Part shown: piece by piece, positions 1 through 64,000 of the stretch
How the letters are laid out: every line of letters starts with the position of its first letter
How positions within the stretch are numbered: the first letter of the stretch is position 1
NCBI GenBank assembly: GCA_022828125.1
Contig: JAJEJD010000015.1
Location: 62,001 to 126,000, forward strand
DNA length: 64,000 bases
Reading direction: 5' to 3'
Source: a bacterium
Lineage (GTDB): Bacteria; UBA8248
Program-made: the position numbers and the translations under genes
Notes under the pieces: model-generated
Database searches by the model: none
The model's input: the letters and a program-made list of their open reading frames with translations, nothing else
What the model was told of the DNA's origin: nothing

Positions 1-137
1 ACATCCACCCTAATTCGCAATATGGTTCCATCAGCAAGCTTGATTTTCATCGGTTTCTCAATAATCTCTTCGATTTCAACTATCTCTACATCATGCATTT
101 CACCGGTTGTTGGATGTTTCATCTTTCGTTCTACCAT
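1..137 (-). CDS. Small hypothetical protein, cut by the left window edge
   Basis: The reading frame is open to the window edge and encodes at least 45 residues starting MVERKMKHP. I chose the ATG at 137 because AAAGG lies six bases upstream; an ATG at 155 is in frame but has no ribosome binding site. The visible part is charged and rich in Glu and Ile, followed by a short beta-like stretch (KLADGTILRIRV). No family is recognised. It is the last cargo gene seen in the minus-strand array downstream of the phage gp27-like gene, and the flank upstream of it (215-305) is shared with other cargo genes here. Confidence 0.5.
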   Translation of the reverse strand, partial: MVERKMKHPTTGEMHDVEIVEIEEIIEKPMKIKLADGTILRIRVD

Positions 138-214
138 AACCAACCTTTTCTTCATTTATATTGAAGTAGTGATTTCCCTATCCGTCGCCATGAGTGTGAC
201 TCCGTTCTCCGTAT

Positions 215-305
215 CGGAGTTGCAGGCGCCACTCACGAACATACCCTATCTCATAGTGTGCAATGTTTCACCATATTCTGCCATACATTCCTGAAATTTC
301 AATCG
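215..305 (-). repeat. Promoter-like flank repeat, copy 1
   Basis: On the minus strand this stretch shares TTTCAG, TATGGCAG, ATATGG and GAGATAGGGT blocks, in the same order, with 2940-3036 and more weakly with 1840-1900. Each copy lies just upstream of a small accessory gene, so it may be a shared promoter module (TTGAAA followed about 17-18 bases later by GAATAT in this copy). The promoter reading is inference. Confidence 0.45.
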
Positions 306-350
306 GCCTGGAACTCTGCTTCGCGCTCCCTGCGGGCAACACGAGAAACG

Positions 351-695
351 CTAAACCTCTGCGAATTTTTGCGGATCCACCCGGGGCAAGGGGACATCAC
401 AGGAGAAGATGTCCGGAAGGCTATGCGGGGATTTCGATTTCAGGTGCCGCTTCACGCTCTCGCGCTTCACGGATTCATAGAGCGCGTGATAGGAGGGCTC
501 GGCGGGTACGAAAATTTCATCCAGGGTGTCGTGCTGCACGGCGAACGATATCTGGGCCTCGACCGCTTCGGTCAGACTTTCCACCGCCTGATCTTGCGTT
601 TCCCCATAGCCCCTGAGGCTCATATCCAGGGCAATCGCGCACCATTTCGCATCTTCCCGAACCACCAGAACGCGAAGAGTGTGGTTGAAATCCAT
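351..695 (-). CDS. HicB-like antitoxin-fold protein
   Basis: 114 residues from the ATG at 695; AAAGGAG lies 11 bases upstream, and a GTG at 707 is too close to it. Residues 1-50 look like the HicB partial RNase H-like fold: a strand, then AIALDMSLRGYGET, then a helix with EAVEAQISFAV. HicB proteins neutralise HicA mRNA interferases and often repress their own promoter. No HicA partner is adjacent, and the C-terminal half is not a recognisable ribbon-helix-helix or HTH domain. It may therefore be an orphan antitoxin or a HicB-fold protein with another job. Confidence 0.6.
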   Translation of the reverse strand: MDFNHTLRVLVVREDAKWCAIALDMSLRGYGETQDQAVESLTEAVEAQISFAVQHDTLDEIFVPAEPSYHALYESVKRESVKRHLKSKSPHSLPDIFSCDVPLPRVDPQKFAEV

Positions 696-814
696 GGGCG
701 TGTGCACTCCTTTTGGTGTTCATCCGGGTGCCGAGATAGCCACGGCAAATTCAGGGACATAGCTTACATGGTTTTAAGAATGTTTGCATTCGACGCAATT
801 TTCAATTCCCCCCA

Positions 815-1058
815 TCACTCGATTTTCTCCTCCAGCTTCCGCGTCGCCTCCTCGACGATTTCGCATACTTTGTCCATCACCTCGGGATGCGCGCGGAACG
901 ACTCGCGCACCTCCTTGACGATCGCCATCTTGGCGGCGGCGAAACCGGCCAGAGTGGGGTGACCGAAAAAATACTTTTATCTCGGAAGGTGTTTCAGAGC
1001 CGCCCAATCTCAGACGTTTGGACGGTTCTGCTCAGTTGAAGGCGTCGGTGGGGTTTGA
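815..1058 (-). repeat. Duplicated 3' end of the gp27-like gene, copy 1
   Basis: The minus strand at 815-945 encodes a near-perfect copy of the last ~43 residues of the DUF3486 protein at 3051-3623 (GFAAAKMAIVKEV through KLEEKIE and a stop) without the rest of the gene. The next ~110 bp (946-1058) match 2036-2146 but not the intact gene. There is no start codon with a ribosome site, so this is a gene fragment or duplication scar rather than a gene. Confidence 0.8.
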
Positions 1059-1090
1059 AGGCAATAGGTTACCGGGACATATCTGGCAGC

Positions 1091-1501
1091 CTATGTCGTC
1101 AACTCGACGCTCCCGGTCAACCCGCTATAAGTCATCGTGAAATTTTCAAGAAAAGTCCTGCCGAGCAAGGCATGGTGGATTTGTCCTCCGCCAATCAAAT
1201 CTACGGCGGCGAACCTGCCCAAAATGGTGCAATCCAAAGCGGGCACGTGAATATATGCGATGTGCATCGTCGTCCTGTGTCTACCCGACACCCCGGAAAC
1301 TTCCACGCGGTCGACGACGGGCAGTTTCAAGTCGGATGCGACTTGCCGATCAATGCAACTCTCGGCCGCTCCCGTATCGACAAGGGCATGAAAACGCTTG
1401 CCGCTCGGGTCTTTGGGGTCGATACCTATTTCAACGGAGATTGTCGGTCCGTACAGGGCCAGTTCCGAGGAAGTTTCAAAACCGCATTCAGCTTTTTGCA
1501 T
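1091..1501 (-). CDS. Retropepsin-like aspartic protease
   Basis: 136 residues. The motif ALVDTGAAESCID (about residues 40-52) is the catalytic D-T-G-A of a single-lobe retroviral-type aspartic protease. A hydrophobic beta region and HALLGRTFLENFTMTY near the C-terminus complete the usual flap and second loop (LLGxxFL). Such proteases act as homodimers. It has no signal peptide and is probably cytoplasmic. Its ATG overlaps the end of the gene at 1488-1739, so the two are translationally coupled. Substrate unknown. Confidence 0.75.
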   Translation of the reverse strand: MQKAECGFETSSELALYGPTISVEIGIDPKDPSGKRFHALVDTGAAESCIDRQVASDLKLPVVDRVEVSGVSGRHRTTMHIAYIHVPALDCTILGRFAAVDLIGGGQIHHALLGRTFLENFTMTYSGLTGSVELTT

Positions 1502-1739
1502 ATAAAGGCCTGTACATCACCGAAGCGGGGAGCCTCAGAGGCGGCGCTCCTACCTGCCTGATGAGATACGGCCCGCGATACCCGAATTTTTCAATGGCGT
1601 CGGTCGCCGCCTCATCGAAAGACTCATAGGAACCAACGAGCTTCTCGTCGTGAAAGACGACCCACTTGCCGAAATAATCGAGTTCGAGGTCATCTTTCAT
1701 GGCCTCATACGTCTCGATTTGTTTTTTCAGGCCGCCCAT
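1488..1739 (-). CDS. Small protein paired with the retropepsin gene
   Basis: 83 residues from the ATG at 1739 (AAGGA six bases upstream). It contains an acidic helix, then GKWVVFHDEKLVGSYESFDEA and GPYLIRQVGAPP, a small alpha/beta layout that in my memory recurs beside retropepsin-like proteases in many bacterial genomes, although I cannot name the family with certainty. Its stop codon overlaps the ATG of the protease gene. It is plausibly a partner or substrate adaptor of the protease; that role is inferred only from coupling. Confidence 0.6.
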   Translation of the reverse strand: MGGLKKQIETYEAMKDDLELDYFGKWVVFHDEKLVGSYESFDEAATDAIEKFGYRGPYLIRQVGAPPLRLPASVMYRPLYAKS

Positions 1740-1839
1740 ATCTAATTCCTTCTCATCAAAGATAGATTGAAAACAATTATACTTTACTCTCTGGTTCACT
1801 TCGACCAGGGGATTTACATCCCACAATTACACCCTGTCT

Positions 1840-1900
1840 TAGTAGGGAGAAACATTTTATCATACCTTGGCATAGAGTGCTGAAATCCTAACTGCCCCCA
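1840..1900 (-). repeat. Promoter-like flank repeat, copy 2 (diverged)
   Basis: The minus strand shares GATTTCAG, CTCTATG and CAGGGTGTAA with the copies at 215-305 and 2940-3036. It sits directly after the gp27 3' fragment and upstream of the 1739-1091 gene pair. TATGATAAAAT is a possible -10 region. Confidence 0.35.
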
Positions 1901-1904
1901 CTAC

Positions 1905-2146
1905 TCCACCCGCTCCTCGAGCTTCCGCGTCGCCTCCTCGACGATTTCGCACACTTTGTCCATCACCTCGGGGTGCTCGCGGAACGACTCGCGCACTTCG
2001 GTGACGATCGCCATCTTGGCGGCGGCGAAGCCGTCCAATGTGGGAGGATCGAAATAACACCCTGCTCTAGAAAGGCATTTCAAAGCCGCCACAATCTCAG
2101 ACGATTGGACGGTTCTGCTCAGTTGAAGGCGTCGATGGAGGGGTTT
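1905..2146 (-). repeat. Duplicated 3' end of the gp27-like gene, copy 2
   Basis: Minus strand 1905-2035 encodes LDGFAAAKMAIVTEV through KLEERVE and a stop, matching the C-terminus of the intact DUF3486 gene at 3051-3623. The adjoining 2036-2146 matches 946-1058 of copy 1. A short frame with a GTG start at 2092 exists but has no ribosome site. The coding differences are mostly conservative, so the copies may derive from intact genes rather than drift as dead DNA. Confidence 0.8.
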
Positions 2147-2196
2147 AATGGGAAGCTAATCCGGGGGAAAATACCAACGACTTAAATTCACAACTG

Positions 2197-2409
2197 CTAA
2201 TAAGCCTCGGGCAATTCATTTTTCGCACAGTCTTTGTCGATATGCAGGTGACGTATCATCTTCCTGATATGGCCAATCTCGATCTCCGCCCGGCGTCCTC
2301 TTCCATGTTCTCCCTTCGGGAATGACGGATAGGTTCGATCCCCATATCGGATGCAGAAGTGATGCGTGGTTTCCCTGATGTCACATCCAGGCGCGCACAC
2401 TTCGAGCAT
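2197..2409 (-). CDS. HicA-like toxin
   Basis: 70 residues. The pattern ETTHHFCIRYGDRTY, PKGEH and IEIGHIRKMIRHL resembles the HicA dsRBD-like fold: the HH of the GSHH motif, a P-x-H strand, then a helix starting at a conserved Gly. HicA toxins cleave translated mRNAs and use the first of these histidines. It lies 42 bp downstream of the HicB-like gene at 2452-2916 on the same strand, so the order is antitoxin first. The N-terminus is shorter than usual. Toxicity is not shown by the sequence. Confidence 0.55.
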   Translation of the reverse strand: MLEVCAPGCDIRETTHHFCIRYGDRTYPSFPKGEHGRGRRAEIEIGHIRKMIRHLHIDKDCAKNELPEAY

Positions 2410-2451
2410 ATCCCAAATTTTCCTTAGTTGTACGCGTCCGCTCGAAGCCGT

Positions 2452-2916
2452 TCAGGCGGCGATAGTTCTTAGTTCATCCAGCAGATTGTGCCGCGCCGTG
2501 GGTTTTTTCACCGTTCTAACCTGCACATAGGGCTGGTGCTCATCTGCGTTTTTCTTTTCCCGTCCTTCGGATTCGATATCTCCCCGGCGCACCGCCTCAA
2601 CGGCTTCATCCCATTCCCGTTTCGTTTCTTCGCAAATCTCTTTGAAGAATGCCTCCACACGCTCTTTGAAGGTCGCGAAATCGACGGCTTCCTCCGCCAT
2701 ATCGAACAGGACGGACGTGTAGGTCCGTCGGAAAGCGGAGAAAGCCTTATCCTCATTTTCTCCGGTCGCAGCGATTCCCCCCGGCTGTACGCCGTACATC
2801 CATGTGGAATCATCCTCTTTCATCCCGAGGACCGTTCCCATCATTCTTACGTCCGCCACGAAGCCGTTTCCTTCCACCTTGTCAGAGAAGGTGAAAAAGA
2901 AAGGAAACGCGCTCAT
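2452..2916 (-). CDS. HicB-like antitoxin candidate
   Basis: 154 residues with a clear AAAAGGAG ribosome site before the ATG at 2916. The central part, WMYGVQPGGIAATGENEDKA followed by a helix, fits the HicB pattern of a strand ending in PGG.A.G....A. The second half is helical and strongly charged and ends in a basic segment, which could contact DNA or the toxin. It precedes the HicA-like gene at 2197-2409, and the pair is preceded by the flank repeat at 2940-3036. An uncharacterised small protein remains possible. Confidence 0.5.
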   Translation of the reverse strand: MSAFPFFFTFSDKVEGNGFVADVRMMGTVLGMKEDDSTWMYGVQPGGIAATGENEDKAFSAFRRTYTSVLFDMAEEAVDFATFKERVEAFFKEICEETKREWDEAVEAVRRGDIESEGREKKNADEHQPYVQVRTVKKPTARHNLLDELRTIAA

Positions 2917-2939
2917 GTTCCACTCCTTTTCGGTTAGTG

Positions 2940-3036
2940 AATTGGTGCGAGAAATATCTCACAAAACCACACCCTATCTCACAATCTACAAAGTATCGCC
3001 ATATCCTGCCATAGATCGCTGAAATCTCAACCCGCC
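2940..3036 (-). repeat. Promoter-like flank repeat, copy 3
   Basis: Between the stop of the intact gp27-like gene and the HicB-like gene, the minus strand carries TTTCAG, CTATGGCAGG, ATATGG and GAGATAGGGTG in the same order as 215-305. It is a candidate shared promoter or regulatory module for the cargo genes. Confidence 0.45.
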
Positions 3037-3050
3037 TGATCCGCCCCCCC

Positions 3051-3623
3051 TCACTCGATCCTCTCCTCCAGCTTCCGCGTCGCCTCCTCGACGATTTCGC
3101 ACACCTTTTCCATCACCTCGGGATGCGCGCGGAACGATTCGCGCACTTCCTTGACGATCGCCATCTTGGCGGCGGCGAAGCCGTCCTGGTATTCGAGCTT
3201 GAGCTTTTCCGCCGATATGCGGCTGCGCTCCAGCCCGTTCACCATCTGCGCGAGTTTCTCGGGCGTCAGGTCCGCGAAGGATTCCTTCCCCATCTGGGAA
3301 ACGGCCTCGACCGCCTGGGTCATCAGCATCCGCCGCGCGGCGGCGGCCACCTTCTCGCCCGGGTCCCTGCCCTCGCCGTCATAGGCCATGACTTCCTCGA
3401 TCAGCTCATCCACCATGGCTTCCACCCGCTTGGTCTTGCGGATGCCTTCCAGCAGGCGGTTGTTGCGCCTGCCTATGGAGCAGAGCCCTATCTTCTCCCC
3501 GGTCTCCTTCTCGAAAGCCTCGGCCACCTCCTCGTAGGTCTTCCCCTCGGCGAGCATGGGGTCGACGACATTCTCGGCGCCGTATTCCACCACCTTCGAC
3601 CTGCGCCCCCGCCTCCTCTCCAT
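3051..3623 (-). CDS. Phage Mu gp27-like protein (DUF3486, putative small terminase subunit)
   Basis: 190 residues from the ATG at 3623, which overlaps the stop of the gp26-like gene and has GGGAG seven bases upstream. The layout fits DUF3486: basic N-terminus, an HTH-like segment (KTYEEVAEAFEKETGEKIG...SIGRRNNRL) and a long helical C-terminus ending KLEERIE. In Mu-like phages this gene lies next to the large terminase gene and is thought to take part in DNA packaging. No large terminase follows here, so the prophage is truncated at this point. The last ~43 codons are duplicated at 815-945 and 1905-2035. Confidence 0.75.
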   Translation of the reverse strand: MERRRGRRSKVVEYGAENVVDPMLAEGKTYEEVAEAFEKETGEKIGLCSIGRRNNRLLEGIRKTKRVEAMVDELIEEVMAYDGEGRDPGEKVAAAARRMLMTQAVEAVSQMGKESFADLTPEKLAQMVNGLERSRISAEKLKLEYQDGFAAAKMAIVKEVRESFRAHPEVMEKVCEIVEEATRKLEERIE

Positions 3624-3955
3624 CACAATTCTCCCACGAGGATGTCGGGCGAAGCGGATACGGCGCCTTCGAGCAGACCGCGCCCCTTGCGGGTCAGGTG
3701 CGCCTCGTAGTCGGTCAGCAGGCGGCCGAAACCGCCCGGGGTGCGCTTTTCCAATAAACCCCGCCCTGCCAGATCGTCCACGAAGGCCTCGAGCGTCTCG
3801 CGGCCCAGGGGCGCGCCGTCCTCATGGTGGCCCGCCTCGCGCAGCGCGCTCCAAAGGAGAAGGCTGCCCACGCTCGATTCCGGGCGCAAGGCATCCTGGT
3901 AATACAGCGTCTTCAAAATGTCGCCGCGCAGGACGCGGGCCGTCAGTTCGTTCAC
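3623..3955 (-). CDS. Phage Mu gp26-like protein (winged-helix type)
   Basis: 110 residues starting at a GTG with AGGAGG eight bases upstream. It begins with a helix (TARVLRGDILKTLYYQD), then a predicted winged-helix region with GRGLLEKRTPGGFGRLLTDYEAHLTRKGRGLLEG. This resembles the small protein between the lysis and terminase genes in Mu-like phages (VpaChn25_0724 type). Its start and stop overlap the neighbouring reading frames, which is typical of phage operons. The exact role is unknown. Confidence 0.65.
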   Translation of the reverse strand: MNELTARVLRGDILKTLYYQDALRPESSVGSLLLWSALREAGHHEDGAPLGRETLEAFVDDLAGRGLLEKRTPGGFGRLLTDYEAHLTRKGRGLLEGAVSASPDILVGEL

Positions 3956-4032
3956 GATGAAACACCTCCTCGATGATTTTCATACCGGCGCGCCGGACGC
4001 CACCCGCCGATATCCAGGCTTCTTGCGCCCAC
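3952..4032 (-). CDS. Possible 26-residue leader peptide of the gp26-like gene
   Basis: A GTG-started frame of 26 codons with AGGAGG upstream ends in a TGA overlapping the start of the gp26-like gene. The stretch ATCGAGGAGGT plus its surroundings occurs twice (about 3961-3980 and 4045-4070), so this may instead be a duplicated ribosome-binding region that fortuitously opens a frame. Confidence 0.25.
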   Translation of the reverse strand: MGARSLDIGGWRPARRYENHRGGVSS

Positions 4033-4214
4033 TGAAAATACCTCCTCGATGACTTCCATTCCTGAATGCCGAACACCCCGCGCGCGGCGGGATTCAGCCA
4101 ACATACAAGGCGGCGCGGGTTCGGGCGGCCCGGCAAATGCGGGGAAATGCGGGTGCGGGCGCGTTGAGAAAATAAATTCCGGGTTGCACAATGCCGCCCG
4201 AGGAGGAGGCTTCG

Positions 4215-4622
4215 ATGCGCTCAAGCGCGCGGAAAATCATCACCACGCTCGCCGTATACGCACTCTGGTTCGCGTGGCTGCCCGACGCGCCTGCCCTCGC
4301 TCACGGGGAGGAGGAGATACTCCTGTTCGCCTATCTGGCGGAGGAGCGCAACCTGCTGAGAATCTCGACCGCCATCGTGGGCGGCATCATCCTGGCGATG
4401 GGCGCCTTCATCACCCAGCAATCGCGCGCCGAGGCGCGGGAGAGCGCCCGGGCCGAATTCACGGGCTTCAGGGTTATATTGCCGGGACTGCTCGTCACGA
4501 GCCTGGGCGTCATCGTGCTGTTCACGGCCGCCTTCATCCTGCCCGAGCAGATCAAGATCGTGCACGACCATCCCCTGGAGCACATCGAGACGAAAACGAC
4601 GAAAAGCAAAAGCGGCCCGTGA
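4215..4622 (+). CDS. Small membrane protein with signal peptide
   Basis: 135 residues from the ATG at 4215 (GAGGAGG upstream). An N-terminal signal or anchor segment (about 6-25) ends in APALAHG. Two further hydrophobic helices lie at about 47-66 and 86-110, followed by a charged tail with KTTKSKS. It is on the plus strand inside a minus-strand phage remnant, so it is probably an independently transcribed cargo gene. No family is recognised. The downstream MITE-like element begins right at its stop codon. Confidence 0.6.
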   Translation: MRSSARKIITTLAVYALWFAWLPDAPALAHGEEEILLFAYLAEERNLLRISTAIVGGIILAMGAFITQQSRAEARESARAEFTGFRVILPGLLVTSLGVIVLFTAAFILPEQIKIVHDHPLEHIETKTTKSKSGP

Positions 4623-4903
4623 GGGGTTGTTGGAAAGTCCCTGCGCACCCCCTCGAATGAAGGCCGTATGGGTCAGACATATATGTCTGACCCCGTGGCC
4701 GCCCTTGTCATCGGCTGGAAAACCAACCCCCCCTACCCCCCCTTGTCAGGGGGGCAAGAAAAATCAAAACCCTCCTCAGCCCGGCGGGGGCGCATCGCCT
4801 TTTTATACCCCCCTGTCAAGGGGGGGTAGGGGGGGTTGCCTTGATGAAGTTTCCCTTTCAAGGGGGTTGCCATTACCCTCCCAGGGGCTTTTTCAACAAC
4901 CCC
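4623..4903. mobile_element. MITE-like palindromic element, copy A
   Basis: Outer ends are GGGGTTGTTGG (left) and CTTTTTCAACAACCCC (right), imperfect inverted repeats. Inside, 4725-4840 is a long palindrome: arms made of runs of C and G around CCTTGTCAGG, with a short centre containing GCATCGCCTTTTTATA. The same layout occurs at 24500-24787, 32116-32261 and 61246-61750. There is no coding capacity, so any movement would need a transposase elsewhere. Confidence 0.75.
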
Positions 4904-4928
4904 AAAGCCCTCCCCGCGCAAAACCCCC

Positions 4929-5351
4929 TCACTTCGCCTTTCCCGTGAGTTTCTCGACGGTGCGCAGCGCGCCCAGACCCAGCATCCCCAGGGTGAGTTC
5001 GAGAAGCCCGTCCACCGAGACGGGATAGGGCGCGAGTTCGCCGCTCATCAGCACCTGCCGCGTCCAGAGCCATGCGCCGAGCGCATACTGGGGAATAAAA
5101 TAGAACGCCAGCGAGACGCCGCACGTCCACAGGATGAACGGCCTGCCGCCCGCGACGAAGACGCTGCGGTGGGCCGCTTCGATTTTGTTGATCTCGTTCT
5201 GGGCTTCGGCGGGGCGCATCATCAGCTTTTGCTTTATCGCCTCCGCCGCGCGCCGCTCGTCCGGCGTCTCGACGAACCTGTCGATGACGTTGGCGACGCT
5301 CTCCGCCGCCGACACGACACCGCCGCCGATGAGCTTTTCCAAAAAGGCCAT
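4929..5351 (-). CDS. 3TM-type phage holin
   Basis: 140 residues from the ATG at 5351, overlapping the lysozyme stop. An amphipathic N-terminal region (FLEKLIGGGVVSAAESVANVIDRF) and a charged helix lead to hydrophobic segments at about 68-90, 92-104 and 116-136. This layout fits the holin family of gene transfer agents and Mu-like phages, which make the inner-membrane lesions that release endolysin. It follows the lysozyme gene as in a lysis cassette. Next in line is the MITE-like element, which may have separated it from the gp26/gp27-like genes. Confidence 0.7.
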   Translation of the reverse strand: MAFLEKLIGGGVVSAAESVANVIDRFVETPDERRAAEAIKQKLMMRPAEAQNEINKIEAAHRSVFVAGGRPFILWTCGVSLAFYFIPQYALGAWLWTRQVLMSGELAPYPVSVDGLLELTLGMLGLGALRTVEKLTGKAK

Positions 5352-5764
5352 CACGCGCTCCTTATGCGCCCGGCCACCCTGCCCGCCCGGGCGGGGAGTT
5401 CCCGCGCGTAAACCGAATCGAGCGCCTCCCCGGCCGCCCGCTCGTAATCGCCCTTAGCGAGCGCGGCCCACATCTTCTGAAAGCCCAGAAGGCTCGGCAC
5501 GCCCATGTTGTAGGCCATGTCGAGCAGAGCGCGCCTGGCACCCGGCCTCAAATTCGCATACACCTCGCCGACGCGGGAGCGCTCCAGCTCTTCGGCCATC
5601 AGGATGAGCCGGTGGCGGAGGAGCATTTCTCCCTCCTCCTCTGTAATGCCGTCCTCGATCAGCGTTCCGTAACCGATGGTCTTCTTGCCCTTGGTATCCA
5701 GATAGACCCTGGCGACGAAACCCTCCTCGCGCTTGATCTCCTCTACGAGTTCGTCCGTGAGCAT
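5351..5764 (-). CDS. Phage-type lysozyme (GH24 endolysin)
   Basis: 137 residues from the ATG at 5764, with GAGGAGAA upstream. The catalytic triad of T4-type lysozymes is present with the right spacing: E14 in REEGF, D23 in YLDTKG, and T29 in TIGYGT. RRALLDMAYNMG and GLLGFQKMW-like segments continue the family pattern. It hydrolyses the glycan strands of peptidoglycan at host lysis. There is no signal peptide, so export would depend on the adjacent holin. It lies between the DUF1508-type gene (22 bp overlap) and the holin gene. Confidence 0.85.
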   Translation of the reverse strand: MLTDELVEEIKREEGFVARVYLDTKGKKTIGYGTLIEDGITEEEGEMLLRHRLILMAEELERSRVGEVYANLRPGARRALLDMAYNMGVPSLLGFQKMWAALAKGDYERAAGEALDSVYARELPARAGRVAGRIRSA

Positions 5765-5982
5765 GATTTCTCCTCTTTCACGAGCGAATCCTCGGTTTTG
5801 GCCACCTGTTGCAGGACGCGACAAAGCGCCGCCGCTCCCTTGCGCGCGCCCCAGCGGTCCGCATAGGCCCGGCTCGAAGCCAGCACCCGTCCGTTCCTCG
5901 CCCGCACCCGGAAGCGATGCCGCCCGGATTTATCCCGGAATATCTCGACGGGACGATATTTCGCGTTCCTCATGGCCAACAT
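5743..5982 (-). CDS. DUF1508/YegP-like small protein
   Basis: 79 residues from the ATG at 5982 (a second ATG at 5973 is possible). The core FRDKSGRHRFRVRARNGRVLASSRAYA matches the DUF1508 fold, in which a phenylalanine-rich strand pair is followed by G.VLASS..Y. The function of this domain is unknown. It overlaps the end of the 49-residue membrane protein and the start of the lysozyme, so it is embedded in the lysis cassette. Confidence 0.6.
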   Translation of the reverse strand: MLAMRNAKYRPVEIFRDKSGRHRFRVRARNGRVLASSRAYADRWGARKGAAALCRVLQQVAKTEDSLVKEEKSCSRTNS

Positions 5983-6119
5983 ACGACGCCCCCCAGGAAA
6001 AAGCCCAACAGCACCAGCCCCGCCCCCGCGGCGACGAGGCGCAAGGCGGTGTGCTTCTTGTCGGCCCAGCGCCACAAGGCGGCGTCCGTTCTTCTTTCGA
6101 ATTCATTTTTTTCGCTCAT
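5970..6119 (-). CDS. 49-residue phage membrane protein
   Basis: The reading frame MSEKNEFERRTD...CWP has GAGGAGAG seven bases upstream of the ATG at 6119. It has a basic-acidic N-terminal half and one hydrophobic helix (about residues 28-47) near the C-terminus. The stop overlaps the next gene. As the first gene of the lysis cassette it could be a small holin or an anti-holin. The name is inferred from size and place. Confidence 0.55.
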   Translation of the reverse strand: MSEKNEFERRTDAALWRWADKKHTALRLVAAGAGLVLLGFFLGGVVCWP

Positions 6120-6236
6120 GACTCTCCTCTCTTTCCGGTAATGAAATCCCGCGCGCCGCGCTTAAGCGATGCGCCTCGACGTGAGAGATTCTAGGCCTTG
6201 ATCCCGCCGGGCCGATGACGGAAAATGCGGGCAATT

Positions 6237-6290
6237 GCGGGGTGATGCGCTTTCACCCGCCCCTGGCAGTGAAAAAGCGCATCCCCCCGC
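6237..6290. repeat. Long hairpin at the edge of the prophage remnant
   Basis: Arms of 17 bases, GCGGGGTGATGCGCTTT at 6237-6253 and its near-complement at 6274-6290, form a strong hairpin with a 20-base loop. It stands between the phage lysis cassette and the lipoprotein gene at 6401. It has no T-run, so its role is unclear. Confidence 0.5.
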
Positions 6291-6400
6291 GCCGGACGCG
6301 CCCGCTCGACCGTTTCGTTCGCGACGCGCGAGGGGCGTTTCAACCCGCTATGAAGACGACGCGCCGAGGGGCGCACGCCGCCAAGCACAGGAGAGGAACC

Positions 6401-6889
6401 ATGAAAAAACTGACCGCCATCGCCCTCGTGGCCGTATTCGGCCTGGGGCTGGCCGGGTGCCGCGCCGACGGCACCATGGACAAACAGACCGGCGGCGCGA
6501 TTCTCGGCGGAATCGCGGGCGGTCTCATCGGGTCCAAGTTCGGCAAGGGCCGGGGCCGCAAAGCGGCGACCTTCGCGGGCGCGGTCCTCGGCGTCCTCGC
6601 GGGCAGCTCCATAGGGCGCCAGCTCGACGAGCGCGACCGTCTGCTGATGTCGCGCAGCACGCAAAAAACCCTCGAACGCGGCAAGACGAACGTGGCAAGC
6701 AAGTGGGTAAACCCCGACACGGGCAACCGGGGCACCATCACGCCCAGGCGCACCTACCGGGTCCAGAGAGGCTCGGCCACCAGTTACTGCCGCGAGTTCC
6801 AGCAGACCATCACCGTGGGCGGCAAGACAGAGCGCGCCTACGGCCGCGCCTGCCGGCAGCCCGACGGAAGCTGGAAGATCGTCAACTAG
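6401..6889 (+). CDS. Glycine-zipper outer-membrane lipoprotein (RT0821/Lpp0805 type)
   Basis: 162 residues with GGAGAGGAAC before the ATG. The signal peptide ends in the lipobox LAGC (Cys at about residue 20). A glycine-zipper segment follows (GGAILGGIAGGLIGSKFGKGRG and AGAVLGVLAGSSIG), typical of the 17-kDa surface-antigen family, and then a C-terminal beta domain containing CREFQQTITVGGKTERAYG and CRQPDGSWKIV. The two C-terminal cysteines probably form a disulfide in the periplasm. Such proteins are envelope lipoproteins of uncertain function. Confidence 0.8.
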   Translation: MKKLTAIALVAVFGLGLAGCRADGTMDKQTGGAILGGIAGGLIGSKFGKGRGRKAATFAGAVLGVLAGSSIGRQLDERDRLLMSRSTQKTLERGKTNVASKWVNPDTGNRGTITPRRTYRVQRGSATSYCREFQQTITVGGKTERAYGRACRQPDGSWKIVN

Positions 6890-7035
6890 GCGCGCGCAAA
6901 GAGACGTTCTCATAAGGTTCAGGGGGCGCGGATCGGGTTGCGCCTTGCATCGAGGCATCGCCCGGTTAAAATACATGGCGCGTTTGTGGAGCGACCGGCA
7001 AGCCGGCAGCGATTCAGGAAAGGGGGCCGACAAAA

Positions 7036-7536
7036 ATGGTTTCCGATCAGACGAGAAACGACGTTTGGCAAGAGCTTCTGGACGTCACGAGACTCGTTCG
7101 CTACTACGGGGCGCTTTCCGACCGCCATCGCCGCAACCATACCGCCGTTCGGTTTCTCCTCCTGGCCGCGGCGGCCGGCGGAATCGCCGCGCTGCTCGAT
7201 TTGCTTCCGCAGATCGTGCAACTCGTCGCAGGAGGACTCATCGCTCTCGTCGTCGCCTGGGATTTCGTGTCCGACTACGCCAAAAAGGCCGCCGTTCTGC
7301 ATACGATCGACATCGAATGCGGCCTGCTGGAAATCGAGTGGCGCGAATTGTGGAACGAGGCCAACGACCCCGAGGCGGGCGACGCGGATGTTCGAGAGAA
7401 GAACCGGCGGCTCGCCGAGAGAATCTCATACGTGACCGCAAGGGCGGGAGACGCCAACATCCCGGAGAATCGGAAACTGAACGAAGAATGCGCGAAAACG
7501 GCATACAGGGTCGTGGCCGATCAATATGCCGCCTGA
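7036..7536 (+). CDS. Two-helix membrane protein, SLATT-like
   Basis: 166 residues: an N-terminal helix (NDVWQELLDVTRLVRYYGAL), two adjacent hydrophobic helices at about 38-57 and 62-80, then a long cytoplasmic helical region rich in Glu and Arg. The layout (short cytoplasmic helix, TM hairpin, long helical tail) resembles SLATT-domain proteins, which are predicted pore-forming effectors in some nucleotide-signalled defence systems. The sequence match is by layout only, and no nucleotidyltransferase or sensor gene is nearby. Its stop overlaps the start of the proline-rich ORF at 7526. Confidence 0.55.
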   Translation: MVSDQTRNDVWQELLDVTRLVRYYGALSDRHRRNHTAVRFLLLAAAAGGIAALLDLLPQIVQLVAGGLIALVVAWDFVSDYAKKAAVLHTIDIECGLLEIEWRELWNEANDPEAGDADVREKNRRLAERISYVTARAGDANIPENRKLNEECAKTAYRVVADQYAA

Positions 7537-7657
7537 AACTCGCAATGGCGACTCCTCCATAATTGCCAGAGGCAAACCCCCAAGACCGGAGAACATACCT
7601 TTACCGAAACCACCGCCGAGACCACCCGCGCCACCGAAGAAGAAACCGGAAAACTAG
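7526..7657 (+). CDS. Proline-rich small protein, 43 residues
   Basis: The ATG lies inside the last codons of the preceding membrane-protein gene, so the two are probably coupled. After a short polar N-terminus the protein is almost only Pro, Lys, Arg and Glu (PPRPENIPLPKPPPRPPAPP). Such a tail is likely unstructured and could bind partners. The strong amino-acid bias in only one frame, plus the overlap, supports it as real, but there is no homology evidence. Confidence 0.45.
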   Translation: MPPETRNGDSSIIARGKPPRPENIPLPKPPPRPPAPPKKKPEN

Positions 7658-7740
7658 CCTCTGCTACGTTCCATCCGCGCCCGCATGGAGTTCATGCTTC
7701 TCAAGGGATACAATTCGGTTTCACCTTCGAGGGGTGTTTC

Positions 7741-8145
7741 ATGAAAAAGAGTATCTGCGCGGGCGTGGCGTTCATGTTCTTCGTATCCGGTTGCGCGGGA
7801 GTTGGACCGAACCCGGTGGCGCGCTACGCGCCTGCCGATGAAAAGCGCGCCTGCGCCTCGCTCAAGGCGGAGATCAAGGCCAACAGGAAGGAAATCGCCA
7901 AAAAGACGACCGAGCGAACGAACAAGGCGAACAAGAACCTCATCCTCGGCGCAGCGGGCGTGTTCCTCATCGCGCCGTGGTTCTACATGGACCTGAAGGG
8001 CAAGGAAGCGGTCGAGACCGAAGCCCTCGAGCGCCGAAACGCCGCGCTTCGCCGCATCGCCTTCGACAAGGGCTGCAACGCGCCGCTTCCGATCGTGACG
8101 CATCAGCGGAAGCCGAACCTAAGAACCGATGAGAAAGGGAGATAG
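7741..8145 (+). CDS. Small lipoprotein with one internal membrane segment
   Basis: 134 residues. The signal peptide ends in the lipobox VSGC (Cys at about residue 18). A Lys/Glu-rich helix follows (SLKAEIKANRKEIAKKTTERTNKANK), then a hydrophobic segment (LILGAAGVFLIAPWFYMDL) and a charged tail. Similar small lipoproteins with a coiled helix and a late TM segment are common and uncharacterised. It is a single gene on the plus strand with no obvious partner. Confidence 0.6.
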   Translation: MKKSICAGVAFMFFVSGCAGVGPNPVARYAPADEKRACASLKAEIKANRKEIAKKTTERTNKANKNLILGAAGVFLIAPWFYMDLKGKEAVETEALERRNAALRRIAFDKGCNAPLPIVTHQRKPNLRTDEKGR

Positions 8146-8172
8146 GCGCAATAGCGTTTCGAGGACAGACGC

Positions 8173-8339
8173 ATGTTCTGCATCCTCGCGGACTCCTGCG
8201 CCGGCCATCTCCTGCGCGAGTGGGGGTCGAGAAGTTCACGCGCGTCTACGCCGCGAAAGACGCCAAGGCCGCGATCCTCAAGGAGACGGAAAAACCCGAC
8301 CGGCGGTGGAAGGAGGTGTGGCTGGGCGGGGTAAGGTAG
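8173..8339 (+). pseudogene. Frameshifted small gene
   Basis: An ATG at 8173 opens MFCILADSCAGHLLREWG. The sensible continuation, GVEKFTRVYAAKDAKA and then RRWKEVWLGG to the stop at 8339, lies in another frame. The switch occurs at a run of five G (about 8220-8226); one extra G would join the parts into a ~55-residue protein. Either a recent frameshift or a sequencing error at a homopolymer. No family is recognised. Confidence 0.4.
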
Positions 8340-8377
8340 GAGAGTTACGACCGAGGAGGAAAGAATTGCGTATTTGC

Positions 8378-8410
8378 AAAAAGAAAAGCCCCCCGGGTTT
8401 CCCCGAGGGG
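8378..8410 (-). terminator. Rho-independent terminator
   Basis: On the minus strand CCCC-t-CGGG and its complement form an 8-bp stem with one mismatch and a four-base loop, followed by CTTTTCTTTTT. It ends the DUF4760 transcript after the 11-codon ORF at 8436-8471. Confidence 0.75.
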
Positions 8411-8435
8411 TGTAGTTTCATTCCAAGCTTGCTTC

Positions 8436-8471
8436 CTAGAAGCCGGGGTCCTCGTCGTGTGTGCGGAACAT
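8436..8471 (-). CDS. 11-codon ORF MFRTHDEDPGF
   Basis: The ATG has a textbook ribosome site (AAAGGAG, spacing 8). The ORF ends 25 bp before a strong terminator and follows the DUF4760 gene by about 40 bp. Nothing lies downstream on this strand that it could lead, so it is not an attenuator. It could be a peptide, or the ribosome site could be chance. The peptide matches no precursor family known to me. Confidence 0.35.
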   Translation of the reverse strand: MFRTHDEDPGF

Positions 8472-8512
8472 CGTTTGGTCTCCTTTCAGCGGCCGGATAG
8501 CTACAGACTTGC

Positions 8513-9058
8513 CTAACCGTTCAAATTATTCCATTTTCGACATAAACTTTCAAGCCCTATATAAAGCCTGCTCCCCCTTCGATTTCTCAGGTCGGCAATC
8601 CACGGCTCGAATACGTCATAATAGCGTAAAACATTCGTTTGATACAGTTCGCGAATGACGCCTTCATTGACAAAACCCTTATCCACCAACACCGCCAAAT
8701 CCTCAAGATAATTCAAGACATTCGTTATGTTTAATTCGAGCATGTCATCGTCTTTGATTCTCTCTTGTATAATTCTCAGCCTCTCCTCCCTCGGTTTGTC
8801 GGCTATGGGTTTTATTAGCCCGATGACGGCTTTTGGGGAGTCGAAAAAACTCGTGGTATTCCATTCGGAGGTGAGGGACATCGTGCGGGTCATTTGTTCG
8901 GATTCCACATTCGCATAAACGCTTTGAGCGATATAAAAAGCGCTGACGATTGCGGCTGCTGCGCCAACAGCTATGGCGATAAACGTCGCCAATTCCTTGT
9001 GGGCAGGCAAGAAGAAATACACGCCGACAATCACGCCGACGAAGATGATGGCAACCAC
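8513..9058 (-). CDS. DUF4760-type membrane protein
   Basis: 181 residues. Two hydrophobic helices (about 2-18 and 22-44) are followed by a cytoplasmic helical domain. The segment NITNVLNYLEDLAVLVDKGFVNEGVIRELY, then YYDVFEPWIADLRNRRG, matches the DUF4760 pattern of unknown function, often found as a lone gene in accessory DNA. It is followed by the 11-codon ORF and a terminator on the same strand. The GC content is visibly lower than that of the neighbours. Confidence 0.65.
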   Translation of the reverse strand: MVAIIFVGVIVGVYFFLPAHKELATFIAIAVGAAAAIVSAFYIAQSVYANVESEQMTRTMSLTSEWNTTSFFDSPKAVIGLIKPIADKPREERLRIIQERIKDDDMLELNITNVLNYLEDLAVLVDKGFVNEGVIRELYQTNVLRYYDVFEPWIADLRNRRGSRLYIGLESLCRKWNNLNG

Positions 9059-9089
9059 AGAGGGGCTACGAGACGGGAACCTTCAGCCC

Positions 9090-9115
9090 GTAGGGGTCGC
9101 TCGTGAGCGACCCTC
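9090..9115. repeat. REP-like palindrome
   Basis: GTAGGGGTCGCTCGTGAGCG followed by ACCCTC is an imperfect palindrome of the GTAGGG... class produced by REP-associated transposases. A related but different REP family surrounds the transposase at 35428-36030. Confidence 0.5.
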
Positions 9116-9137
9116 TCGGTAGGTGCAGTCTATTGAT

Positions 9138-9263
9138 CGTCATTCCGGCGCACGCCGGAATCCAGAACCGAGGAAAGGGACAACATCGCAGGTTGAACAT
9201 GAAAAAGGATAAAGCAAAAAACAAAGGCAAAAACCCTGGATTCCGGCATGCGCCGGAATGACG
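9138..9263. repeat. Inverted pair of ATTCCGGC...GCCGGAAT repeats
   Basis: A 28-base unit (CGTCATTCCGGCGC... ending TCCAG) at 9138-9165 is repeated in inverted orientation at 9236-9263, with about 70 bp of A-rich sequence between. Each unit is itself a palindrome. This dispersed repeat type is common in proteobacteria-like genomes. With 9090-9115 it fills the gap between the DUF4760 gene and the HTH gene; no gene is seen in 9059-9329. Confidence 0.65.
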
Positions 9264-9329
9264 GGCGCTCTCTCCTCCTCAGTCGGTCGCAACCCCTCCC
9301 TCCTTGGACGGGGTTGACCCCCCTCAGTC

Positions 9330-9725
9330 CTAATCGTTCTCCCGCATCCCGCCGAATTTCCATTCGAGATCGTGCGGGAAATCCTCCGTCATCTTCTCGA
9401 CGTAGGCGAGCACGTCCTCGCGGCGGAAGCGCGCGCTCTTGAAGGAGGGGTGGCCTTCGGGCTGCCTGGCGCCCGCGCGCGGGGGCGGGCGGCGCAGGTA
9501 GACGGGGCGGAGACAGGGCGCGTCGCTCGCGCAGTCCTCGGCGATGATGGCGTCGAGCGTTCGGTAACTCCGGTAGCCGAGCACCCTGGCGAGCATGGGC
9601 TTGGTGAGAAACGCCTCTTCCTCGAGAATGCGGCGCGGCGTTCTCGAATCGAGCGGGGCGTGTTTCGTTCTCCTCGCGCGCCTCTTGCGCCTGGTCGTCT
9701 CATCGCGGGGTTTTCCGGACGGCAT
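9330..9725 (-). CDS. Basic HTH-like DNA-binding protein
   Basis: 131 residues from the ATG at 9725, whose ATGA overlaps the stop of the upstream gene. The N-terminus is very basic (RRKRRARRTKHA). The middle, FLTKPMLARVLGYRSYRTLDAII, looks like a helix-turn-helix in which a helix is followed by G-Y-x-S. Near the end ARFRREDVLAYVEKM resembles the last helix of an excisionase/MerR-type domain. It may regulate a mobile element. The longer frame upstream of 9725 is not used. Confidence 0.5.
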   Translation of the reverse strand: MPSGKPRDETTRRKRRARRTKHAPLDSRTPRRILEEEAFLTKPMLARVLGYRSYRTLDAIIAEDCASDAPCLRPVYLRRPPPRAGARQPEGHPSFKSARFRREDVLAYVEKMTEDFPHDLEWKFGGMREND

Positions 9726-9970
9726 CAGGCGAGCGCCTCGGCGAGCGGGAGGAGGACCAGGTCGCGGCGGCGGGTTCTCTTCATCCGGACGAGGGAGTCG
9801 GCGCGCGCGCGGGCGGATGCCATGTTCGGGAAGATGAGGCTCACGCGCCTTTCGCGGAAGCGGTCGCGGTAGACGAGCAGTGCCGCCTCTTCGGGGAGGC
9901 CGAAGCCCTCGTCCACAAGGTCCGAGAGCGCGCGCTCGTGGGTTCCGATGAAGGAGACGGCATCGTTCAT
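9725..9970 (-). CDS. Small hypothetical protein, first gene of a pair with the HTH gene
   Basis: 81 residues, ATG at 9970. It contains a helix (TRERALSDLVDEGFG-like), then AALLVYRDRFRERRVSLIFPN and a basic segment MKRTRRRDLVLL. The stop overlaps the start of the HTH gene. No family recognised. The AT-rich repeat at 10158-10213 lies about 190 bp upstream of its start. Confidence 0.45.
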   Translation of the reverse strand: MNDAVSFIGTHERALSDLVDEGFGLPEEAALLVYRDRFRERRVSLIFPNMASARARADSLVRMKRTRRRDLVLLPLAEALA

Positions 9971-10157
9971 GACGACGCCCCTCCCGGGCGCAGATGCGGC
10001 GCGCTTCCGATGCGGCGTAATAAAAACCCGGATGACCCGCGCGGTCTCGAAGGTGCGTTGGTCTCGGAGGGGGGCGCCTCGCGGGCGGTTCGAGACGCCG
10101 GGTTCGGTGGGGAAGAAGGTGGGGTATTGCGGGACGGATCATCCGGGCAAGGCGAAT

Positions 10158-10213
10158 TTCCGAAAAATTCGATAAATTTCGATAAATTCACGGGGTTTTT
10201 CGATAAATTCATG
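10158..10213 (-). repeat. AT-rich repeat with TTTATCGA units, copy 1
   Basis: The minus strand carries GAATTTATCGA three times around a conserved AAACCCCGT. A near-identical copy lies at 43591-43646. Both stand 140-190 bp upstream of a minus-strand accessory gene, so they may be operators or promoter-proximal elements, or relics of the same inserted segment. Confidence 0.6.
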
Positions 10214-10271
10214 GAATTTCCTTTTTTTCTTCATAAGGTCAACAATATCAACTAGATATCCGATTCATCCA

Positions 10272-10303
10272 CCTGTGTGTGATATTCTTATTCACACATC
10301 AGG
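10272..10303. promoter_or_regulatory. Inverted repeat TGTGTGA-N9-TCACACA
   Basis: Perfect 7-bp arms with a 9-base AT-rich centre, in an AT-rich intergenic region downstream of the LysR gene and upstream of the 9970 gene. It could bind a dimeric regulator. The spacing is too wide for a CRP/FNR box. Confidence 0.35.
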
Positions 10304-10418
10304 CAACGGCAATATATCTATATATATTTATAATGTCAAGGAAAATATCCAAAAATATCTATTGCCGGGATGCGGTCGTGCAAGTCATTGACAAGAAAGG
10401 AGATACGAAGAGGTCGGG

Positions 10419-11303
10419 CTAGTCGAGGTCTCTGCCCAGAAGCTCGATGAAGCGCCTCACGCCGCCGTGGAGCGGCTTGTCGCGCCTGTGGATGAGGCCC
10501 AGCGGCCGGATGATGCGCTCGCCCTCGAAGGGCAGCACCGCCAGGGTGTTCATGGCTCGTTCATTATGAACGGCCGAACCGGGCAGAATGCTCACCCAGG
10601 TGTCGATGAAGAGCGCCTCCTTGATGCTCTCCACGTTGTCGAACTCCATCACGACGTCCACGCCGACGCCCGCCTTGCGCAAGACCCTGTCGATCGCGCT
10701 TCGGATGGCGAGATCGGCATCGAACGCCACGAACGGTTCGCCCGCGAGGTCGGGTAGTCTCACCGCATGGCGAAAGGCCAACTGATGCCCCGGATGCGAG
10801 ACGAAGAACATGGGTTCCTCCTTGAAGGACACGACCCGGAGCGCCTTGTCTCTCGGGGGGTAGGAGAGGATTCCGATGTCCGCCGTATCGTCCAGAACGG
10901 ATTGCACGACTTTCTCGGGGTGGAGGCATTCGAGCCGAACCCGCGCCTGAGGATACAGGGAGCGGAACCGCTGCATGTAGGCGCCCATCTGGTGAAGGCC
11001 CACCGAGTAGATGGCCGCAACGCGCACTTGTCCGTGCACCTCGCCGATGCCGTATGATATTTCCGTGCAGACCTGGTCGAATTCCCCCAGCATCTTTCGG
11101 CACGCCTCATAAAACCGGGCGCCTTCTTCGGTGATGCCGAAAGGCCGCTTGCTCCTGTCGAGCAACTCGACGCTCAAATCTCCCTCGAGCTGGCGAAGCG
11201 CCTGACTCGCCGCAGACTGGGTCACGCCGCTTTGAGCAGCTCCCTTGGAAAAACTCTTTTCCTGGATGATACGGCAATACAGCCTCAAGGATTCGATGTT
11301 CAT
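10419..11303 (-). CDS. LysR-family transcriptional regulator
   Basis: 294 residues. The N-terminal winged HTH (MNIESLRLYCRIIQEKSFSKGAA...QSAASQALRQLE) and the substrate-binding domain from about residue 92 onward are typical. Within it lies QVRVAAIYSVGLHQM and, further on, DIGILSYPPRDKALRVV. It is transcribed away from gltB across a 200-bp AT-rich gap. This arrangement recalls Bacillus GltC, the LysR activator of glutamate synthase. Regulation of gltBD here is inferred from the divergent arrangement only; the ligand is unknown. Confidence 0.85.
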   Translation of the reverse strand: MNIESLRLYCRIIQEKSFSKGAAQSGVTQSAASQALRQLEGDLSVELLDRSKRPFGITEEGARFYEACRKMLGEFDQVCTEISYGIGEVHGQVRVAAIYSVGLHQMGAYMQRFRSLYPQARVRLECLHPEKVVQSVLDDTADIGILSYPPRDKALRVVSFKEEPMFFVSHPGHQLAFRHAVRLPDLAGEPFVAFDADLAIRSAIDRVLRKAGVGVDVVMEFDNVESIKEALFIDTWVSILPGSAVHNERAMNTLAVLPFEGERIIRPLGLIHRRDKPLHGGVRRFIELLGRDLD

Positions 11304-11356
11304 GAGAAAAGGTTACAATATAAATAATCCTAATGCAATATATTAAATATTTTAGT

Positions 11357-11385
11357 TTGTCTTATTTTTCAGCGCGTGCTATACT
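11357..11385 (+). promoter_or_regulatory. Sigma-70-type promoter of gltBD
   Basis: TTGTCT and TATACT are separated by exactly 17 bases, about 120 bp upstream of the gltB start. Just upstream, AATATA...TATATT (11317-11344) forms a loose dyad within AT-rich DNA where a LysR box would be expected. Confidence 0.6.
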
Positions 11386-11507
11386 CGAAGTCCGTTTCAT
11401 GGAAATCATCATGCGATGTCCATAAGACGCTCTCAGGAGTTCCCCGTGAAATGGGCAAACGGGGAGTTTTCCTGGAACTTCACTCGGAAAGAAAGTTTGG
11501 TGAAACA

Positions 11508-16056
<4,549 letters not shown>

Positions 16057-16064
<8 letters not shown>

Positions 16065-17508
16065 GCCGACGGGTTTTGTGGAATTCGGAAGGGAAGCGCC
16101 CAAGACGAGGCCCGTGGAAGAGCGCGTCCACGACTGGGACGTCGTCTATCTCCCAACGCCGCACGAGACGCTTAAGCAACAAGGTGCGCGGTGTATGGAC
16201 TGCGGCATTCCCTTCTGCCATGAGGGATGTCCGCTGGGAAACCTGATCCCCGACTGGAACGATCTGGTCTACCGGGATTTGTGGAAAGATGCCATCGACC
16301 GGCTCCACGCGACGAACAATTTTCCCGAGTTCACGGGCTGGCTCTGTCCTGCTCCGTGCGAGGATTCCTGCGTACTGACAATCAACGACTCCCCGGTGAC
16401 GATCAAGGAGATCGAAAAATCTCTCATCGAGCACGCCTTCGAACAGGGCTGGGTGCAGCCGACAGCACCTGCGGTGCGCACCGGCAAGAAAGTCGCCGTC
16501 GTGGGTTCAGGGCCGGCGGGGCTGGCCGCGGCACAGCAACTCAACTGGGCGGGCCATCAAGTCACCGTGTTCGAGCGCGACGACAAACTCGGCGGACTCA
16601 TGCGCTACGGGATTCCGGACTTCAAGATGGACAAGACGTATATCGACCGCCGTACGCAGCAGATGGAAGAAGAGGGCGTGGCGTTCCGCGTGAACGCGAA
16701 CGTGGGCGTCGACCCCAAGGTCTCAGAACTCCAGGAAGAATTCGACGCCATCGTGCTCGCCGCCGGCGCCCTGCTCCACAGGGATTTGCAGATTCCGGGC
16801 CGCGAGATGGACGGCATTCACTTCGGCATGCGCTACCTCACCATGCAGAACCGGCGGCTTGCGGGAGAAGAGATACCGGATGAGGAATTTATTACCGCGA
16901 AGGACAAGCACGTGGTCGTTATCGGCGGCGGCGATACGGGTGCGGACTGCGTGGGCACCGCGCACAGGCAGGGGGCGAAATCTGTCCGGCAGTTCCAGTA
17001 CCACCCGCGTCCGCCGGACAAGCGGGATCCGCTGAACGACCCCTGGCCGAACTACGCGAACATCTTTCGCACCGCGCCCATGTATGAAGAAGGCGGGGAG
17101 CGCATCTTCCAGATTCAGACCCGCCGGTTCCTGGGCGAAAACGGCCGCGTCAAGAAAATCGACACCGTGAAGGTGAACGAATCCCACGACGAGGACGGGA
17201 GGGTCGTCTTCACGGAGATCCCCGGCACGGAAGAGGAAATCGATGCGGATCTCGTGCTCCTGGCGATCGGCTTCCAGGGACCAGACTGCCACCCGCTGCT
17301 CGATGAGCTGGCCCTCGAACGCACCGGTCGCGGCGCGGTGAGCCGCGATGACAAGTGGATGACGAGCGCGCCCGGCGTCTTCGTGGCGGGCGACATGATG
17401 CGGGGCGCCTCCCTGGTTGTCTGGGCAATAGCGGACGGCCGCTCCTGCGCGCGCGCCGTGGATGAATACCTGATGGGAGAATCCCAACTCCCCGCCCCCC
17501 TGGATTAG
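16057..17508 (+). CDS. gltD: Glutamate synthase small subunit
   Basis: 483 residues. The N-terminal domain binds two 4Fe-4S clusters with C46, C49, C54 and C58 ([13 protein letters not shown]) and CPAPCEDSC near residue 105. A FAD-binding [11 protein letters not shown] follows near 150, and an NADPH-binding [11 protein letters not shown] near 290. [19 protein letters not shown] closes the FAD site. It takes electrons from NADPH and passes them to GltB. The ATG overlaps the gltB stop, so the two subunits are made from one message. Confidence 0.96.
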
Positions 17509-17561
17509 GGGTGCTGACGGTATCCTCTTTGACTCCCATACATCAGACAGGCTCTTCACGA

Positions 17562-17598
17562 AACAAGCCCGGTAAAGCGCGCCTTTACCGGGCTTGTT
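17562..17598. terminator. Hairpin between convergent genes
   Basis: Perfect 16-bp arms (AACAAGCCCGGTAAAG and complement) around a 5-base loop stand between gltD and the convergent phosphoesterase gene. There is no long T-run on either side, so termination efficiency is uncertain, but the place suits a bidirectional terminator. Confidence 0.6.
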
Positions 17599-17647
17599 GA
17601 TGCAATCGATCTGTTGCTGCGAAACCGTCGTCTCAAAGCGAAACGCC

Positions 17648-18652
17648 CTAGTTCCCCAGCGCCTTGTTCTTGATGGGCCGTATATCGAAAACCTCAGGCT
17701 TGTTCGTGTCCACCATCACCTTCACGGCGTGCATCTGCTTGGCGCCGAAGACCTGAAGCGCTACGACGTTCGGCGCTTTTTCCGGGAAAGGGCGCGTGGC
17801 CTTGTATTTGTGGCTGTCGCCATAGATCAGCAGAACCGGCTTTTTGAACGCGGCGGCCGCTTTGATCAGCGCATCGCCGAACCTCTTGAATCCCGATGCG
17901 CCCGAGAACGCCTCTTTTTTCGCTCTGAAGAACCCCGTCGTGAACATGTCGGCGTGAATCGCGAGAACCAGCGCCTTGGCCTTGGCGGCGACGGCCCCCT
18001 CGAAGCCCGCGTTCAGCCAGGCGACGTTCGCCTCATCGCGCGCAAAGAACTCCGCGATGGCACGCCTGTCTCGCACCTGAAAATTATTGTTCGAACCCAC
18101 GACGTGCGCCGTGATGAAATGGACGCCCTCTTTCACGAAGCGCGTGTTCTCGGGATAACCGGTGAATTCCCTCATCATGTCGGATTGGCGTTCGAGCTTC
18201 ATGGGAGCCCTGCCGAGTGATTGCGGGCCGCGGGAGAAATAGTGCTTCCGCAAAAAGGCGAGCCTCTCGATGGGATCGAAGCGGCCTGCTGTCCAGCGGT
18301 GGCAATCCGTCCATTCGTTGTCGCCGGGCGTGTAGACGAGAGGGGCGTCGAAGGAATTCATGAAATCGAGTTGGTCGAGGAGCATCCTGTCCGAGCAGGG
18401 CGTGGAGCCCGATTTGGTGTCTCCGACATGGATCGTGAAAGCAGGCTTGAGCGCGTTGATTTGGCCGATCAGCGCCTTGAACGGCGGGTAGACCTTCGCG
18501 GGCTCCCCGTAAGGCATGTCGCCCAGGGCCACGAAGGTGAAGGGCTTATCCGCCGAGGCTGCGCCCGCCGTCAGCACGAACAGCGCGGTCGCGCCGAACA
18601 GTGCGCCCAAACATTTGCGCAAGAACGAAGCGGAATTACTCATCGGACCCAT
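17648..18652 (-). CDS. Secreted calcineurin-like phosphoesterase
   Basis: 334 residues from the ATG at 18652, which has AGGAGA eight bases upstream; the ATG at 18661 overlaps that site. The signal peptide ends near AGAASADK. Metal-binding motifs of the metallophosphatase fold follow in order: ALGDMPYG, HVGDTKSGS, GDNEW, LAIHADM and YGDSHKY. These normally hold a binuclear metal centre. The protein is likely periplasmic. Substrate unknown. It stands alone between gltD and metF. Confidence 0.8.
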   Translation of the reverse strand: MGPMSNSASFLRKCLGALFGATALFVLTAGAASADKPFTFVALGDMPYGEPAKVYPPFKALIGQINALKPAFTIHVGDTKSGSTPCSDRMLLDQLDFMNSFDAPLVYTPGDNEWTDCHRWTAGRFDPIERLAFLRKHYFSRGPQSLGRAPMKLERQSDMMREFTGYPENTRFVKEGVHFITAHVVGSNNNFQVRDRRAIAEFFARDEANVAWLNAGFEGAVAAKAKALVLAIHADMFTTGFFRAKKEAFSGASGFKRFGDALIKAAAAFKKPVLLIYGDSHKYKATRPFPEKAPNVVALQVFGAKQMHAVKVMVDTNKPEVFDIRPIKNKALGN

Positions 18653-18861
18653 CCCATCCATCTCCTAAGGATTGCAAGAAAAGATCGGCATCTCCCGATA
18701 CAAAAGGAGACGTCTGCCAATAACTGGAAAAACATCCATGCCGAAGCCCGCCAGAAGACGCAATATAGAAAAAATTTCCAGGAGAGATGTTACAAACAGG
18801 TGGCGATTCCATGATTTTTCGCTAAACCGAGGTTGGAAAAATAATGCACAGCGCCCGGAAC

Positions 18862-19749
18862 CTACCTGCGCCAGCCCATTCTGTCCGCGATTCGCAGGAT
18901 GATGTCCGAGCGGTTGAGGGCGTAGACGTGAAAATGGTTGACGCCCAGTTCCATCAACTCCCAAATCTGGAGCGCCGCCAGATCGGCCGAGCTTTCCTGA
19001 AAGGCCTCGGGGTCATTCTCGTAGGGCGCCAACGCATCGACGACGCTCTTGGGCACGCTCGCCCCGCATTTTTCCGCAAAACGCTGCACCTGGCCCAGGT
19101 CGCGCACGGGCAGGATGCCCGGCGACACGGGAACCGGGACGCCCCGAATCGCCGTCCGCTCCCTGAACCGCTCCCAGACGTGCGCCTCGAAGAAGAACTG
19201 CGAAATCGCGTAGCTGGCCCCTTCGTCGACCTTGCGGAGGAAGTGATCCATATCCGCATTCTTGTCGGGCGTTTCGGGGTGGCCCTCGGGGTAGCAGGCC
19301 ACGCCGATGGAGTGGAGCCAGTCGAAGTTACAGAGCCACCGCACGAGGTCGGCGGCGTAGCGGAACCCGCCGGCCACGGCCTCATCGCGCGTCATGCCTT
19401 CCGGGATGTCGCCACGCAGCGCCAGGATGTCGCACACCCGGTTATCCCCATAAACGTCCAGCAGGCGCTTGAGTTCCGTTTCGTTCGCGCCCACGCAGGT
19501 GAGGTGCGCCACGACGCGACGCGGATAGCGCCTCGCCAGCTCCAGCACCAACTCGAGCGTGCCCTCCTGCGTGGAGCCGCCCGCCCCGTAGGTCACCGAG
19601 ATGAAGGCGACGTCCATCGCGTCGTGAATCGCCTCCACCTCGCGCAGGGTGCGCTCTACCGCCTTGCGCCCCTTGGGCGGATAGAGCTCGATGGATATGC
19701 TCACTCCATCGGAGACGATGCCATCGATGACGGCGGACAACCCGTTCAT
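18862..19749 (-). CDS. metF: Methylenetetrahydrofolate reductase
   Basis: 295 residues, the usual length, with AAGGAGGAGG upstream of the ATG. It starts with the family strand SIELYPPKG, then DVAFISVTYGAGGST, and includes LTCVGANETELKRLL, ILALRGDIPEG and GVACYPEGHPE. These residues form the FAD and folate sites of the TIM barrel. It reduces 5,10-methylene-THF to 5-methyl-THF for methionine synthesis. A terminator separates it from the upstream peroxiredoxin gene, so it probably has its own promoter. Confidence 0.95.
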   Translation of the reverse strand: MNGLSAVIDGIVSDGVSISIELYPPKGRKAVERTLREVEAIHDAMDVAFISVTYGAGGSTQEGTLELVLELARRYPRRVVAHLTCVGANETELKRLLDVYGDNRVCDILALRGDIPEGMTRDEAVAGGFRYAADLVRWLCNFDWLHSIGVACYPEGHPETPDKNADMDHFLRKVDEGASYAISQFFFEAHVWERFRERTAIRGVPVPVSPGILPVRDLGQVQRFAEKCGASVPKSVVDALAPYENDPEAFQESSADLAALQIWELMELGVNHFHVYALNRSDIILRIADRMGWRR

Positions 19750-19794
19750 CCCTTCCCTCCTCCTTCAGGCGGACGCCGCCAGTATGCGAGGCGC

Positions 19795-19830
19795 AAAAAA
19801 ACGGGCGCGGGGCATGTCCACCCCGCGCCC
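19795..19830 (-). terminator. Rho-independent terminator after the peroxiredoxin gene
   Basis: A 10-bp perfect stem (GGGCGCGGGG and complement) with an 8-base loop is followed on the minus strand by a CG step and then seven T. It closes the sod-peroxiredoxin transcript before metF. Confidence 0.85.
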
Positions 19831-19855
19831 AGGAACATCAGGTGCAAAGACCGGC

Positions 19856-20320
19856 CTAGCCCAGACCCTCGATTGCCGCGAAGAGCTTATCGTCGTCGGG
19901 CTTCTCGGGCGGAGCGGACGTCACCTCCATGTAGGCGACGTTCCCGTCCTTGTTGACGAGTACCACCGCGCGGTTGCTGAAACCCTTGTCGTTCAAGAGT
20001 CCATAGGCCGCGCACGTTCCCTTGCCGAAGAAATCGCTCAGCAGCGGGAACTCGATGCCGTACTTCTCGGCCCAGGCGGCGTGCGCGAACGGGCTGTCCA
20101 CGCTGATGCCGATGACCTCGCAGTCCGCATTGTCGAACTTCGCCTTCTCCGCCTGATAGGCGGGCAACTGCTCGCTGCACACGGAGGAGAAATCGAACGG
20201 GTAGAAGCAAAGCAGGACGTTCTTCTTGCCCCGGTAATCGCTCAACTTGATCGTGTCGCCCTCGGCGAGGGTTCTCGGCAGCTCGAAGTCGGGAGCCGCA
20301 TCACCTACGCTCAGTGCCAT
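19856..20320 (-). CDS. Peroxiredoxin (AhpC/TSA type)
   Basis: 154 residues. The thioredoxin-fold peroxidase has its peroxidatic C48 in [13 protein letters not shown], with [16 protein letters not shown] and [17 protein letters not shown] downstream. The usual TxxC is replaced by SSVC, as in the AhpE-like one-cysteine group. Further cysteines (C67, C103 area) could resolve the sulfenate. It reduces peroxides in the cytoplasm. It lies 12 bp downstream of the superoxide dismutase gene, a natural pairing since SOD makes hydrogen peroxide. Confidence 0.88.
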
Positions 20321-20332
20321 GAGACAACCCTC

Positions 20333-20920
<588 letters not shown>

Positions 20921-21167
20921 TTCGTTTTCTCCTTGATGGGAATGGAATGTTCCGATTCAGGTGGTAATAATCAAACAGCCGGGGCCGCGGCCCCGAAAAA
21001 TTATCCAAAACCGCCGGATCGCGTGAACGGCGATAAGAGACGCTGCGGATGAGTTTTCCGTTTTGTGTAAATTTTATCTCTGCCCCGATTCACAAGCGCG
21101 CGTATTCTACTTTCAGGGGTCGCTTCGCGTCAAACCTCATCCTGGGCGGGCACAGCCCGTAATCTGG

Positions 21168-22067
21168 CTATTCAGGCGCGTCCATCTTCTGGATCTCGTC
21201 GAAATCGCGGTAGAGAAGCGTCAGGTCCTCCTCGATCATCCCCCGCTCGACGGCTTTTTTCAAAAACGAGAGCGTATCCTCGGCCAACTGGATGTCGGCG
21301 CCTCGCTTTCGCCCGATTCCGACGGCGAGGCCTACGTCTTTTTGCAGGTTGTAGATGCGGGCCTGCCCGTTCCACGTGCCCGAGAGGATGTTGTTCGGAA
21401 AACGGTGGCGGCTCGCGTAGCTGTAGGCCGTCGACGCGTTGAAGATGTCGATCATGTCCTCGACCCGCATCCCGAGGCGTTCGACCAAGCGCGCTCCCTC
21501 GCACGTCGCTAGGAACATCGTGTGGAGCACCATGTTGTGGATGAGCTTCATGGTGTGGCCCGAACCCAGCGCGCCCAGATGGAAGACGTGATCCACGAAG
21601 GGTTTCAGGTATCGCCTCGTGCGCTTGAGGAGCGCCTCGTCCCCTCCGATCATCAAGGTCAGCCTGCCCTCCAGGATGTTGCCGGGCCCGCCGCTCATGC
21701 CGGCGTCGAGATAGCCCAGCCCCGCGCGCTCGGCGCGCTTCGCGAGGCGCTTGGTCTTCGCCGGATCGGACGTCGTGAGGTCGTAGACGACGAGGCCTTT
21801 TCCCGGGTTCTTGAGCAGGCCGTCTTTCCCCCGGAAACACGCGGCTATCTCGTCCGATGAAGGCACGACGAAGAAGACGACCGCGCAGGATTCCCCTATC
21901 TCGCGCGGCGTGGCGATGGCTACGCCCTCGGCTCCCTCGAAGGGCTTCCGCCTTGCCTCTGAAACGTCCCAGACCATCAGGGGCATCTTCGCCCCGATAA
22001 ACCGCTGCGCCACGGGATTCCCCATGCGGCCCAAGCCAATGACGCCCACGCCCTTTCGTTTCGCCAT
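21168..22067 (-). CDS. Beta-hydroxyacid dehydrogenase family protein
   Basis: 299 residues. The N-terminal Rossmann domain carries GVIGLGRMGNPVAQRF. The family signatures DAGMSGGPGN (substrate loop) and the catalytic lysine in SGHTMKLIHNMVLHTMF follow, and the C-terminal half is the helical dimerisation domain. Relatives include 3-hydroxyisobutyrate and tartronate semialdehyde dehydrogenases; which substrate is used here cannot be told. It is a single gene next to tRNA-Thr on the same strand. Confidence 0.88.
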   Translation of the reverse strand: MAKRKGVGVIGLGRMGNPVAQRFIGAKMPLMVWDVSEARRKPFEGAEGVAIATPREIGESCAVVFFVVPSSDEIAACFRGKDGLLKNPGKGLVVYDLTTSDPAKTKRLAKRAERAGLGYLDAGMSGGPGNILEGRLTLMIGGDEALLKRTRRYLKPFVDHVFHLGALGSGHTMKLIHNMVLHTMFLATCEGARLVERLGMRVEDMIDIFNASTAYSYASRHRFPNNILSGTWNGQARIYNLQKDVGLAVGIGRKRGADIQLAEDTLSFLKKAVERGMIEEDLTLLYRDFDEIQKMDAPE

Positions 22068-22105
22068 GAAACACCTCGGATGGATGAACCGGAAATGAAT
22101 TCTAT

Positions 22106-22182
22106 TGGAGCCGACGACCGGACTTGAACCGGTGACCTGCTGATTACGAATCAGCTGCTCTACCTGTCTGAGCTACGTCGGC
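22106..22182 (-). tRNA. tRNA-Thr (anticodon CGT)
   Basis: The minus strand folds into a full cloverleaf. The acceptor stem is GCCGACG/CGTCGGC, the D arm contains TAGCTCAG, and the anticodon stem GCTGA/TCAGC holds the loop TTCGTAA. The T arm has GGTTCAAGTCC. CCA is encoded at the 3' end (22106-22108). Confidence 0.95.
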
Positions 22183-22322
22183 TGAAAGGAGTATGCAACC
22201 CTGGTGAGGCTCGCGTTCCCCATGAGGGTGGTATTGAACACACCGCCCCCGCCTTCGTCAAGCCAACGGCGGCGCGAGGAGCCGAATTCCGCCTTTCACC
22301 GTTCCCGGTTTCATCGGACGGC

Positions 22323-22351
22323 TTGACTTACGAGCCGACGCGTCGTAAATC
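22323..22351 (+). promoter_or_regulatory. Promoter of tRNA-Lys
   Basis: TTGACT and TAAATC are separated by 17 bases, ending 11 bp before the 5' end of the mature tRNA-Lys. Confidence 0.65.
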
Positions 22352-22362
22352 TCTTTTCTCTT

Positions 22363-22435
<73 letters not shown>

Positions 22436-22593
22436 CTACAAACCACCCCGAATCCGTTCGGGTTTCATACTATTTCTCACAGGAACGCCCGGACTACGTC
22501 TCGTGCGGGAATGCGGCCCGCCCCCGGAGGGGGCCGGTTCGCGCGCCGGGTAACCCACGGCCTGCTCCCAGATCACCAATATGGAGATCGAAC

Positions 22594-22977
22594 ATGGACG
22601 ACGCCGAGAAGAAGGCCCTGATCGGGAAGACCGTCGCCGATCGCGGCTGGGTGCTGCCCGAGCAGGAGTTCTACATCGAAAAGGATCCCGAATACCACGT
22701 ACGCCAAAGCGCGCTCTATAACCACGTCATCAAGCGCGAGGGCGCGCTCTCTGAAAAGATGCGCGAGCTCATCATCATCACCGCCCTTTGCGTGCGCCTG
22801 CCGGGCACGGAGGTGGAAACCTACGTCAAGAACCACATGCGCCGCGCGATGGACCTGGGCGCCACCGAGGATGAGATATTCGAGGCCGTGCAGTGCCTCA
22901 TTTTTCCAGCCGGCGGCCCCTCGCTGATGATGGGCATCAAGTGCCTCCGCGCCGTCCTGGAGGAACGGAAGGCTTAA
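22594..22977 (+). CDS. Carboxymuconolactone decarboxylase (CMD) family protein
   Basis: 127 residues, GGAG seven bases before the ATG. All-helical CMD/AhpD-like fold: KMRELIIITALCVRLPGTEVETYVKNHMRRAMDLGATEDEI is abbreviated here as helix REL...ALCVRL, then a helix with the H of NHMRRAMDLG. The second Cys of the redox CxxC pair is missing (ALCVRLPG), so it is more likely a CMD-type enzyme or binding protein than a disulfide reductase. It heads a three-gene set with the EthD-like protein and the selenoprotein CMD. Confidence 0.75.
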   Translation: MDDAEKKALIGKTVADRGWVLPEQEFYIEKDPEYHVRQSALYNHVIKREGALSEKMRELIIITALCVRLPGTEVETYVKNHMRRAMDLGATEDEIFEAVQCLIFPAGGPSLMMGIKCLRAVLEERKA

Positions 22978-23009
22978 TATCCATTTTTCGATATCCCTGG
23001 GGAGGCAAC

Positions 23010-23747
23010 ATGGACAGAAGCATCTGGGCGGCCTGGTACGATCTGCCGAAAGAAGACGAGGCCGAATACAACGAGTGGCTCCACCACACCCACATCAAGG
23101 ACGCGCTCAAGCGCCCCGGCTACATGTGGGCGGCCCACTATGAACTCGTGGACCGCGAATCGCCCAAATCGAAGAAAAAAGACCATCTCGCCTACACGGA
23201 CGACCCCTCGATTCCAAACGGCACGGAGTTTCTGCTGCTCTTCGGGGGCACGAGTGCCGAGGTGTTCCTGAGTCCCAACCCCGCGCAGCTTGCAGAGACC
23301 TATTCCGACGAGACGAAGGCGATGATCGCCAAGCGAATCGGCGAGCGCACCGGTATCTTCACCGAGGTGGACCGGGTGAACGGCCCCGCCGCCGCCACCC
23401 GCGCTCTCGGCGGCGTGCCCGCGCCAATCGTCCAGATGGGAACCTTCAACTGCTTCACGCCGGAAGATGATTTCGACTTGAGTTCGTGGTACGCGCAGGA
23501 CCGCCTGCCCGCGATGAAGTACATGCGCGGCTGCGTGGGCACCCGCAAGCTGGTCTCCGTGGCGGGATGGGCGAAGCACTCCATCTTCTATGAGTTCGCC
23601 TCGCTGGAGATGGTTCTCGAACACTTCCCGCGCGCGGACAAGCTCTTCCCCGGCGAAAACGACTGGTCGTACCACGTATGCCAGCGCCTGCTCCACGCCC
23701 CCGGCTCGCCCACGCGCGGCAAGCGCATCTGGCCGCCGGTCGAATAA
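23010..23747 (+). CDS. Tandem EthD/Dabb-like alpha-beta barrel protein
   Basis: 245 residues from the ATG at 23010 (GGGGAGG upstream). It seems to contain two ferredoxin-like domains of the dimeric alpha/beta-barrel type: WAAWYDLPKEDEAEYNEWLHH near the N-terminus and FNCFTPEDDFDLSSWYAQDR near residue 150. Each strand-helix unit is followed by an aromatic-rich helix end. Proteins of this fold act as small monooxygenases, dehalogenation accessory proteins or isomerases. No catalytic residue is certain. Its place between two CMD genes suggests a shared catabolic task on a small ring or lactone compound. Confidence 0.6.
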   Translation: MDRSIWAAWYDLPKEDEAEYNEWLHHTHIKDALKRPGYMWAAHYELVDRESPKSKKKDHLAYTDDPSIPNGTEFLLLFGGTSAEVFLSPNPAQLAETYSDETKAMIAKRIGERTGIFTEVDRVNGPAAATRALGGVPAPIVQMGTFNCFTPEDDFDLSSWYAQDRLPAMKYMRGCVGTRKLVSVAGWAKHSIFYEFASLEMVLEHFPRADKLFPGENDWSYHVCQRLLHAPGSPTRGKRIWPPVE

Positions 23748-23763
23748 AGCGGAGGACGCGCGC

Positions 23764-24447
23764 ATGAACTACATGAAACCTATCCGGGTCGACGAGGCCG
23801 AAGGCGAAGCCGCGAAACTATTCGAGGGCGTGACGAAGATGCTCGGCCGCGTGGCGAATTCCTTCGCCGTCATGGCCTATCAGCCCCACGTCGCCAAGGT
23901 CATCCTGCCGCTCACCGTCACCCTCATGCGCGAGGGGCTGGGCACGGTGCTGCCCACCAGGATCAAGGAGATCGCCGTCATCAAGACGAGCCACCTGAAC
24001 GGGTGCGACTACTGACTCGGGCACAACACGGCGCTCGGTCGAGACGCCGGGGTGACGGAAGAGCAGGTGCAGGAAATCTGCTCGGACGCCTATATGGATT
24101 CCGAGACGATGACCCCGAGGGAGAAGGCCGCCGTCCTGTGGGCGGAGCACGTGACGCTGAACACCGCCAAGACGCGCGACGACGTGTTCTGCGAAGTGCG
24201 GCGCCACTTCGATGACCGCGAATTCGTCGAACTCACGATGGTCATCACCTATTTCAACATGAGAAACCGCTTCCAGGACGCCCTGCGCATTCCGCTGGAT
24301 GAGCCGAAAACGATATCCGGCATCACCATCGGACGCAGGCAGGACCCCGAGAATCTGAAAGCCTATCTCGCGGAGGTGGTGGCGGGGTGGCCCGAGAGTT
24401 TCCCAGGGCCAGGGGATGAAGATGATGAAAAACCTTCGATTTCGTGA
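23764..24447 (+). CDS. Selenoprotein of the CMD/AhpD-like family (in-frame UGA read as Sec)
   Basis: Read through the TGA at 24013-24015 the frame gives 227 residues, with GGAGG before the ATG. The TGA is codon 84 and falls at the second position of the redox motif: C81-D-Y-U84-L-G-H-N, where AhpD-like proteins have CxYCxxHN. Coding bias and similarity continue without a frame change on both sides (KEIAVIKTSHLNG before, TALGRDAGVTEEQV after). A stem-loop with a GGUC loop follows the UGA by 22 bases (24029-24049). Such CxxU CMD/AhpD-like proteins are known among bacterial selenoproteins and probably act as thiol-dependent oxidoreductases. A plain nonsense mutation is the alternative. Confidence 0.85.
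24029..24049 (+). promoter_or_regulatory. SECIS-like hairpin downstream of the UGA codon
   Basis: CGGCG pairs with CGCCG and CTC pairs with GAG, with one bulged A at 24044 and a four-base apical loop GGTC (24037-24040). The loop guanines are 22-23 bases after the TGA, within the distance used by bacterial SelB-dependent elements, and GU in a small apical loop is the known recognition feature. It lies inside coding sequence, as bacterial SECIS elements do. Confidence 0.7.
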
Positions 24448-24499
24448 TTCGGCATGTAGAACCTGCCGGGGAGGCAGGAAACTACGCTCCCCCCTTGAG

Positions 24500-24787
24500 G
24501 GGGTTGTTGGCAAAGGCCCCCCTGAAAGGGGATTGGGGAGTTCACGGCAAGGAGGGACGAGGGGTTCGGAGAGAATCATGCTTCACTCACTCTCCCATAG
24601 CTTAAAAAGCAACCCCCCCTACCCCCCCTTGTCAGGGGGGTAAGAAAAAGCAAAGCCCCCTCAGTCCGGCGGGGACGCATCGCCTTTTTATACCCCCCTG
24701 ACAAGGGGGGGTAGGGGGGGTTGCCTTTATGGGGTTTCCCTTTCAAGGGAGTTGCCATTACCCTCTGTGGACTTTTTCAACAGCCCC
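24500..24787. mobile_element. MITE-like palindromic element, copy B
   Basis: Outer ends GGGGTTGTTGG and CTTTTTCAACAGCCCC; inner palindrome 24609-24724 with the same centre and orientation as copy A. It fills most of the gene-free 24448-24818 between the selenoprotein gene and the first MaoC gene. Confidence 0.75.
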
Positions 24788-24818
24788 GGAATAAAGAGAA
24801 ATCAGGAGGCCGTCAGCC

Positions 24819-25262
24819 ATGAACGAAAAACCCGATTTCGTATGGGAGAATCTGGAAGTCGGCATGACGATCGGCGAGCGCAGCCTCACGGTGACGCAGG
24901 CGATGGTGGACGCGCACTGCGACGCCGTGGGCGCAAAGCGGGAGTGGTACCAGGGGGATTCCCCCGCGGGCGGGGCCATCGCGCCGCCCATGATATTCAT
25001 CAACGACCTGCTCGCCATCTATGATGCGAACTACAAGCGCTTCGGCACCATCCACGCCAAGCTCGGCTACCGCTTCCACAGGCCGGTGCGCGTCGGCGAG
25101 ACGGTGCATCAGAAAGTCACGGTGACCGACCTGTACGTCAAGCGCGAGAAGGGCTGGATCGTGAGCGAGTTCGCCGTCACGAACGAGGCGGGGGAGTTGC
25201 TGCTCACCTCCTCGCACACTTCCGTCCTGAGCCTCACGAGAAGGCATGAAAAAGATGACTGA
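24819..25262 (+). CDS. MaoC-like hydratase, FAS1-type N-half
   Basis: 147 residues, AGGAGG upstream. Single hotdog domain: an N-terminal segment VWENLEVGMTIGERSLTVTQAMVDAHCDAVG, then GAIAPPMIFINDLLAIY and YRFHRPVRVGETV. It lacks the D...H hydratase pair, like the non-catalytic half of heteromeric enoyl-CoA hydratases of the MaoC type. It overlaps the next gene by 17 bp, and the two likely form a heterodimer or tetramer acting on an acyl-CoA. Confidence 0.7.
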   Translation: MNEKPDFVWENLEVGMTIGERSLTVTQAMVDAHCDAVGAKREWYQGDSPAGGAIAPPMIFINDLLAIYDANYKRFGTIHAKLGYRFHRPVRVGETVHQKVTVTDLYVKREKGWIVSEFAVTNEAGELLLTSSHTSVLSLTRRHEKDD

Positions 25263-25686
25263 TACGCTGCTCGAAAACCTGGAGCCGGGAGACGCCCTCC
25301 CCGAGCGGACGCACGAGGTGGACTGGGAGGACATCCTCAAGTTCAACCGCTACGTCACAGGCGGCGTGGATACGAAGAACATCCACACGGACGATGAAGT
25401 GGCGCGGAAAGCGGGCCTGCCCCGGGCGGTGGCGACGGGCCGCCACCCGGTCTCGTTCATCACGGAACTCATGGTCGATCACTTAGGCTTCGGCTTCATC
25501 ACGGGCGGTGAGATCGATGTATCCTTCGTCAAGCCCATATTCCCGGGCGACGTTCTGACGCTTCAGGCTGTGCTCAAGGAGAAAACACTCGACCAAGGCG
25601 CCACACATTATCTCTTCGACGTATCGCTCACGAACCAGGAAGGCGCAGCCGTAACGGTCGGCACTGCCGGCGCCCGACTCGCCTAA
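25246..25686 (+). CDS. MaoC-like hydratase, catalytic half
   Basis: 146 residues. Hotdog domain with RYVTGGVDTKNIHTDDEVARKAG and ATGRHPVSFI, which places an Asp and a His at the hydratase-2 positions (D in VDTKNIH, followed by the IH motif). IDVSFVKPIFPGDVLTL is the usual third strand region. It probably hydrates an unsaturated acyl-CoA together with the product of 24819-25262. It is followed after 9 bp by the acyl-CoA synthetase gene, so the three are one transcript. Confidence 0.75.
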   Translation: MKKMTDTLLENLEPGDALPERTHEVDWEDILKFNRYVTGGVDTKNIHTDDEVARKAGLPRAVATGRHPVSFITELMVDHLGFGFITGGEIDVSFVKPIFPGDVLTLQAVLKEKTLDQGATHYLFDVSLTNQEGAAVTVGTAGARLA

Positions 25687-25695
25687 GTCCCACGC

Positions 25696-27804
25696 ATGAG
25701 CGCGCGCGAATCCCTGGTCAGCCTGTTTCACCCGAAATCATTTGCGGTGGTGGGCGCAGCCTCGGATCTCAACCGCCTGGGCGGCATCCCCTTGCGGTTG
25801 ACCATGCGCTACGGCTTTCCCGGCCCCATCTACCCCATCAACCCGAGGCGCGAGGAGATTGCGGGCTTAAAATGCTACCCCGACGTCGCCTCTCTCCCCG
25901 AAGCGCCCGAATTCGCGCTCATCTGCACCCCGAGAGAGGACGTGCTCCCCGCCCTCGCCCAGTGCGCGGAACGCGGCGTGAAGGCCGCCGCCGTCATCAC
26001 GTCCGGCTTTGCGGAAACGGGCGCGGAAGGCGTGGCGTTACAGGAGAAAATCCTGGCGCTCCGCGACAAATCGGGGATGCGCGTGCTCGGCCCCAACTGC
26101 ATGGGCGTCGTGCACGTGCGCTCGAAGCTCATGGCGACGTTCACGATATCCATCCGCGACGACGACCCGCTCATTCCGGGGGCGGTGGCCCTCGTCACCC
26201 AGAGCGGGGCGATGGGGGCGTGCATGCTCACGGGCTTTCAGGAGAGCGGCTCCGGCATCAGCAGCCTCGTGAGCCTCGGCAACGAGGTGGACGTCGATTT
26301 CGCGGAATGCGTCGAATACTTCATCGACGACCCGCACACGCGCGTCATCTGCGGGTATCTCGAATCCGTGCGCGACGGCGAGCGCCTGAGGCGCGCCGCC
26401 CTGCGCGCGCTGGAGCGGGATAAACCCATCGTCCTCCTCAAAGGCGGCAAGACCGAGGAGGGCGCGCGCGCCGCGCGAAGCCACACCGCCGCCATCACGA
26501 CTTCGAGCGACGTTTTCGACGCCTTCGCCGCGCAATACGGGATTCAGGTGCTCGAATCCATGGATGAGTTCATCGAGATAGCGGATTTCCTAGCGCGCAG
26601 CAAACCCATCGAAGGAAACGGAGTGGGGATTTTAAGCTTCTCGGGCGGACTGGGTTCGCTCGCTGCGGACTTAAGTACCGAGGCGGGCCTCACGCTCCCC
26701 ATCCTCGCAGGGGAAACACAGGAAAAACTCGCGGGCGTCCTCCCCGACTACGCGCCCAAGGACAATCCGGTGGACCTCGTATCCCTCATGGTCAGCAAGC
26801 CCGAGAGCCAGCCGCTCAAGACGGCGGGAGAGGCCGTGGCGCGGGATGAGAACGTGGACGCCCTGCTCTTCATGATGGGCGTCTATCACCACGTGGGCGA
26901 GCAGATAGCGGCGGAGGTGAAGGCGCTGTTCGAAGCCTCATCGGTGCCCGTCGCCTTCGCCTGGCTCACCGGGCCGCGCGAGCAGATACAAAACTTAAGG
27001 AAAGCCTCCGTGCCCGTATTCGGCGATTATTCGAGAGCGATTCGCGGGCTGGAATCCCTCCTCTCGCTCAAAAACGCGCGCGAGGCGGCCGCCTCCCGGC
27101 CCCGCTTGGTCGACACGGCGCGGGCGGAGCAAGCGAAGCGACTCATGCGAGAGAGTATTCCCTCTCCCGACGGCTTTCTTCCGGCCGAGACCTGTGCGGA
27201 AATTCTCGATCTCTACGGCGTCCCGAGACCGAAGGAGACCCTGGTTGAAACGTCCGAAGAAGCGCTCAAAACGTGGGAAAATTATAAAGCGCCCATCGCC
27301 CTCAAGGTCGTATCGGACAACCTCTCGCACAAGACGGAAGCGGGCGGCGTCATTTTAGGTCTTAACACGCCTGATGAGGTTCTGTGCGCAGCTCAAAAAC
27401 TGCTAGCCCTCAGCTATGATGCCCGCCTTCTGGTTCAGGAGATGATCGAGGGCGGCCTGGAACTCCTCGTCGGCGTATCGAACGACCCGACGTTCGGCCC
27501 GTGCGTCACGGCGGGGCTGGGCGGCGTGTACGTGGAGGCATTAGACGACGTGGCACGCCTGCTTCCGCCTTTCGAGGCCAATGAGGCCGCGCGCGCGCTG
27601 TCGGGCCTCCGCTCGCGCGTCATTTTCGAGGGCTTCCGGGGCGGGCCGGCCGTTCAAATTCCGCACATATCCGATATAATGGTCAAAATCTCCGAACTGG
27701 CGACGGAGCTTGGGAACGATGTCGCCGAGATGGACTTGAACCCGCTCATCGCCACGGCGGAGGACTGTATCGCCGTGGACGTTCGGATAAAGACTCATTC
27801 CTGA
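25696..27804 (+). CDS. Acyl-CoA synthetase, NDP-forming (acetate-CoA ligase family)
   Basis: 702 residues in one chain. In order: a CoA-binding Rossmann domain (FHPKSFAVVGAASDLNRLGG), the succinyl-CoA-ligase-like domain with ARSHTAAITTSSDVFDAF (catalytic His in the SHT motif), and a C-terminal ATP-grasp domain (APIALKVVSDNLSHKTEAGG, LLVQEMIEGGLELLVGVSNDP). It converts an organic acid, ATP (or GTP) and CoA into acyl-CoA, or runs in reverse to make ATP. The acid is unknown; the neighbouring MaoC hydratases and dehydrogenases suggest it feeds a beta-oxidation-like route. Confidence 0.88.
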   Translation: MSARESLVSLFHPKSFAVVGAASDLNRLGGIPLRLTMRYGFPGPIYPINPRREEIAGLKCYPDVASLPEAPEFALICTPREDVLPALAQCAERGVKAAAVITSGFAETGAEGVALQEKILALRDKSGMRVLGPNCMGVVHVRSKLMATFTISIRDDDPLIPGAVALVTQSGAMGACMLTGFQESGSGISSLVSLGNEVDVDFAECVEYFIDDPHTRVICGYLESVRDGERLRRAALRALERDKPIVLLKGGKTEEGARAARSHTAAITTSSDVFDAFAAQYGIQVLESMDEFIEIADFLARSKPIEGNGVGILSFSGGLGSLAADLSTEAGLTLPILAGETQEKLAGVLPDYAPKDNPVDLVSLMVSKPESQPLKTAGEAVARDENVDALLFMMGVYHHVGEQIAAEVKALFEASSVPVAFAWLTGPREQIQNLRKASVPVFGDYSRAIRGLESLLSLKNAREAAASRPRLVDTARAEQAKRLMRESIPSPDGFLPAETCAEILDLYGVPRPKETLVETSEEALKTWENYKAPIALKVVSDNLSHKTEAGGVILGLNTPDEVLCAAQKLLALSYDARLLVQEMIEGGLELLVGVSNDPTFGPCVTAGLGGVYVEALDDVARLLPPFEANEAARALSGLRSRVIFEGFRGGPAVQIPHISDIMVKISELATELGNDVAEMDLNPLIATAEDCIAVDVRIKTHS

Positions 27805-27817
27805 CGAGAGGAACCGC

Positions 27818-28252
27818 ATGAGCACGAGAATCACGCCCGAAATACGCGCCCTGGTGGGGCGAAAGCACGGCCCCTACCGCGTGAGGGTCGAGCAGGGGGC
27901 GATTGAGAAATTCGCGGACGCGGTCGGTGACGAGAACCCCGCCTATCGCGGACCCGACGCTATCGCGCCGCCGACGTTTCCCACCACCTTCCGGCCCAGG
28001 GACGCCTATCCCGACTTGCCACCTAGTTTCGGCGACGTGGGCCTCCATGCTTCACAGGTCTACGAGGTCGAGCGGCCCATCCGCGCGGGCGATGAACTGG
28101 ACGTTTCCTTCACCATCGTGGACATCACCGAAAAATCGGGCCGAACGGGCGATCTCGTCTTCGTGGAGCGTGAATACGAGTTTACCGATGCGCGCGACGG
28201 CTTTCGCGTGGGCGGCGGCAAGTGGGTGTCGCTCAGGCGCTTCAGGAACTGA
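27818..28252 (+). CDS. MaoC dehydratase N-terminal-domain protein
   Basis: 144 residues, GAGAGGAA upstream. The start TPEIRALVGRKHGPYRVRVEQGAIEKFADAVGDENPAY and the later PPTFPTTF follow the FAS1/MaoC-N pattern, with a proline-rich turn before the central helix. HASQVYEVERPIRAGDELDV is the usual beta region. It lacks the catalytic D/H pair, which is supplied by the next gene 10 bp downstream. The pair repeats the organisation seen at 24819-25686. Confidence 0.75.
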   Translation: MSTRITPEIRALVGRKHGPYRVRVEQGAIEKFADAVGDENPAYRGPDAIAPPTFPTTFRPRDAYPDLPPSFGDVGLHASQVYEVERPIRAGDELDVSFTIVDITEKSGRTGDLVFVEREYEFTDARDGFRVGGGKWVSLRRFRN

Positions 28253-28262
28253 GGGAGAGACC

Positions 28263-28664
28263 ATGAAATACCAGAAGGGCGACGCACTCCCCGAACTCGT
28301 GAAAGACCCGGTTTCGCGGACGCAGCTCGTGAAATACGCCGGCGCAAGCGGGGATTACAACTCGATTCACTATGACGATGAGGCGGCGCGTGCGGGCGGT
28401 CTGGAAGGCGTCATCGCCCACGGGATGCTCTCGATGGGCTTTCTGGGGCAATTCGTCGAAACCACCTTCGGCGCGGGAAGCTACAAGAGGCTCGAGGTGC
28501 GCTTTCAGGGCATGGTGAAGCTGGGCGAGGTCATCACCTGCCGGGGCGTCGTGACCGATCTAGCAGAAGAGAATGGCCGGGAATACGCCGCCTGCGACAT
28601 CGAGGCGGTAGACTCAGAAGGCCGCGTCGTCACCAAGGGCGAGGCCCAGGCCTGGCTGGACTGA
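28263..28664 (+). CDS. MaoC family hydratase, catalytic half
   Basis: 133 residues. The hydratase-2 motif is intact: YAGASGDYNSIHYDDEAARAGGLEGVIAHGML is represented by GDYNSIHYDD (catalytic Asp and His) and IAHGML. LEVRFQGMVKLGEVITCRG follows. It probably works with the FAS1-type half at 27818-28252 as an enoyl-CoA hydratase. The SDR and alcohol dehydrogenase genes downstream would oxidise the resulting hydroxyacyl product. Confidence 0.82.
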   Translation: MKYQKGDALPELVKDPVSRTQLVKYAGASGDYNSIHYDDEAARAGGLEGVIAHGMLSMGFLGQFVETTFGAGSYKRLEVRFQGMVKLGEVITCRGVVTDLAEENGREYAACDIEAVDSEGRVVTKGEAQAWLD

Positions 28665-28692
28665 ATCCACAGAACGGAAAGAGAGGAACTCC

Positions 28693-29436
28693 ATGAGACT
28701 GAAAGACAAGAACGCCCTCGTTACGGGTGCGGCGCAGGGCATCGGACGCTCTGTCTGCCAGAGGTTCGCCGAAGAAGGCGCCAAGGTCCTCGTCGTCGAC
28801 ATGAACGAGGAAGGCGGCGAGGAGACGGCGCGCCTGATAAGAGAAGCCGGGGGCGAGGCGCTCTTCCACAAGGCCGACGTGAGCAGCCTTGCGGAAGTCG
28901 AGGGCGCGCTCGACGCGTCCGAGGCCGCGCACGGGCCCATCGACGTCATGGTGAACAACGCAGGGATCGTCCGCGCGGCCATGCTCCACAAGATGAGCGA
29001 GGCGCAGTGGGACTCCGTGATCGCCGTGCATCTCAAGGGCACCTGGACGGGAATCCACGCGGCGGCCAAGCGCATGATCCCCCGGAAGGAGGGCCGCATC
29101 ATCAACGTCACCTCGGGCGCGGGGCTTCGCGGCACCATCGGGCAGATCAACTACTCCTCCGCCAAGATGGGCATCGTCGGCGCCACACAGAGCGCGGCGC
29201 GTGAGCTTGGACGCTACAACATCACCGTGAACTGCGTCTCGCCCGCGGCCATCACCCCGATGACGGAGACGATCCGCACGGACGAGCGCTTTGAATCCAA
29301 GTATCTGGAGCGCATCTGCCTGGGCCGGTGGGGCGAGCCCGAGGAGATGGCGGCGGGGTTCGTCTTTCTGGCGTCGGACGAGGCGAGCTACGTGACCGGC
29401 ATCGTGCTCCGAATCGATGGCGGCCTGGGGATGTGA
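28693..29436 (+). CDS. SDR family oxidoreductase (FabG-like)
   Basis: 247 residues, GAGAGGAAC upstream. Classical short-chain dehydrogenase: cofactor motif TGAAQGIGRS near residue 12-22, NNAG at about 91, catalytic Ser in NVTSGAG and Tyr/Lys in INYSSAKMG, and the C-terminal YVTGIVLRIDGGLGM. The acidic residue after beta-2 (VVDMNEEGG) favours NAD. It probably oxidises a 3-hydroxyacyl-CoA or similar alcohol made by the neighbouring hydratase pair. A REP palindrome begins just after the stop. Confidence 0.88.
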   Translation: MRLKDKNALVTGAAQGIGRSVCQRFAEEGAKVLVVDMNEEGGEETARLIREAGGEALFHKADVSSLAEVEGALDASEAAHGPIDVMVNNAGIVRAAMLHKMSEAQWDSVIAVHLKGTWTGIHAAAKRMIPRKEGRIINVTSGAGLRGTIGQINYSSAKMGIVGATQSAARELGRYNITVNCVSPAAITPMTETIRTDERFESKYLERICLGRWGEPEEMAAGFVFLASDEASYVTGIVLRIDGGLGM

Positions 29437-29439
29437 TTT

Positions 29440-29467
29440 GTAGGGACAGGTCGCGACCTGTCCCTAC
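29440..29467. repeat. 28-bp REP palindrome, copy 1
   Basis: Perfect palindrome GTAGGGACAGGTCG joined to its own reverse complement. Identical or nearly identical copies are at 32084-32111 and 36027-36054, all just after a stop codon. It can form a stable hairpin in mRNA and is typical of sequences spread by REP-associated transposases, one of which is at 35428-36030. Confidence 0.85.
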
Positions 29468-29572
29468 GGGAATAACCCTCGCTCCCCACCCCTCGTCTGG
29501 CATCCCCACCACGGGCCTGCTAGAATCGCCGCAGGTTTTGCCCCTTGATAACAAAAAGCGGAGGAACCGCCC

Positions 29573-30601
29573 ATGAAGGCCATGATCCTTAAAGAGTTCG
29601 GCGCGCCCCTCGTCTACGAGGAAGCGCCCGAACCCAAGATCGGCCCCCGCCAGGTGCTCGTCGAATCGAAGGCGAACGGCCTTTGCGCGACGGACCTGAA
29701 GATAGTGGACGGAAGCGTCAAGACCGCCCCCACGCCCCTGATGCTCGGCCATGAGAATTCCGGCGTCGTGCTGGAAGTCGGCGCGGAAGTCGAATCCGTC
29801 GCCCCCGGCGACCGCGTGGTCGTCGTGAGCAAACAGACCTGCGGACGCTGCCGCATGTGCCGCCTGGGTCATGAGGAGATGTGCCTGAACTCGCCGGGAC
29901 GGCTGGGCATCGAGATAGACGGCGGCTTCGGCCAGCTCGTCGCGGCGTCTGAGCGGAATCTCGTGAAAATCGGGGACAACGTCTCCCTGGCGGCGGCCTC
30001 CCTCATCGGCGGGACGCTCGGCTCCCCGCTCCACGCCATCCGCATGGCGCGGCCCGAACTCGGCGAGTGCGCCGTCATCTTCGGGGTCGGGGGACTGGGT
30101 CTGCACGCCCTGCAAATCCTCCGCCACCTGGGCGCGAACGTCATCGCCGTGGACGTGAAGGAGGAAAAACTCGCCAAGGCGCGCGAACTGGGCGCGTTCG
30201 AGACCGTGAACGCGATGGAGACCGACCCTGTGAAAGCCGTGATGGACATCACGAACGGTTTCGGGGCAGACATCGCGCTCGAGATCGTCGGCGGGGCCGC
30301 CGTGCCGCCCGTGCTCCAGCAGTGCATCGACCTGCTCCGGCCCGGCGGGCGGCTCGTCATCCTGGGCTACTCCTTCGGCCAGAAGGTGGAGATCGACCCC
30401 GCGCAACTCGTCTACAAGTGGATACAGATCGTCGCGTCGCACAACCACACCGTGCGCGACGTGAGCGATGCCGCGAGCCTGGTGAACGACGGCCGCGTGC
30501 GCGCCGTCATCACCGAGGAAGCCCCGATGCCCGACGCCAACGACGCGCTGGCCGCCCTGCGCGCGGGCGACCCGGTGGGCCGCATCGTTCTCACGTGGTG
30601 A
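29573..30601 (+). CDS. Zinc-dependent alcohol dehydrogenase
   Basis: 342 residues, GCGGAGGAA upstream. MDR family: catalytic zinc ligands C38-like ([12 protein letters not shown]) and GHENSGVV, structural zinc cysteines [15 protein letters not shown], and NAD-binding [17 protein letters not shown] followed by DVKEEK, where the Asp favours NAD. Substrate unknown; threonine/sorbitol-type and fatty alcohol dehydrogenases look alike. It lies in the acyl-CoA cluster but has about 135 bp of non-coding sequence upstream with a REP, so it may be transcribed separately. Confidence 0.87.
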
Positions 30602-30665
30602 GGCGACCGGCCCGATGAGATCATACGACCTATATCAACCAACCAACGCATCCGCAGGAGGCAGC

Positions 30666-32057
30666 ATGTCGCATCGAATCGAAACCGACAGCATGGGCGA
30701 GATCGAGGTGCCCGGGGACAAATACTACGGCGCGCAGACGGCGCGCTCGCTCGTTCACTTCAAGATAGGCGGCGACCGCTTCCCGCGCGAGATCATCCGC
30801 GCGCTGGGGATTCTGAAGAAAGCCGCCGCGGTGACGAACGAGGAGTTGGGGATTCTCGATTCCGAGAAGGCTGCGCTCATCAATCAGGCGGCGGATGAGG
30901 TGATCGCGGGCGATCTGGACGCGCATTTCCCGCTCGTCGTCTGGCAGACCGGCAGCGGCACGCAGACGAACATGAACGCGAACGAGGTCATCGCGAACCG
31001 CGCCATCGAAATCGCGGGCGGCGAGATGGGCTCCAAGGACCCGATCCACCCCAACGACGACGTGAACAAGGCGCAGTCCTCGAACGACACCTTCCCGACG
31101 GCGATGCACATCGCGGCGGGCGAGCAGATGACGAAGAAACTCATCCCCGCCGTGGAGACGCTCCACAAAACGCTCGCGCAGAAGGCTGAGGCCTTCGATT
31201 CGATCATCAAGATCGGCCGCACCCATCTCATGGACGCCGTTCCCCTGACGCTTGGCCAGGAGTTCTCGGGCTACGCGCAACAACTCGAAAACGGCCTCGC
31301 GCGCGTCAGGATGTCGCTGGACGGCATCTACGAGCTGGCCCTCGGCGGAACGGCGGTGGGTACGGGCCTCAACACCCACCCCGATTTCGCGGAGAAGGCC
31401 GCCGCGAGAATCGCCGAGATGACGGGGCTTCCCTTCCGCAGCGCACCGAACAAGTTCGAGGCGCTCGCCGCGCACGATGCGGTCGTCTTCGCGAGCGGTG
31501 CGGTGAAGACCCTGGCAGCGTCGCTCATGAAGATAGCGAACGACATACGGATGCTGGCGTCCGGCCCCCGGTGCGGGGTGGGCGAGCTTCTAATTCCCGA
31601 GAACGAGCCTGGCAGCTCCATCATGCCCGGCAAGGTGAACCCCACGCAGAGCGAGGCGATGACGATGGTGTGCGCCCAGGTGATGGGCAACGACGTGGCC
31701 GTGAACGTGGGCGGCGCGACGGGGCATTTCGAGCTGAACGTGTTCAAGCCCGTGATGATCTTCAACCTGCTGAACTCCGTGCGCCTGCTGGCCGATGCGT
31801 GCGTTTCGTTCAACGAGCACTGCGCGGTGGGCATCGAACCCAACCGGCCGGCGATAGAGGGCTATCTCCAGAACTCGCTCATGCTCGTAACGGCGCTGAA
31901 CCCCGTCATCGGCTACGACAACGCGGCCAGGGTGGCGAAAAAGGCGTTCACAGAAGGCGGCACCCTGCGCGACGCGGCCATCGCCCTCGACCTACTCACG
32001 GGCGAGGAGTTCGACGCCGCCGTCAAACCCGAGAACATGATCGGGCCGAGGGGGTAG
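30666..32057 (+). CDS. fumC: Fumarase, class II
   Basis: 463 residues from the ATG at 30666 (CAGGAGG upstream), the normal length. It carries the N-terminal [18 protein letters not shown], the [15 protein letters not shown] loop, [17 protein letters not shown] and the family signature [13 protein letters not shown] with the flexible catalytic Ser loop. As an oxygen-stable tetrameric enzyme it interconverts fumarate and malate in the TCA cycle. acnA is 4 kb away on the other strand. A REP and a MITE-like element follow the stop. Confidence 0.96.
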
Positions 32058-32083
32058 GCCCCGGTAATTTGTTCTCTCACCCC

Positions 32084-32111
32084 GCAGGGACAGGTCGCGA
32101 CCTGTCCCTAC
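32084..32111. repeat. 28-bp REP palindrome, copy 2
   Basis: Same palindrome as 29440-29467 with one change in the first arm (GCAGGG instead of GTAGGG). It directly abuts MITE-like copy C. Confidence 0.85.
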
Positions 32112-32115
32112 AAAA

Positions 32116-32261
32116 GCAACCCCCCCTACCCCCCCTTGTCAGGGGGGTATAAAAAGGCGATGTGCCCTCGCTGGGCTGAGGGGGTTTTGCTTTTTCTTAC
32201 CCCCCTGACAAGGGGGGGTAGGGGGGGTTGCTCCTTTGGCAAAGGCTTTTTCAACAGCCCT
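32116..32261. mobile_element. MITE-like palindromic element, copy C (inverted core)
   Basis: Inner palindrome 32116-32231 with the centre (TATAAAAAGGCGATG...) in the opposite orientation to copies A and B, then CTTTTTCAACAGCCC as right outer end. The left outer end is missing and replaced by a REP palindrome, so this copy is incomplete or was formed by inversion. Confidence 0.7.
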
Positions 32262-32280
32262 TCCTTGGTAGGGTTTGACC

Positions 32281-33324
32281 CTACCTCTCCGCAAACCCCT
32301 CGAACGCCACTGGTATCTGCTGGATGTCCTGAATCAGATCGGGCGGGAGATCGCGATCCGCCGTGGGGAGCATCCCCGCGTAGAGGGTGTCGACGCCGTT
32401 GCCGAAGCGCGTCTCTATCGCTCCCTTGATCTCCCCGTGCACGCCCACGGCGGCGAAAAGGCGCACGAGGTCGTCCGGAATCTCGCCCGCCAGCTCGCCC
32501 CATTTGCCCTCGCGCGTCATCTGCCTGAGCTTCCGGCCCAGATCGCCGTAGCCGTGCATCTCGAGCACCGGCCAGTAATCGGGCGTCGAGCCGTAAAAGC
32601 CGAGGCGCACCTTCACCTCATCCATCCCGCGCCTGATGGTTTCCTCATCGCGCCCCGTGACGACGTAGCCCCCGCCGGTGATCTCGAAGTTCTCGCGCGT
32701 GATCCCGTTCTCCCCGAACCCTTCCGTGAGCCTCGGGAGGCAGAACTCCTCGAAATACCTGCTGGTGCAGAACGGATGCAGCCGGACGCCGTCGCACCGG
32801 CTCCCCGCGACTTTCAGCATCCCCGGCCCTACCGCCGCAATGGTGACGGGCGCCATCGGCTGGCCCCCGGAGGGCGGCGTGAAGGCGGGCGTCATGAGGC
32901 TGAACTGGTAGTGCTCGCCCTTGTAATCGAGTTTCTCCCCGCTTTGCCAGGCGCGCCATATCGCGCGGAGCGATTCCACGTATTCGCGCATCCTCGCTGC
33001 GGGCGCGCTCCAGGGCACGCTGAAACGCCGCACGTTGTGCGCCCGTATCTGCGGGCCGAGGCCCAGGACGAACCTTCCTTCCGAGGCGACCTGCAGGTCC
33101 CACGCCGCGTTCGCGCACATCATGGGACTCCTCGGAAAAGCGATGGCCACGGCGGTCAGAAGCTCCACGCGCTTCGTCTCCACCGCTGCCACCGCCAGGG
33201 GCAGAAACGGGTGGTGCGCGTTCTCCATGGTCATCACGCCGTCATAGCCTGCCGCCTCGATTTCTCGCGCTGCGGGACCCGCTTTTTTCAGGTCATCCAT
33301 CGGTAGGGTGGTCATGATACGCAT
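32281..33324 (-). CDS. LLM-class F420-dependent oxidoreductase (TIGR03617-like)
   Basis: 347 residues from the ATG at 33324, with AGGAG upstream; the frame extends further but without a ribosome site. Luciferase-like TIM barrel: AREIEAAGYDGVMTMENAHHPF, VELLTAVAIAFPRSPM, ASEGRFVLGLGPQIRAH and PVTIAAVGPGMLKVAGSRCDGV are the usual flavin-contact strands. Enzymes of this group use F420 or FMN to oxidise or reduce diverse small molecules. If F420 is used, the genome needs F420 biosynthesis genes, not seen here. Confidence 0.85.
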   Translation of the reverse strand: MRIMTTLPMDDLKKAGPAAREIEAAGYDGVMTMENAHHPFLPLAVAAVETKRVELLTAVAIAFPRSPMMCANAAWDLQVASEGRFVLGLGPQIRAHNVRRFSVPWSAPAARMREYVESLRAIWRAWQSGEKLDYKGEHYQFSLMTPAFTPPSGGQPMAPVTIAAVGPGMLKVAGSRCDGVRLHPFCTSRYFEEFCLPRLTEGFGENGITRENFEITGGGYVVTGRDEETIRRGMDEVKVRLGFYGSTPDYWPVLEMHGYGDLGRKLRQMTREGKWGELAGEIPDDLVRLFAAVGVHGEIKGAIETRFGNGVDTLYAGMLPTADRDLPPDLIQDIQQIPVAFEGFAER

Positions 33325-33463
33325 CTCGAAACTCCTGTCGTCGATAAAGAAAACGCCGCCGGGCGGCGGCGCGGCGCCATGATACACGATCCATCCCGCG
33401 CGCACATCGTGATATGATGGGGCATCGAACACACGCTCAAGCGCACTCAATGGAGGAGCCTCC

Positions 33464-34213
33464 ATGGCCCAGCCGTGCCGTCTCGAATACCGGGGCTTTC
33501 ACCAGCTCGAACTCGTGCGACACGGGGGCGAGGAAATCCGTATCGGCGGGCAGCCCCGCGTTCTGCAGGAACCTCCGCCCAACGTGGCCTCGCGGCCTCC
33601 CGTCGATACGGTGCAGTACGTCTACGCGAGGTGGGATGAAAAACGCGAGCGCGTGAAGCTGGTCGCCTCGACGACGGGGCATGAAACCCTGGACGGCGAA
33701 GAGGTGATGCGCGGCGAACCGGCGGCGCTCCTCGTAGGCATGGGAAGGCCCTACGAGAACAGGCCCAGGCACTACCACTGGGCGGACAGGCCCGAGCACA
33801 GGACGCTCATCCTGAGCCATTACAACAGACAGCGAGTCGAATGGCGGCAAAGGCTGCGCGCGGATGCGGCGGTTTCTCCGGGCGGATGGCGTGAGATATC
33901 GCCGGATATGAGCGTCTCTTTTCTCGTATGGGGAGAGGAGGCGGCTCGTCTTGAGATCGAGGGCCGCGTGCGGAACGAAGACGCCGCGTCGCCGCTGCTT
34001 CTGGGCATGGGTCTCGACGGCGCGCCTCCCGAATCGGCTGATGTGGAGATCGCACCCGCCTCAAGGCCGGATCAGGCCTTCAACCTCAAATACGAGAGAA
34101 GATTCTCCCGCGATGAGGAGGGTTTTCACACCCTCTCCCTGTACGGAAAGACGGAAGGCATCTCCTGGACTGCTCTTCAAGGCGCGACGCTGCGCTATTC
34201 CACCCTTGGCTAA
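33464..34213 (+). CDS. Hypothetical protein, mostly beta
   Basis: 249 residues, GGAGGAG upstream. There is no signal peptide or TM segment. The sequence alternates short strands: RLEYRGFHQLELVRHGGEEIRIGG, then VQYVYARWDEKRERVKLVASTTGHE, and a C-terminal beta part with LYGKTEGISWTALQGATLRYS. It resembles a jelly-roll or C2-like layout with many Arg and Glu. No family recognised. The stop (TAA) supplies part of the ribosome site of the next gene (TAAGGAG), so the two are coupled. Confidence 0.65.
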   Translation: MAQPCRLEYRGFHQLELVRHGGEEIRIGGQPRVLQEPPPNVASRPPVDTVQYVYARWDEKRERVKLVASTTGHETLDGEEVMRGEPAALLVGMGRPYENRPRHYHWADRPEHRTLILSHYNRQRVEWRQRLRADAAVSPGGWREISPDMSVSFLVWGEEAARLEIEGRVRNEDAASPLLLGMGLDGAPPESADVEIAPASRPDQAFNLKYERRFSRDEEGFHTLSLYGKTEGISWTALQGATLRYSTLG

Positions 34214-34224
34214 GGAGCAAGGCG

Positions 34225-35358
34225 ATCAACGAATCCCATCAAGACCCCAAATTCCTGCATGACCTCGGCGTCCGCCGCGTCATCAGCGCGCGCACCCGCC
34301 AGACCGTCTTCGGCGGCTCGAAGCTGAGGCCTGAAATATGGGCCGCCATGCAGGAGGCGAACGCCGCCCAGGTGGACATGAACGAACTCCACGCAAAGGC
34401 GGGCGCGCGTATCGCGCAGATGACGCAAAACGAGGCGGCCTACGTCACGAGCGGCTCCGCCGCAGGCCTCGCGCTAAGTGCTGCCGCCTGCATCACCGGC
34501 GGAAACCCGGCCCTCATGGACAAGCTCCCCTTCACCGACGGTCTCAAGAACGAGATCGTGGTCCACCGCTTCCAGCGGAACCACTACGACATCAACATCC
34601 GCCAGGCGGGGGCGCGGCTCGTGGAGATCGGCTCGCACCGCCAGACCCACCCCTGGGAGCTAGAGGAGGCCATCGGCGAGAAGACGGCGGCCGTCTTCTA
34701 CTTCCCGGGTCAGTACATGGGCCGGAACATCCTGAAGCCGGAGACCATCATCGAGATCGCGCACGAGAGGAACGTGCCCGTGGTCGTGGACGCGGCGGCG
34801 CAGCTTCCGCCGTCCGCCAATCTCTGGCGCTACACCAAAGAGATGGGGGCCGACGCCGCCATCTTCAGCGGGGGGAAGAGCATCGGCGGACCGCAGAACA
34901 CCGGAATCATCCTGGGCAAAAAGAAGATCGTCGATGCCTGCGCCATGATGGGAAGCCCCAGGTATTCGGTCGGACGGCCCATGAAGGCGGGGCGCGACGA
35001 CATCGTGGGCCTGGTCCGCGCGCTCGAACATTACCTGGACGAGGGCGAGGCCGCCCAGTACGCCCACAACGAGCGGTGGTGCGAGTTCTTCATGGAGCGC
35101 ACAGCCGGGATGAAAGGGTTATCCCCTCGCCTCAGACGCCCAAACGCCCTGGGACAGGATTTGCCCGAAGTCGTGATCGATATCGACGAGGAATCGCTCG
35201 GGAAATCGCGCGATGAGATCGCCGCTTCACTATGGGAATGCGAGGTGCGGGTGCAGGTCGGCGTATCGGGTGAATCGGAGATCTACATCTCCCCCGACCC
35301 GCTCACGGATGCAGACGCGGAATACCTCTGGGCGAGGTTTGTGGAGGTTGTGTCGTAG
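34225..35358 (+). CDS. SelA-like PLP-dependent enzyme (aminotransferase class V fold), probable AUC start
   Basis: 377 residues if initiated at the ATC at 34225. This codon has AAGGAG seven bases upstream, and it is the only placement that includes the family N-terminus (LGVRRVISARTRQTVFGGSKLRPE). The first in-frame ATG (34348) would remove it. The PLP lysine is in FSGGKSIGGPQNTG, the SelA-like signature, after PVVVDAAAQLPPS. Relatives include selenocysteine synthase, D-glucosaminate-6-phosphate ammonia-lyase and L-cysteine-type lyases. It is too short and lacks SelA N-terminal features, so it should not be taken as SelA. Substrate unknown. Confidence 0.75.
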   Translation: MNESHQDPKFLHDLGVRRVISARTRQTVFGGSKLRPEIWAAMQEANAAQVDMNELHAKAGARIAQMTQNEAAYVTSGSAAGLALSAAACITGGNPALMDKLPFTDGLKNEIVVHRFQRNHYDINIRQAGARLVEIGSHRQTHPWELEEAIGEKTAAVFYFPGQYMGRNILKPETIIEIAHERNVPVVVDAAAQLPPSANLWRYTKEMGADAAIFSGGKSIGGPQNTGIILGKKKIVDACAMMGSPRYSVGRPMKAGRDDIVGLVRALEHYLDEGEAAQYAHNERWCEFFMERTAGMKGLSPRLRRPNALGQDLPEVVIDIDEESLGKSRDEIAASLWECEVRVQVGVSGESEIYISPDPLTDADAEYLWARFVEVVS

Positions 35359-35389
35359 GGGATGGATTCAGATTCGTGAATCGCTTCTC

Positions 35390-35415
35390 GTAGGGGCGGA
35401 CCTGTGTGTCCGCCC
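35390..35415. repeat. REP element upstream of the transposase gene
   Basis: GTAGGGGCGGACCTGTGTGT followed by CCGCCC is an imperfect palindrome. It lies 12 bp before the transposase start, and the bases right after it (GGAG) form the ribosome site of that gene. Further copies are inside the gene (35686-35711 direct, 35781-35806 inverted). Confidence 0.8.
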
Positions 35416-35427
35416 GGAGCATTCAAC

Positions 35428-36030
35428 ATGGACGTGAACCAAACTAGACGAAATTCATATCGGTTGGAGGGTTATGATTATTCCCGGGCGGGATGTTATT
35501 TCGTGACGGTTTGTGTGCAGGGCAGACAATGTCTGTTCGGCGAAATCATCGAAGGCGAGATGGTCTTGAACGACGCGGGGAAGTTGGTCGTCCATTGGTG
35601 GCACGAAACAGAGAACAAATTCCCCCATCTCGAATTAGATCAATATGTCCTTATGCCAAATCATATTCACGGAATCGTTGCGTTTGTAGGGGCGGACCTG
35701 TGTGTCCGCCCGGAACACAGAAATATAAAACCAAACAATTGCCACCAGATAGAACAAGAACGAAAAGAACAAAATCAACAGGGCGGACACACAGGTCCGC
35801 CCCTACAGGAAATCATTCAATGGTTTAAGACGATGACCACGAATGAATATATCAAAGAGGTGAAATCCCGACGTTTCCCGCCATTCGAGAAACGCATCTG
35901 GCAACGATCATTTTACGACCATGTCATCCGTGATGAAAACGATCTCAACCGCGTCCGCGAATATATCCAGAACAATCCGTTGAAATGGTCGCTTGATGAG
36001 TATAACCCGGTAAACCAAACGCAATCGTAG
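35428..36030 (+). CDS. REP-associated tyrosine transposase (RAYT, Y1_Tnp family)
   Basis: 200 residues from the ATG at 35428. It has N-terminal YDYSRAGCYFVTVCVQGR, the HUH motif H79-I-H81 in YVLMPNHIHGIV, and the catalytic tyrosine Y163 in SFYDHVIRDENDLNRVREYI. RAYTs nick single-stranded REP hairpins and are single-copy domesticated or slowly mobile relatives of IS200/IS605 transposases. The variable loop (residues 87-125) is encoded in part by two REP copies. A REP also flanks each end of the gene. Its GC content is lower than that of its neighbours, suggesting transfer. Confidence 0.92.
   Translation: MDVNQTRRNSYRLEGYDYSRAGCYFVTVCVQGRQCLFGEIIEGEMVLNDAGKLVVHWWHETENKFPHLELDQYVLMPNHIHGIVAFVGADLCVRPEHRNIKPNNCHQIEQERKEQNQQGGHTGPPLQEIIQWFKTMTTNEYIKEVKSRRFPPFEKRIWQRSFYDHVIRDENDLNRVREYIQNNPLKWSLDEYNPVNQTQS
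35686..35806. repeat. Inverted REP pair inside the transposase reading frame
   Basis: A direct copy at 35686-35711 starts exactly on a codon boundary (reads VGADLCVRP), and an inverted copy at 35781-35806 reads GGHTGPPLQ. The arms could pair over a 69-base loop in single-stranded DNA or mRNA. Neither copy breaks the frame. Confidence 0.85.
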
Positions 36031-36054
36031 GGACAGGTCGCGACCTGTCCCTAC
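36027..36054. repeat. 28-bp REP palindrome, copy 3
   Basis: Identical palindrome to 29440-29467. It overlaps the last codon of the transposase gene (stop TAG is its first bases) and lies 27 bp before the acnA stop on the other strand, where it could serve as a bidirectional mRNA hairpin. Confidence 0.85.
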
Positions 36055-36081
36055 GAAACCACCGAAAGGGTCGTCCCGCCT

Positions 36082-38790
36082 CTAATTCTCCCCGCTCTTC
36101 AGGAGTTGCCGCAGGACGTACTGCAGGATGCCGCCGTGCTGGTAGTAGGCCACCTCGTTGGGGGTGTCGATGCGCACGGTGGCGTCGAATACGATCGCCT
36201 GGCCGCCGCCCTCAGGCGTGGCGGTCACGCGAACCTCTTTCGCTTCGCCCTGCTCCACACCCTCAATGTCGAAGGTTTCGCGGCCCGTGAGTCCCAGACC
36301 CTCCGCCGAATCGCCCGGCTTGAACTGGAGCGGCAGCACGCCCATCCCCACCAGGTTCGAGCGGTGGATGCGCTCGAAGCTCTCGGCGATGACGGCCCGG
36401 ATGCCGAGCAGGCTCGACCCCTTGGCGGCCCAGTCGCGCGAGGAGCCCGTGCCGTACTCCTTGCCACCCAGGACGACGAGGGGGATCCCCGCCTCCTGGT
36501 ACTGCATCGCCGCGTCGTAGATGGGCATGACCTCGTTCGTGGGGAAGTAGGTGGTGAAGCCGCCCTCGGTGCCCGGCGCCGCCCGGTTGCGCAGGCGCAC
36601 GTTCGAGAAGGTGCCGCGCATCATCACCTCGTGGTTCCCGCGGCGCGAGCCATAGGAGTTGAAATTATCTGGCAGCACGTCGTTCATCACCAGGAAATGC
36701 CCGCCCGGGCTGTCGCGCTTGATGGAGCCGGCGGGCGAGATGTGGTCCGTCGTCACCGAATCGCCCAATAGTGCCAAGCAGCGCGCGCCTGCGATGTCCT
36801 CGACCGGCTCGGGTTCGGCCTTCATGCCGTCGAAATAGGGAGCCTTCCGGATATAGGTGGACATGTCGTCCCAATCGAAAAGGCCGCCCTCGGGCGTGGG
36901 GATGCCCTGCCAGCGCAGGTCGCCCCGGAACACGTCGCCGTAGCTTTTCTGGAACATGTCAGCCTTCACGTGGTTCATCACCACGTCCTGTAGCTCGCTC
37001 TGCGTGGGCCAGATGTCTTTCAAGTAGACGGGGTTTCCATCCCCATCCTCGCCCAGGGGGTCTCGCGTGATGTCGAGGTCCATGCGGCCTGCGATGGCGT
37101 AGGCCACCACCAGGGGCGGCGAGGCCAGGAAGTTCATGCGCACCTCCGCGTGCACGCGGCCCTCGAAGTTCCGGTTGCCCGAAAGCACCGAGCAGGCGAC
37201 CAGGTCGCCCTCGGCCACGGCCTGGGAGATGTGCGCGGGCAGAGGCCCCGAGTTCCCGATGCAGGTCGTGCAGCCGTATCCCACGTTGTGGAAGCCGAGC
37301 GCTTCGAGATAGGGCGTGAGGCCCGCGCTCTGAAGATATTCCGTCACCACCATCGAGCCCGGCGCGAGCGAGGTCTTGACCCAGGGCTTGGCTTTCAGGC
37401 CGCGCTCGGCGGCTTTTTTCGCCACGAGGCCTGCGCCCAGCATGACGGTGGGGTTCGAGGTGTTCGTGCAGCTCGTAATCGCCGCGATGACGACCGCCCC
37501 GTGCGTTATCTCGTAGGTCTTCGTTCCATCGCGCACGGTGACGGCGGCGGGCGCCACGGCCGTGCCGCCGCCATCGCCTCCGCCGAGTTCCGTGAGCATC
37601 TTGTCCAGTTCGCGCTCGAAGGTGGCGCTCGCCTCGGTGAGGACGATGCGGTCCTGGGGCCGCTTGGGACCCGAGATGCTCGGGACGACGTCGCCGAGTT
37701 CAAGCTCCAGCGTGTCGGAGTAGACGGCCTCGGGGGAATCCGCCTCGCGGAACATGCCCTGCGCTTTCGCGTAGGCTTCCACGAGCGCGATTTGCTCCGC
37801 CGGCCTGTTCGTGAGCTCCATGTACTTGAGGGTTTCGCCATCGATGGGGAAGATGCCGCAGGTCGCGCCGTATTCGGGCGCCATGTTGGCGAGCGTCGCG
37901 CGGTCGGCGAGCGGCAGGTTGTCGAGACCCGGGCCGTAGAACTCGACGAACTTGCCCACGACGCCCTTCTCCCGCAGCATCTGCACGACCACGAGGACGA
38001 GGTCGGTCGCCGTGGCGCCCTCTCTCAGATCGCCCGAGAGACGGAAGCCCACCACGTCGGGAATGAGCATCGAGTAGGGCTGGCCCAGCATGGCGGCTTC
38101 GGCCTCGATGCCGCCCACGCCCCAGCCCAGGACGCCGATGCCGTTGATCATCGTGGTGTGCGAGTCCGTGCCCACGACGGTATCGGGGAAGGCGCGCGTG
38201 ACGCCTCCTTTTTCGTCCGTCCCCACCACCGGGGCGAGGAATTCCAGGTTCACCTGGTGGACGATGCCGGTGTCGGGCGGCACCGCGCGGAAGTTGTCGA
38301 ACGCATTCTGCGCCCAGCGCAGGAAGGCGTAGCGCTCGGTGTTGCGATCGTATTCGAGCTGCGCGTTGTTCTCGAGCGCCGTCTCGGTGCCGAACTCGTC
38401 CACCTGCACGGAGTGGTCGATCACCAGGTCGACGGGCTGTAAGGGATTGATGAGGTCGGGGTCGCCGCCCAGGTCCTTCATGGCATCGCGCATGGCGGCC
38501 AAGTCCACCACCACGGGAACGCCCGTGAAGTCCTGCAGCAGCACGCGGCTCGGCATGAAGCCGATTTCTTTCGCCTCGGGGTTTTTCGCGTCCCAGGAGG
38601 CGAGCGCCTCGACGTCGGCGGCGCGCACGGAGCGCCCGTCCTCGTTTCTGAGGAGGTTCTCCAGCAGGACCTTCATGGCGAAGGGGAGCCGCGCGACGTC
38701 GCCCTTGTCATTCAGCGCGTCGATTCTGTAGATTTCGTAGGTTTTCCCGCCGACTTCGAGTTGTGAGCGGGCGTTGAAGCTGTTGGTCAT
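36082..38790 (-). CDS. acnA: Aconitate hydratase
   Basis: 902 residues, the length of the AcnA/IRP1 type. The 4Fe-4S cluster cysteines are in [15 protein letters not shown] (about residue 440) and [14 protein letters not shown] (about 505-510). [27 protein letters not shown] and, near the C-terminus, [17 protein letters not shown] are the substrate-binding signatures. It isomerises citrate and isocitrate in the TCA cycle. In this strand order nothing follows it except the REP; upstream 236 bp are non-coding. With fumC it indicates an oxidative TCA cycle. Confidence 0.97.
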
Positions 38791-39026
38791 CTTTCACCTC
38801 TTTCGGACGGGAAATCCGCCTCCCCGAGAAGCCACCGGGAAAACACCCCCCACCCCGTCAAGCGCTCGTTGCTTCCGAGGCCGGCCCCGGAGGCCAGCTC
38901 AGGGCAAAAGCTATAACTGATTGAATCATATTGGATTGCAGAAATACCGACTTTCTATTGATGAGATAATACCACAGATGGGCGCAAAGAACGAGGGCGA
39001 TCCGAAACCCGCGCCCGGGAGCGTTC

Positions 39027-39452
39027 TTACGCTTCTTTGACGACCATATAGGTGGCCGAGGCGAAACAAATGAGCCTTTCCGCATCGTCCAGGATGCGGA
39101 TTTCCCAAACGGAAGTCTTTCGCCCCAGGTGCAGGGCCTTCGCCTCGCCGACGAGGGTTCCCTCCTTCACGGGACGGACGAAGTTCACCTTCATCTCCAC
39201 CGTCACCACCTCGGTGCCGACCGGGTAGCTCACGTAGCTGCCGACGCCGCCTACGGTGTCGGCGAGTGAGGCCAGCGCGCCGCCGTGGACGATCCCGAAG
39301 GGTTGATGCAGCTTCGGCTCCACGGGCATCGCGACGCGGGCGAAGCCCTCTTCGGCTTCCAGAACCTCGAAACCCAGGAGATCGTTGAAATTCCCCTGCC
39401 AGCGGGCCTGGAACACCCGCTCGACCTCTTCTCTCGTCCATGAGCGACCCAT
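39027..39452 (-). CDS. PaaI-like hotdog thioesterase
   Basis: 141 residues; I chose the ATG at 39452 because GAGG lies eight bases upstream. The hotdog motif HQPFGIVHGGALASLADTVGG holds the catalytic Asn/Asp-Gly-like pocket (HGG) of PaaI/YdiI acyl-CoA thioesterases, with MKVNFVRPVKEGTLVGEA as the next strand. It hydrolyses an acyl- or aryl-CoA ester, perhaps to free CoA from dead-end products of the acyl-CoA cluster. It stands alone beside acnA. Confidence 0.85.
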   Translation of the reverse strand: MGRSWTREEVERVFQARWQGNFNDLLGFEVLEAEEGFARVAMPVEPKLHQPFGIVHGGALASLADTVGGVGSYVSYPVGTEVVTVEMKVNFVRPVKEGTLVGEAKALHLGRKTSVWEIRILDDAERLICFASATYMVVKEA

Positions 39453-39585
39453 CGTCATCACCTCAAACGCGCGCGCCTCGCGTGAGAGCCATGCGCGTGA
39501 AAAAAGTCCAGGAATTCACAGGAAAACCAACGACGAAACGGAACCTTCCCGGAAAGGCCGGAGAGCCTGCACGAAACGCCGCAAC

Positions 39586-39855
39586 CTACGCCGATCTTTT
39601 GAGCAGGACCGCCAGGGCTTCGGTTGATTTCTCCAAAGATCCGTTAGATTTTTCTAATGATTCGAGCGTTTTCTGCAACGCTTCCCTGCCCTCCCGGCCC
39701 TGGACGATGATTGCATCGAGCGCCTTCTCCCTTTGTCTCGTTGCTTCCCGCATGGTGTAAAGGCCGTACCAGATCAAGGCGCTTTGCGTAACGCCCACGA
39801 CGAATTGCGCGATAGCTATGAGGTCTCCCGTGTTGATCGGCTGCAAATCGATCAT
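39586..39855 (-). CDS. Small membrane protein with coiled-coil tail
   Basis: 89 residues. One hydrophobic helix (about 10-34) is followed by MREATRQREKALDAIIVQ and a heptad-like tail LQKTLESLEKSNGSLEKSTEAL. The segment after the TM helix resembles that of the 154-residue protein at 41994-42458 (MRRAAITRDKALDELIERT), so the two are probably related. They flank a ParA-like ATPase gene. Function unknown. The C-terminal repeats LEKSNGS and LEKSTEA suggest self-association. Confidence 0.6.
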   Translation of the reverse strand: MIDLQPINTGDLIAIAQFVVGVTQSALIWYGLYTMREATRQREKALDAIIVQGREGREALQKTLESLEKSNGSLEKSTEALAVLLKRSA

Positions 39856-39957
39856 CTTTCCGCATCCTCTCTTTCCGGGTCCTCATTCAGGTTATCGGAG
39901 TTATCTCGTGAACATTATAGAACCAAAACGCGGGATGAGCGCAAATGCGCTCGCCGC

Positions 39958-40500
39958 TCATCGGGAGGAAGTACGGGCTGGATTCCCCATGTGTTGTGCG
40001 GCTTCCGTGTGGTTTCGGCGGTTCCGCTGTCCGAAACTCTCTATCGACTTGGCGATGCCAGCAAGGGACTTTGGAGGACCATATAATCCTCTGGTATCCA
40101 GTTCTCGCAATCTCGATGTTTCCCAATCCGCCAGACACTTGAATACGGTGGATACGACTTGCCCTCTGGACTTGATGCGGGAAACGTCTTTCCCCTCCTG
40201 CTCCAGGAAGGCGCGGACGTGGTTGACGTTCGGCATGAAGGCCTTGTCCTCATATTTCTTCGCAAGCGTCATCAGGACGCTCTTTTTCCTTTCATCCGAC
40301 AACGCCAAAGAACCTACGATAGAAACTGCGTTTGGTTTAGGCCTTGGTTTTTTAACTCGTTTGACTGAGGAGCTTTTTGAAGCAGGAGCGCGTTTGAGCT
40401 TAGGGTCGAAATCCTCAAGCGCTTCACGAACTATCTCATACCCGCAATCATCAACAAGGGTCGACAACAAGTTTCGCAATTCGTTCTTTTGCACGCTCAA
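39958..40500 (-). CDS. Hypothetical partner of the ParA-like ATPase
   Basis: 180 residues from a TTG that overlaps the stop of the parA-like gene, with GGGAGG upstream. The N-terminal helix (LRNLLSTLVDDCGYEIVREALEDF) is followed by a Lys/Pro-rich linker (KKPRPKPN) and a helical domain with YEDKAFMPNVNHVRAFLEQEG, then a basic C-terminus. It is not a ParB by any motif I can see. In ParA-type pairs the small downstream protein usually activates the ATPase or carries the cargo, which is the likely role here. Low GC and unusual codon use compared with the flanks. Confidence 0.6.
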   Translation of the reverse strand: MSVQKNELRNLLSTLVDDCGYEIVREALEDFDPKLKRAPASKSSSVKRVKKPRPKPNAVSIVGSLALSDERKKSVLMTLAKKYEDKAFMPNVNHVRAFLEQEGKDVSRIKSRGQVVSTVFKCLADWETSRLRELDTRGLYGPPKSLAGIAKSIESFGQRNRRNHTEAAQHMGNPARTSSR

Positions 40501-41369
40501 CCCTCCCTGGGCGATAATCCTATCATCTCCAGAAACTCATTCGCGATTTTTTGAGATTCTCCCCAAGCATTTCCTGTATGTGATGCGTACTCTTCTTTAG
40601 CCATTTTAGGGTATCCACGCGAGTGAGTCATCTCATTGCTCATAACAGGCCATCCGTACTCTCCCGCTTTTTCGCGAATTTCTTCCCTAGAATCCCTGTG
40701 GTGTGGTCCTCGCGGAGACCACTGTGTCTCGCTGTTGTTAATCAACACGCCGCACACATCAATGGCATGAGTGGGATTTTCCGATCTGAAATCCTCCAGA
40801 GATTCTTGCAATAGAGGGAAACCAATTGTGGAGAAAAATTCCGTCCGCACCGGAACGAGAACATAGCGCGACGCATGATACGCCGTCCTGGTAAGCACTG
40901 ATTCGGTCGGAGCGCAATCAATCAGAATCAGATCTTTATTTTTCATTTCATGAGCGATATATCTCGCCAGCACTGGCTCATCGACACGAACAGATTCAAT
41001 CAGGTTGTTCGCGAAATCGAATCTCGACGGAATGAGATGGAAATTCTCTTTCTGCTCCCACCGAGAGCCCACCCTTTTGAGAACATTCTCCAAAGGCGCA
41101 GGAGCCGACCGCTCAGAAGATGGGGGCAAGTAGCCGTTGAAAAGTTCCACAACAGAAGGTTCTCTATTCTCCATGAACTGCTTATAATCGTTTTCCGTCA
41201 TGAGCGCCTGGCTCAGATTCGCTTGTGGATCCAAATCAACAGCCAGCACGTTCAAATTCTTGCGTACGGCGTATCTTGCCAGCAATGCCGCGACCGTCGT
41301 TTTCCCAACGCCGCCTTTCAAGTTGATTACTGATACAACGACAGGGTTCCTCCTGGTTTCTTCCAACAC
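40497..41369 (-). CDS. ParA-family ATPase
   Basis: 290 residues from a TTG with GGAGG eight bases upstream. Deviant Walker A NLKGGVGKTT near residue 17-26 (the signature Lys of the ParA/MinD group), Walker A' VDLDPQANLS and Walker B-type LILIDCAPTESV. These ATPases dimerise on DNA or membrane and position plasmids, chromosomes or large complexes. The C-terminal part (RGYPKMAKEEYASH) is not of the usual Soj length. The gene has low GC, is not near a replication origin or parS-like repeats, and lies in an accessory island. Confidence 0.85.
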   Translation of the reverse strand: MLEETRRNPVVVSVINLKGGVGKTTVAALLARYAVRKNLNVLAVDLDPQANLSQALMTENDYKQFMENREPSVVELFNGYLPPSSERSAPAPLENVLKRVGSRWEQKENFHLIPSRFDFANNLIESVRVDEPVLARYIAHEMKNKDLILIDCAPTESVLTRTAYHASRYVLVPVRTEFFSTIGFPLLQESLEDFRSENPTHAIDVCGVLINNSETQWSPRGPHHRDSREEIREKAGEYGWPVMSNEMTHSRGYPKMAKEEYASHTGNAWGESQKIANEFLEMIGLSPREG

Positions 41370-41527
41370 TCCATCCTCCGCTGCTGTTCACATGAAGGCG
41401 GCATTACAACCCATCGGCAAGAGTTTTAAGAGGACTGTGCGTAAGTGTGGCGTACCCGCAGACTATTTTCGGGCTCCCTGCGACCATTTCCGCGATACGG
41501 GTGAGAACGGTGCTCCCGAAGGTCCGA

Positions 41528-41842
41528 TCAGCCGAAGATCTGTGTCGGCACGCGGCCCCATTCGGCGGGGTCGGTGAGGATGTCGCCGCCCTCGCCCTCG
41601 TAGGAGAAGAAAAGGAGTTCGGTTTCCGTTTTCTTGCCCTTCTTTTCCAGACGCCGCACGGTGATGGTCGGCACGTGGACGCCGAGTTCGAAGTTTTTGG
41701 CGTGGCTCACCGAGACGCTCGCGCCGAACTTGGCGGCGCAGCTTTCGAGTTGTTCCCTCGTCGTCTTCACCCGACCGTCCGCGAGGATCTCCCCGCCGAA
41801 ATTCTCCGTGAGGTCGACCACAAAAATTTCTGGCTCCAGCAT
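41528..41842 (-). CDS. Hypothetical protein, 104 residues
   Basis: Start at the ATG at 41842 (GGGAGA ten bases upstream). The sequence is mixed alpha/beta: IFVVDLTENFGGEI, LESCAAKFGASVSVSHAKNF, VHVPTITVRRLEKKGKKTETELLFFSYEGEGGDI. No TM segment and no recognised family. It lies between the ParA-like gene and the repeat-rich membrane protein on the same strand, with gaps of about 150 bp on both sides, so co-transcription is uncertain. Confidence 0.5.
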   Translation of the reverse strand: MLEPEIFVVDLTENFGGEILADGRVKTTREQLESCAAKFGASVSVSHAKNFELGVHVPTITVRRLEKKGKKTETELLFFSYEGEGGDILTDPAEWGRVPTQIFG

Positions 41843-41993
41843 GATGGCGCATTCTCCCTTGAAACGTGATGAACGAAACACCCCTTTCGGGGCCTGCGAA
41901 AGCGCGGAGTCTAGCAGAAAGGGGACGGGGTGAGAAAGGGGGCGGGGGCGAAACGGAACGCAGCGGATTCAACAGATTATATAAAGACGCCTT

Positions 41994-42458
41994 TCAATCG
42001 GCGGACGTACGCTCGATGAGCGCGTTCAAGGCCCGCATGTTTTCCTCGTGATTGGCTTTGTTCACTTCGATGAGCGCGCGAAGCGCCGTCATGTTTTCTT
42101 CGTGACTCGTTCTGTTTCGTTCGATGAGTTCGCGCAACGCCACCATGTTTTCAGCGTGGTTGGCCATGCTTTCTTCGTGGTTGGACCGGGTGCGTTCGAT
42201 AAGTTCGTCGAGCGCCTTGTCCCGCGTAATCGCCGCGCGGCGCATGTATAAAAGACCCACCCCGATCATGAGGCACTGCGCGAATCCCACCGCGCCGGCG
42301 ACCCATACGCCCGCGTATTGCGCCGCAATAGCCGCTTCCTGCAATTTGAGGCTTGCGTTTTGAAAGTCTATGGTCGCCTTCTGAAAGACCGTGGTCGCGT
42401 TCTGAAAGGCGATGGTTGATTTCTGAAAAGCGATAGTGGCGATCTCGAATTCCGTCAT
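41994..42458 (-). CDS. Repeat-rich membrane coiled-coil protein
   Basis: 154 residues, AAGGGAACGGGA before the ATG. Three parts: five to six 7-residue repeats of the type FQKATIA at the N-terminus, a TM segment (about 53-75) and a C-terminus of 18-residue repeats centred on NHEENMxALRALIE. The part after the membrane helix resembles the 89-residue protein at 39586-39855. Both repeat arrays would form long helices on opposite sides of the membrane. Such a structure could be a scaffold, a tether or a tail-fibre-like adaptor. No family recognised. Confidence 0.6.
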   Translation of the reverse strand: MTEFEIATIAFQKSTIAFQNATTVFQKATIDFQNASLKLQEAAIAAQYAGVWVAGAVGFAQCLMIGVGLLYMRRAAITRDKALDELIERTRSNHEESMANHAENMVALRELIERNRTSHEENMTALRALIEVNKANHEENMRALNALIERTSAD

Positions 42459-42678
42459 TCCCGTTCCCTTTTAGGTTGTCCCGAGAGTCGCAAGATCATA
42501 TTACCAAATCACGATACGTCAGACAAATTCGCCCATACGTCGTTTCGGGATCAAGCAGGGGAACTATCAAAGGTTCATGGGAAATTTTCCCTTGGGGTAA
42601 AATTCAGCAATCCGGGTGCACAAGTGAGGACTTCCGAGCCTTCCCCTGAAAACAGCGTCGAGACCCCTCCCCAAATCC

Positions 42679-43449
42679 CTACCAATCCCAGAACAGCGTA
42701 TACGCCCTTCCGGTGACGGGGCCGGTTTCGCGCCACTCCAGGCGGGTCTGGCCGGTTTCGTTCAAATGGCGGGGATAGACGCGGCGCTTGTTGAAGCTGT
42801 TCGACGCCCCCTGGGACTCCTCGCGCCGCGCGCCCACGAGCTTGCGGCCGGGGGGGATGAGCACCTCCAGGTGAAATTCGTCGGTGGGGTATTCCACCAC
42901 GAGAGTGACCCACTCGTTTCGCGTCGTGAACGAATCGTGAAGAACGATCTCGTGGCGGAGTTCGAAGCGCGCGCCCGCGCGAATCGGCCCGGGCAGGGGC
43001 AAATGCGCGGAATAATCCGCCCCCGCACCCTTTTCTATCCGGTATTCCAGGGGCGTCCAGGGGGCTTCGGCGGCGCCGTCTCCGGCAAGACGGTAGGAGT
43101 AGGCCACCTCCCTGTCGCCGCTGCCGGTATGATAGCGCGTCCTCACCCGGGGCAGCTCCCGCCGGGCCACGCAGCGCCGCACGCTCTCCATGCGCGCGGT
43201 GCGGCCGTCGACGTCTCCTATCGTATACAAGCGGGAGTGGAGGAGGACATGGTAGTCGTACTCGTCCTCCTCGCCGCCACCCGCCGCGGGGACGGATTCT
43301 GCGGAGCGGGTTCGTTCTTCCAGGCGCAGGACGCGCGCTTCGAGCGCATCGAGCTTATCCGAGAGTTCTTCCTGGCTCTTGAGAATCGAAGAGATGCCGC
43401 TGGAGAGCTCTTTGAGGAGGTCTGCTGTTTCCGGACTTTCATCCGCCAT
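42679..43449 (-). CDS. Hypothetical protein with coiled coil and beta domain
   Basis: 256 residues from the ATG at 43449. An N-terminal coiled coil (LLKELSSGISSILKSQEELS, ALEARVLRLEERT) is followed by a Glu/Asp-rich linker and a mostly beta domain with VLLHSRLYTIGDVDGRTA and FELRHEIVLHDSFTTRNEWVTL. The pattern resembles cytoplasmic proteins from accessory islands that join an oligomerising helix to a sensing domain. There is no catalytic motif. The AT-rich repeat at 43591-43646 lies 140 bp upstream. Convergent 220-bp gap to the 42458 gene holds nothing visible. Confidence 0.5.
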   Translation of the reverse strand: MADESPETADLLKELSSGISSILKSQEELSDKLDALEARVLRLEERTRSAESVPAAGGGEEDEYDYHVLLHSRLYTIGDVDGRTARMESVRRCVARRELPRVRTRYHTGSGDREVAYSYRLAGDGAAEAPWTPLEYRIEKGAGADYSAHLPLPGPIRAGARFELRHEIVLHDSFTTRNEWVTLVVEYPTDEFHLEVLIPPGRKLVGARREESQGASNSFNKRRVYPRHLNETGQTRLEWRETGPVTGRAYTLFWDW

Positions 43450-43590
43450 GTCGGTGCATCCATCGCGCTGCATTGTGTCGCGCATTAACCCGCATTTGCC
43501 GTGTATGTGTCTCCCTGGGGGAGAGGTATACCAACATACCGGGCGCGCGGGCAAGGAGCGTCTCCCGCACCTCGCTCTCCCGGAAATCAA

Positions 43591-43646
43591 TTCCGAAAAA
43601 TACGATAAATATCGATAAATTCACGGGGTTTTTCGATAAATTTCAT
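43591..43646 (-). repeat. AT-rich repeat with TTTATCGA units, copy 2
   Basis: Near-identical to 10158-10213, including AAACCCCGTGAATTTATCGA. In this copy the minus strand also forms a 19-codon frame (MKFIEKPREFIDIYRIFRN). In copy 1 that frame is conserved but lacks an ATG. Confidence 0.6.
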
Positions 43647-43664
43647 AATAATTAACTAATTGAT

Positions 43665-44756
43665 CTATAGTGGGTTAAGCTGTTTCAGGGCGTTTCGGCC
43701 GGACAAGCGGCCGGCGTCGGCCAACTGTCCGCACGCCGCGAGAATGTCGCTCCCCTTGGGGGTGCGCGTGGTGGCCACCACCCCCGCCGCCAGGAGGATG
43801 CGGCGGAATTCCTCGACGCGCCCGTCGTCGGGCCGCTCGAAGGGAGTTCCCGGAAACGGATTCCAGGGTATGAGATTCACCTTGCATTTCAGCCCCTCCA
43901 GGAGCCTCGAGAGCTTCTTCGCGTCTGTTTTCGTGTCATTTACCCCCCGGAGCATGACGTATTCAAAGGTGATGCGGCGGCGCTCACCCATCGGCAACTC
44001 CCGGCATTCATCGAGCAGCGCCCTCAGATTCCACTTGCGGTTCACCGGAACGAGTTTTCCTCTGGTTTCATCATCCGCCGCATGCAGCGATACGGCCAGA
44101 CCCACGCCCGGAACGGCGGAGACGAAACGTTTCAGCCTCGAGGCGACCCCCACCGTCGACACGGTCAGCCTCCGGGGGCTGACGCCGTTCGCCTGCGGGT
44201 GCGTGAGAATCTTCACGGCCTTTACGGTGGCGTCGAAATTATCGAGCGGCTCCCCCATTCCCATGAACACGACGTTGTGCAAGCGCTCCCCCGGGGCAAG
44301 GAGGTCTCTTGCAGCCAGGAACTGACCGACGATCTCACCGGCCGTCAACTGCCGGACGAAACCCATCTTCGCCGTCAGACAAAATGCGCACCCCATCGCA
44401 CATCCGACCTGTGTGGAGACGCAAAGAGACCACCGCATGACGCCGCTTACGTTTCTCATAGGTATCCGGACGCTCTCGACCCGCGCGCCGTCACGCAGAC
44501 GCCACAAATATTTCTCCGTGCCGTCCGTGCTTTTGCTCTCCCGGTCGAGTTCGAGAGCCTCCAGACGAGCCGCTTCCCCGAGCTTTGCCCGAAAACCCTT
44601 GGGGATATTGGTCATTTGGGAGAACTTGCTCACACCATGGGCATACAGCCATGAGAATATCTGCCGGCCTCTGTAGGGGGGTTCCCCCATCTCCCCGCAC
44701 AGCGAGACGAGCTCCTCCTCATCCATGCCGAGGAGCCCGACAGGCCGAGCGGACAT
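43665..44756 (-). CDS. rlmN: Dual-specificity RNA methyltransferase RlmN
   Basis: 363 residues from the ATG at 44756 (GGAG six bases upstream); the ATG at 44819 is in frame but adds no conserved sequence. Radical-SAM motif CAMGCAFCLTAK (CxxxCxxC), GMGEPLDN, and the catalytic cysteine near AACGQLA at the C-terminus. It methylates C2 of A2503 in 23S rRNA and A37 in some tRNAs. It is divergent from the HAD phosphatase gene and has its own promoter region. Confidence 0.95.
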   Translation of the reverse strand: MSARPVGLLGMDEEELVSLCGEMGEPPYRGRQIFSWLYAHGVSKFSQMTNIPKGFRAKLGEAARLEALELDRESKSTDGTEKYLWRLRDGARVESVRIPMRNVSGVMRWSLCVSTQVGCAMGCAFCLTAKMGFVRQLTAGEIVGQFLAARDLLAPGERLHNVVFMGMGEPLDNFDATVKAVKILTHPQANGVSPRRLTVSTVGVASRLKRFVSAVPGVGLAVSLHAADDETRGKLVPVNRKWNLRALLDECRELPMGERRRITFEYVMLRGVNDTKTDAKKLSRLLEGLKCKVNLIPWNPFPGTPFERPDDGRVEEFRRILLAAGVVATTRTPKGSDILAACGQLADAGRLSGRNALKQLNPL

Positions 44757-44895
44757 CGATCGCTCCACCCGGACAGTTGCGATTTTCGATAGCGAGTCAT
44801 TTTTCATGGACAGGCTCATGATGTTATGGTTTGCCCGTTTCGTTTCCGGCTCGAATCATAACATGGTTGTCCATAACCGGATGGAAAGCACTCAT

Positions 44896-45531
44896 ATGAG
44901 CATACGCGCGCTTCTTTTAGACCACGACGGCACGCTTGTCGACAGCTACGACGGCATCGCCAAGTGCATGCGCCTCATGTGCCGTGATCTGGGCGTGCCC
45001 GAAATGAGCGATGCGGACATTCTCGCATCCATCGGCCCTACGCTCGAGGATAGATTCACCCAACTATGGGGCGAAGACATGGCCGAAGAGGCGGTACGCA
45101 TCTACCGCTCCCATTACAAGATCCATAATGCCGCAGGCACCCATATCATTCCCGGCGTGAAAAAAACACTCGAAACCCTCTCCCAACGAGGTATTCAGAT
45201 GGCCTGCGTTTCGAACAAGGCCTGGTTCTTCTGCAAGGAGCAATTAGCCCACGTCGGGCTCTTGCCCTACATGCACGCGGTATTCGGTCACCGTCAGGGA
45301 TATGCGCCGAAACCGGCCCCGGAAATGCTGTTCGCCGCCATCGAATCGCTTAACGCGAAACCGGAGGAAGTCGTCATGGTCGGGGATACGACGACGGACT
45401 TACAAGCCGCTAGAAACGCATCCATCCCAGCATGGATCATCAAGGGGAAATACTCCCGGCATGACGAGATAATGAAATCAAACCCGGACAGGTATCTGGA
45501 AAAATTAGAGGACATTCTCGACCTGATATAA
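44896..45531 (+). CDS. HAD-family phosphatase (Gph/PpaX-like)
   Basis: 211 residues from the ATG at 44896, GGAAAG seven bases upstream. HAD motifs I-IV are all present: LLLDHDGTLVDS, CVSNKAWFF, the lysine in YAPKPAPEML, and VMVGDTTTDLQAARNA. The helical cap lies between residues 16 and 85. The first motif has DHDGT, where the usual Phe is His. Likely phosphoglycolate or small sugar-phosphate hydrolase; the substrate cannot be told. Confidence 0.85.
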   Translation: MSIRALLLDHDGTLVDSYDGIAKCMRLMCRDLGVPEMSDADILASIGPTLEDRFTQLWGEDMAEEAVRIYRSHYKIHNAAGTHIIPGVKKTLETLSQRGIQMACVSNKAWFFCKEQLAHVGLLPYMHAVFGHRQGYAPKPAPEMLFAAIESLNAKPEEVVMVGDTTTDLQAARNASIPAWIIKGKYSRHDEIMKSNPDRYLEKLEDILDLI

Positions 45532-45733
45532 TTCGCCACCTGCCGCTTGCGCGCTCGACGATGGTTTTCTATCTTTTATTCAGGGAATAGCGGCGTACGA
45601 TGGCGCCGCCCTAAGTCCGCCGAATCATCTCGATTTTGCGCAAGAGTCCGTTCTTGCTCTTTCATCTCGCGGTTTTGTTTGAACCTGAATGGAAAGACGC
45701 GCCGCCCGAACCAATTCCAATGCTTTCCCCGGG

Positions 45734-46507
45734 ATGAATCTCATGAACCTCGTCATCAGCGCCCTGATCGCCATTTACATTTTATTCCTGATACTCGAAC
45801 TCAAAAATTTGCGCCTCGGGCAAAGTAAATACATATGGGCTGTTTCGAGACTCCCGCTGGCCGGAATCGCTCTTGCCGCCGTATGGATGCTCCATGCGCA
45901 GCCGCTACCCTCCATAACAAAACTGATGCAGTTAAAAATTGCATTCCTCACTCCGAAAATTCATCTCGATGAACAAATGAAGACGACGACAAGTGGAAAT
46001 TTCACGGCAGGAAAACCCGGGATTTTTTGGCACATTCATCATTACGCCAGACTCTATGAGGTCGACCCCCTGTTGGTGCGAGCCGTCATCGAGGTGGAAA
46101 GCAACTTCGATCCAAAGGCCGTTTCCCGGGATGGGGCTAAAGGACTGATGCAAATCAACCCGATTACCGCCGAACATTTGGGTCTCAACGATGCTTTCGA
46201 CATCCGGGAAAACATCGAGGGCGGCGTACGTTATCTACGATATTTACTTGAGCTATACGGTTGGAACTTGCATAAAACGCTGGCCTCATACAATGCGGGG
46301 CCCGCCAACATAAAACGCTATAACGGGATTCCTCCCTTCCGGGAGACACGCCAGTATATCTCAAGGGTCATCAAAGTATATGAACGCCTCAAGAGAACGG
46401 ATGAAGTCTTCAACGACGCCTCCCGGCTTTCAGCTTTGCGCCGTCCGTCGCCCGACACCGAAGTAAAAATGGATAGCTCCGCTCAGCGGCAAATCACGCA
46501 ACAGTGA
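45734..46507 (+). CDS. Membrane-anchored lytic transglycosylase
   Basis: 257 residues. N-terminal hydrophobic helices (about 5-22 and 38-54) anchor the protein. The SLT domain begins at about residue 100, with catalytic E122 in AVIEVESNFDPKAVSRDGAKGLMQI and the usual LASYNAGP... and YGWNLHKTLASYN segments. It cleaves the glycan strand of peptidoglycan with formation of 1,6-anhydro ends. The second ATG at 45743 is an alternative start. It is not in an obvious operon; 200 bp upstream are non-coding. Confidence 0.85.
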   Translation: MNLMNLVISALIAIYILFLILELKNLRLGQSKYIWAVSRLPLAGIALAAVWMLHAQPLPSITKLMQLKIAFLTPKIHLDEQMKTTTSGNFTAGKPGIFWHIHHYARLYEVDPLLVRAVIEVESNFDPKAVSRDGAKGLMQINPITAEHLGLNDAFDIRENIEGGVRYLRYLLELYGWNLHKTLASYNAGPANIKRYNGIPPFRETRQYISRVIKVYERLKRTDEVFNDASRLSALRRPSPDTEVKMDSSAQRQITQQ

Positions 46508-46684
46508 ACTTGAACACGAAAGGACTTGTTTCCATTCAGGAAAGCGCACCGTTTTTCTCAGCTTATGGCAATGATGCGTCGTTCTGGAATCACATTGCCA
46601 AACCATACGTGGGTTCTATATTTTACCATTCAAAGAAACCACCCGGCCCCGATATATCAATAGCGCAACGCACCAGGACATAGA

Positions 46685-47425
46685 ATGCCGATTAGAGCCG
46701 CCTCATCAACCACCCGAAAACGAAAAATCCTGAAACTCACGGATAGGCTATTGGTGCGCTTCGGGAAGCCAAAGCGTACAAAGCGAAGCAACCTCCTCGA
46801 TTCCCTGGTCGAAACCCTGCTCTCACAAAGCACGACCGATCATAACCGCGACATGGCGTTCGATTCTTTGAAAAAAACTTTTGCGAGTTGGGATGAAATC
46901 GCCGACGCCCCCCAAAAGTCTCTTGCCCAGGCAATCCGCTCGGCCGGATTGGGGAATCAGAAAGCGGGGAGAATACGGGATTTTCTGAGATGGCTTCGTG
47001 AGGACCGAGAGCAACTCTGCCTGGAATTCTTGCACCATGAACCAGATGATTTCGCCGTGCAGTATCTTACCCAGCACAAAGGCATCGGCGTCAAAACCGC
47101 TTATGTCACCCTGATGCTGGCTTCCAACCGCGATTTGTTCCCCATCGATGTTCACATTCACCGGATCATGATTCGTCTGGGCATCATTCCCGAGAAAACG
47201 ACGCCTGAAAAATCCCATGCGGTCCTGGCACCACTCATTCCAAAAGGCCGCGCTCATGAATTGCACATGAACATGCTGCGTTTCGGTCGAACCATTTGCA
47301 CCGCCCGCAATCCCAAGTGCACCGACTGCGACATGAGACGAATGTGCCCCTACTATAAAGACAATATCTCGGGAAAATCCAAAAGCGGAGATGTTCATCT
47401 TTCGCAAAAGCAAATCAGCCCATGA
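46685..47425 (+). CDS. Endonuclease III-like DNA glycosylase
   Basis: 246 residues. HhH-GPD fold with LLSQSTTDHNRDMAF, the hairpin HKGIGVKTAYVTL holding the catalytic lysine K137, the aspartate D155 in PIDVHIHR, and a 4Fe-4S site C205-x6-C212-x2-C215-x5-C221. These all fit Nth, a bifunctional glycosylase-lyase for oxidised pyrimidines. The sequence diverges from standard Nth (HKG instead of LPG, PIDVHI instead of VDTHV), so I leave out the symbol. Its stop overlaps the DMT transporter start (ATGA). Confidence 0.85.
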   Translation: MPIRAASSTTRKRKILKLTDRLLVRFGKPKRTKRSNLLDSLVETLLSQSTTDHNRDMAFDSLKKTFASWDEIADAPQKSLAQAIRSAGLGNQKAGRIRDFLRWLREDREQLCLEFLHHEPDDFAVQYLTQHKGIGVKTAYVTLMLASNRDLFPIDVHIHRIMIRLGIIPEKTTPEKSHAVLAPLIPKGRAHELHMNMLRFGRTICTARNPKCTDCDMRRMCPYYKDNISGKSKSGDVHLSQKQISP

Positions 47426-48318
47426 ACTGGATCCAGCTGATCGGCCCGGGCGAGCTGCTGGCCATCGCATCTTCCATCACATTCTCGGTAGCGCAAACTT
47501 TTCTCAGACAGGGAATGAGGAGCGTATCGCCACTGGCCGCCGCCTTGATAGTCAATGGAATCGTAAGCCTGGGCGGATTCATCATATCTCTCTTGAATGG
47601 CACGCTAGTCACCTCCAAAGCAGAAACCATTTTTTGGTACGCCGCCGTGGGCGCCGCGGGTCCCACCATTGGAAGATATTGCTACCTGGTGGGCGTCTCC
47701 CGTATCGGGCTCAGCCGCACCGTACCCATATCCTCGGCGGCCCCGATTTGGGGAACCCTTTTCGCGATCCTGATTTTGGGAGAAACGCCGACAACCATGG
47801 TCGTACTCGGCACCCTGGGCATCGTCATCGGGGTATCCATTCTCGGGATACAAGACGACAAATCGCAATCTTTCAAAAGCTGGTTTCGGGGAGCGCTCAT
47901 ATTTCCGCTCGTGTCATCCCTGGCATATGCGGTGGCGCCCATCTTCGCCAAACTCGCTTATACACATCAGATGACGCCCAGCGTCGGCATGGCCGTCTCC
48001 TTCGCCACGGCCAACTGCTTACTTCTGCTCACGAAACCGATCCTGCCCGGCCAAAATGATATTCGCGGCAAGAAAATAGGCCTTCTATGGGTGGGAGGCG
48101 CAGGCGCAATCGGGATTTGCAGTTCGTTTATGCTCTGGACAGCCTTTACGATGGCGAGCGTGTCCACTGCGCTGCCCTTGAGCCGAATCGCACCGATCTG
48201 GGTACTGATCCTGAGCTATTTTTTCCTGGGGAAGCTTGAAACAATCAACCGCAAAACGGTTTTGGCCACGATTTGCATTGTCGCGGGAGGAGTTCTGATC
48301 ACCGCTTTCCGGAACTAA
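47422..48318 (+). CDS. EamA/DMT-superfamily transporter
   Basis: 298 residues with ten hydrophobic segments and two EamA halves. In the first half YCYLVGVSRIGLSRTVPISSAAPIW and in the second half FTMASVSTALPLSRIAPIWVLILSY show the conserved proline-containing helix of the family. Members export amino acids, nucleotides or sugars. Translation is coupled to the endonuclease III-like gene by a 4-bp overlap, though no functional link is evident. Confidence 0.82.
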   Translation: MNWIQLIGPGELLAIASSITFSVAQTFLRQGMRSVSPLAAALIVNGIVSLGGFIISLLNGTLVTSKAETIFWYAAVGAAGPTIGRYCYLVGVSRIGLSRTVPISSAAPIWGTLFAILILGETPTTMVVLGTLGIVIGVSILGIQDDKSQSFKSWFRGALIFPLVSSLAYAVAPIFAKLAYTHQMTPSVGMAVSFATANCLLLLTKPILPGQNDIRGKKIGLLWVGGAGAIGICSSFMLWTAFTMASVSTALPLSRIAPIWVLILSYFFLGKLETINRKTVLATICIVAGGVLITAFRN

Positions 48319-48390
48319 TTCTAAAGAAAAAAGAGAAGCAACACGACAAATTCCCCCATCGACATCGAATCTCCAGCATATAGAGAATCC

Positions 48391-49638
48391 CTACCTGCCA
48401 GCAGCCGCCTCGGCGACACGAGGGGAATAAACAAGATCATCCACTTGCGGCGGATCTTCCAGGAAACCTGCCGCTTTCAGCGTCAACACGTCGTTCGTGC
48501 CGTCTGAATGCAGGAAGCTCAAGGCGTCGCGCATCAGTTTTTCGATGGGGTTTTTCCGCATATACCCCGCCGCCCCCCAAAGCTCCATCGCCTCCTGGCA
48601 TACCTGGACGGCGGACTCGGAAGCGAATACCTTGCTCAGCATCGCATTTTTCCGGTCCATCTCCTCAAGCTGGGTGGACCACGCAGTACGCCACAAATAA
48701 GAGCGAGAGGCTTCTATCTTCATCGCCATACGCGCAAGCCGTATTTGCTGAAGCTGATGGTCGAGCAAAGGCACGCTGCCCTGGATTCGGGCATGGGCAT
48801 ACTGCAAAGAGAGATCATACGCGCGCTGCGCGACCCCTAGGACGGTGGCGCCCGCCTGGATGTTGCTCCCGTGTCTGATGAACAAATTGGCCAGAGCGGG
48901 CAGAGCCTGGCCCACTTCTCCGATTTGGTCTTCCGCCGGAACTTCCACATCGTGAAACTCCAATGTGCCGTTCTGAACACACCTTTGGCCGAGCTTGTCC
49001 CACACCTCCGTAACTTCAAAACCCTTGGCATCTGAGGGCACCAAAAAAGCCGTTAGACTGTTCATCATCGGATTGTCTTTATCCGTGCGGGCGGCTATCT
49101 GATAGACTTTCGCGAGACCCCCATTGGAGATGTAACGCTTGGCGCCGTTCAACACCCAGCGGTCTCCTTTCTGCTCTGCATACGTCTGTATTCCCGCCCC
49201 GGGATTCTGGTTGGGCCATACATTGTCACTTCCCGCCATAGGCTCCGTCCAGGCCGTCGCCAGAATACACTCGTCATCATCCATGATTTTGGGGAGCCAG
49301 CGTTTTTGCTGTTCCTCATTCGCCATGTTGGCAATTGACGTCATGATCTTCCACGTCTGATCAAAGGCGACAGCCAGTCCCAAATCCCCATAGGCCAGCG
49401 TTTCACCCACGATGGCGCAGGAAAGCACGTCGGCCCCTTCGCCTCCAAATTCCTTCGGGACAGTGAGCGTCCTGAGGCCTCGTTTTGAACCTTCTCTGAT
49501 GACTTCCCAGTTAAAGGATGCTTCAGGATCTTCGATGCGGTCCGCGACCTCCGCGGCGGGGATCATCACTTCGGTGGCGAATCTTTTCGCAATATCTCTG
49601 AGTTCCATCTGCCGGGGGGTAAGCTGGAAATCTACCAT
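48391..49638 (-). CDS. Acyl-CoA dehydrogenase
   Basis: 415 residues, TTGGAGG upstream. The flavoprotein fold is seen in ATAWTEPMAGSDN (FAD loop), KRYISNGGLAKVYQIAARTD, and the helix ELWGAAGYMRKNPIEKLMRDA, which carries the family G-G-x-G-region. The segment QVYDLSL-like (VAQRAYDLSLQYAHAR) is also present. It introduces the trans-2 double bond into an acyl-CoA. Chain-length specificity is unknown. It lies 3' to the DMT gene in convergent orientation and has no beta-oxidation partner adjacent. Confidence 0.9.
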   Translation of the reverse strand: MVDFQLTPRQMELRDIAKRFATEVMIPAAEVADRIEDPEASFNWEVIREGSKRGLRTLTVPKEFGGEGADVLSCAIVGETLAYGDLGLAVAFDQTWKIMTSIANMANEEQQKRWLPKIMDDDECILATAWTEPMAGSDNVWPNQNPGAGIQTYAEQKGDRWVLNGAKRYISNGGLAKVYQIAARTDKDNPMMNSLTAFLVPSDAKGFEVTEVWDKLGQRCVQNGTLEFHDVEVPAEDQIGEVGQALPALANLFIRHGSNIQAGATVLGVAQRAYDLSLQYAHARIQGSVPLLDHQLQQIRLARMAMKIEASRSYLWRTAWSTQLEEMDRKNAMLSKVFASESAVQVCQEAMELWGAAGYMRKNPIEKLMRDALSFLHSDGTNDVLTLKAAGFLEDPPQVDDLVYSPRVAEAAAGR

Positions 49639-49763
49639 CGGTTTTATCCTCCAAGGGTAATTGTCCTGGCGATTCAGTCGCGATGAAACAGTCGCGAATC
49701 ATTATGTCAAGAAAACGCGCTATTGAGCCTCCGCTTTTTCAATTCCCGGGATGTGAGCGCATA

Positions 49764-50162
49764 TTAAAGAGCCGCCGGGTTCTCGCACAACTCGATGCGG
49801 ATATTGCCGGGCCCTCTGACATAGGCGATCATCCGCCCGCCAACCCCGCGGCGCACGGGCTCCACCATAATTTCCGCCCCTTTGCCCCTCAACCACTGAA
49901 CGGCAGCTTCCACATCCGGAACGCCGAACCCGAAATGATCCAGACCCTGAACCAGTTCCGGCCCTACGGAATCGGGCGCCTCCTCAGGCCTGACGCCACG
50001 CGCGAATATCACCAAGCGGCCGATTTGAACCGCTGCGTTGGGCGAGCCTTTGAAGTCCTCGTCGTAGCGGACGATTTCAGCGTCGAACACGTTTTTGAAA
50101 TACTCGGCAAACGCCTTCACATCTGCGCAAACATAGTGAATATGATCAAAACCGAATTCCAT
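49764..50162 (-). CDS. VOC-family protein (glyoxalase fold)
   Basis: 132 residues from the ATG at 50162 (GGAG six bases upstream); a TTG 12 bp earlier is less likely. Two beta-alpha-beta-beta-beta units: FDHIHYVCADVKAFAEYFKNVFDAE and LDHFGFGVPDVEAAVQWLRGKG. Metal ligands are expected at the His of HIHY, the His of LDHFGF and the Glu of RIELCENP. The pattern resembles methylmalonyl-CoA epimerase or a dioxygenase-like VOC enzyme. It lies 20 bp downstream of the 569-residue protein. Confidence 0.75.
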   Translation of the reverse strand: MEFGFDHIHYVCADVKAFAEYFKNVFDAEIVRYDEDFKGSPNAAVQIGRLVIFARGVRPEEAPDSVGPELVQGLDHFGFGVPDVEAAVQWLRGKGAEIMVEPVRRGVGGRMIAYVRGPGNIRIELCENPAAL

Positions 50163-50182
50163 CAAATTCTCCAAATATGAGA

Positions 50183-51892
50183 TTACGGCGTGATGATAAT
50201 CGGTGAATCCTCAGAATCGGTATCTTCCGAAACACCGCCATCCTCGACATCCCCTTCTTGCATTTCCCCTTCCACACCCTGAGATTCCCGGATCTGGCGG
50301 ATAACGCGATTCAGCATCGCATAGATGGAATACTGAACCATTTCGACGAATAACGGCGTGGGTTCATCCGTTTCCACCTGCATTTCATCCGCCAGCGTCA
50401 CGCATTCCCGGGCCATCGCTTCATCGCCCGCCAGATGGAAAACGTATCCATTGTCTTCCAGTTGGCCCGATATGCGCTCCCGCAACGCCGCATCCTGAAA
50501 AATTTCTTTTGCGCCGTTTTCCACTATCTGCTGAAGACGCTCTTTTTTCTGTCTTTCGTCCAGCGCCACCTGACTTTCCATCGACTCCATGAACTCCTGG
50601 AAATACGGCTCCACGCGCTCTGCATCCATCAGCCAACCCCAGAATGGCCGGTGGGAGAAAATCGTGCGCACATCCATCCTGTTCTCGTCTTCCGCAAGAG
50701 AACTCACCATCCCCCGGACGGGATGCGACCCCTCCACGGGAAACACGTCGGCCTCCGTCAAAGGATCGAGCATGAGCTTCGCGTGCGTATAACCACGCGG
50801 CAGCGGCGTATCCGCTTCTTCGTTTTCGCGCTGACCGCGCTCCAGAAGCCAAACGGCGTACCCGGCAGGAACTTCCTGTGACGCCAAGGCGGGCGTTTCT
50901 GAAATTCGGCGGAAAATATCGCGCAACTCTTTGGCGCTCACATCTGCATCCGTGAACTCGACAATGCCTCGTCCCCGGTGCAAACGCGCCTGCACGAGAT
51001 ACCTCCCGCGCGGAACCCTCGAGCGGGCAAGCCACAAAAGCATCTGCCCACTCCCGTCTACGGCGCTTACCAAGGCATATACATAGTCAGGATAATTTGA
51101 GCGTCGGGCAGTACGAACACCCGCATCCGGTAATTTTTCAACTTCAACGCCTTTGCTTTTCAATCGAAATATCGCTTTGCGTATTCGTGACAACGTATCT
51201 TTGTCCTTGCTGGATTCCGAGAGCTTTTGAAGCGCAATCGCGGCCTCCTGCGTAGCCATATCCGCCAGAATTTGAATGAAGTATGGGGGCGGTAGTATTC
51301 CTTCACCGCCCATCGCTTCAGCCAATACCAGCAGGCGTTTCTCTGAAACGTCAGGCTTGTTCTCAAGGCCGTCACGCAGCACGACTTCCTGCAAAAAAGA
51401 AGGCAGGTCATTCAATGACGACACGAGGGACATCGCGGAATCGACTGTGAGGGACTCATTCTGGCTTAAATGTTCAGAAACTTCCTGAGCGCGGCTTAAA
51501 TTTTCCGGATTAAAACCATCCGGCAATTCTACTTTCTCATCCAACGCCCGAAGAGTCTCAAACAGCGCGGTGAGCCCCGGTATCGACCATCGCATCGCCC
51601 GAATAAGCGTTACAAGCTTTTGAACGACGGATGCATCCCCAAGCTCGCGCAGAGCGATAAGTGTGGGAATCCGCCCCTCAGGAGTCGTGGAGGACAGATG
51701 GTTCAATACACCGGCAATTCCGACCTCCCCCATTTCTCTGATTTCATCCAAAAGAGGCGCAGGCGCCATGGCGCCCGGCGGAGCCGGAACCGTGAACGAT
51801 GCTTCGAGACCGGCCGCTATCGCGGCGGCCCTATCCAAATCTTCTTTGGAAAAAGATTTTTTCGAGGCCTTTAACCTCGATTTCTTTGCCAA
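50183..51892 (-). CDS. Large hypothetical protein with HEAT-like helices
   Basis: 569 residues from the TTG at 51892, which has AGGAG eight bases upstream. Residues 1-280 look like helical repeats of the HEAT/ARM kind (DEIREMGEVGIAGVLNHLSS, IPTLIALRELGDASVVQKLVTL). After a linker a mixed alpha/beta part begins with YPDYVYALVSAVDGSGQMLLWLARS and continues in an all-helical, acidic C-terminal region ending EDSPIIITP. No family recognised. It is divergent from the Mre11-like gene and shares a 160-bp upstream region with it, and it is followed by the VOC gene. Confidence 0.6.
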   Translation of the reverse strand: MAKKSRLKASKKSFSKEDLDRAAAIAAGLEASFTVPAPPGAMAPAPLLDEIREMGEVGIAGVLNHLSSTTPEGRIPTLIALRELGDASVVQKLVTLIRAMRWSIPGLTALFETLRALDEKVELPDGFNPENLSRAQEVSEHLSQNESLTVDSAMSLVSSLNDLPSFLQEVVLRDGLENKPDVSEKRLLVLAEAMGGEGILPPPYFIQILADMATQEAAIALQKLSESSKDKDTLSRIRKAIFRLKSKGVEVEKLPDAGVRTARRSNYPDYVYALVSAVDGSGQMLLWLARSRVPRGRYLVQARLHRGRGIVEFTDADVSAKELRDIFRRISETPALASQEVPAGYAVWLLERGQRENEEADTPLPRGYTHAKLMLDPLTEADVFPVEGSHPVRGMVSSLAEDENRMDVRTIFSHRPFWGWLMDAERVEPYFQEFMESMESQVALDERQKKERLQQIVENGAKEIFQDAALRERISGQLEDNGYVFHLAGDEAMARECVTLADEMQVETDEPTPLFVEMVQYSIYAMLNRVIRQIRESQGVEGEMQEGDVEDGGVSEDTDSEDSPIIITP

Positions 51893-52054
51893 AACCACTT
51901 CTCCTATTGTATATGTCTCAAAGCACACATCATCGGCGGGGGTAACACATACTGTCAAGACGAAGTCGAAACACGAATTTCTCACATTTTCAGATTTTGC
52001 CGACTACAACATTCACATGACAGAATCATTGTTATATCGGTCCCTGGAGCCAGC

Positions 52055-53044
52055 GTGAACTTTCGATTTGCCCATTGTGGCGATTTCCATCTCGGCTATG
52101 ACTTCGGCTATCTTCCGCCTCGTAAAGCAGCGGCGCGCCAAGCCGACCTTCGGGTAGCGTTTTTCCGCACCGTTCGCGAAACTCTCAAATGGGGCGCACA
52201 GGTATTCCTTGTCTCGGGCGACCTGTTCGACACGCCGCATCCAGGTGAACGTGACGTAGAAATCGTCTCGAAGAATCTCGCGCATTTATCGAAAAAAGGG
52301 GTGCGCTGTTTCGCCATACCCGGCAATCACGACCCGATACACCCGAAATCCGTGTGGAATCGACCCGAAATGGCAAGCTATATCCACCTGTTCCGTGGTG
52401 ATACCGCTGCCGGGTTGGCGAAAGCGAACATCGGCGAACTCAATCTTACGATTGCCGGAATCCCCTGGGACAGCGAAGACGCCTTCAAACCGCCTTTGCA
52501 AGAAATCCTCAAGCGGAAACTGGATGTAAGCGACAGGTCCATCCTGCTTTTACACGGTTCGGAAGCCGCTCTCGCCTCAGAGCACCCTGCATTCAAGGAA
52601 CATCCATTCGAAGCAGAAGATTTGAAGCGTCTGCCCTTCGGCTATGTTGCCATTGGCCACTACCACAAACCCATGGATGTCGCCCGCTGGAGCGGCGGCG
52701 CCGCATGCTACAGCGGTTCGCCCGAGGGTTTGCGGTTCAGCGACCACAATCTGGGGGAACGCTCTATCGTTTTGGGAGAAATGGACGAGAGAGGCTCTCT
52801 GGTTCAGGTCAAAAGAAAAACCATCAATGCGCGCACCATGAAAACGCTTTCATACTCCGCCGGGGACGGGACGACTACGGACGACTGGTTCCGGACTATC
52901 GATGACATGAGAGACCCCGATACCCTTTTGAGAGTGCGCGTCCCGAAACAAGAAGGCGGTGAACAAAGGCGGGCCGAAGTTCTATTGTCCTCGCTATGTC
53001 CTGACTATTTCTATTTGGACATCATCTGGGAATCACCCTCGTGA
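52055..53044 (+). CDS. Mre11/SbcD-like DNA exonuclease-type phosphoesterase
   Basis: 329 residues from a GTG with GGAG five bases upstream. Mre11/SbcD metal motifs: FAHCGDFHLGY, VFLVSGDLFDT, FAIPGNHDPIH, LLLHGS and YVAIGHYHKP. These hold two Mn ions in nucleases that process double-strand ends together with an Rad50/SbcC ATPase. No SbcC homologue is present in the window. The stop overlaps the GTG start of the ComB-like gene. Confidence 0.85.
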   Translation: MNFRFAHCGDFHLGYDFGYLPPRKAAARQADLRVAFFRTVRETLKWGAQVFLVSGDLFDTPHPGERDVEIVSKNLAHLSKKGVRCFAIPGNHDPIHPKSVWNRPEMASYIHLFRGDTAAGLAKANIGELNLTIAGIPWDSEDAFKPPLQEILKRKLDVSDRSILLLHGSEAALASEHPAFKEHPFEAEDLKRLPFGYVAIGHYHKPMDVARWSGGAACYSGSPEGLRFSDHNLGERSIVLGEMDERGSLVQVKRKTINARTMKTLSYSAGDGTTTDDWFRTIDDMRDPDTLLRVRVPKQEGGEQRRAEVLLSSLCPDYFYLDIIWESPS

Positions 53045-53829
53045 GCGAAAGTATCTGGTGTGACGTCTCCTTTTCCCACCCGGAAATCCCCACGAGACTC
53101 AAAGACGCGCACCGGGCGCACGCAGATGATGTACAACACGTTGTGTGCGTCGTAATCGATATACTCAGAGCCACAACGAACATCGCCGCCATCCTGGAGA
53201 ATGGATGTTCCGCGATATATCCATGCGTGTCTCCTGAGATGGCGCATGAACTGGCCCGGAAGCTGAGACACGCGCATGGCGCCGAACAAATCGTTCTGGG
53301 CGGAGAGCAGGACGGCAAGCCTATCGAAGGATTCGACGGGGGAAACTCTCCGCTCGAATACACGCGCCGGAGAATCGGCGGCAAGACCTTGATACTCTCA
53401 ACGAGCAACGGCACCAAAACACTCTCCGCCGTGCAGCGTTGCGGAGAAATTTTTACCGCCGCTTTCGTGAACATTACCGCAACTGCCGAACGGGTAGCCT
53501 CCATTCTCCATGAAAACCCCAATCAATCCCTCCTGATCGCCTGCTCGGGCCGTGAAGGCGCCTATTGTGAAGAAGATACCGTAGGGGCAGGAATGCTCCT
53601 GCAAATCCTGTCCAAGCATCTGGAAAAGCTGGAATTCTCCGACACCGCTCGCGCAGCTTTGCACGTCGTTCATGGGGCGGAGAAAAACCTGGAAAAGATG
53701 CTTTTTCACAGTTGGTGGGGCAGACACTTATCGTCTCTGGGACTTGACGACGATATATCCTTCTGCGCGCAGAAGGACATCACGAGGGTCGTTCCCAAGC
53801 TGGACGGCGGGATAATAAAGATTTCTTAA
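53041..53829 (+). CDS. 2-phosphosulfolactate phosphatase family protein (ComB-like)
   Basis: 262 residues, GTG start overlapping the previous stop. Family motifs: VVCVVIDILRATTNIAAILENGC, LGGEQDGKPIEGFDGGNSPLEY, LSTSNGTKTLSA and LLIACSGREGAYCEED. ComB hydrolyses 2-phospho-3-sulfolactate in coenzyme M and sulfolactate synthesis, and related proteins occur in bacteria with unknown substrates. Neither comA nor comC is near. Its coupling with an Mre11-like nuclease is unusual. Magnesium-dependent acid phosphatase activity is expected. Confidence 0.85.
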   Translation: MSESIWCDVSFSHPEIPTRLKDAHRAHADDVQHVVCVVIDILRATTNIAAILENGCSAIYPCVSPEMAHELARKLRHAHGAEQIVLGGEQDGKPIEGFDGGNSPLEYTRRRIGGKTLILSTSNGTKTLSAVQRCGEIFTAAFVNITATAERVASILHENPNQSLLIACSGREGAYCEEDTVGAGMLLQILSKHLEKLEFSDTARAALHVVHGAEKNLEKMLFHSWWGRHLSSLGLDDDISFCAQKDITRVVPKLDGGIIKIS

Positions 53830-54638
53830 GTTTCAAGCTCCTTCGCCAAGACGTTCTCAACCATATCCTGCGGCCCCGGAGAATTCGCCCCGGGTTTCAA
53901 ATACAGAAAGAATTCCCGGTTTCCTTTCGCGCCCGCAATCGCGCTCGTTGCGATGCCCTGGGGAGCCATTCCCGCCCGAAGCGTCTCATCCCAGACGCGG
54001 AGGAGCACTTCGCGGTGAAGCGCGGGGTCGCGAACGATTCCACCCTTTCCCACACGTCCCCTCCCCACTTCGAACTGTGGTTTGACGAGAACGAGCATCT
54101 CTCCATCGTCGTCGAGCAACTCATGAACCGGTTCGAGCACCTTCATGACGGAGATGAACGAAACGTCCACGGCGCATAAACCCGGCCGTTCTTCTCCAAC
54201 CAACGTTTGAAAAATTTCCGGCGTCAGATGCCTGGCGTTCACACCTTCCAAAAGAATGACTCTGGGGTCATTCCGTAATTTCCAGTCAATCAAACCCTTA
54301 CCCACGTCCACCGCCGCAACGCGGCGCGCGCCACGGGCGAGCAGCACGTCGGTGAATCCACCCGTCGACGCGCCGACATCCATGCAGTATTTATCCAGTG
54401 GATCAACCCCGAAAAAATCCAGCGCGCCTGCGAGCTTCAGGCCTCCCCGGCTGACATAGGGACAAGGGTTTTCCTTGAGGGTGATGGATGCGTCTTCCGG
54501 AAACGAAGAACCCGCCTTGGTGGCGGGTTCGCCGTCGACACTCACAAGACCTGCCAGAATCAGGCTGCGCGCACGCTCCCGACTCGGAGCCAGCGCACGT
54601 TCGACGAGTAACTTATCAAGCCTCTGTTTCTTTACCAT
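53826..54638 (-). CDS. tlyA: TlyA-family rRNA methyltransferase
   Basis: 270 residues. N-terminal S4 RNA-binding domain (MVKKQRLDKLLVERALAPSRERARSLILAGLVSVDG shortened to its ends), then an FtsJ-like methyltransferase domain with the SAM site DVGASTGGFTDVLL and VDVSFISVM-type loop. In mycobacteria TlyA 2'-O-methylates 16S and 23S rRNA; in other bacteria the target is often only one of these. It overlaps the end of dxs by 23 bp, a common order, and its stop meets the convergent ComB-like gene. Confidence 0.92.
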   Translation of the reverse strand: MVKKQRLDKLLVERALAPSRERARSLILAGLVSVDGEPATKAGSSFPEDASITLKENPCPYVSRGGLKLAGALDFFGVDPLDKYCMDVGASTGGFTDVLLARGARRVAAVDVGKGLIDWKLRNDPRVILLEGVNARHLTPEIFQTLVGEERPGLCAVDVSFISVMKVLEPVHELLDDDGEMLVLVKPQFEVGRGRVGKGGIVRDPALHREVLLRVWDETLRAGMAPQGIATSAIAGAKGNREFFLYLKPGANSPGPQDMVENVLAKELET

Positions 54639-56550
54639 GCGCCGCCAGATCGGCAGAATCAGCCTTGCCTTCCATCAGATCGCGAGCCGCCTGGGTAATA
54701 TCGCCTGGCGTAAGTCCACAGTCGTCACGCTGGAGTTGAGGCGCTCCGTGCTCGATGAAACGATCGGGAATACCCAAAACCGTGGCGGAAACGTCCCGGA
54801 TGCCATGCGCCGCCAAAAGCTCCAGAACGCCGGCGCCCATTCCACCGATGCGCGTTCCCTCCTCGATCGTGACGACGCGCTTGCAGCGCCTCGCGAGTTC
54901 CAAGACTTTCTCTTCATCCATCGGCTTCACAAAGCGGAGATTCAAGACCGACGCCTCTATTCCGAGTTCCGCCAATTGCCCGGCGGACTCCATGGAAAGG
55001 CCTACCATAGGACCCAGGGCGATGAGAGCGACGTCATCGCCGTCGCGAAGCGATTCCGCCTCTCCGATGGGAATCGTCTCGATATCTTCATCCATCGACA
55101 CCCCCTCGCCGGAGCCGCGCGCGAAGCGAACTGCCGCCGGGCCGGGATGTTCAATCGCGGTCAAGACCATTTTCTGAAGCTCATTTTCGTCTTTGGGCGA
55201 CATGATGGCCATGTTCGGCAGACACCGGAGATAAGCCAGGTCATAGGCCCCCTGGTGGGTAGGCCCGTCATCGCCCACGAGACCGGCCCGGTCCAGCGCA
55301 AAGGTAACGGGCACGTTCGTGAGGCAAACGTCGTGGATTATCTGATCATAAGCCCGCTGCAAAAACGTGCTGTAAATCGCGGCGACTGGCTTCATTCCTT
55401 CGAGCGCAAGGCCTGCGGCGAAAGTTACCGCATGTTGTTCACACATCCCTACGTCAAAGCAGCGCTCCGGCAACACTTTCTGGTAGTTGACGAGCGCCGT
55501 GCCTTCCAGCATGGCCGCCGAGATGGCGACAATCTTTTCATCCTTTTGACTGAGCTCGATCATGGTATCGGTAAAAACTTTGGAGTAGCCGGGAGGGCCG
55601 GGTGCTTTCTTGTGGAATTCACCGGATTCGGGATCGAATTTCGTCACGCCGTGATAGGTGATGGGTTCCGCCTCACTGTAAGGATACCCATAGCCTTTTC
55701 GGGTTACGACGTGCACCAGATTGGGCCCATCCAGATTTTTTACGTTCCTCAGAGTGGGAATCAGCAAATCGAGCCTGTGTCCATCCACCGGACCGATGTA
55801 CCGGAAACCCAGTTCCTCGAACAAAATTCCCGGCACGATGATATTTTTCAGAGACTCCTCCACCCTGTCCATCAGCGTGACGGCATGACTGCCCACCACG
55901 GGAAGGTGGCTGATTATTTTCTGGACTTCCGTACGCACCTTGCGGGCCCGGTTCGACCATTCACCCGTCATGATTCGCGCCAGATACGAGCACATGGCGC
56001 CTACGTTATGCGAAATTCCCATTTTATTGTCATTGAGAATAACGGTGAGGTTCCGCTTCGAATCCCCGGCGTTGTTGAGCCCTTCCATCGCCATGCCGGC
56101 GGTCAGGCTGCCGTCTCCGATGATGGCGACGACCTGAAAATCCTCACCCGAGAGGTCTCGCGCCGTGGCCATTCCCAGCGCCGCCGAAATGGACGTGCCT
56201 CCATGCGCGACATTCAGATGGTCGTATTCGCTCTCACGCCTGTCCGGGAAACCGGCGATTCCCTCCCACTGCCTCAGCGTATGGAACCGATCCCGGCGTC
56301 CGGTAAGGATCTTGTGCGTGTAGGCCTGATGGCCGACATCCCAGATCAACTTGTCTTTCGGCGTATCATAGAGATAGTGAAGCGCTACGATGAGTTCCGC
56401 AGCTCCCAATGATGCGCCGAGATGCCCGCCCGTATTGGAGGTTACCTGAATGACCATGTCGCGGAGTTCATCCACGACTTGGGGTAACTCCTCTTCCGGT
56501 AGTTGTCTCAAATCCGCCGGGCTATCTATGCGCTCTAGCAATTCGCCCAT
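54616..56550 (-). CDS. dxs: 1-deoxy-D-xylulose-5-phosphate synthase
   Basis: 644 residues from the ATG at 56550, GGGAG five bases upstream. Thiamine-diphosphate transketolase fold. The N-terminal domain has [30 protein letters not shown] (as [18 protein letters not shown]) and the metal motif [19 protein letters not shown]. The central part has the catalytic Glu region in [17 protein letters not shown], and the C-terminal part has [17 protein letters not shown]. It makes DXP, the first MEP-pathway intermediate for isoprenoids and also a thiamine precursor. It is followed by tlyA with overlap. Confidence 0.97.
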   Translation of the reverse strand: [644 protein letters not shown]

Positions 56551-56664
56551 ATCATCTCCCCCACGGGATTTCGTCTGAAACCAAACCACGCTTCACAATG
56601 AAAATGTCATTCGCTCCCAAATTCCGCTTTGTTCAAAGTCTAACCCGACAATGATAGTCAAACG

Positions 56665-57579
56665 TCAAAACCGACGCAAGATAATAAAATGCGCCAAAGA
56701 TTCCAATTCTGGCGCTTTATTCGGGAAAATTTCGAGCGCTCCCAATGCCTCCTCGCAAGTGGAGCGCGCGAGTTCTTTCGATTTTTCCATACCGTACAAG
56801 GCGGGATAGGTGGCCTTGTTCAATCCCTCATCCGAGCCTATGGGTTTTCCCATGAGGGCCTCATCGCCTTCCACGTCCAAAATGTCGTCCACGATTTGAA
56901 ACGCCAGTCCTATCTTTTCGCCATAGACACGCAGCGCTTCCAATTGCGCTTCATCACCCCCGCCGAGGAGACCTCCCAGGCAAACGGAAACCCTCAATAG
57001 CGCGCCCGTCTTTCTTCTGTGGATTTCCTCCAAATGCGCCATGTCGCTCACAAGGCCATTGGCCCGGATGTCCAAAAGCTGTCCCCCCACCATACCCGTC
57101 GCGCCTGCCGCATCGGCGACCATGCGAATCGCTTTCACATGACGCCCAGGCGAAACCTTCGCACCCATTTGTTCATTCGCCATCAATTCGAAGGCCAGGG
57201 CCTGCAACCCGTCACCCGCGAGAATCGCCGCCGCCTCCCCATAAACCATGTGGCTCGTAGGCATCCCGCGCCTTAAGTCGTCATCGTCCATGGCGGGCAA
57301 ATCATCATGGATCAATGAATAAGAATGAATGCACTCGAGGGCGCATGCGGCAGGCAGGATACATTCAGGGTCGCCGCCTACGGCTTCACATCCGGCCAAA
57401 CAAAGCACGGGGCGCAGGCGCTTCCCGCCGGCGAAAAGGCTGTAGCGCATGATCTCGAAGATTTCGGGAGGTTCCGAGGATTCCGGTACGAGGCGGTCGA
57501 GTTCTTCTTCCACGCGTTTCGCCCAGCCGCTCAGGTAAGCCGCCGCGTCGATGCCGCCGTGGAGTTCAGTCTCACTCAT
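56665..57579 (-). CDS. ispA: Polyprenyl (farnesyl) diphosphate synthase
   Basis: 304 residues from the ATG at 57579, inside the end of xseB. First Asp-rich motif DDLPAMDDDDLRRG and second DDILDVEGDE; GGKRLRPVL is the N-terminal diphosphate-binding segment. It condenses DMAPP/GPP with IPP to make FPP. The extra residues between the aspartates of the first motif (DDLPAMDDDD) are typical of the bacterial IspA type. It is encoded with dxs, so isoprenoid precursor and chain synthesis are linked here. Confidence 0.95.
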   Translation of the reverse strand: MSETELHGGIDAAAYLSGWAKRVEEELDRLVPESSEPPEIFEIMRYSLFAGGKRLRPVLCLAGCEAVGGDPECILPAACALECIHSYSLIHDDLPAMDDDDLRRGMPTSHMVYGEAAAILAGDGLQALAFELMANEQMGAKVSPGRHVKAIRMVADAAGATGMVGGQLLDIRANGLVSDMAHLEEIHRRKTGALLRVSVCLGGLLGGGDEAQLEALRVYGEKIGLAFQIVDDILDVEGDEALMGKPIGSDEGLNKATYPALYGMEKSKELARSTCEEALGALEIFPNKAPELESLAHFIILRRF

Positions 57580-57841
57580 CACCGTCACCATCTTCGAATG
57601 GTTGCAACGAAAATGTCTCTTCCGATTCCCCCACGAGTTCTTCCACCTTCTTTTGCGCCGCGTTCAACTGCTCCCGGCTATAGCGGAAGAGCTTCACACC
57701 CTCCTCATACAGCAAAACCGCCTTTTCCAGGGAAGGCTCGCCCTCTTCGAGTTCTTCCACGATGGCTTCCAAACGCTCCAGCGCAGCCTCGAAACTTTTT
57801 GGTTCCGCATCGGGATTCGCAGATTCATCCACAGTACTCAT
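57572..57841 (-). CDS. xseB: Exodeoxyribonuclease VII small subunit
   Basis: 89 residues from the ATG at 57841, which overlaps the xseA stop (ATGA). The two-helix protein has the family core SFEAALERLEAIVEELEEGEPSLEKA and LYEEGVKLFRYSREQLNAAQKKVE. With XseA it forms the single-strand-specific exonuclease VII. Its 3' end overlaps the ispA start by 8 bp. Confidence 0.94.
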   Translation of the reverse strand: MSTVDESANPDAEPKSFEAALERLEAIVEELEEGEPSLEKAVLLYEEGVKLFRYSREQLNAAQKKVEELVGESEETFSLQPFEDGDGDE

Positions 57842-59238
57842 GGGCCCTCTCCCTCGGGAAAGACTTCTTCTACCCGGCACGTCAAGCCGCCTTGCGATAA
57901 ACGAAGCCGCACGGATTCACCTGCCCTCACATCTTCGGCCTTTTTCACCAATGCGCCGGCGGGCTCCTTGTAGGCCAGGCTATACCCCCGCGCCAAAACG
58001 GCCAGCGGCGATACCAACTCAAGGCGCCCGGCGGCGGTTTCGAGCGCGTCCGCCCTGTTCTGCAGAAACGACCCGTTCGCTATACGCAAGCGTTTCAGAT
58101 TATCGTCAAGTTTCGATACGGATACAAGAATTTTCTTTTGGGGCGAGAGGACGCGCAGTCTCGGAACTATCCCGGTCAAATGCGTCCATCTTGTTTGCTG
58201 TCGATACTTTGCTTCTCTGCTCATGCGCTCATAGAGCGCATCCAGCCGCTGCGCCGATGATTCGAAAGGAGCCTCCGGCCTTCTGAAAGCAGGTTCTCCG
58301 CGCAAACGGGAAAACCCGGCCTCAAGCAAGGCAATGCGGGTTTCCACTGCCCGGCGTGCATCATGGACCAAGCCTGTAATGTCCCGGGCGACACCATGCC
58401 AGCCCCTGGCTACTTGCTCCGCCGCCGCCGTAGGCGTGAGCGCCGATCCATCGGCGGCCAAGTCACTGAGCGAGGTATCGACCTCATGCCCTACCGCCGA
58501 AATGAGAGGCGTTCCGCATCCGGCGATCGCCCGAACCACCTCCTCTTCGTTGAACGCCCACAGATCCTCCCGGCTCCCTCCGCCGCGACCTGTGATGATG
58601 AGGTCCACAGAACGCCCCATGTCTGCGAGGCTCTTGTCCGCCCTTTGAATCGCCGCAGCGATGGATGATGCAGCGCCCTCGCCCTGAACCCGGGTGTGAA
58701 GGACCACGATTTCGACAATCGGGGCGCGCTCCTTGAAAACCCGCAGCATGTCCCGGAGGGCGGCGCCTTCCCGGCTCGTCACCAACCCTACGCGGTGGGG
58801 GCGGTCGGGAATCTCCTTTTTCCGCGCGGGATCGAACAAACCTTCTTTTTCCAGTCGTTCGTGCAACTGGCGAAAAGCGACCTCCAGCGCGCCTTCTCCT
58901 AAGGGCTCCATGGACAGCGCCGATACCTGGAAGCGTCCGTCTTTCTCATAAAGCGTCACCCGGCACCGGAGCATCACGCGCATGCCCACTTCGGGCTCGA
59001 AGCGCAGAAAACGCCTTCGGCCCGAGAACATCACCGCGCTCACCTTGGATGCGGCGTCTTTCAGGTCAAAATAGGAATGCCCCGACGGATAGGTGCGCCA
59101 GGAGGAGATTTCCCCCTCGACCAAAACCTCGCCGAATTCATCTTCCAGCAATTCTTTAACGCGCGCGTTGAGTTGTGAGACGGTGAGCACCGCAGGTGTT
59201 GCGCGAGGCGTATTGTCACCCAAAAGGTCTACATTCAT
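57838..59238 (-). CDS. xseA: Exodeoxyribonuclease VII large subunit
   Basis: 466 residues. N-terminal OB fold (VSQLNARVKELLEDEFGEVLVEGEIS, then SGHSYFDLKDA), then the catalytic domain with IPDRPHRVGLVTSREGAALRDML, LIITGRGGGSREDLWAFNEEEVVRAI and the metal-binding AVGHEVDTSLSDLAAD. A coiled-coil region follows, and the C-terminal SPLAVLARGYSLAY. It cuts single-stranded DNA from both ends in repair. It lies between folD and xseB with a 4-bp overlap to xseB. Confidence 0.96.
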   Translation of the reverse strand: MNVDLLGDNTPRATPAVLTVSQLNARVKELLEDEFGEVLVEGEISSWRTYPSGHSYFDLKDAASKVSAVMFSGRRRFLRFEPEVGMRVMLRCRVTLYEKDGRFQVSALSMEPLGEGALEVAFRQLHERLEKEGLFDPARKKEIPDRPHRVGLVTSREGAALRDMLRVFKERAPIVEIVVLHTRVQGEGAASSIAAAIQRADKSLADMGRSVDLIITGRGGGSREDLWAFNEEEVVRAIAGCGTPLISAVGHEVDTSLSDLAADGSALTPTAAAEQVARGWHGVARDITGLVHDARRAVETRIALLEAGFSRLRGEPAFRRPEAPFESSAQRLDALYERMSREAKYRQQTRWTHLTGIVPRLRVLSPQKKILVSVSKLDDNLKRLRIANGSFLQNRADALETAAGRLELVSPLAVLARGYSLAYKEPAGALVKKAEDVRAGESVRLRLSQGGLTCRVEEVFPEGEGP

Positions 59239-59251
59239 CCGAAAGCCTTTA

Positions 59252-60124
59252 TCAGCTCGATGCCCCCGCTTCCTGCGACTTGAGAGAATACGCTTGGGTC
59301 GTGTTCATCATCAGCATGGCGACCGTCATGGGCCCCACGCCGCCCGGCACCGGCGTAATGGCGGAAACCTTTTCGAGCAACGGTTCGAAATCACAATCCC
59401 CGACCAATTCCCCGTCCACCCGGTTGATGCCGACGTCGACCACCACCGCGCCTTCGCGTACCATATCCGCCGTCAGGAATTTCGGCCGCCCCATGGCGGC
59501 CACGACGATGTCCGCTTCTCTGGTAATTGCGGGAATATCGCGCGTCCGGGAGTGGCACACCGTAATCGTCGCGTTCTCATGCATCATCAGAATGGCCAGG
59601 GGAAGCCCCACGATCTTGCTGCGCCCGATGATGGCGGTTTTCTTCCCTTCCAGGCCGATATCGTAGAACTTCAGAATCTCGAGCACGCCTGCGGGCGTGC
59701 AGGGCTTGAGCGTACCCTGCTTGAGCGCCAGCTTTCCGAAATTTTCCGGGTGAAAGACATCGGCGTCTTTTTGGGGGGATACCCTGCGCAGCACCTCTTC
59801 TTCGTTCAAGCCTCCTGGAAGCGGCAACTGCACCAGCATCCCGTCCACTTTCTCATCGCGGTTCAAGTCTTCGATGAGCGAGACGATATCCTGCTGGCTC
59901 GTATCCTCGGGCAAATGGTGATCGAAAGTCGTAATGCCGAGTTTCTTGGCGGAACGACCTTTGATGCGGACATACACCTGAGAGGCCGGGTCCTCGCCCA
60001 CGAGAACCACGGCGAGCCCCGGAGGCCTGCCCATCCGGGGAAGGAGGGCGTCGATGGAGGCTTTCAATTCCTCCATCACCTTATCCGCCACGGGTTTACC
60101 TTCGAGAAGCAGGGCTTGTGCCAT
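59252..60124 (-). CDS. folD: Bifunctional methylenetetrahydrofolate dehydrogenase/cyclohydrolase
   Basis: 290 residues from the ATG at 60124, with AAGG six bases upstream; the ATG two codons earlier touches that site. The catalytic Tyr/Lys are in ASQVYVRIKGRSAKKLGI, followed by DGMLVQLPLPGG. The NADP site GRSKIVGLPLAILMMHENATIT and ITPVPGGVGPMTVAML are family signatures. It oxidises 5,10-methylene-THF and hydrolyses the methenyl form, supplying one-carbon units. It leads the folD-xseA-xseB-ispA-dxs-tlyA series. Confidence 0.96.
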   Translation of the reverse strand: MAQALLLEGKPVADKVMEELKASIDALLPRMGRPPGLAVVLVGEDPASQVYVRIKGRSAKKLGITTFDHHLPEDTSQQDIVSLIEDLNRDEKVDGMLVQLPLPGGLNEEEVLRRVSPQKDADVFHPENFGKLALKQGTLKPCTPAGVLEILKFYDIGLEGKKTAIIGRSKIVGLPLAILMMHENATITVCHSRTRDIPAITREADIVVAAMGRPKFLTADMVREGAVVVDVGINRVDGELVGDCDFEPLLEKVSAITPVPGGVGPMTVAMLMMNTTQAYSLKSQEAGASS

Positions 60125-60177
60125 GTTCATCCTTCATCATCGGGCGCGCCGGCGGCGGACTTTATTCCATTCGGCGA

Positions 60178-61149
60178 CTATACCAGAATCTTTCCGTCCT
60201 GGATGATCATCTGCTCATCCGCCCACACGGTGGGATTGTCGAAAATCATGTCGATGTGGAGCGGGGCTTCGACCACGCCCCCGATGCTGCCGCTGTCGCC
60301 CACCGCCATGTGGCACGTGCCCCACGTCTTTTTCGCCTCGCGCATCGTCTCCCGGGGGCGGCATGCCGGATTCGTGCCGATGGCGAATTCCGCCACGTTC
60401 TTCGCCAGGTCCCCGTTCTCATCCAGCAGTTTCCAGAACCTGTCCGCGGCGGCGCTTCCGGTGATGGACGCCACCTTGCCGTCCTTGATCTCGAGACGCA
60501 TGGGCTCCGTGACGAAGCCCAAATCCTTTCGCTCGATGGAGAAAGGATTCACCATCACGCCGTTCGACGTGCCCTCCAGGGGGCTCATGGCCGCTTCTCC
60601 ATCGGGACACGCCGCAAATTCCCCGGATTTCCTCGCCACGCCGATGAGCGGGAAGCAGGTCCTTCCCTCCAGTGAAAATTCCATGTCGCACCCGTCCGGC
60701 GTCGTGAACCGGCCCGTTTTGGCTTCGGTGTAAATGTCGGAAATCGTCCGGGTGACCCGGGCGACCTCGTCGTAATCGGCCAGGGCGCCGCCCGCGACCA
60801 TCATGTCCTCGCGCCACCCCCACATGTCCAGGACGCGCGCGCCCTGCCTGAGCGCGTTCCTCGCCGTCTCGGTATGAATGGTGGCGAAGCTGGTCTGGAG
60901 TATCACCACATCCGATGCCGCCATCGCCGCCCCCACGTGCGGCAGCGGGTCGATTCCCCCGTTCATATGGGGGGGCATGTGCATGACGGACAGTTTGGCG
61001 CCCGCGCCGCTCAAGGCATGCGCCAGCGCTTCGGTGACCGAAGCGGGGCGATCCGAATCCGTCACGAGAAGCACCAATTCGCCCTCTTTCACGTCAAGAA
61101 CCTGCTCTACGATTCGTCTGGCGGTAGGCGCCATGTTGAATTTCACCAT
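60178..61149 (-). CDS. M29-like leucyl aminopeptidase family protein
   Basis: 323 residues. N-terminal alpha/beta domain (IVEQVLDVKEGELVLLVTDSDRP), DVVILQTSFATIHTETARNALRQGARVLDMWG, and a C-terminal part with EFAIGTNPACRP, CHMAVGDSG and PLHIDMIFDNPTVWAD. The Glu and His residues in these segments match the metal-site region of the M29 aminopeptidase / 2,5-dihydroxypyridine dioxygenase-type family. Members act as metal peptidases or as ring-cleaving dioxygenases (NicX). Which activity is present cannot be told. Confidence 0.75.
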   Translation of the reverse strand: MVKFNMAPTARRIVEQVLDVKEGELVLLVTDSDRPASVTEALAHALSGAGAKLSVMHMPPHMNGGIDPLPHVGAAMAASDVVILQTSFATIHTETARNALRQGARVLDMWGWREDMMVAGGALADYDEVARVTRTISDIYTEAKTGRFTTPDGCDMEFSLEGRTCFPLIGVARKSGEFAACPDGEAAMSPLEGTSNGVMVNPFSIERKDLGFVTEPMRLEIKDGKVASITGSAAADRFWKLLDENGDLAKNVAEFAIGTNPACRPRETMREAKKTWGTCHMAVGDSGSIGGVVEAPLHIDMIFDNPTVWADEQMIIQDGKILV

Positions 61150-61245
61150 TTCATCACCCCTGCATTCTGGAAACTAAAATTGACGATGCCTCGATTCGAA
61201 ATGAACCAGTTGCCGGCGGAACAGCTTGTTGAATCACCGCATTAC

Positions 61246-61750
61246 GGGGTTGTTGAAAGACCCCTCCTCGCTCGGGGCAGGCTCCGTCGTTCCCCGACAC
61301 CCTTCACCCTGAGTAGCGGCCCTTCGACTTCGCTCGGGACAAACTCCGCCCCCCACCTTCCTCACCCTGAGTAGCGGCGAAGCCGCGTATCGAAGGGCGG
61401 CACTGAACGTATTGAATGTCAATCGCGCCCATTGCGAAAGCGATTGCTCCGCATGCCGGGAGGCGCCTCCCATCCTTCGATACGGCGCTTGCGCGCCTAC
61501 TCAGGATGAGGTTTTATGGCTACCTGCGCGGCAGGAAGGAGTACCGCCGCGTAACCTCCGATACCGCTCGCTTCCGCCCTGACCCCCGCGGCCGCTCGTT
61601 ACGGGGCGTCGCTTTCACCCCCCTCGCAGGGAGCTTTTCTAAAAAGCACCCCCCCCTCATCCCGGTAAGGGCGCATCGCCTTTTCATACCCCCCTGACAA
61701 GGGGGGGTAGGGGGGGTTGCTCTTTTGATAAAGACTTTTTCAACAACCCC
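61246..61750. mobile_element. MITE-like palindromic element, copy D, with nested repeats
   Basis: Outer ends GGGGTTGTTGAAAG and CTTTTTCAACAACCCC, followed by ATTAT on the right (ATTAC on the left), a possible target-site duplication. The left part is 220 bp longer than in copies A and B because it holds three units of the dispersed CCTGAGTAGCGGCGAAGCCGC-type family (about 61308, 61362 and inverted near 61470-61505). The core palindrome at 61650-61721 has lost most of its left arm. No gene is visible in 61150-61850. Confidence 0.7.
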
Positions 61751-61850
61751 ATTATAGGGGGCTGAGAAACATGGTCGCAAGGGCGAGGCTTCATATGAGA
61801 AAATCAGTCGGAACTCTTTGATTCCCTGAATCGAATAGGCGAGCACAGGT

Positions 61851-62267
61851 ATGAATCCCCCCAGAAATCCTTATCTTACGGTGGACGTCATCATCGAGAT
61901 CGAGGATGAGAACGGCGAGCAAGGGGTCGTGATGATTGAGCGGAAAAATCCGCCCTACGGCTGGGCGCTGCCGGGCGGATTCGTGGACTACGGGGAATCG
62001 CTCGAGGCGGCGGCCGTTCGGGAAACCGAAGAGGAGACCTCTTTGGAGGTGGAACTGATCCGCCAGTTTCATGCCTACAGCGACCCCGGGCGCGATGAGA
62101 GGCAGCACAACGTCACGGTCGTTTTCATCGCAAGGGTTCTTGGCGGCGCGCTCGAAGCGCGAGACGATGCGAGACGCGCAGGCGTTTTTAGCGAAAACTC
62201 CCTGCCCCCTGAAATCGCATTTGATCACGCGGACATTCTAAGCGATTATTTTTCAAAGAAGTATTAG
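61851..62267 (+). CDS. NUDIX hydrolase
   Basis: 138 residues. Nudix box [27 protein letters not shown], split as [13 protein letters not shown] and [13 protein letters not shown]; the Gly near the end of the box is replaced by Thr (EETSL), which is tolerated in many members. The start [11 protein letters not shown] and [11 protein letters not shown] fit the ADP-ribose or nucleotide-sugar type. It hydrolyses a nucleoside diphosphate linked to another moiety. There is no operon partner; a MITE-like element is upstream. Confidence 0.88.
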
Positions 62268-62380
62268 CGTGACCCGCTTGGGCGAAAGGCGTATCGAAAC
62301 ACACTGTGCTATCATGGACGAATAACGCGGGGGAACACGCCAGTTTCCCCGATTTTTCTTTGACTTAAGGTTTACAAGCC

Positions 62381-63088
62381 ATGAGTGGACTCCTCGGAAG
62401 TTTCGGGCGCGGATTCGAGTCGATGCGAAAGGACATCGCCGCCGTCATGGAGCGCGACCCCGCCTGCAGGTCGAAACTGGAGGTGATCCTCTGCTATCCG
62501 GGATTCCACGCCGTCTGCCTGCACCGGATGGCCCACTACTTCTGGAAGCGGGGATTCCTCCTCCTCGCGCGCTGGCTGAGCCACTGGAACCGGTTCATCA
62601 CGGGCATCGAAATTCACCCCGGCGCCCGAATCGGCGAAGGGCTTTTCATCGACCACGGGATGGGCGTCGTGATCGGTGAAACGACGCATATCGGGAAAAA
62701 CTGCACCATCTACCAGGGGGTGACGCTCGGCGGCGTGAGCCTCAAGAAAGAAAAAAGGCATCCCTCTCTGGAGGACAACGTCGTCGTCGGCGTCGGCGCC
62801 CGGGTTCTTGGTCCGCACGTCATCGGCGCAGGCAGCCGCATCGGCGCCAGTTCGGTCGTCATCTCGGACGTGCCGCCCGGCTGCACGGTCGTCGGCGTGC
62901 CCGCGCGCATCGTCTACCGGGAGGGACAAGGCAAAACGGACGACCTGCTCCCCGTTTCTTTCGAGCACCACGAGTTGCCCGACCCGGTGGAGGCGGCCAT
63001 TCAGGCTTTGAACCAGCGCATCGCGGCCCTCGAGCGAGAACTGGCCCAGGCGCGGGAGCCGACACGGGAAAAACAAGAGACTCCATGA
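62381..63088 (+). CDS. cysE: Serine O-acetyltransferase
   Basis: 235 residues. Helical N-terminus ([24 protein letters not shown]), then a left-handed hexapeptide beta-helix with [31 protein letters not shown] and the catalytic His in FIDHGMG. The C-terminal [13 protein letters not shown] and a charged coiled coil ([20 protein letters not shown]) follow. It acetylates serine for cysteine synthesis. The stop overlaps the start of the cysteine desulfurase, so sulfur uptake into cysteine and its release are coupled. Confidence 0.95.
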
Positions 63089-64000
63089 ACACCATATACA
63101 TGGACCACAACGCGACCACCCCGATGCGGCCCGAGGTTCTGGCCGCGATGCAGCCCTATCTCGGCGAGAAATTCGGAAACCCGAACAGCATCCACCGGTA
63201 CGGCCGTGAAACCAGAATCGCGATTGAAAACGCCCGCGATCATGCGGCAGCCCTCATCGGTGCCGTTGACAGCGATGAAATCTTCTTCACCTCCGGCGGG
63301 ACGGAGAGCGACAACTGGGCGCTCCGGGGCGTCATCTCCGCTTCCCACGGAGAAAGCCACATCGTCACCACGGCAATCGAGCACGAGGCCGTGCTCGCGA
63401 CATGCCAGACCCTGGTGGCGGAGGGGGCGAAAGTCACCTACGTGAAGCCGAACCGCAAAGGACGCGTCATAGCCCAAGACGTGGCGGCGGCAATCCGGCC
63501 GGATACCAAAATCGTGTCCGTCATGTGGGGCAACAACGAGGTCGGCACGGTTCAGCCGATCCATGAGATCGGCGCGATTTGCAAGGAACACGGCATCCTG
63601 TTCCACACCGACGCCGTGCAGGCGCTTGGCAAGGTGGAGGTCGACGTGGAGCGCGCCGGCGTGTCTTTGCTTTCCGCCACCGGGCACAAAATCAACGCCG
63701 CCAAGGGCGCGGGGTTCTTGTACGTCAAAAAAGGAACCGAGCTCGACCCCTTCATGACCGGAGGCGGGCAGGAGCAGAAGCTGCGCTCGGGCACGGAGAA
63801 CGTGGCCGGCATCGTGGCGCTGGGAGAGGCCTGCCGCATCGCGAAAGAAGAAGGCCCGCAATCCGCAAAGAACGTCGCCGCCCTCAGGGACCGGCTCGAA
63901 AACGAAATCTGCGAGCACGTTCCCGATGTCTTGATCAACGGCGACACGGCGCACAGGCTTCCCGGCACGTCGAACCTGGGCTTCATCGGCGCGGAAGGGG
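63085..64000 (+). CDS. Cysteine desulfurase (NifS/IscS-type), cut by the right window edge
   Basis: 305 residues visible, starting [17 protein letters not shown]. Class V aminotransferase fold with the PLP lysine K202 in [35 protein letters not shown] and TDAVQALGK. The catalytic Cys loop of the family (about residue 325) is beyond the edge, so activity cannot be confirmed. It removes sulfur from cysteine for Fe-S clusters and thio-cofactors. It might also deliver selenium, which would matter for the selenoprotein at 23764. It overlaps cysE by 4 bp. Confidence 0.93.

What the first reader, a model, noticed from the sequence alone, without database searches (positions are those of the whole stretch)
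23764..24447. Probable new selenoprotein: CMD/AhpD-like protein with CxxU at the redox site
The frame from 23764 runs into TGA at 24013-24015 exactly at the second Cys position of the CxYCxxHN motif, and continues in the same frame for 144 more codons with family-like sequence. A hairpin with bulge and a GGUC apical loop sits 22 bases after the UGA, where bacterial SelB-type SECIS elements lie. A mutation would be unlikely to hit that one codon and to be followed by such a hairpin. CxxU AhpD-like proteins are known from marine metagenomes. The pairing here with an EthD-like protein and a Cys-poor CMD paralogue looks unreported to me.
Basis: partly seen in the sequence, partly recalled or inferred. 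Interest (0 to 1): 0.85.

Follow-up and report, generated by a model that had tools for sequence, protein, structure and literature searches.

The report
AhpD-like selenoprotein in a sponge bacterium
The gene's apparent early stop codon is almost certainly read as the rare amino acid selenocysteine at the active site of a known type of redox protein, in a group of sponge- and sea-dwelling bacteria that carry about a dozen such genes each.

Summary
The finding holds. TGA at 24013-24015 lies at the second Cys position of the C-x-x-C site in one continuous AhpD/CMD gene (23764-24447). In 41 of 41 homologous loci from public genomes (Nitrospinota, Tectimicrobiota, Alphaproteobacteria, Actinomycetota) the same column is TGA; a related paralogue and two tandem partners have Cys there. 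The genome has selA, selB, selC and selD, the last also with an in-frame TGA. The hairpin after the UGA is a real conserved RNA element: its upper stem covaries, and its GGU loop and stem override codon preference (Gly GGT 43/50 against 7% elsewhere in the same genes; Gln CAA 33/33 against 24%). Two tandem Cys partners have lost it. So: a SelB-decoded selenoprotein, probably a selenol-based hydroperoxide or disulfide reductase.

AhpD-like CxxU selenoproteins have been known since 2005, so this is a new member, in a subfamily without its own NCBIfam model. Less expected is the copy number: about 14 CMD-type genes with in-frame TGA in this 3.9 Mb genome (11 well supported), one with two conserved TGAs (U-Y-G-U), and repeated pairing with an unnamed 245-residue DABB-fold protein. 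'EthD-like' fits that neighbour at fold level only. Substrate, electron donor and actual selenium insertion are untested.

The parts
23764..24447 (+). AhpD/CMD-type selenoprotein gene, 227 residues, Sec at residue 84 (C81-D-Y-U84-L-G-H87-N88)
   Evidence: CMD Pfam match 45.7 bits over its cut-off; AhpD fold; 41 homologues with TGA in the same column
24013..24015 (+). UGA codon decoded as selenocysteine
   Evidence: TGA in 41/41 homologous loci; Cys in related paralogue L075 and in tandem partners in L107 and L108
24029..24049 (+). bacterial SECIS-type hairpin; upper stem 24034-24036/24041-24043, apical loop GGUC 24037-24040, bulged A 24044
   Evidence: Covariation and slide controls; codon choice forced by the hairpin; lost in Cys partners
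23751..23756 (+). likely ribosome-binding site GGAGGA
   Evidence: Sequence itself
22594..22977 (+). small CMD paralogue (127 aa, no CxxC), upstream in the same operon; a CMD2-like gene lies beside the focal gene in the orthologous loci L025-L034
   Evidence: Pfam CMD 40.1 bits; synteny
23010..23747 (+).
   Evidence: AlphaFold model pLDDT 86, Foldseek, no Pfam family, neighbourhoods
24819..30601 (+). downstream catabolic-type genes: MaoC/FAS1-DH hydratases (24819, 25246, 27818, 28257), acyl-CoA synthetase (25696-27804), SDR (28693-29436), zinc alcohol dehydrogenase (29573-30601)
   Evidence: Pfam; order from the MaoC genes to the SDR kept in the orthologues of the same genus as far as the loci reach

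Best explanation
The gene makes a 227-residue AhpD/CMD-superfamily selenoprotein. SelB carrying Sec-tRNA binds the GGUC-loop hairpin just behind the UGA, so the ribosome inserts selenocysteine at residue 84 and then ends at the second UGA, which has no such hairpin. Sec84 is the C-terminal member of the redox pair Cys81-x-x-Sec84, beside Tyr83, His87 and Glu69. It most likely acts as the attacking selenol that reduces a peroxide or other oxidised or electrophilic substrate, resolves through a Cys81-Sec84 selenenylsulfide, and is recharged by a thiol donor. The operon around it (DABB protein, small CMD protein, hydratases, acyl-CoA synthetase, SDR, alcohol dehydrogenase) suggests a role in breaking down an organic compound. 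Shown by sequence comparison: the conserved TGA, the RNA element, the Sec machinery, the family and the fold. Inferred: actual selenium insertion, the reaction, the substrate and the electron donor.
For: TGA in 41/41 homologous loci from several phyla. selA 576 bits, selB 384.5 bits, tRNA-Sec 75.9 bits and selD 334.9 bits (with an in-frame TGA), all over their cut-offs and all on contig C30. selA over cut-off in 19 of 24 genomes tested, against 1 of 14 control genomes. SECIS upper stem: 97.4% of cells paired, 10 double changes against 2.3 in shuffles (0/500), slid versions at most 61.5% paired. Third base of the Leu/Val codon is T with CAA in 33/33 and C with CGN in 17/17; Gly GGT 43/50 against 7% elsewhere; CAA 33/33 against 24%. 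SxxC tandem partners keep Cys at the Sec column, have lost the GGU loop, and branch inside the Sec clade. Mostly synonymous changes on both sides of the TGA. AhpD family by sequence and by fold, pLDDT 91.7. In AhpD both Cys are required, with a Glu-Cys-His/Tyr-Cys-His relay (PMC3141380). SelA and SelB co-occur in most symbiont bins of the sponge Aplysina aerophoba; the source bin of orthologue L029, bin107, comes from that study (PMC5649159).
Against: No selenium labelling or mass spectrometry exists. Three homologue-bearing genomes lack selA over cut-off (the one reached as both G016 and G051, plus G049 and G052); these are drafts, but the G016 draft is rated 98% complete. His sits at +3 after Sec (CxxUxxHN), not at +4 as in classical AhpD (CxxCxxxH), so the proton relay is not identical. 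The GGU loop also coincides with a conserved Gly, so the amino-acid and RNA constraints partly overlap, although the codon bias is far beyond that.
Confidence: 0.95

Rival explanations
1. The selenoprotein is real, but its chemistry is reductive dehalogenation or another electrophile reduction, like the homologous debrominase Bmp8, rather than peroxide reduction; Sec would attack the halogen as in iodothyronine deiodinase.
For: Bmp8 (6ohi, 6ohj) is among the best sequence and fold matches and shares CxYCxxH spacing. The operon is catabolic. Close relatives live in marine sponges (PMC5649159); halogenated sponge metabolites are general knowledge.
Against: The Bmp8 residue mutated in the substrate complex (Cys82) aligns with Cys81 here, not with Sec84. 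Peroxidase-related AhpD proteins match equally well or better. No halogen-related gene was seen nearby.
Confidence: 0.12
2. The TGA is a true stop: a truncated 83-residue protein with a separate downstream ORF (GTG 24052) or a decayed gene.
For: TGA is a normal stop in this genome, including the one that ends this gene; a GTG-started ORF exists downstream.
Against: TGA kept in 41/41 loci, purifying selection on both sides, a covarying hairpin and full Sec machinery.
Confidence: 0.02
3. Sequencing or assembly error (TGC or TGT in reality).
For: The public relatives are metagenome-assembled drafts and raw reads were not seen.
Against: The same TGA is found in many separately assembled genomes and in nine hairpin-bearing paralogues of this genome.
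Confidence: 0.005
4. The UGA is decoded as Trp or another residue (genetic code change or natural suppression).
For: The frame is open under TGA=W.
Against: Other genes in the window end at TGA; the column is Cys, not Trp, in the non-TGA relatives; Sec machinery and SECIS are present.
Confidence: 0.005

Closest known systems
AhpD-like CxxU selenoproteins, TIGR01926 / COG2128 and CMD PF02627 (PMC1088965, PMC2398784, PMC13188914)
   Same: CxxU at the redox site with Sec in the second position, AhpD/CMD fold, SelB-type hairpin, marine bacteria
   Different: Scores 65.8 bits against the TIGR01926 cut-off of 81.8; a separate subfamily with a C-terminal extension and CxYUxxHN, strongly multiplied in this lineage
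NF053654 GroundWater_YciW, YciW-related (seleno)protein (NCBIfam)
   Same: Best NCBIfam match, full-length, also a (seleno)protein; matched by 28/28 aligned members
   Different: 75.6 bits against a cut-off of 310; not a member
Debrominase Bmp8 (PDB 6ohi, 6ohj)
   Same: Homologous, same fold, CxYCxxH motif
   Different: CxxC not CxxU; Bmp8 Cys82 aligns with Cys81, not with Sec84; activity unknown here
AhpD-like PA0269 of Pseudomonas aeruginosa (2o4d, 2ijc) and M. tuberculosis AhpD
   Same: CxYC or CxHC pair, Glu 12 residues before the first Cys (Glu69 here), helical hairpin
   Different: Sec in place of the second Cys; His at +3 instead of +4; longer protein

Membership tests
SelB-dependent bacterial selenoprotein | In-frame TGA at a position that is Cys in homologues | tested here: met
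   TGA 41/41; Cys in L075 and in the SxxC partners
SelB-dependent bacterial selenoprotein | selA, selB, selC and selD in the genome | tested here: met
   All over cut-off on contig C30
SelB-dependent bacterial selenoprotein | Hairpin close behind the UGA with G in the apical loop, conserved as RNA | tested here: met
   fold energy of the single sequence inconclusive
SelB-dependent bacterial selenoprotein | Selenium actually inserted | not testable with these tools
   Needs mass spectrometry or 75Se labelling
AhpD/CMD superfamily | PF02627 / AhpD core domain over cut-off | tested here: met
   PF02627 45.7 bits (cut-off 23); TIGR00778 33.9 (cut-off 27.8)
AhpD/CMD superfamily | All-helical AhpD fold | tested here: met
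   AlphaFold pLDDT 91.7, best Foldseek matches AhpD proteins, target TM up to 0.85
Classical AhpD (CxxCxxxH relay) | Glu, Cys, Tyr/His, Cys, and His four residues after the second Cys | tested here: not met
   Glu69, Cys81, Tyr83 and Sec84 fit, but His is at +3 (H87) and Asn at +4 (compared with PMC3141380)
TIGR01926 peroxidase-related enzyme | Score over the curated cut-off | tested here: not met
   65.8 against 81.8; some paralogues pass
NF053654 GroundWater_YciW | Score over the curated cut-off | tested here: not met
   75.6 against 310
Gamma-carboxymuconolactone decarboxylase (PcaC, TIGR02425) | Match to the PcaC model | tested here: not met
   No match for the focal protein at E 0.001; PMC3141380 says gamma-CMDs lack CxxC
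Bmp8-type debrominase | Reductive debromination with Cys82 as catalytic residue | not testable with these tools
   Homology only
EthD (neighbour gene 23010-23747) | Pfam EthD match | tested here: not met
   No EthD match up to E 0.5; DABB-type fold only

The most novel reading that the evidence does not exclude
One bacterial family of marine and sponge environments has turned the AhpD/CMD fold into a multi-enzyme selenocysteine toolkit: about a dozen Sec paralogues per genome, including a conserved double-Sec U-Y-G-U form, several working with the DABB partner protein as two-part enzymes that reduce different substrates, perhaps peroxidised or halogenated sponge metabolites.
Probability: 0.12. 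Interest if true: 0.7.

Novelty: new member of a known kind. Interest (0 to 1): 0.45.

Why it matters
Standard annotation would cut this protein, and its relatives, at the active site, so a large redox enzyme set in abundant uncultured symbionts stays hidden. The PMC13188914 review holds that aerobic bacteria rarely keep selenoproteins, whereas this lineage keeps many copies of one selenoprotein fold next to superoxide dismutase, peroxiredoxin and catabolic genes. That makes it a test case for why Sec is kept. The SECIS covariation, with codon choice bending to RNA structure, and Cys partners that dropped both Sec and hairpin, form a clear natural experiment.

Tried and rejected
Viral contigs: no relatives. 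Rfam on the neighbourhood: only tRNAs; weak microRNA hits on a GC-rich repeat at 24605-24725 are chance. The second selA hit (window about 34597-35058) is far below cut-off and is not selA. TAL-effector hits of profile A2 in the PDB are short low-complexity matches and were ignored. Literature searches for selenoproteins in Tectomicrobia gave no paper; searches on sponge or Nitrospinota selenoproteomes gave no selenoproteome study. The Bmp8 paper and the Haft 2025 and Olavius selenoproteome papers are not in the library. An obligatory DABB/Sec-CMD pair was rejected: DABB genes also occur alone or in tandem. Stem pairs below the upper stem are less consistent, so only the upper stem is claimed as conserved.

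Full report
WHAT IS THERE. The frame from ATG 23764 runs through TGA 24013-24015 (residue 84) to a stop TGA at 24445-24447. The read-through product is a CMD/AhpD protein: PF02627 45.7 bits, AhpD core TIGR00778 33.9 bits, both over cut-off. Profile A2 built from its relatives matches AhpD-like structures and the debrominase Bmp8. The AlphaFold model (pLDDT 91.7) has the AhpD fold. The TGA stands exactly at the second Cys of CxxC. Two small corrections: 143 codons follow, not 144, and it is the loop of the hairpin, not its foot, that begins 22 bases after the UGA.

IS THE TGA READ AS SELENOCYSTEINE? Four independent lines say yes. (1) The genome, reached as G000, has selA, selB, tRNA-Sec and selD, all above curated cut-offs on one contig; selD itself has an in-frame TGA. 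(2) A scan of one genome per species returned 41 homologous loci down to 45% identity, and all 41 have TGA in that column; three of them have one further stop in the downstream part of the matched stretch. The search patterns did not include the column, so this was not selected for. (3) Relatives without TGA have Cys there: L075 (CHFC), and two tandem partners in G012 (SAYC) which branch inside the Sec clade. (4) The hairpin is under selection as RNA. In 26 distinct sequences the upper stem is 97.4% paired, with 10 doubly changed cells against 2.3 in shuffles, and falls to 61.5% or less when slid. At codon level, in 50 loci, Gly is GGT in 43 (7% elsewhere in the same genes), Gln is CAA in 33 of 33 (24% elsewhere), and the third base of the preceding codon is T with CAA (33/33) and C with CGN (17/17). 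The two Cys partners have lost the GGU loop. The sequences are related, so these counts are not independent events, but the switch recurs in several clades. Energy of the single hairpin is unremarkable.

SelA was found over cut-off in 19 of 24 genomes tested, against one of 14 controls; homologue-bearing genomes without it are one draft reached as both G016 and G051, plus G049 and G052. G016 is rated 98% complete, and this remains unexplained.

FAMILY EXPANSION. The own genome has 14 CMD-superfamily genes with in-frame TGA at the redox site. Nine share the GGU-type hairpin position (L066-L074; L067 has GGC in the loop). Two more, C15:424056 (CYGU) and C31:177210 (UYGU), are supported by conservation in relatives: both TGAs of the latter are kept in all nine copies found in two genera, the own one included, the others at 52-92% identity. 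Three (C19:195702, C22:353726, C5:117712) are candidates only. All 17 genomes of the same family that were searched have 4 to 22 relatives of the focal protein, mostly with TGA; of 23 other genomes two have a match. Orthologues in sponge metagenome bins include bin107 of Aplysina aerophoba (L029, 95% identity); that study noted that SelA and SelB co-occur in most symbiont bins but not in their reference relatives (PMC5649159).

NEIGHBOURS. The gene order from the upstream dehydrogenase to the downstream MaoC and acyl-CoA synthetase genes is kept within the genus. In other genera a small CMD2-like gene still flanks the orthologue (L030-L034). The 245-residue neighbour is not EthD by Pfam, but its model has two ferredoxin-like domains like anthrone oxidase-like proteins, monooxygenases and chalcone isomerase, so 'EthD-like' holds at the level of the DABB fold. 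It recurs next to Sec-CMD genes of several clades, including Alphaproteobacteria. In the own genome three of five strong copies lie within 60 bases of a Sec-CMD gene. It also occurs alone or in tandem arrays, so the pairing is frequent but not obligatory.

HOW IT MOST LIKELY WORKS. Decoding: SelB binds the GGUC hairpin and delivers Sec at UGA 24013, while the terminal UGA, without such a hairpin, stops translation (inferred from established SelB biology). Chemistry: Sec84 takes the place of the second Cys of AhpD, where both Cys are needed (PMC3141380). Glu69, Tyr83 and His87 surround it; the His is displaced by one residue from classical AhpD and matches Bmp8 instead. I favour a selenol peroxidase or thiol oxidoreductase within a catabolic operon. 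A Bmp8-like dehalogenase is possible, but the residue mutated in the Bmp8-substrate complex aligns with Cys81, not Sec84.

KNOWN OR NEW. CxxU AhpD-like and CMD selenoproteins are in the lists of 2005, 2008 and 2026 (PMC1088965, PMC2398784, PMC13188914). The focal subfamily passes no NCBIfam equivalog cut-off (focal protein). I therefore file it as a new member of a known kind. The multiplication within one lineage and the UYGU form are the less expected parts; in the parts of the 2026 table that I read, stand-alone AhpD/CMD entries are listed as CxxU only.

Noticed in passing
L124:8211-8720 (G000:C31:177210-177719); orthologues L141-L148: CMD/AhpD paralogue with two in-frame TGAs, motif G-U-Y-G-U; both TGAs conserved in all nine copies found, and the sister paralogue has C-Y-G-U at the same columns. 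A possible diselenide redox site.
   Followed up: partly
L107 (G012:C104) and L108 (G012:C49): Tandem arrays of Sec-CMD genes in which one member has S-x-x-C instead of C-x-x-U and has lost the SECIS loop.
   Followed up: yes
L019 (G000:C30:4116-5078): selD carries an in-frame TGA, so selenophosphate synthetase is itself a predicted selenoprotein.
   Followed up: no
L125 (G000:C22:353726), L126 (G000:C5:117712), L122 (G000:C19:195702): Three further CMD-type candidates with TGA at the CxxC site (CDYU in a long two-domain-like protein, CQPU in a short one, CNYU), not checked against relatives.
   Followed up: partly
window 23010-23747; alignment A3; L132, L133, L137: Family of 245-residue proteins with two ferredoxin-like domains and no Pfam family, itself multiplied (up to 18 matches in G012, including weak and partial ones) and often next to Sec-CMD genes.
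   Followed up: partly
window 24600-24725: GC-rich inverted repeat (cccccc...gggggg) behind the selenoprotein gene; similar low-complexity repeats appear on other contigs of this genome.
   Followed up: no
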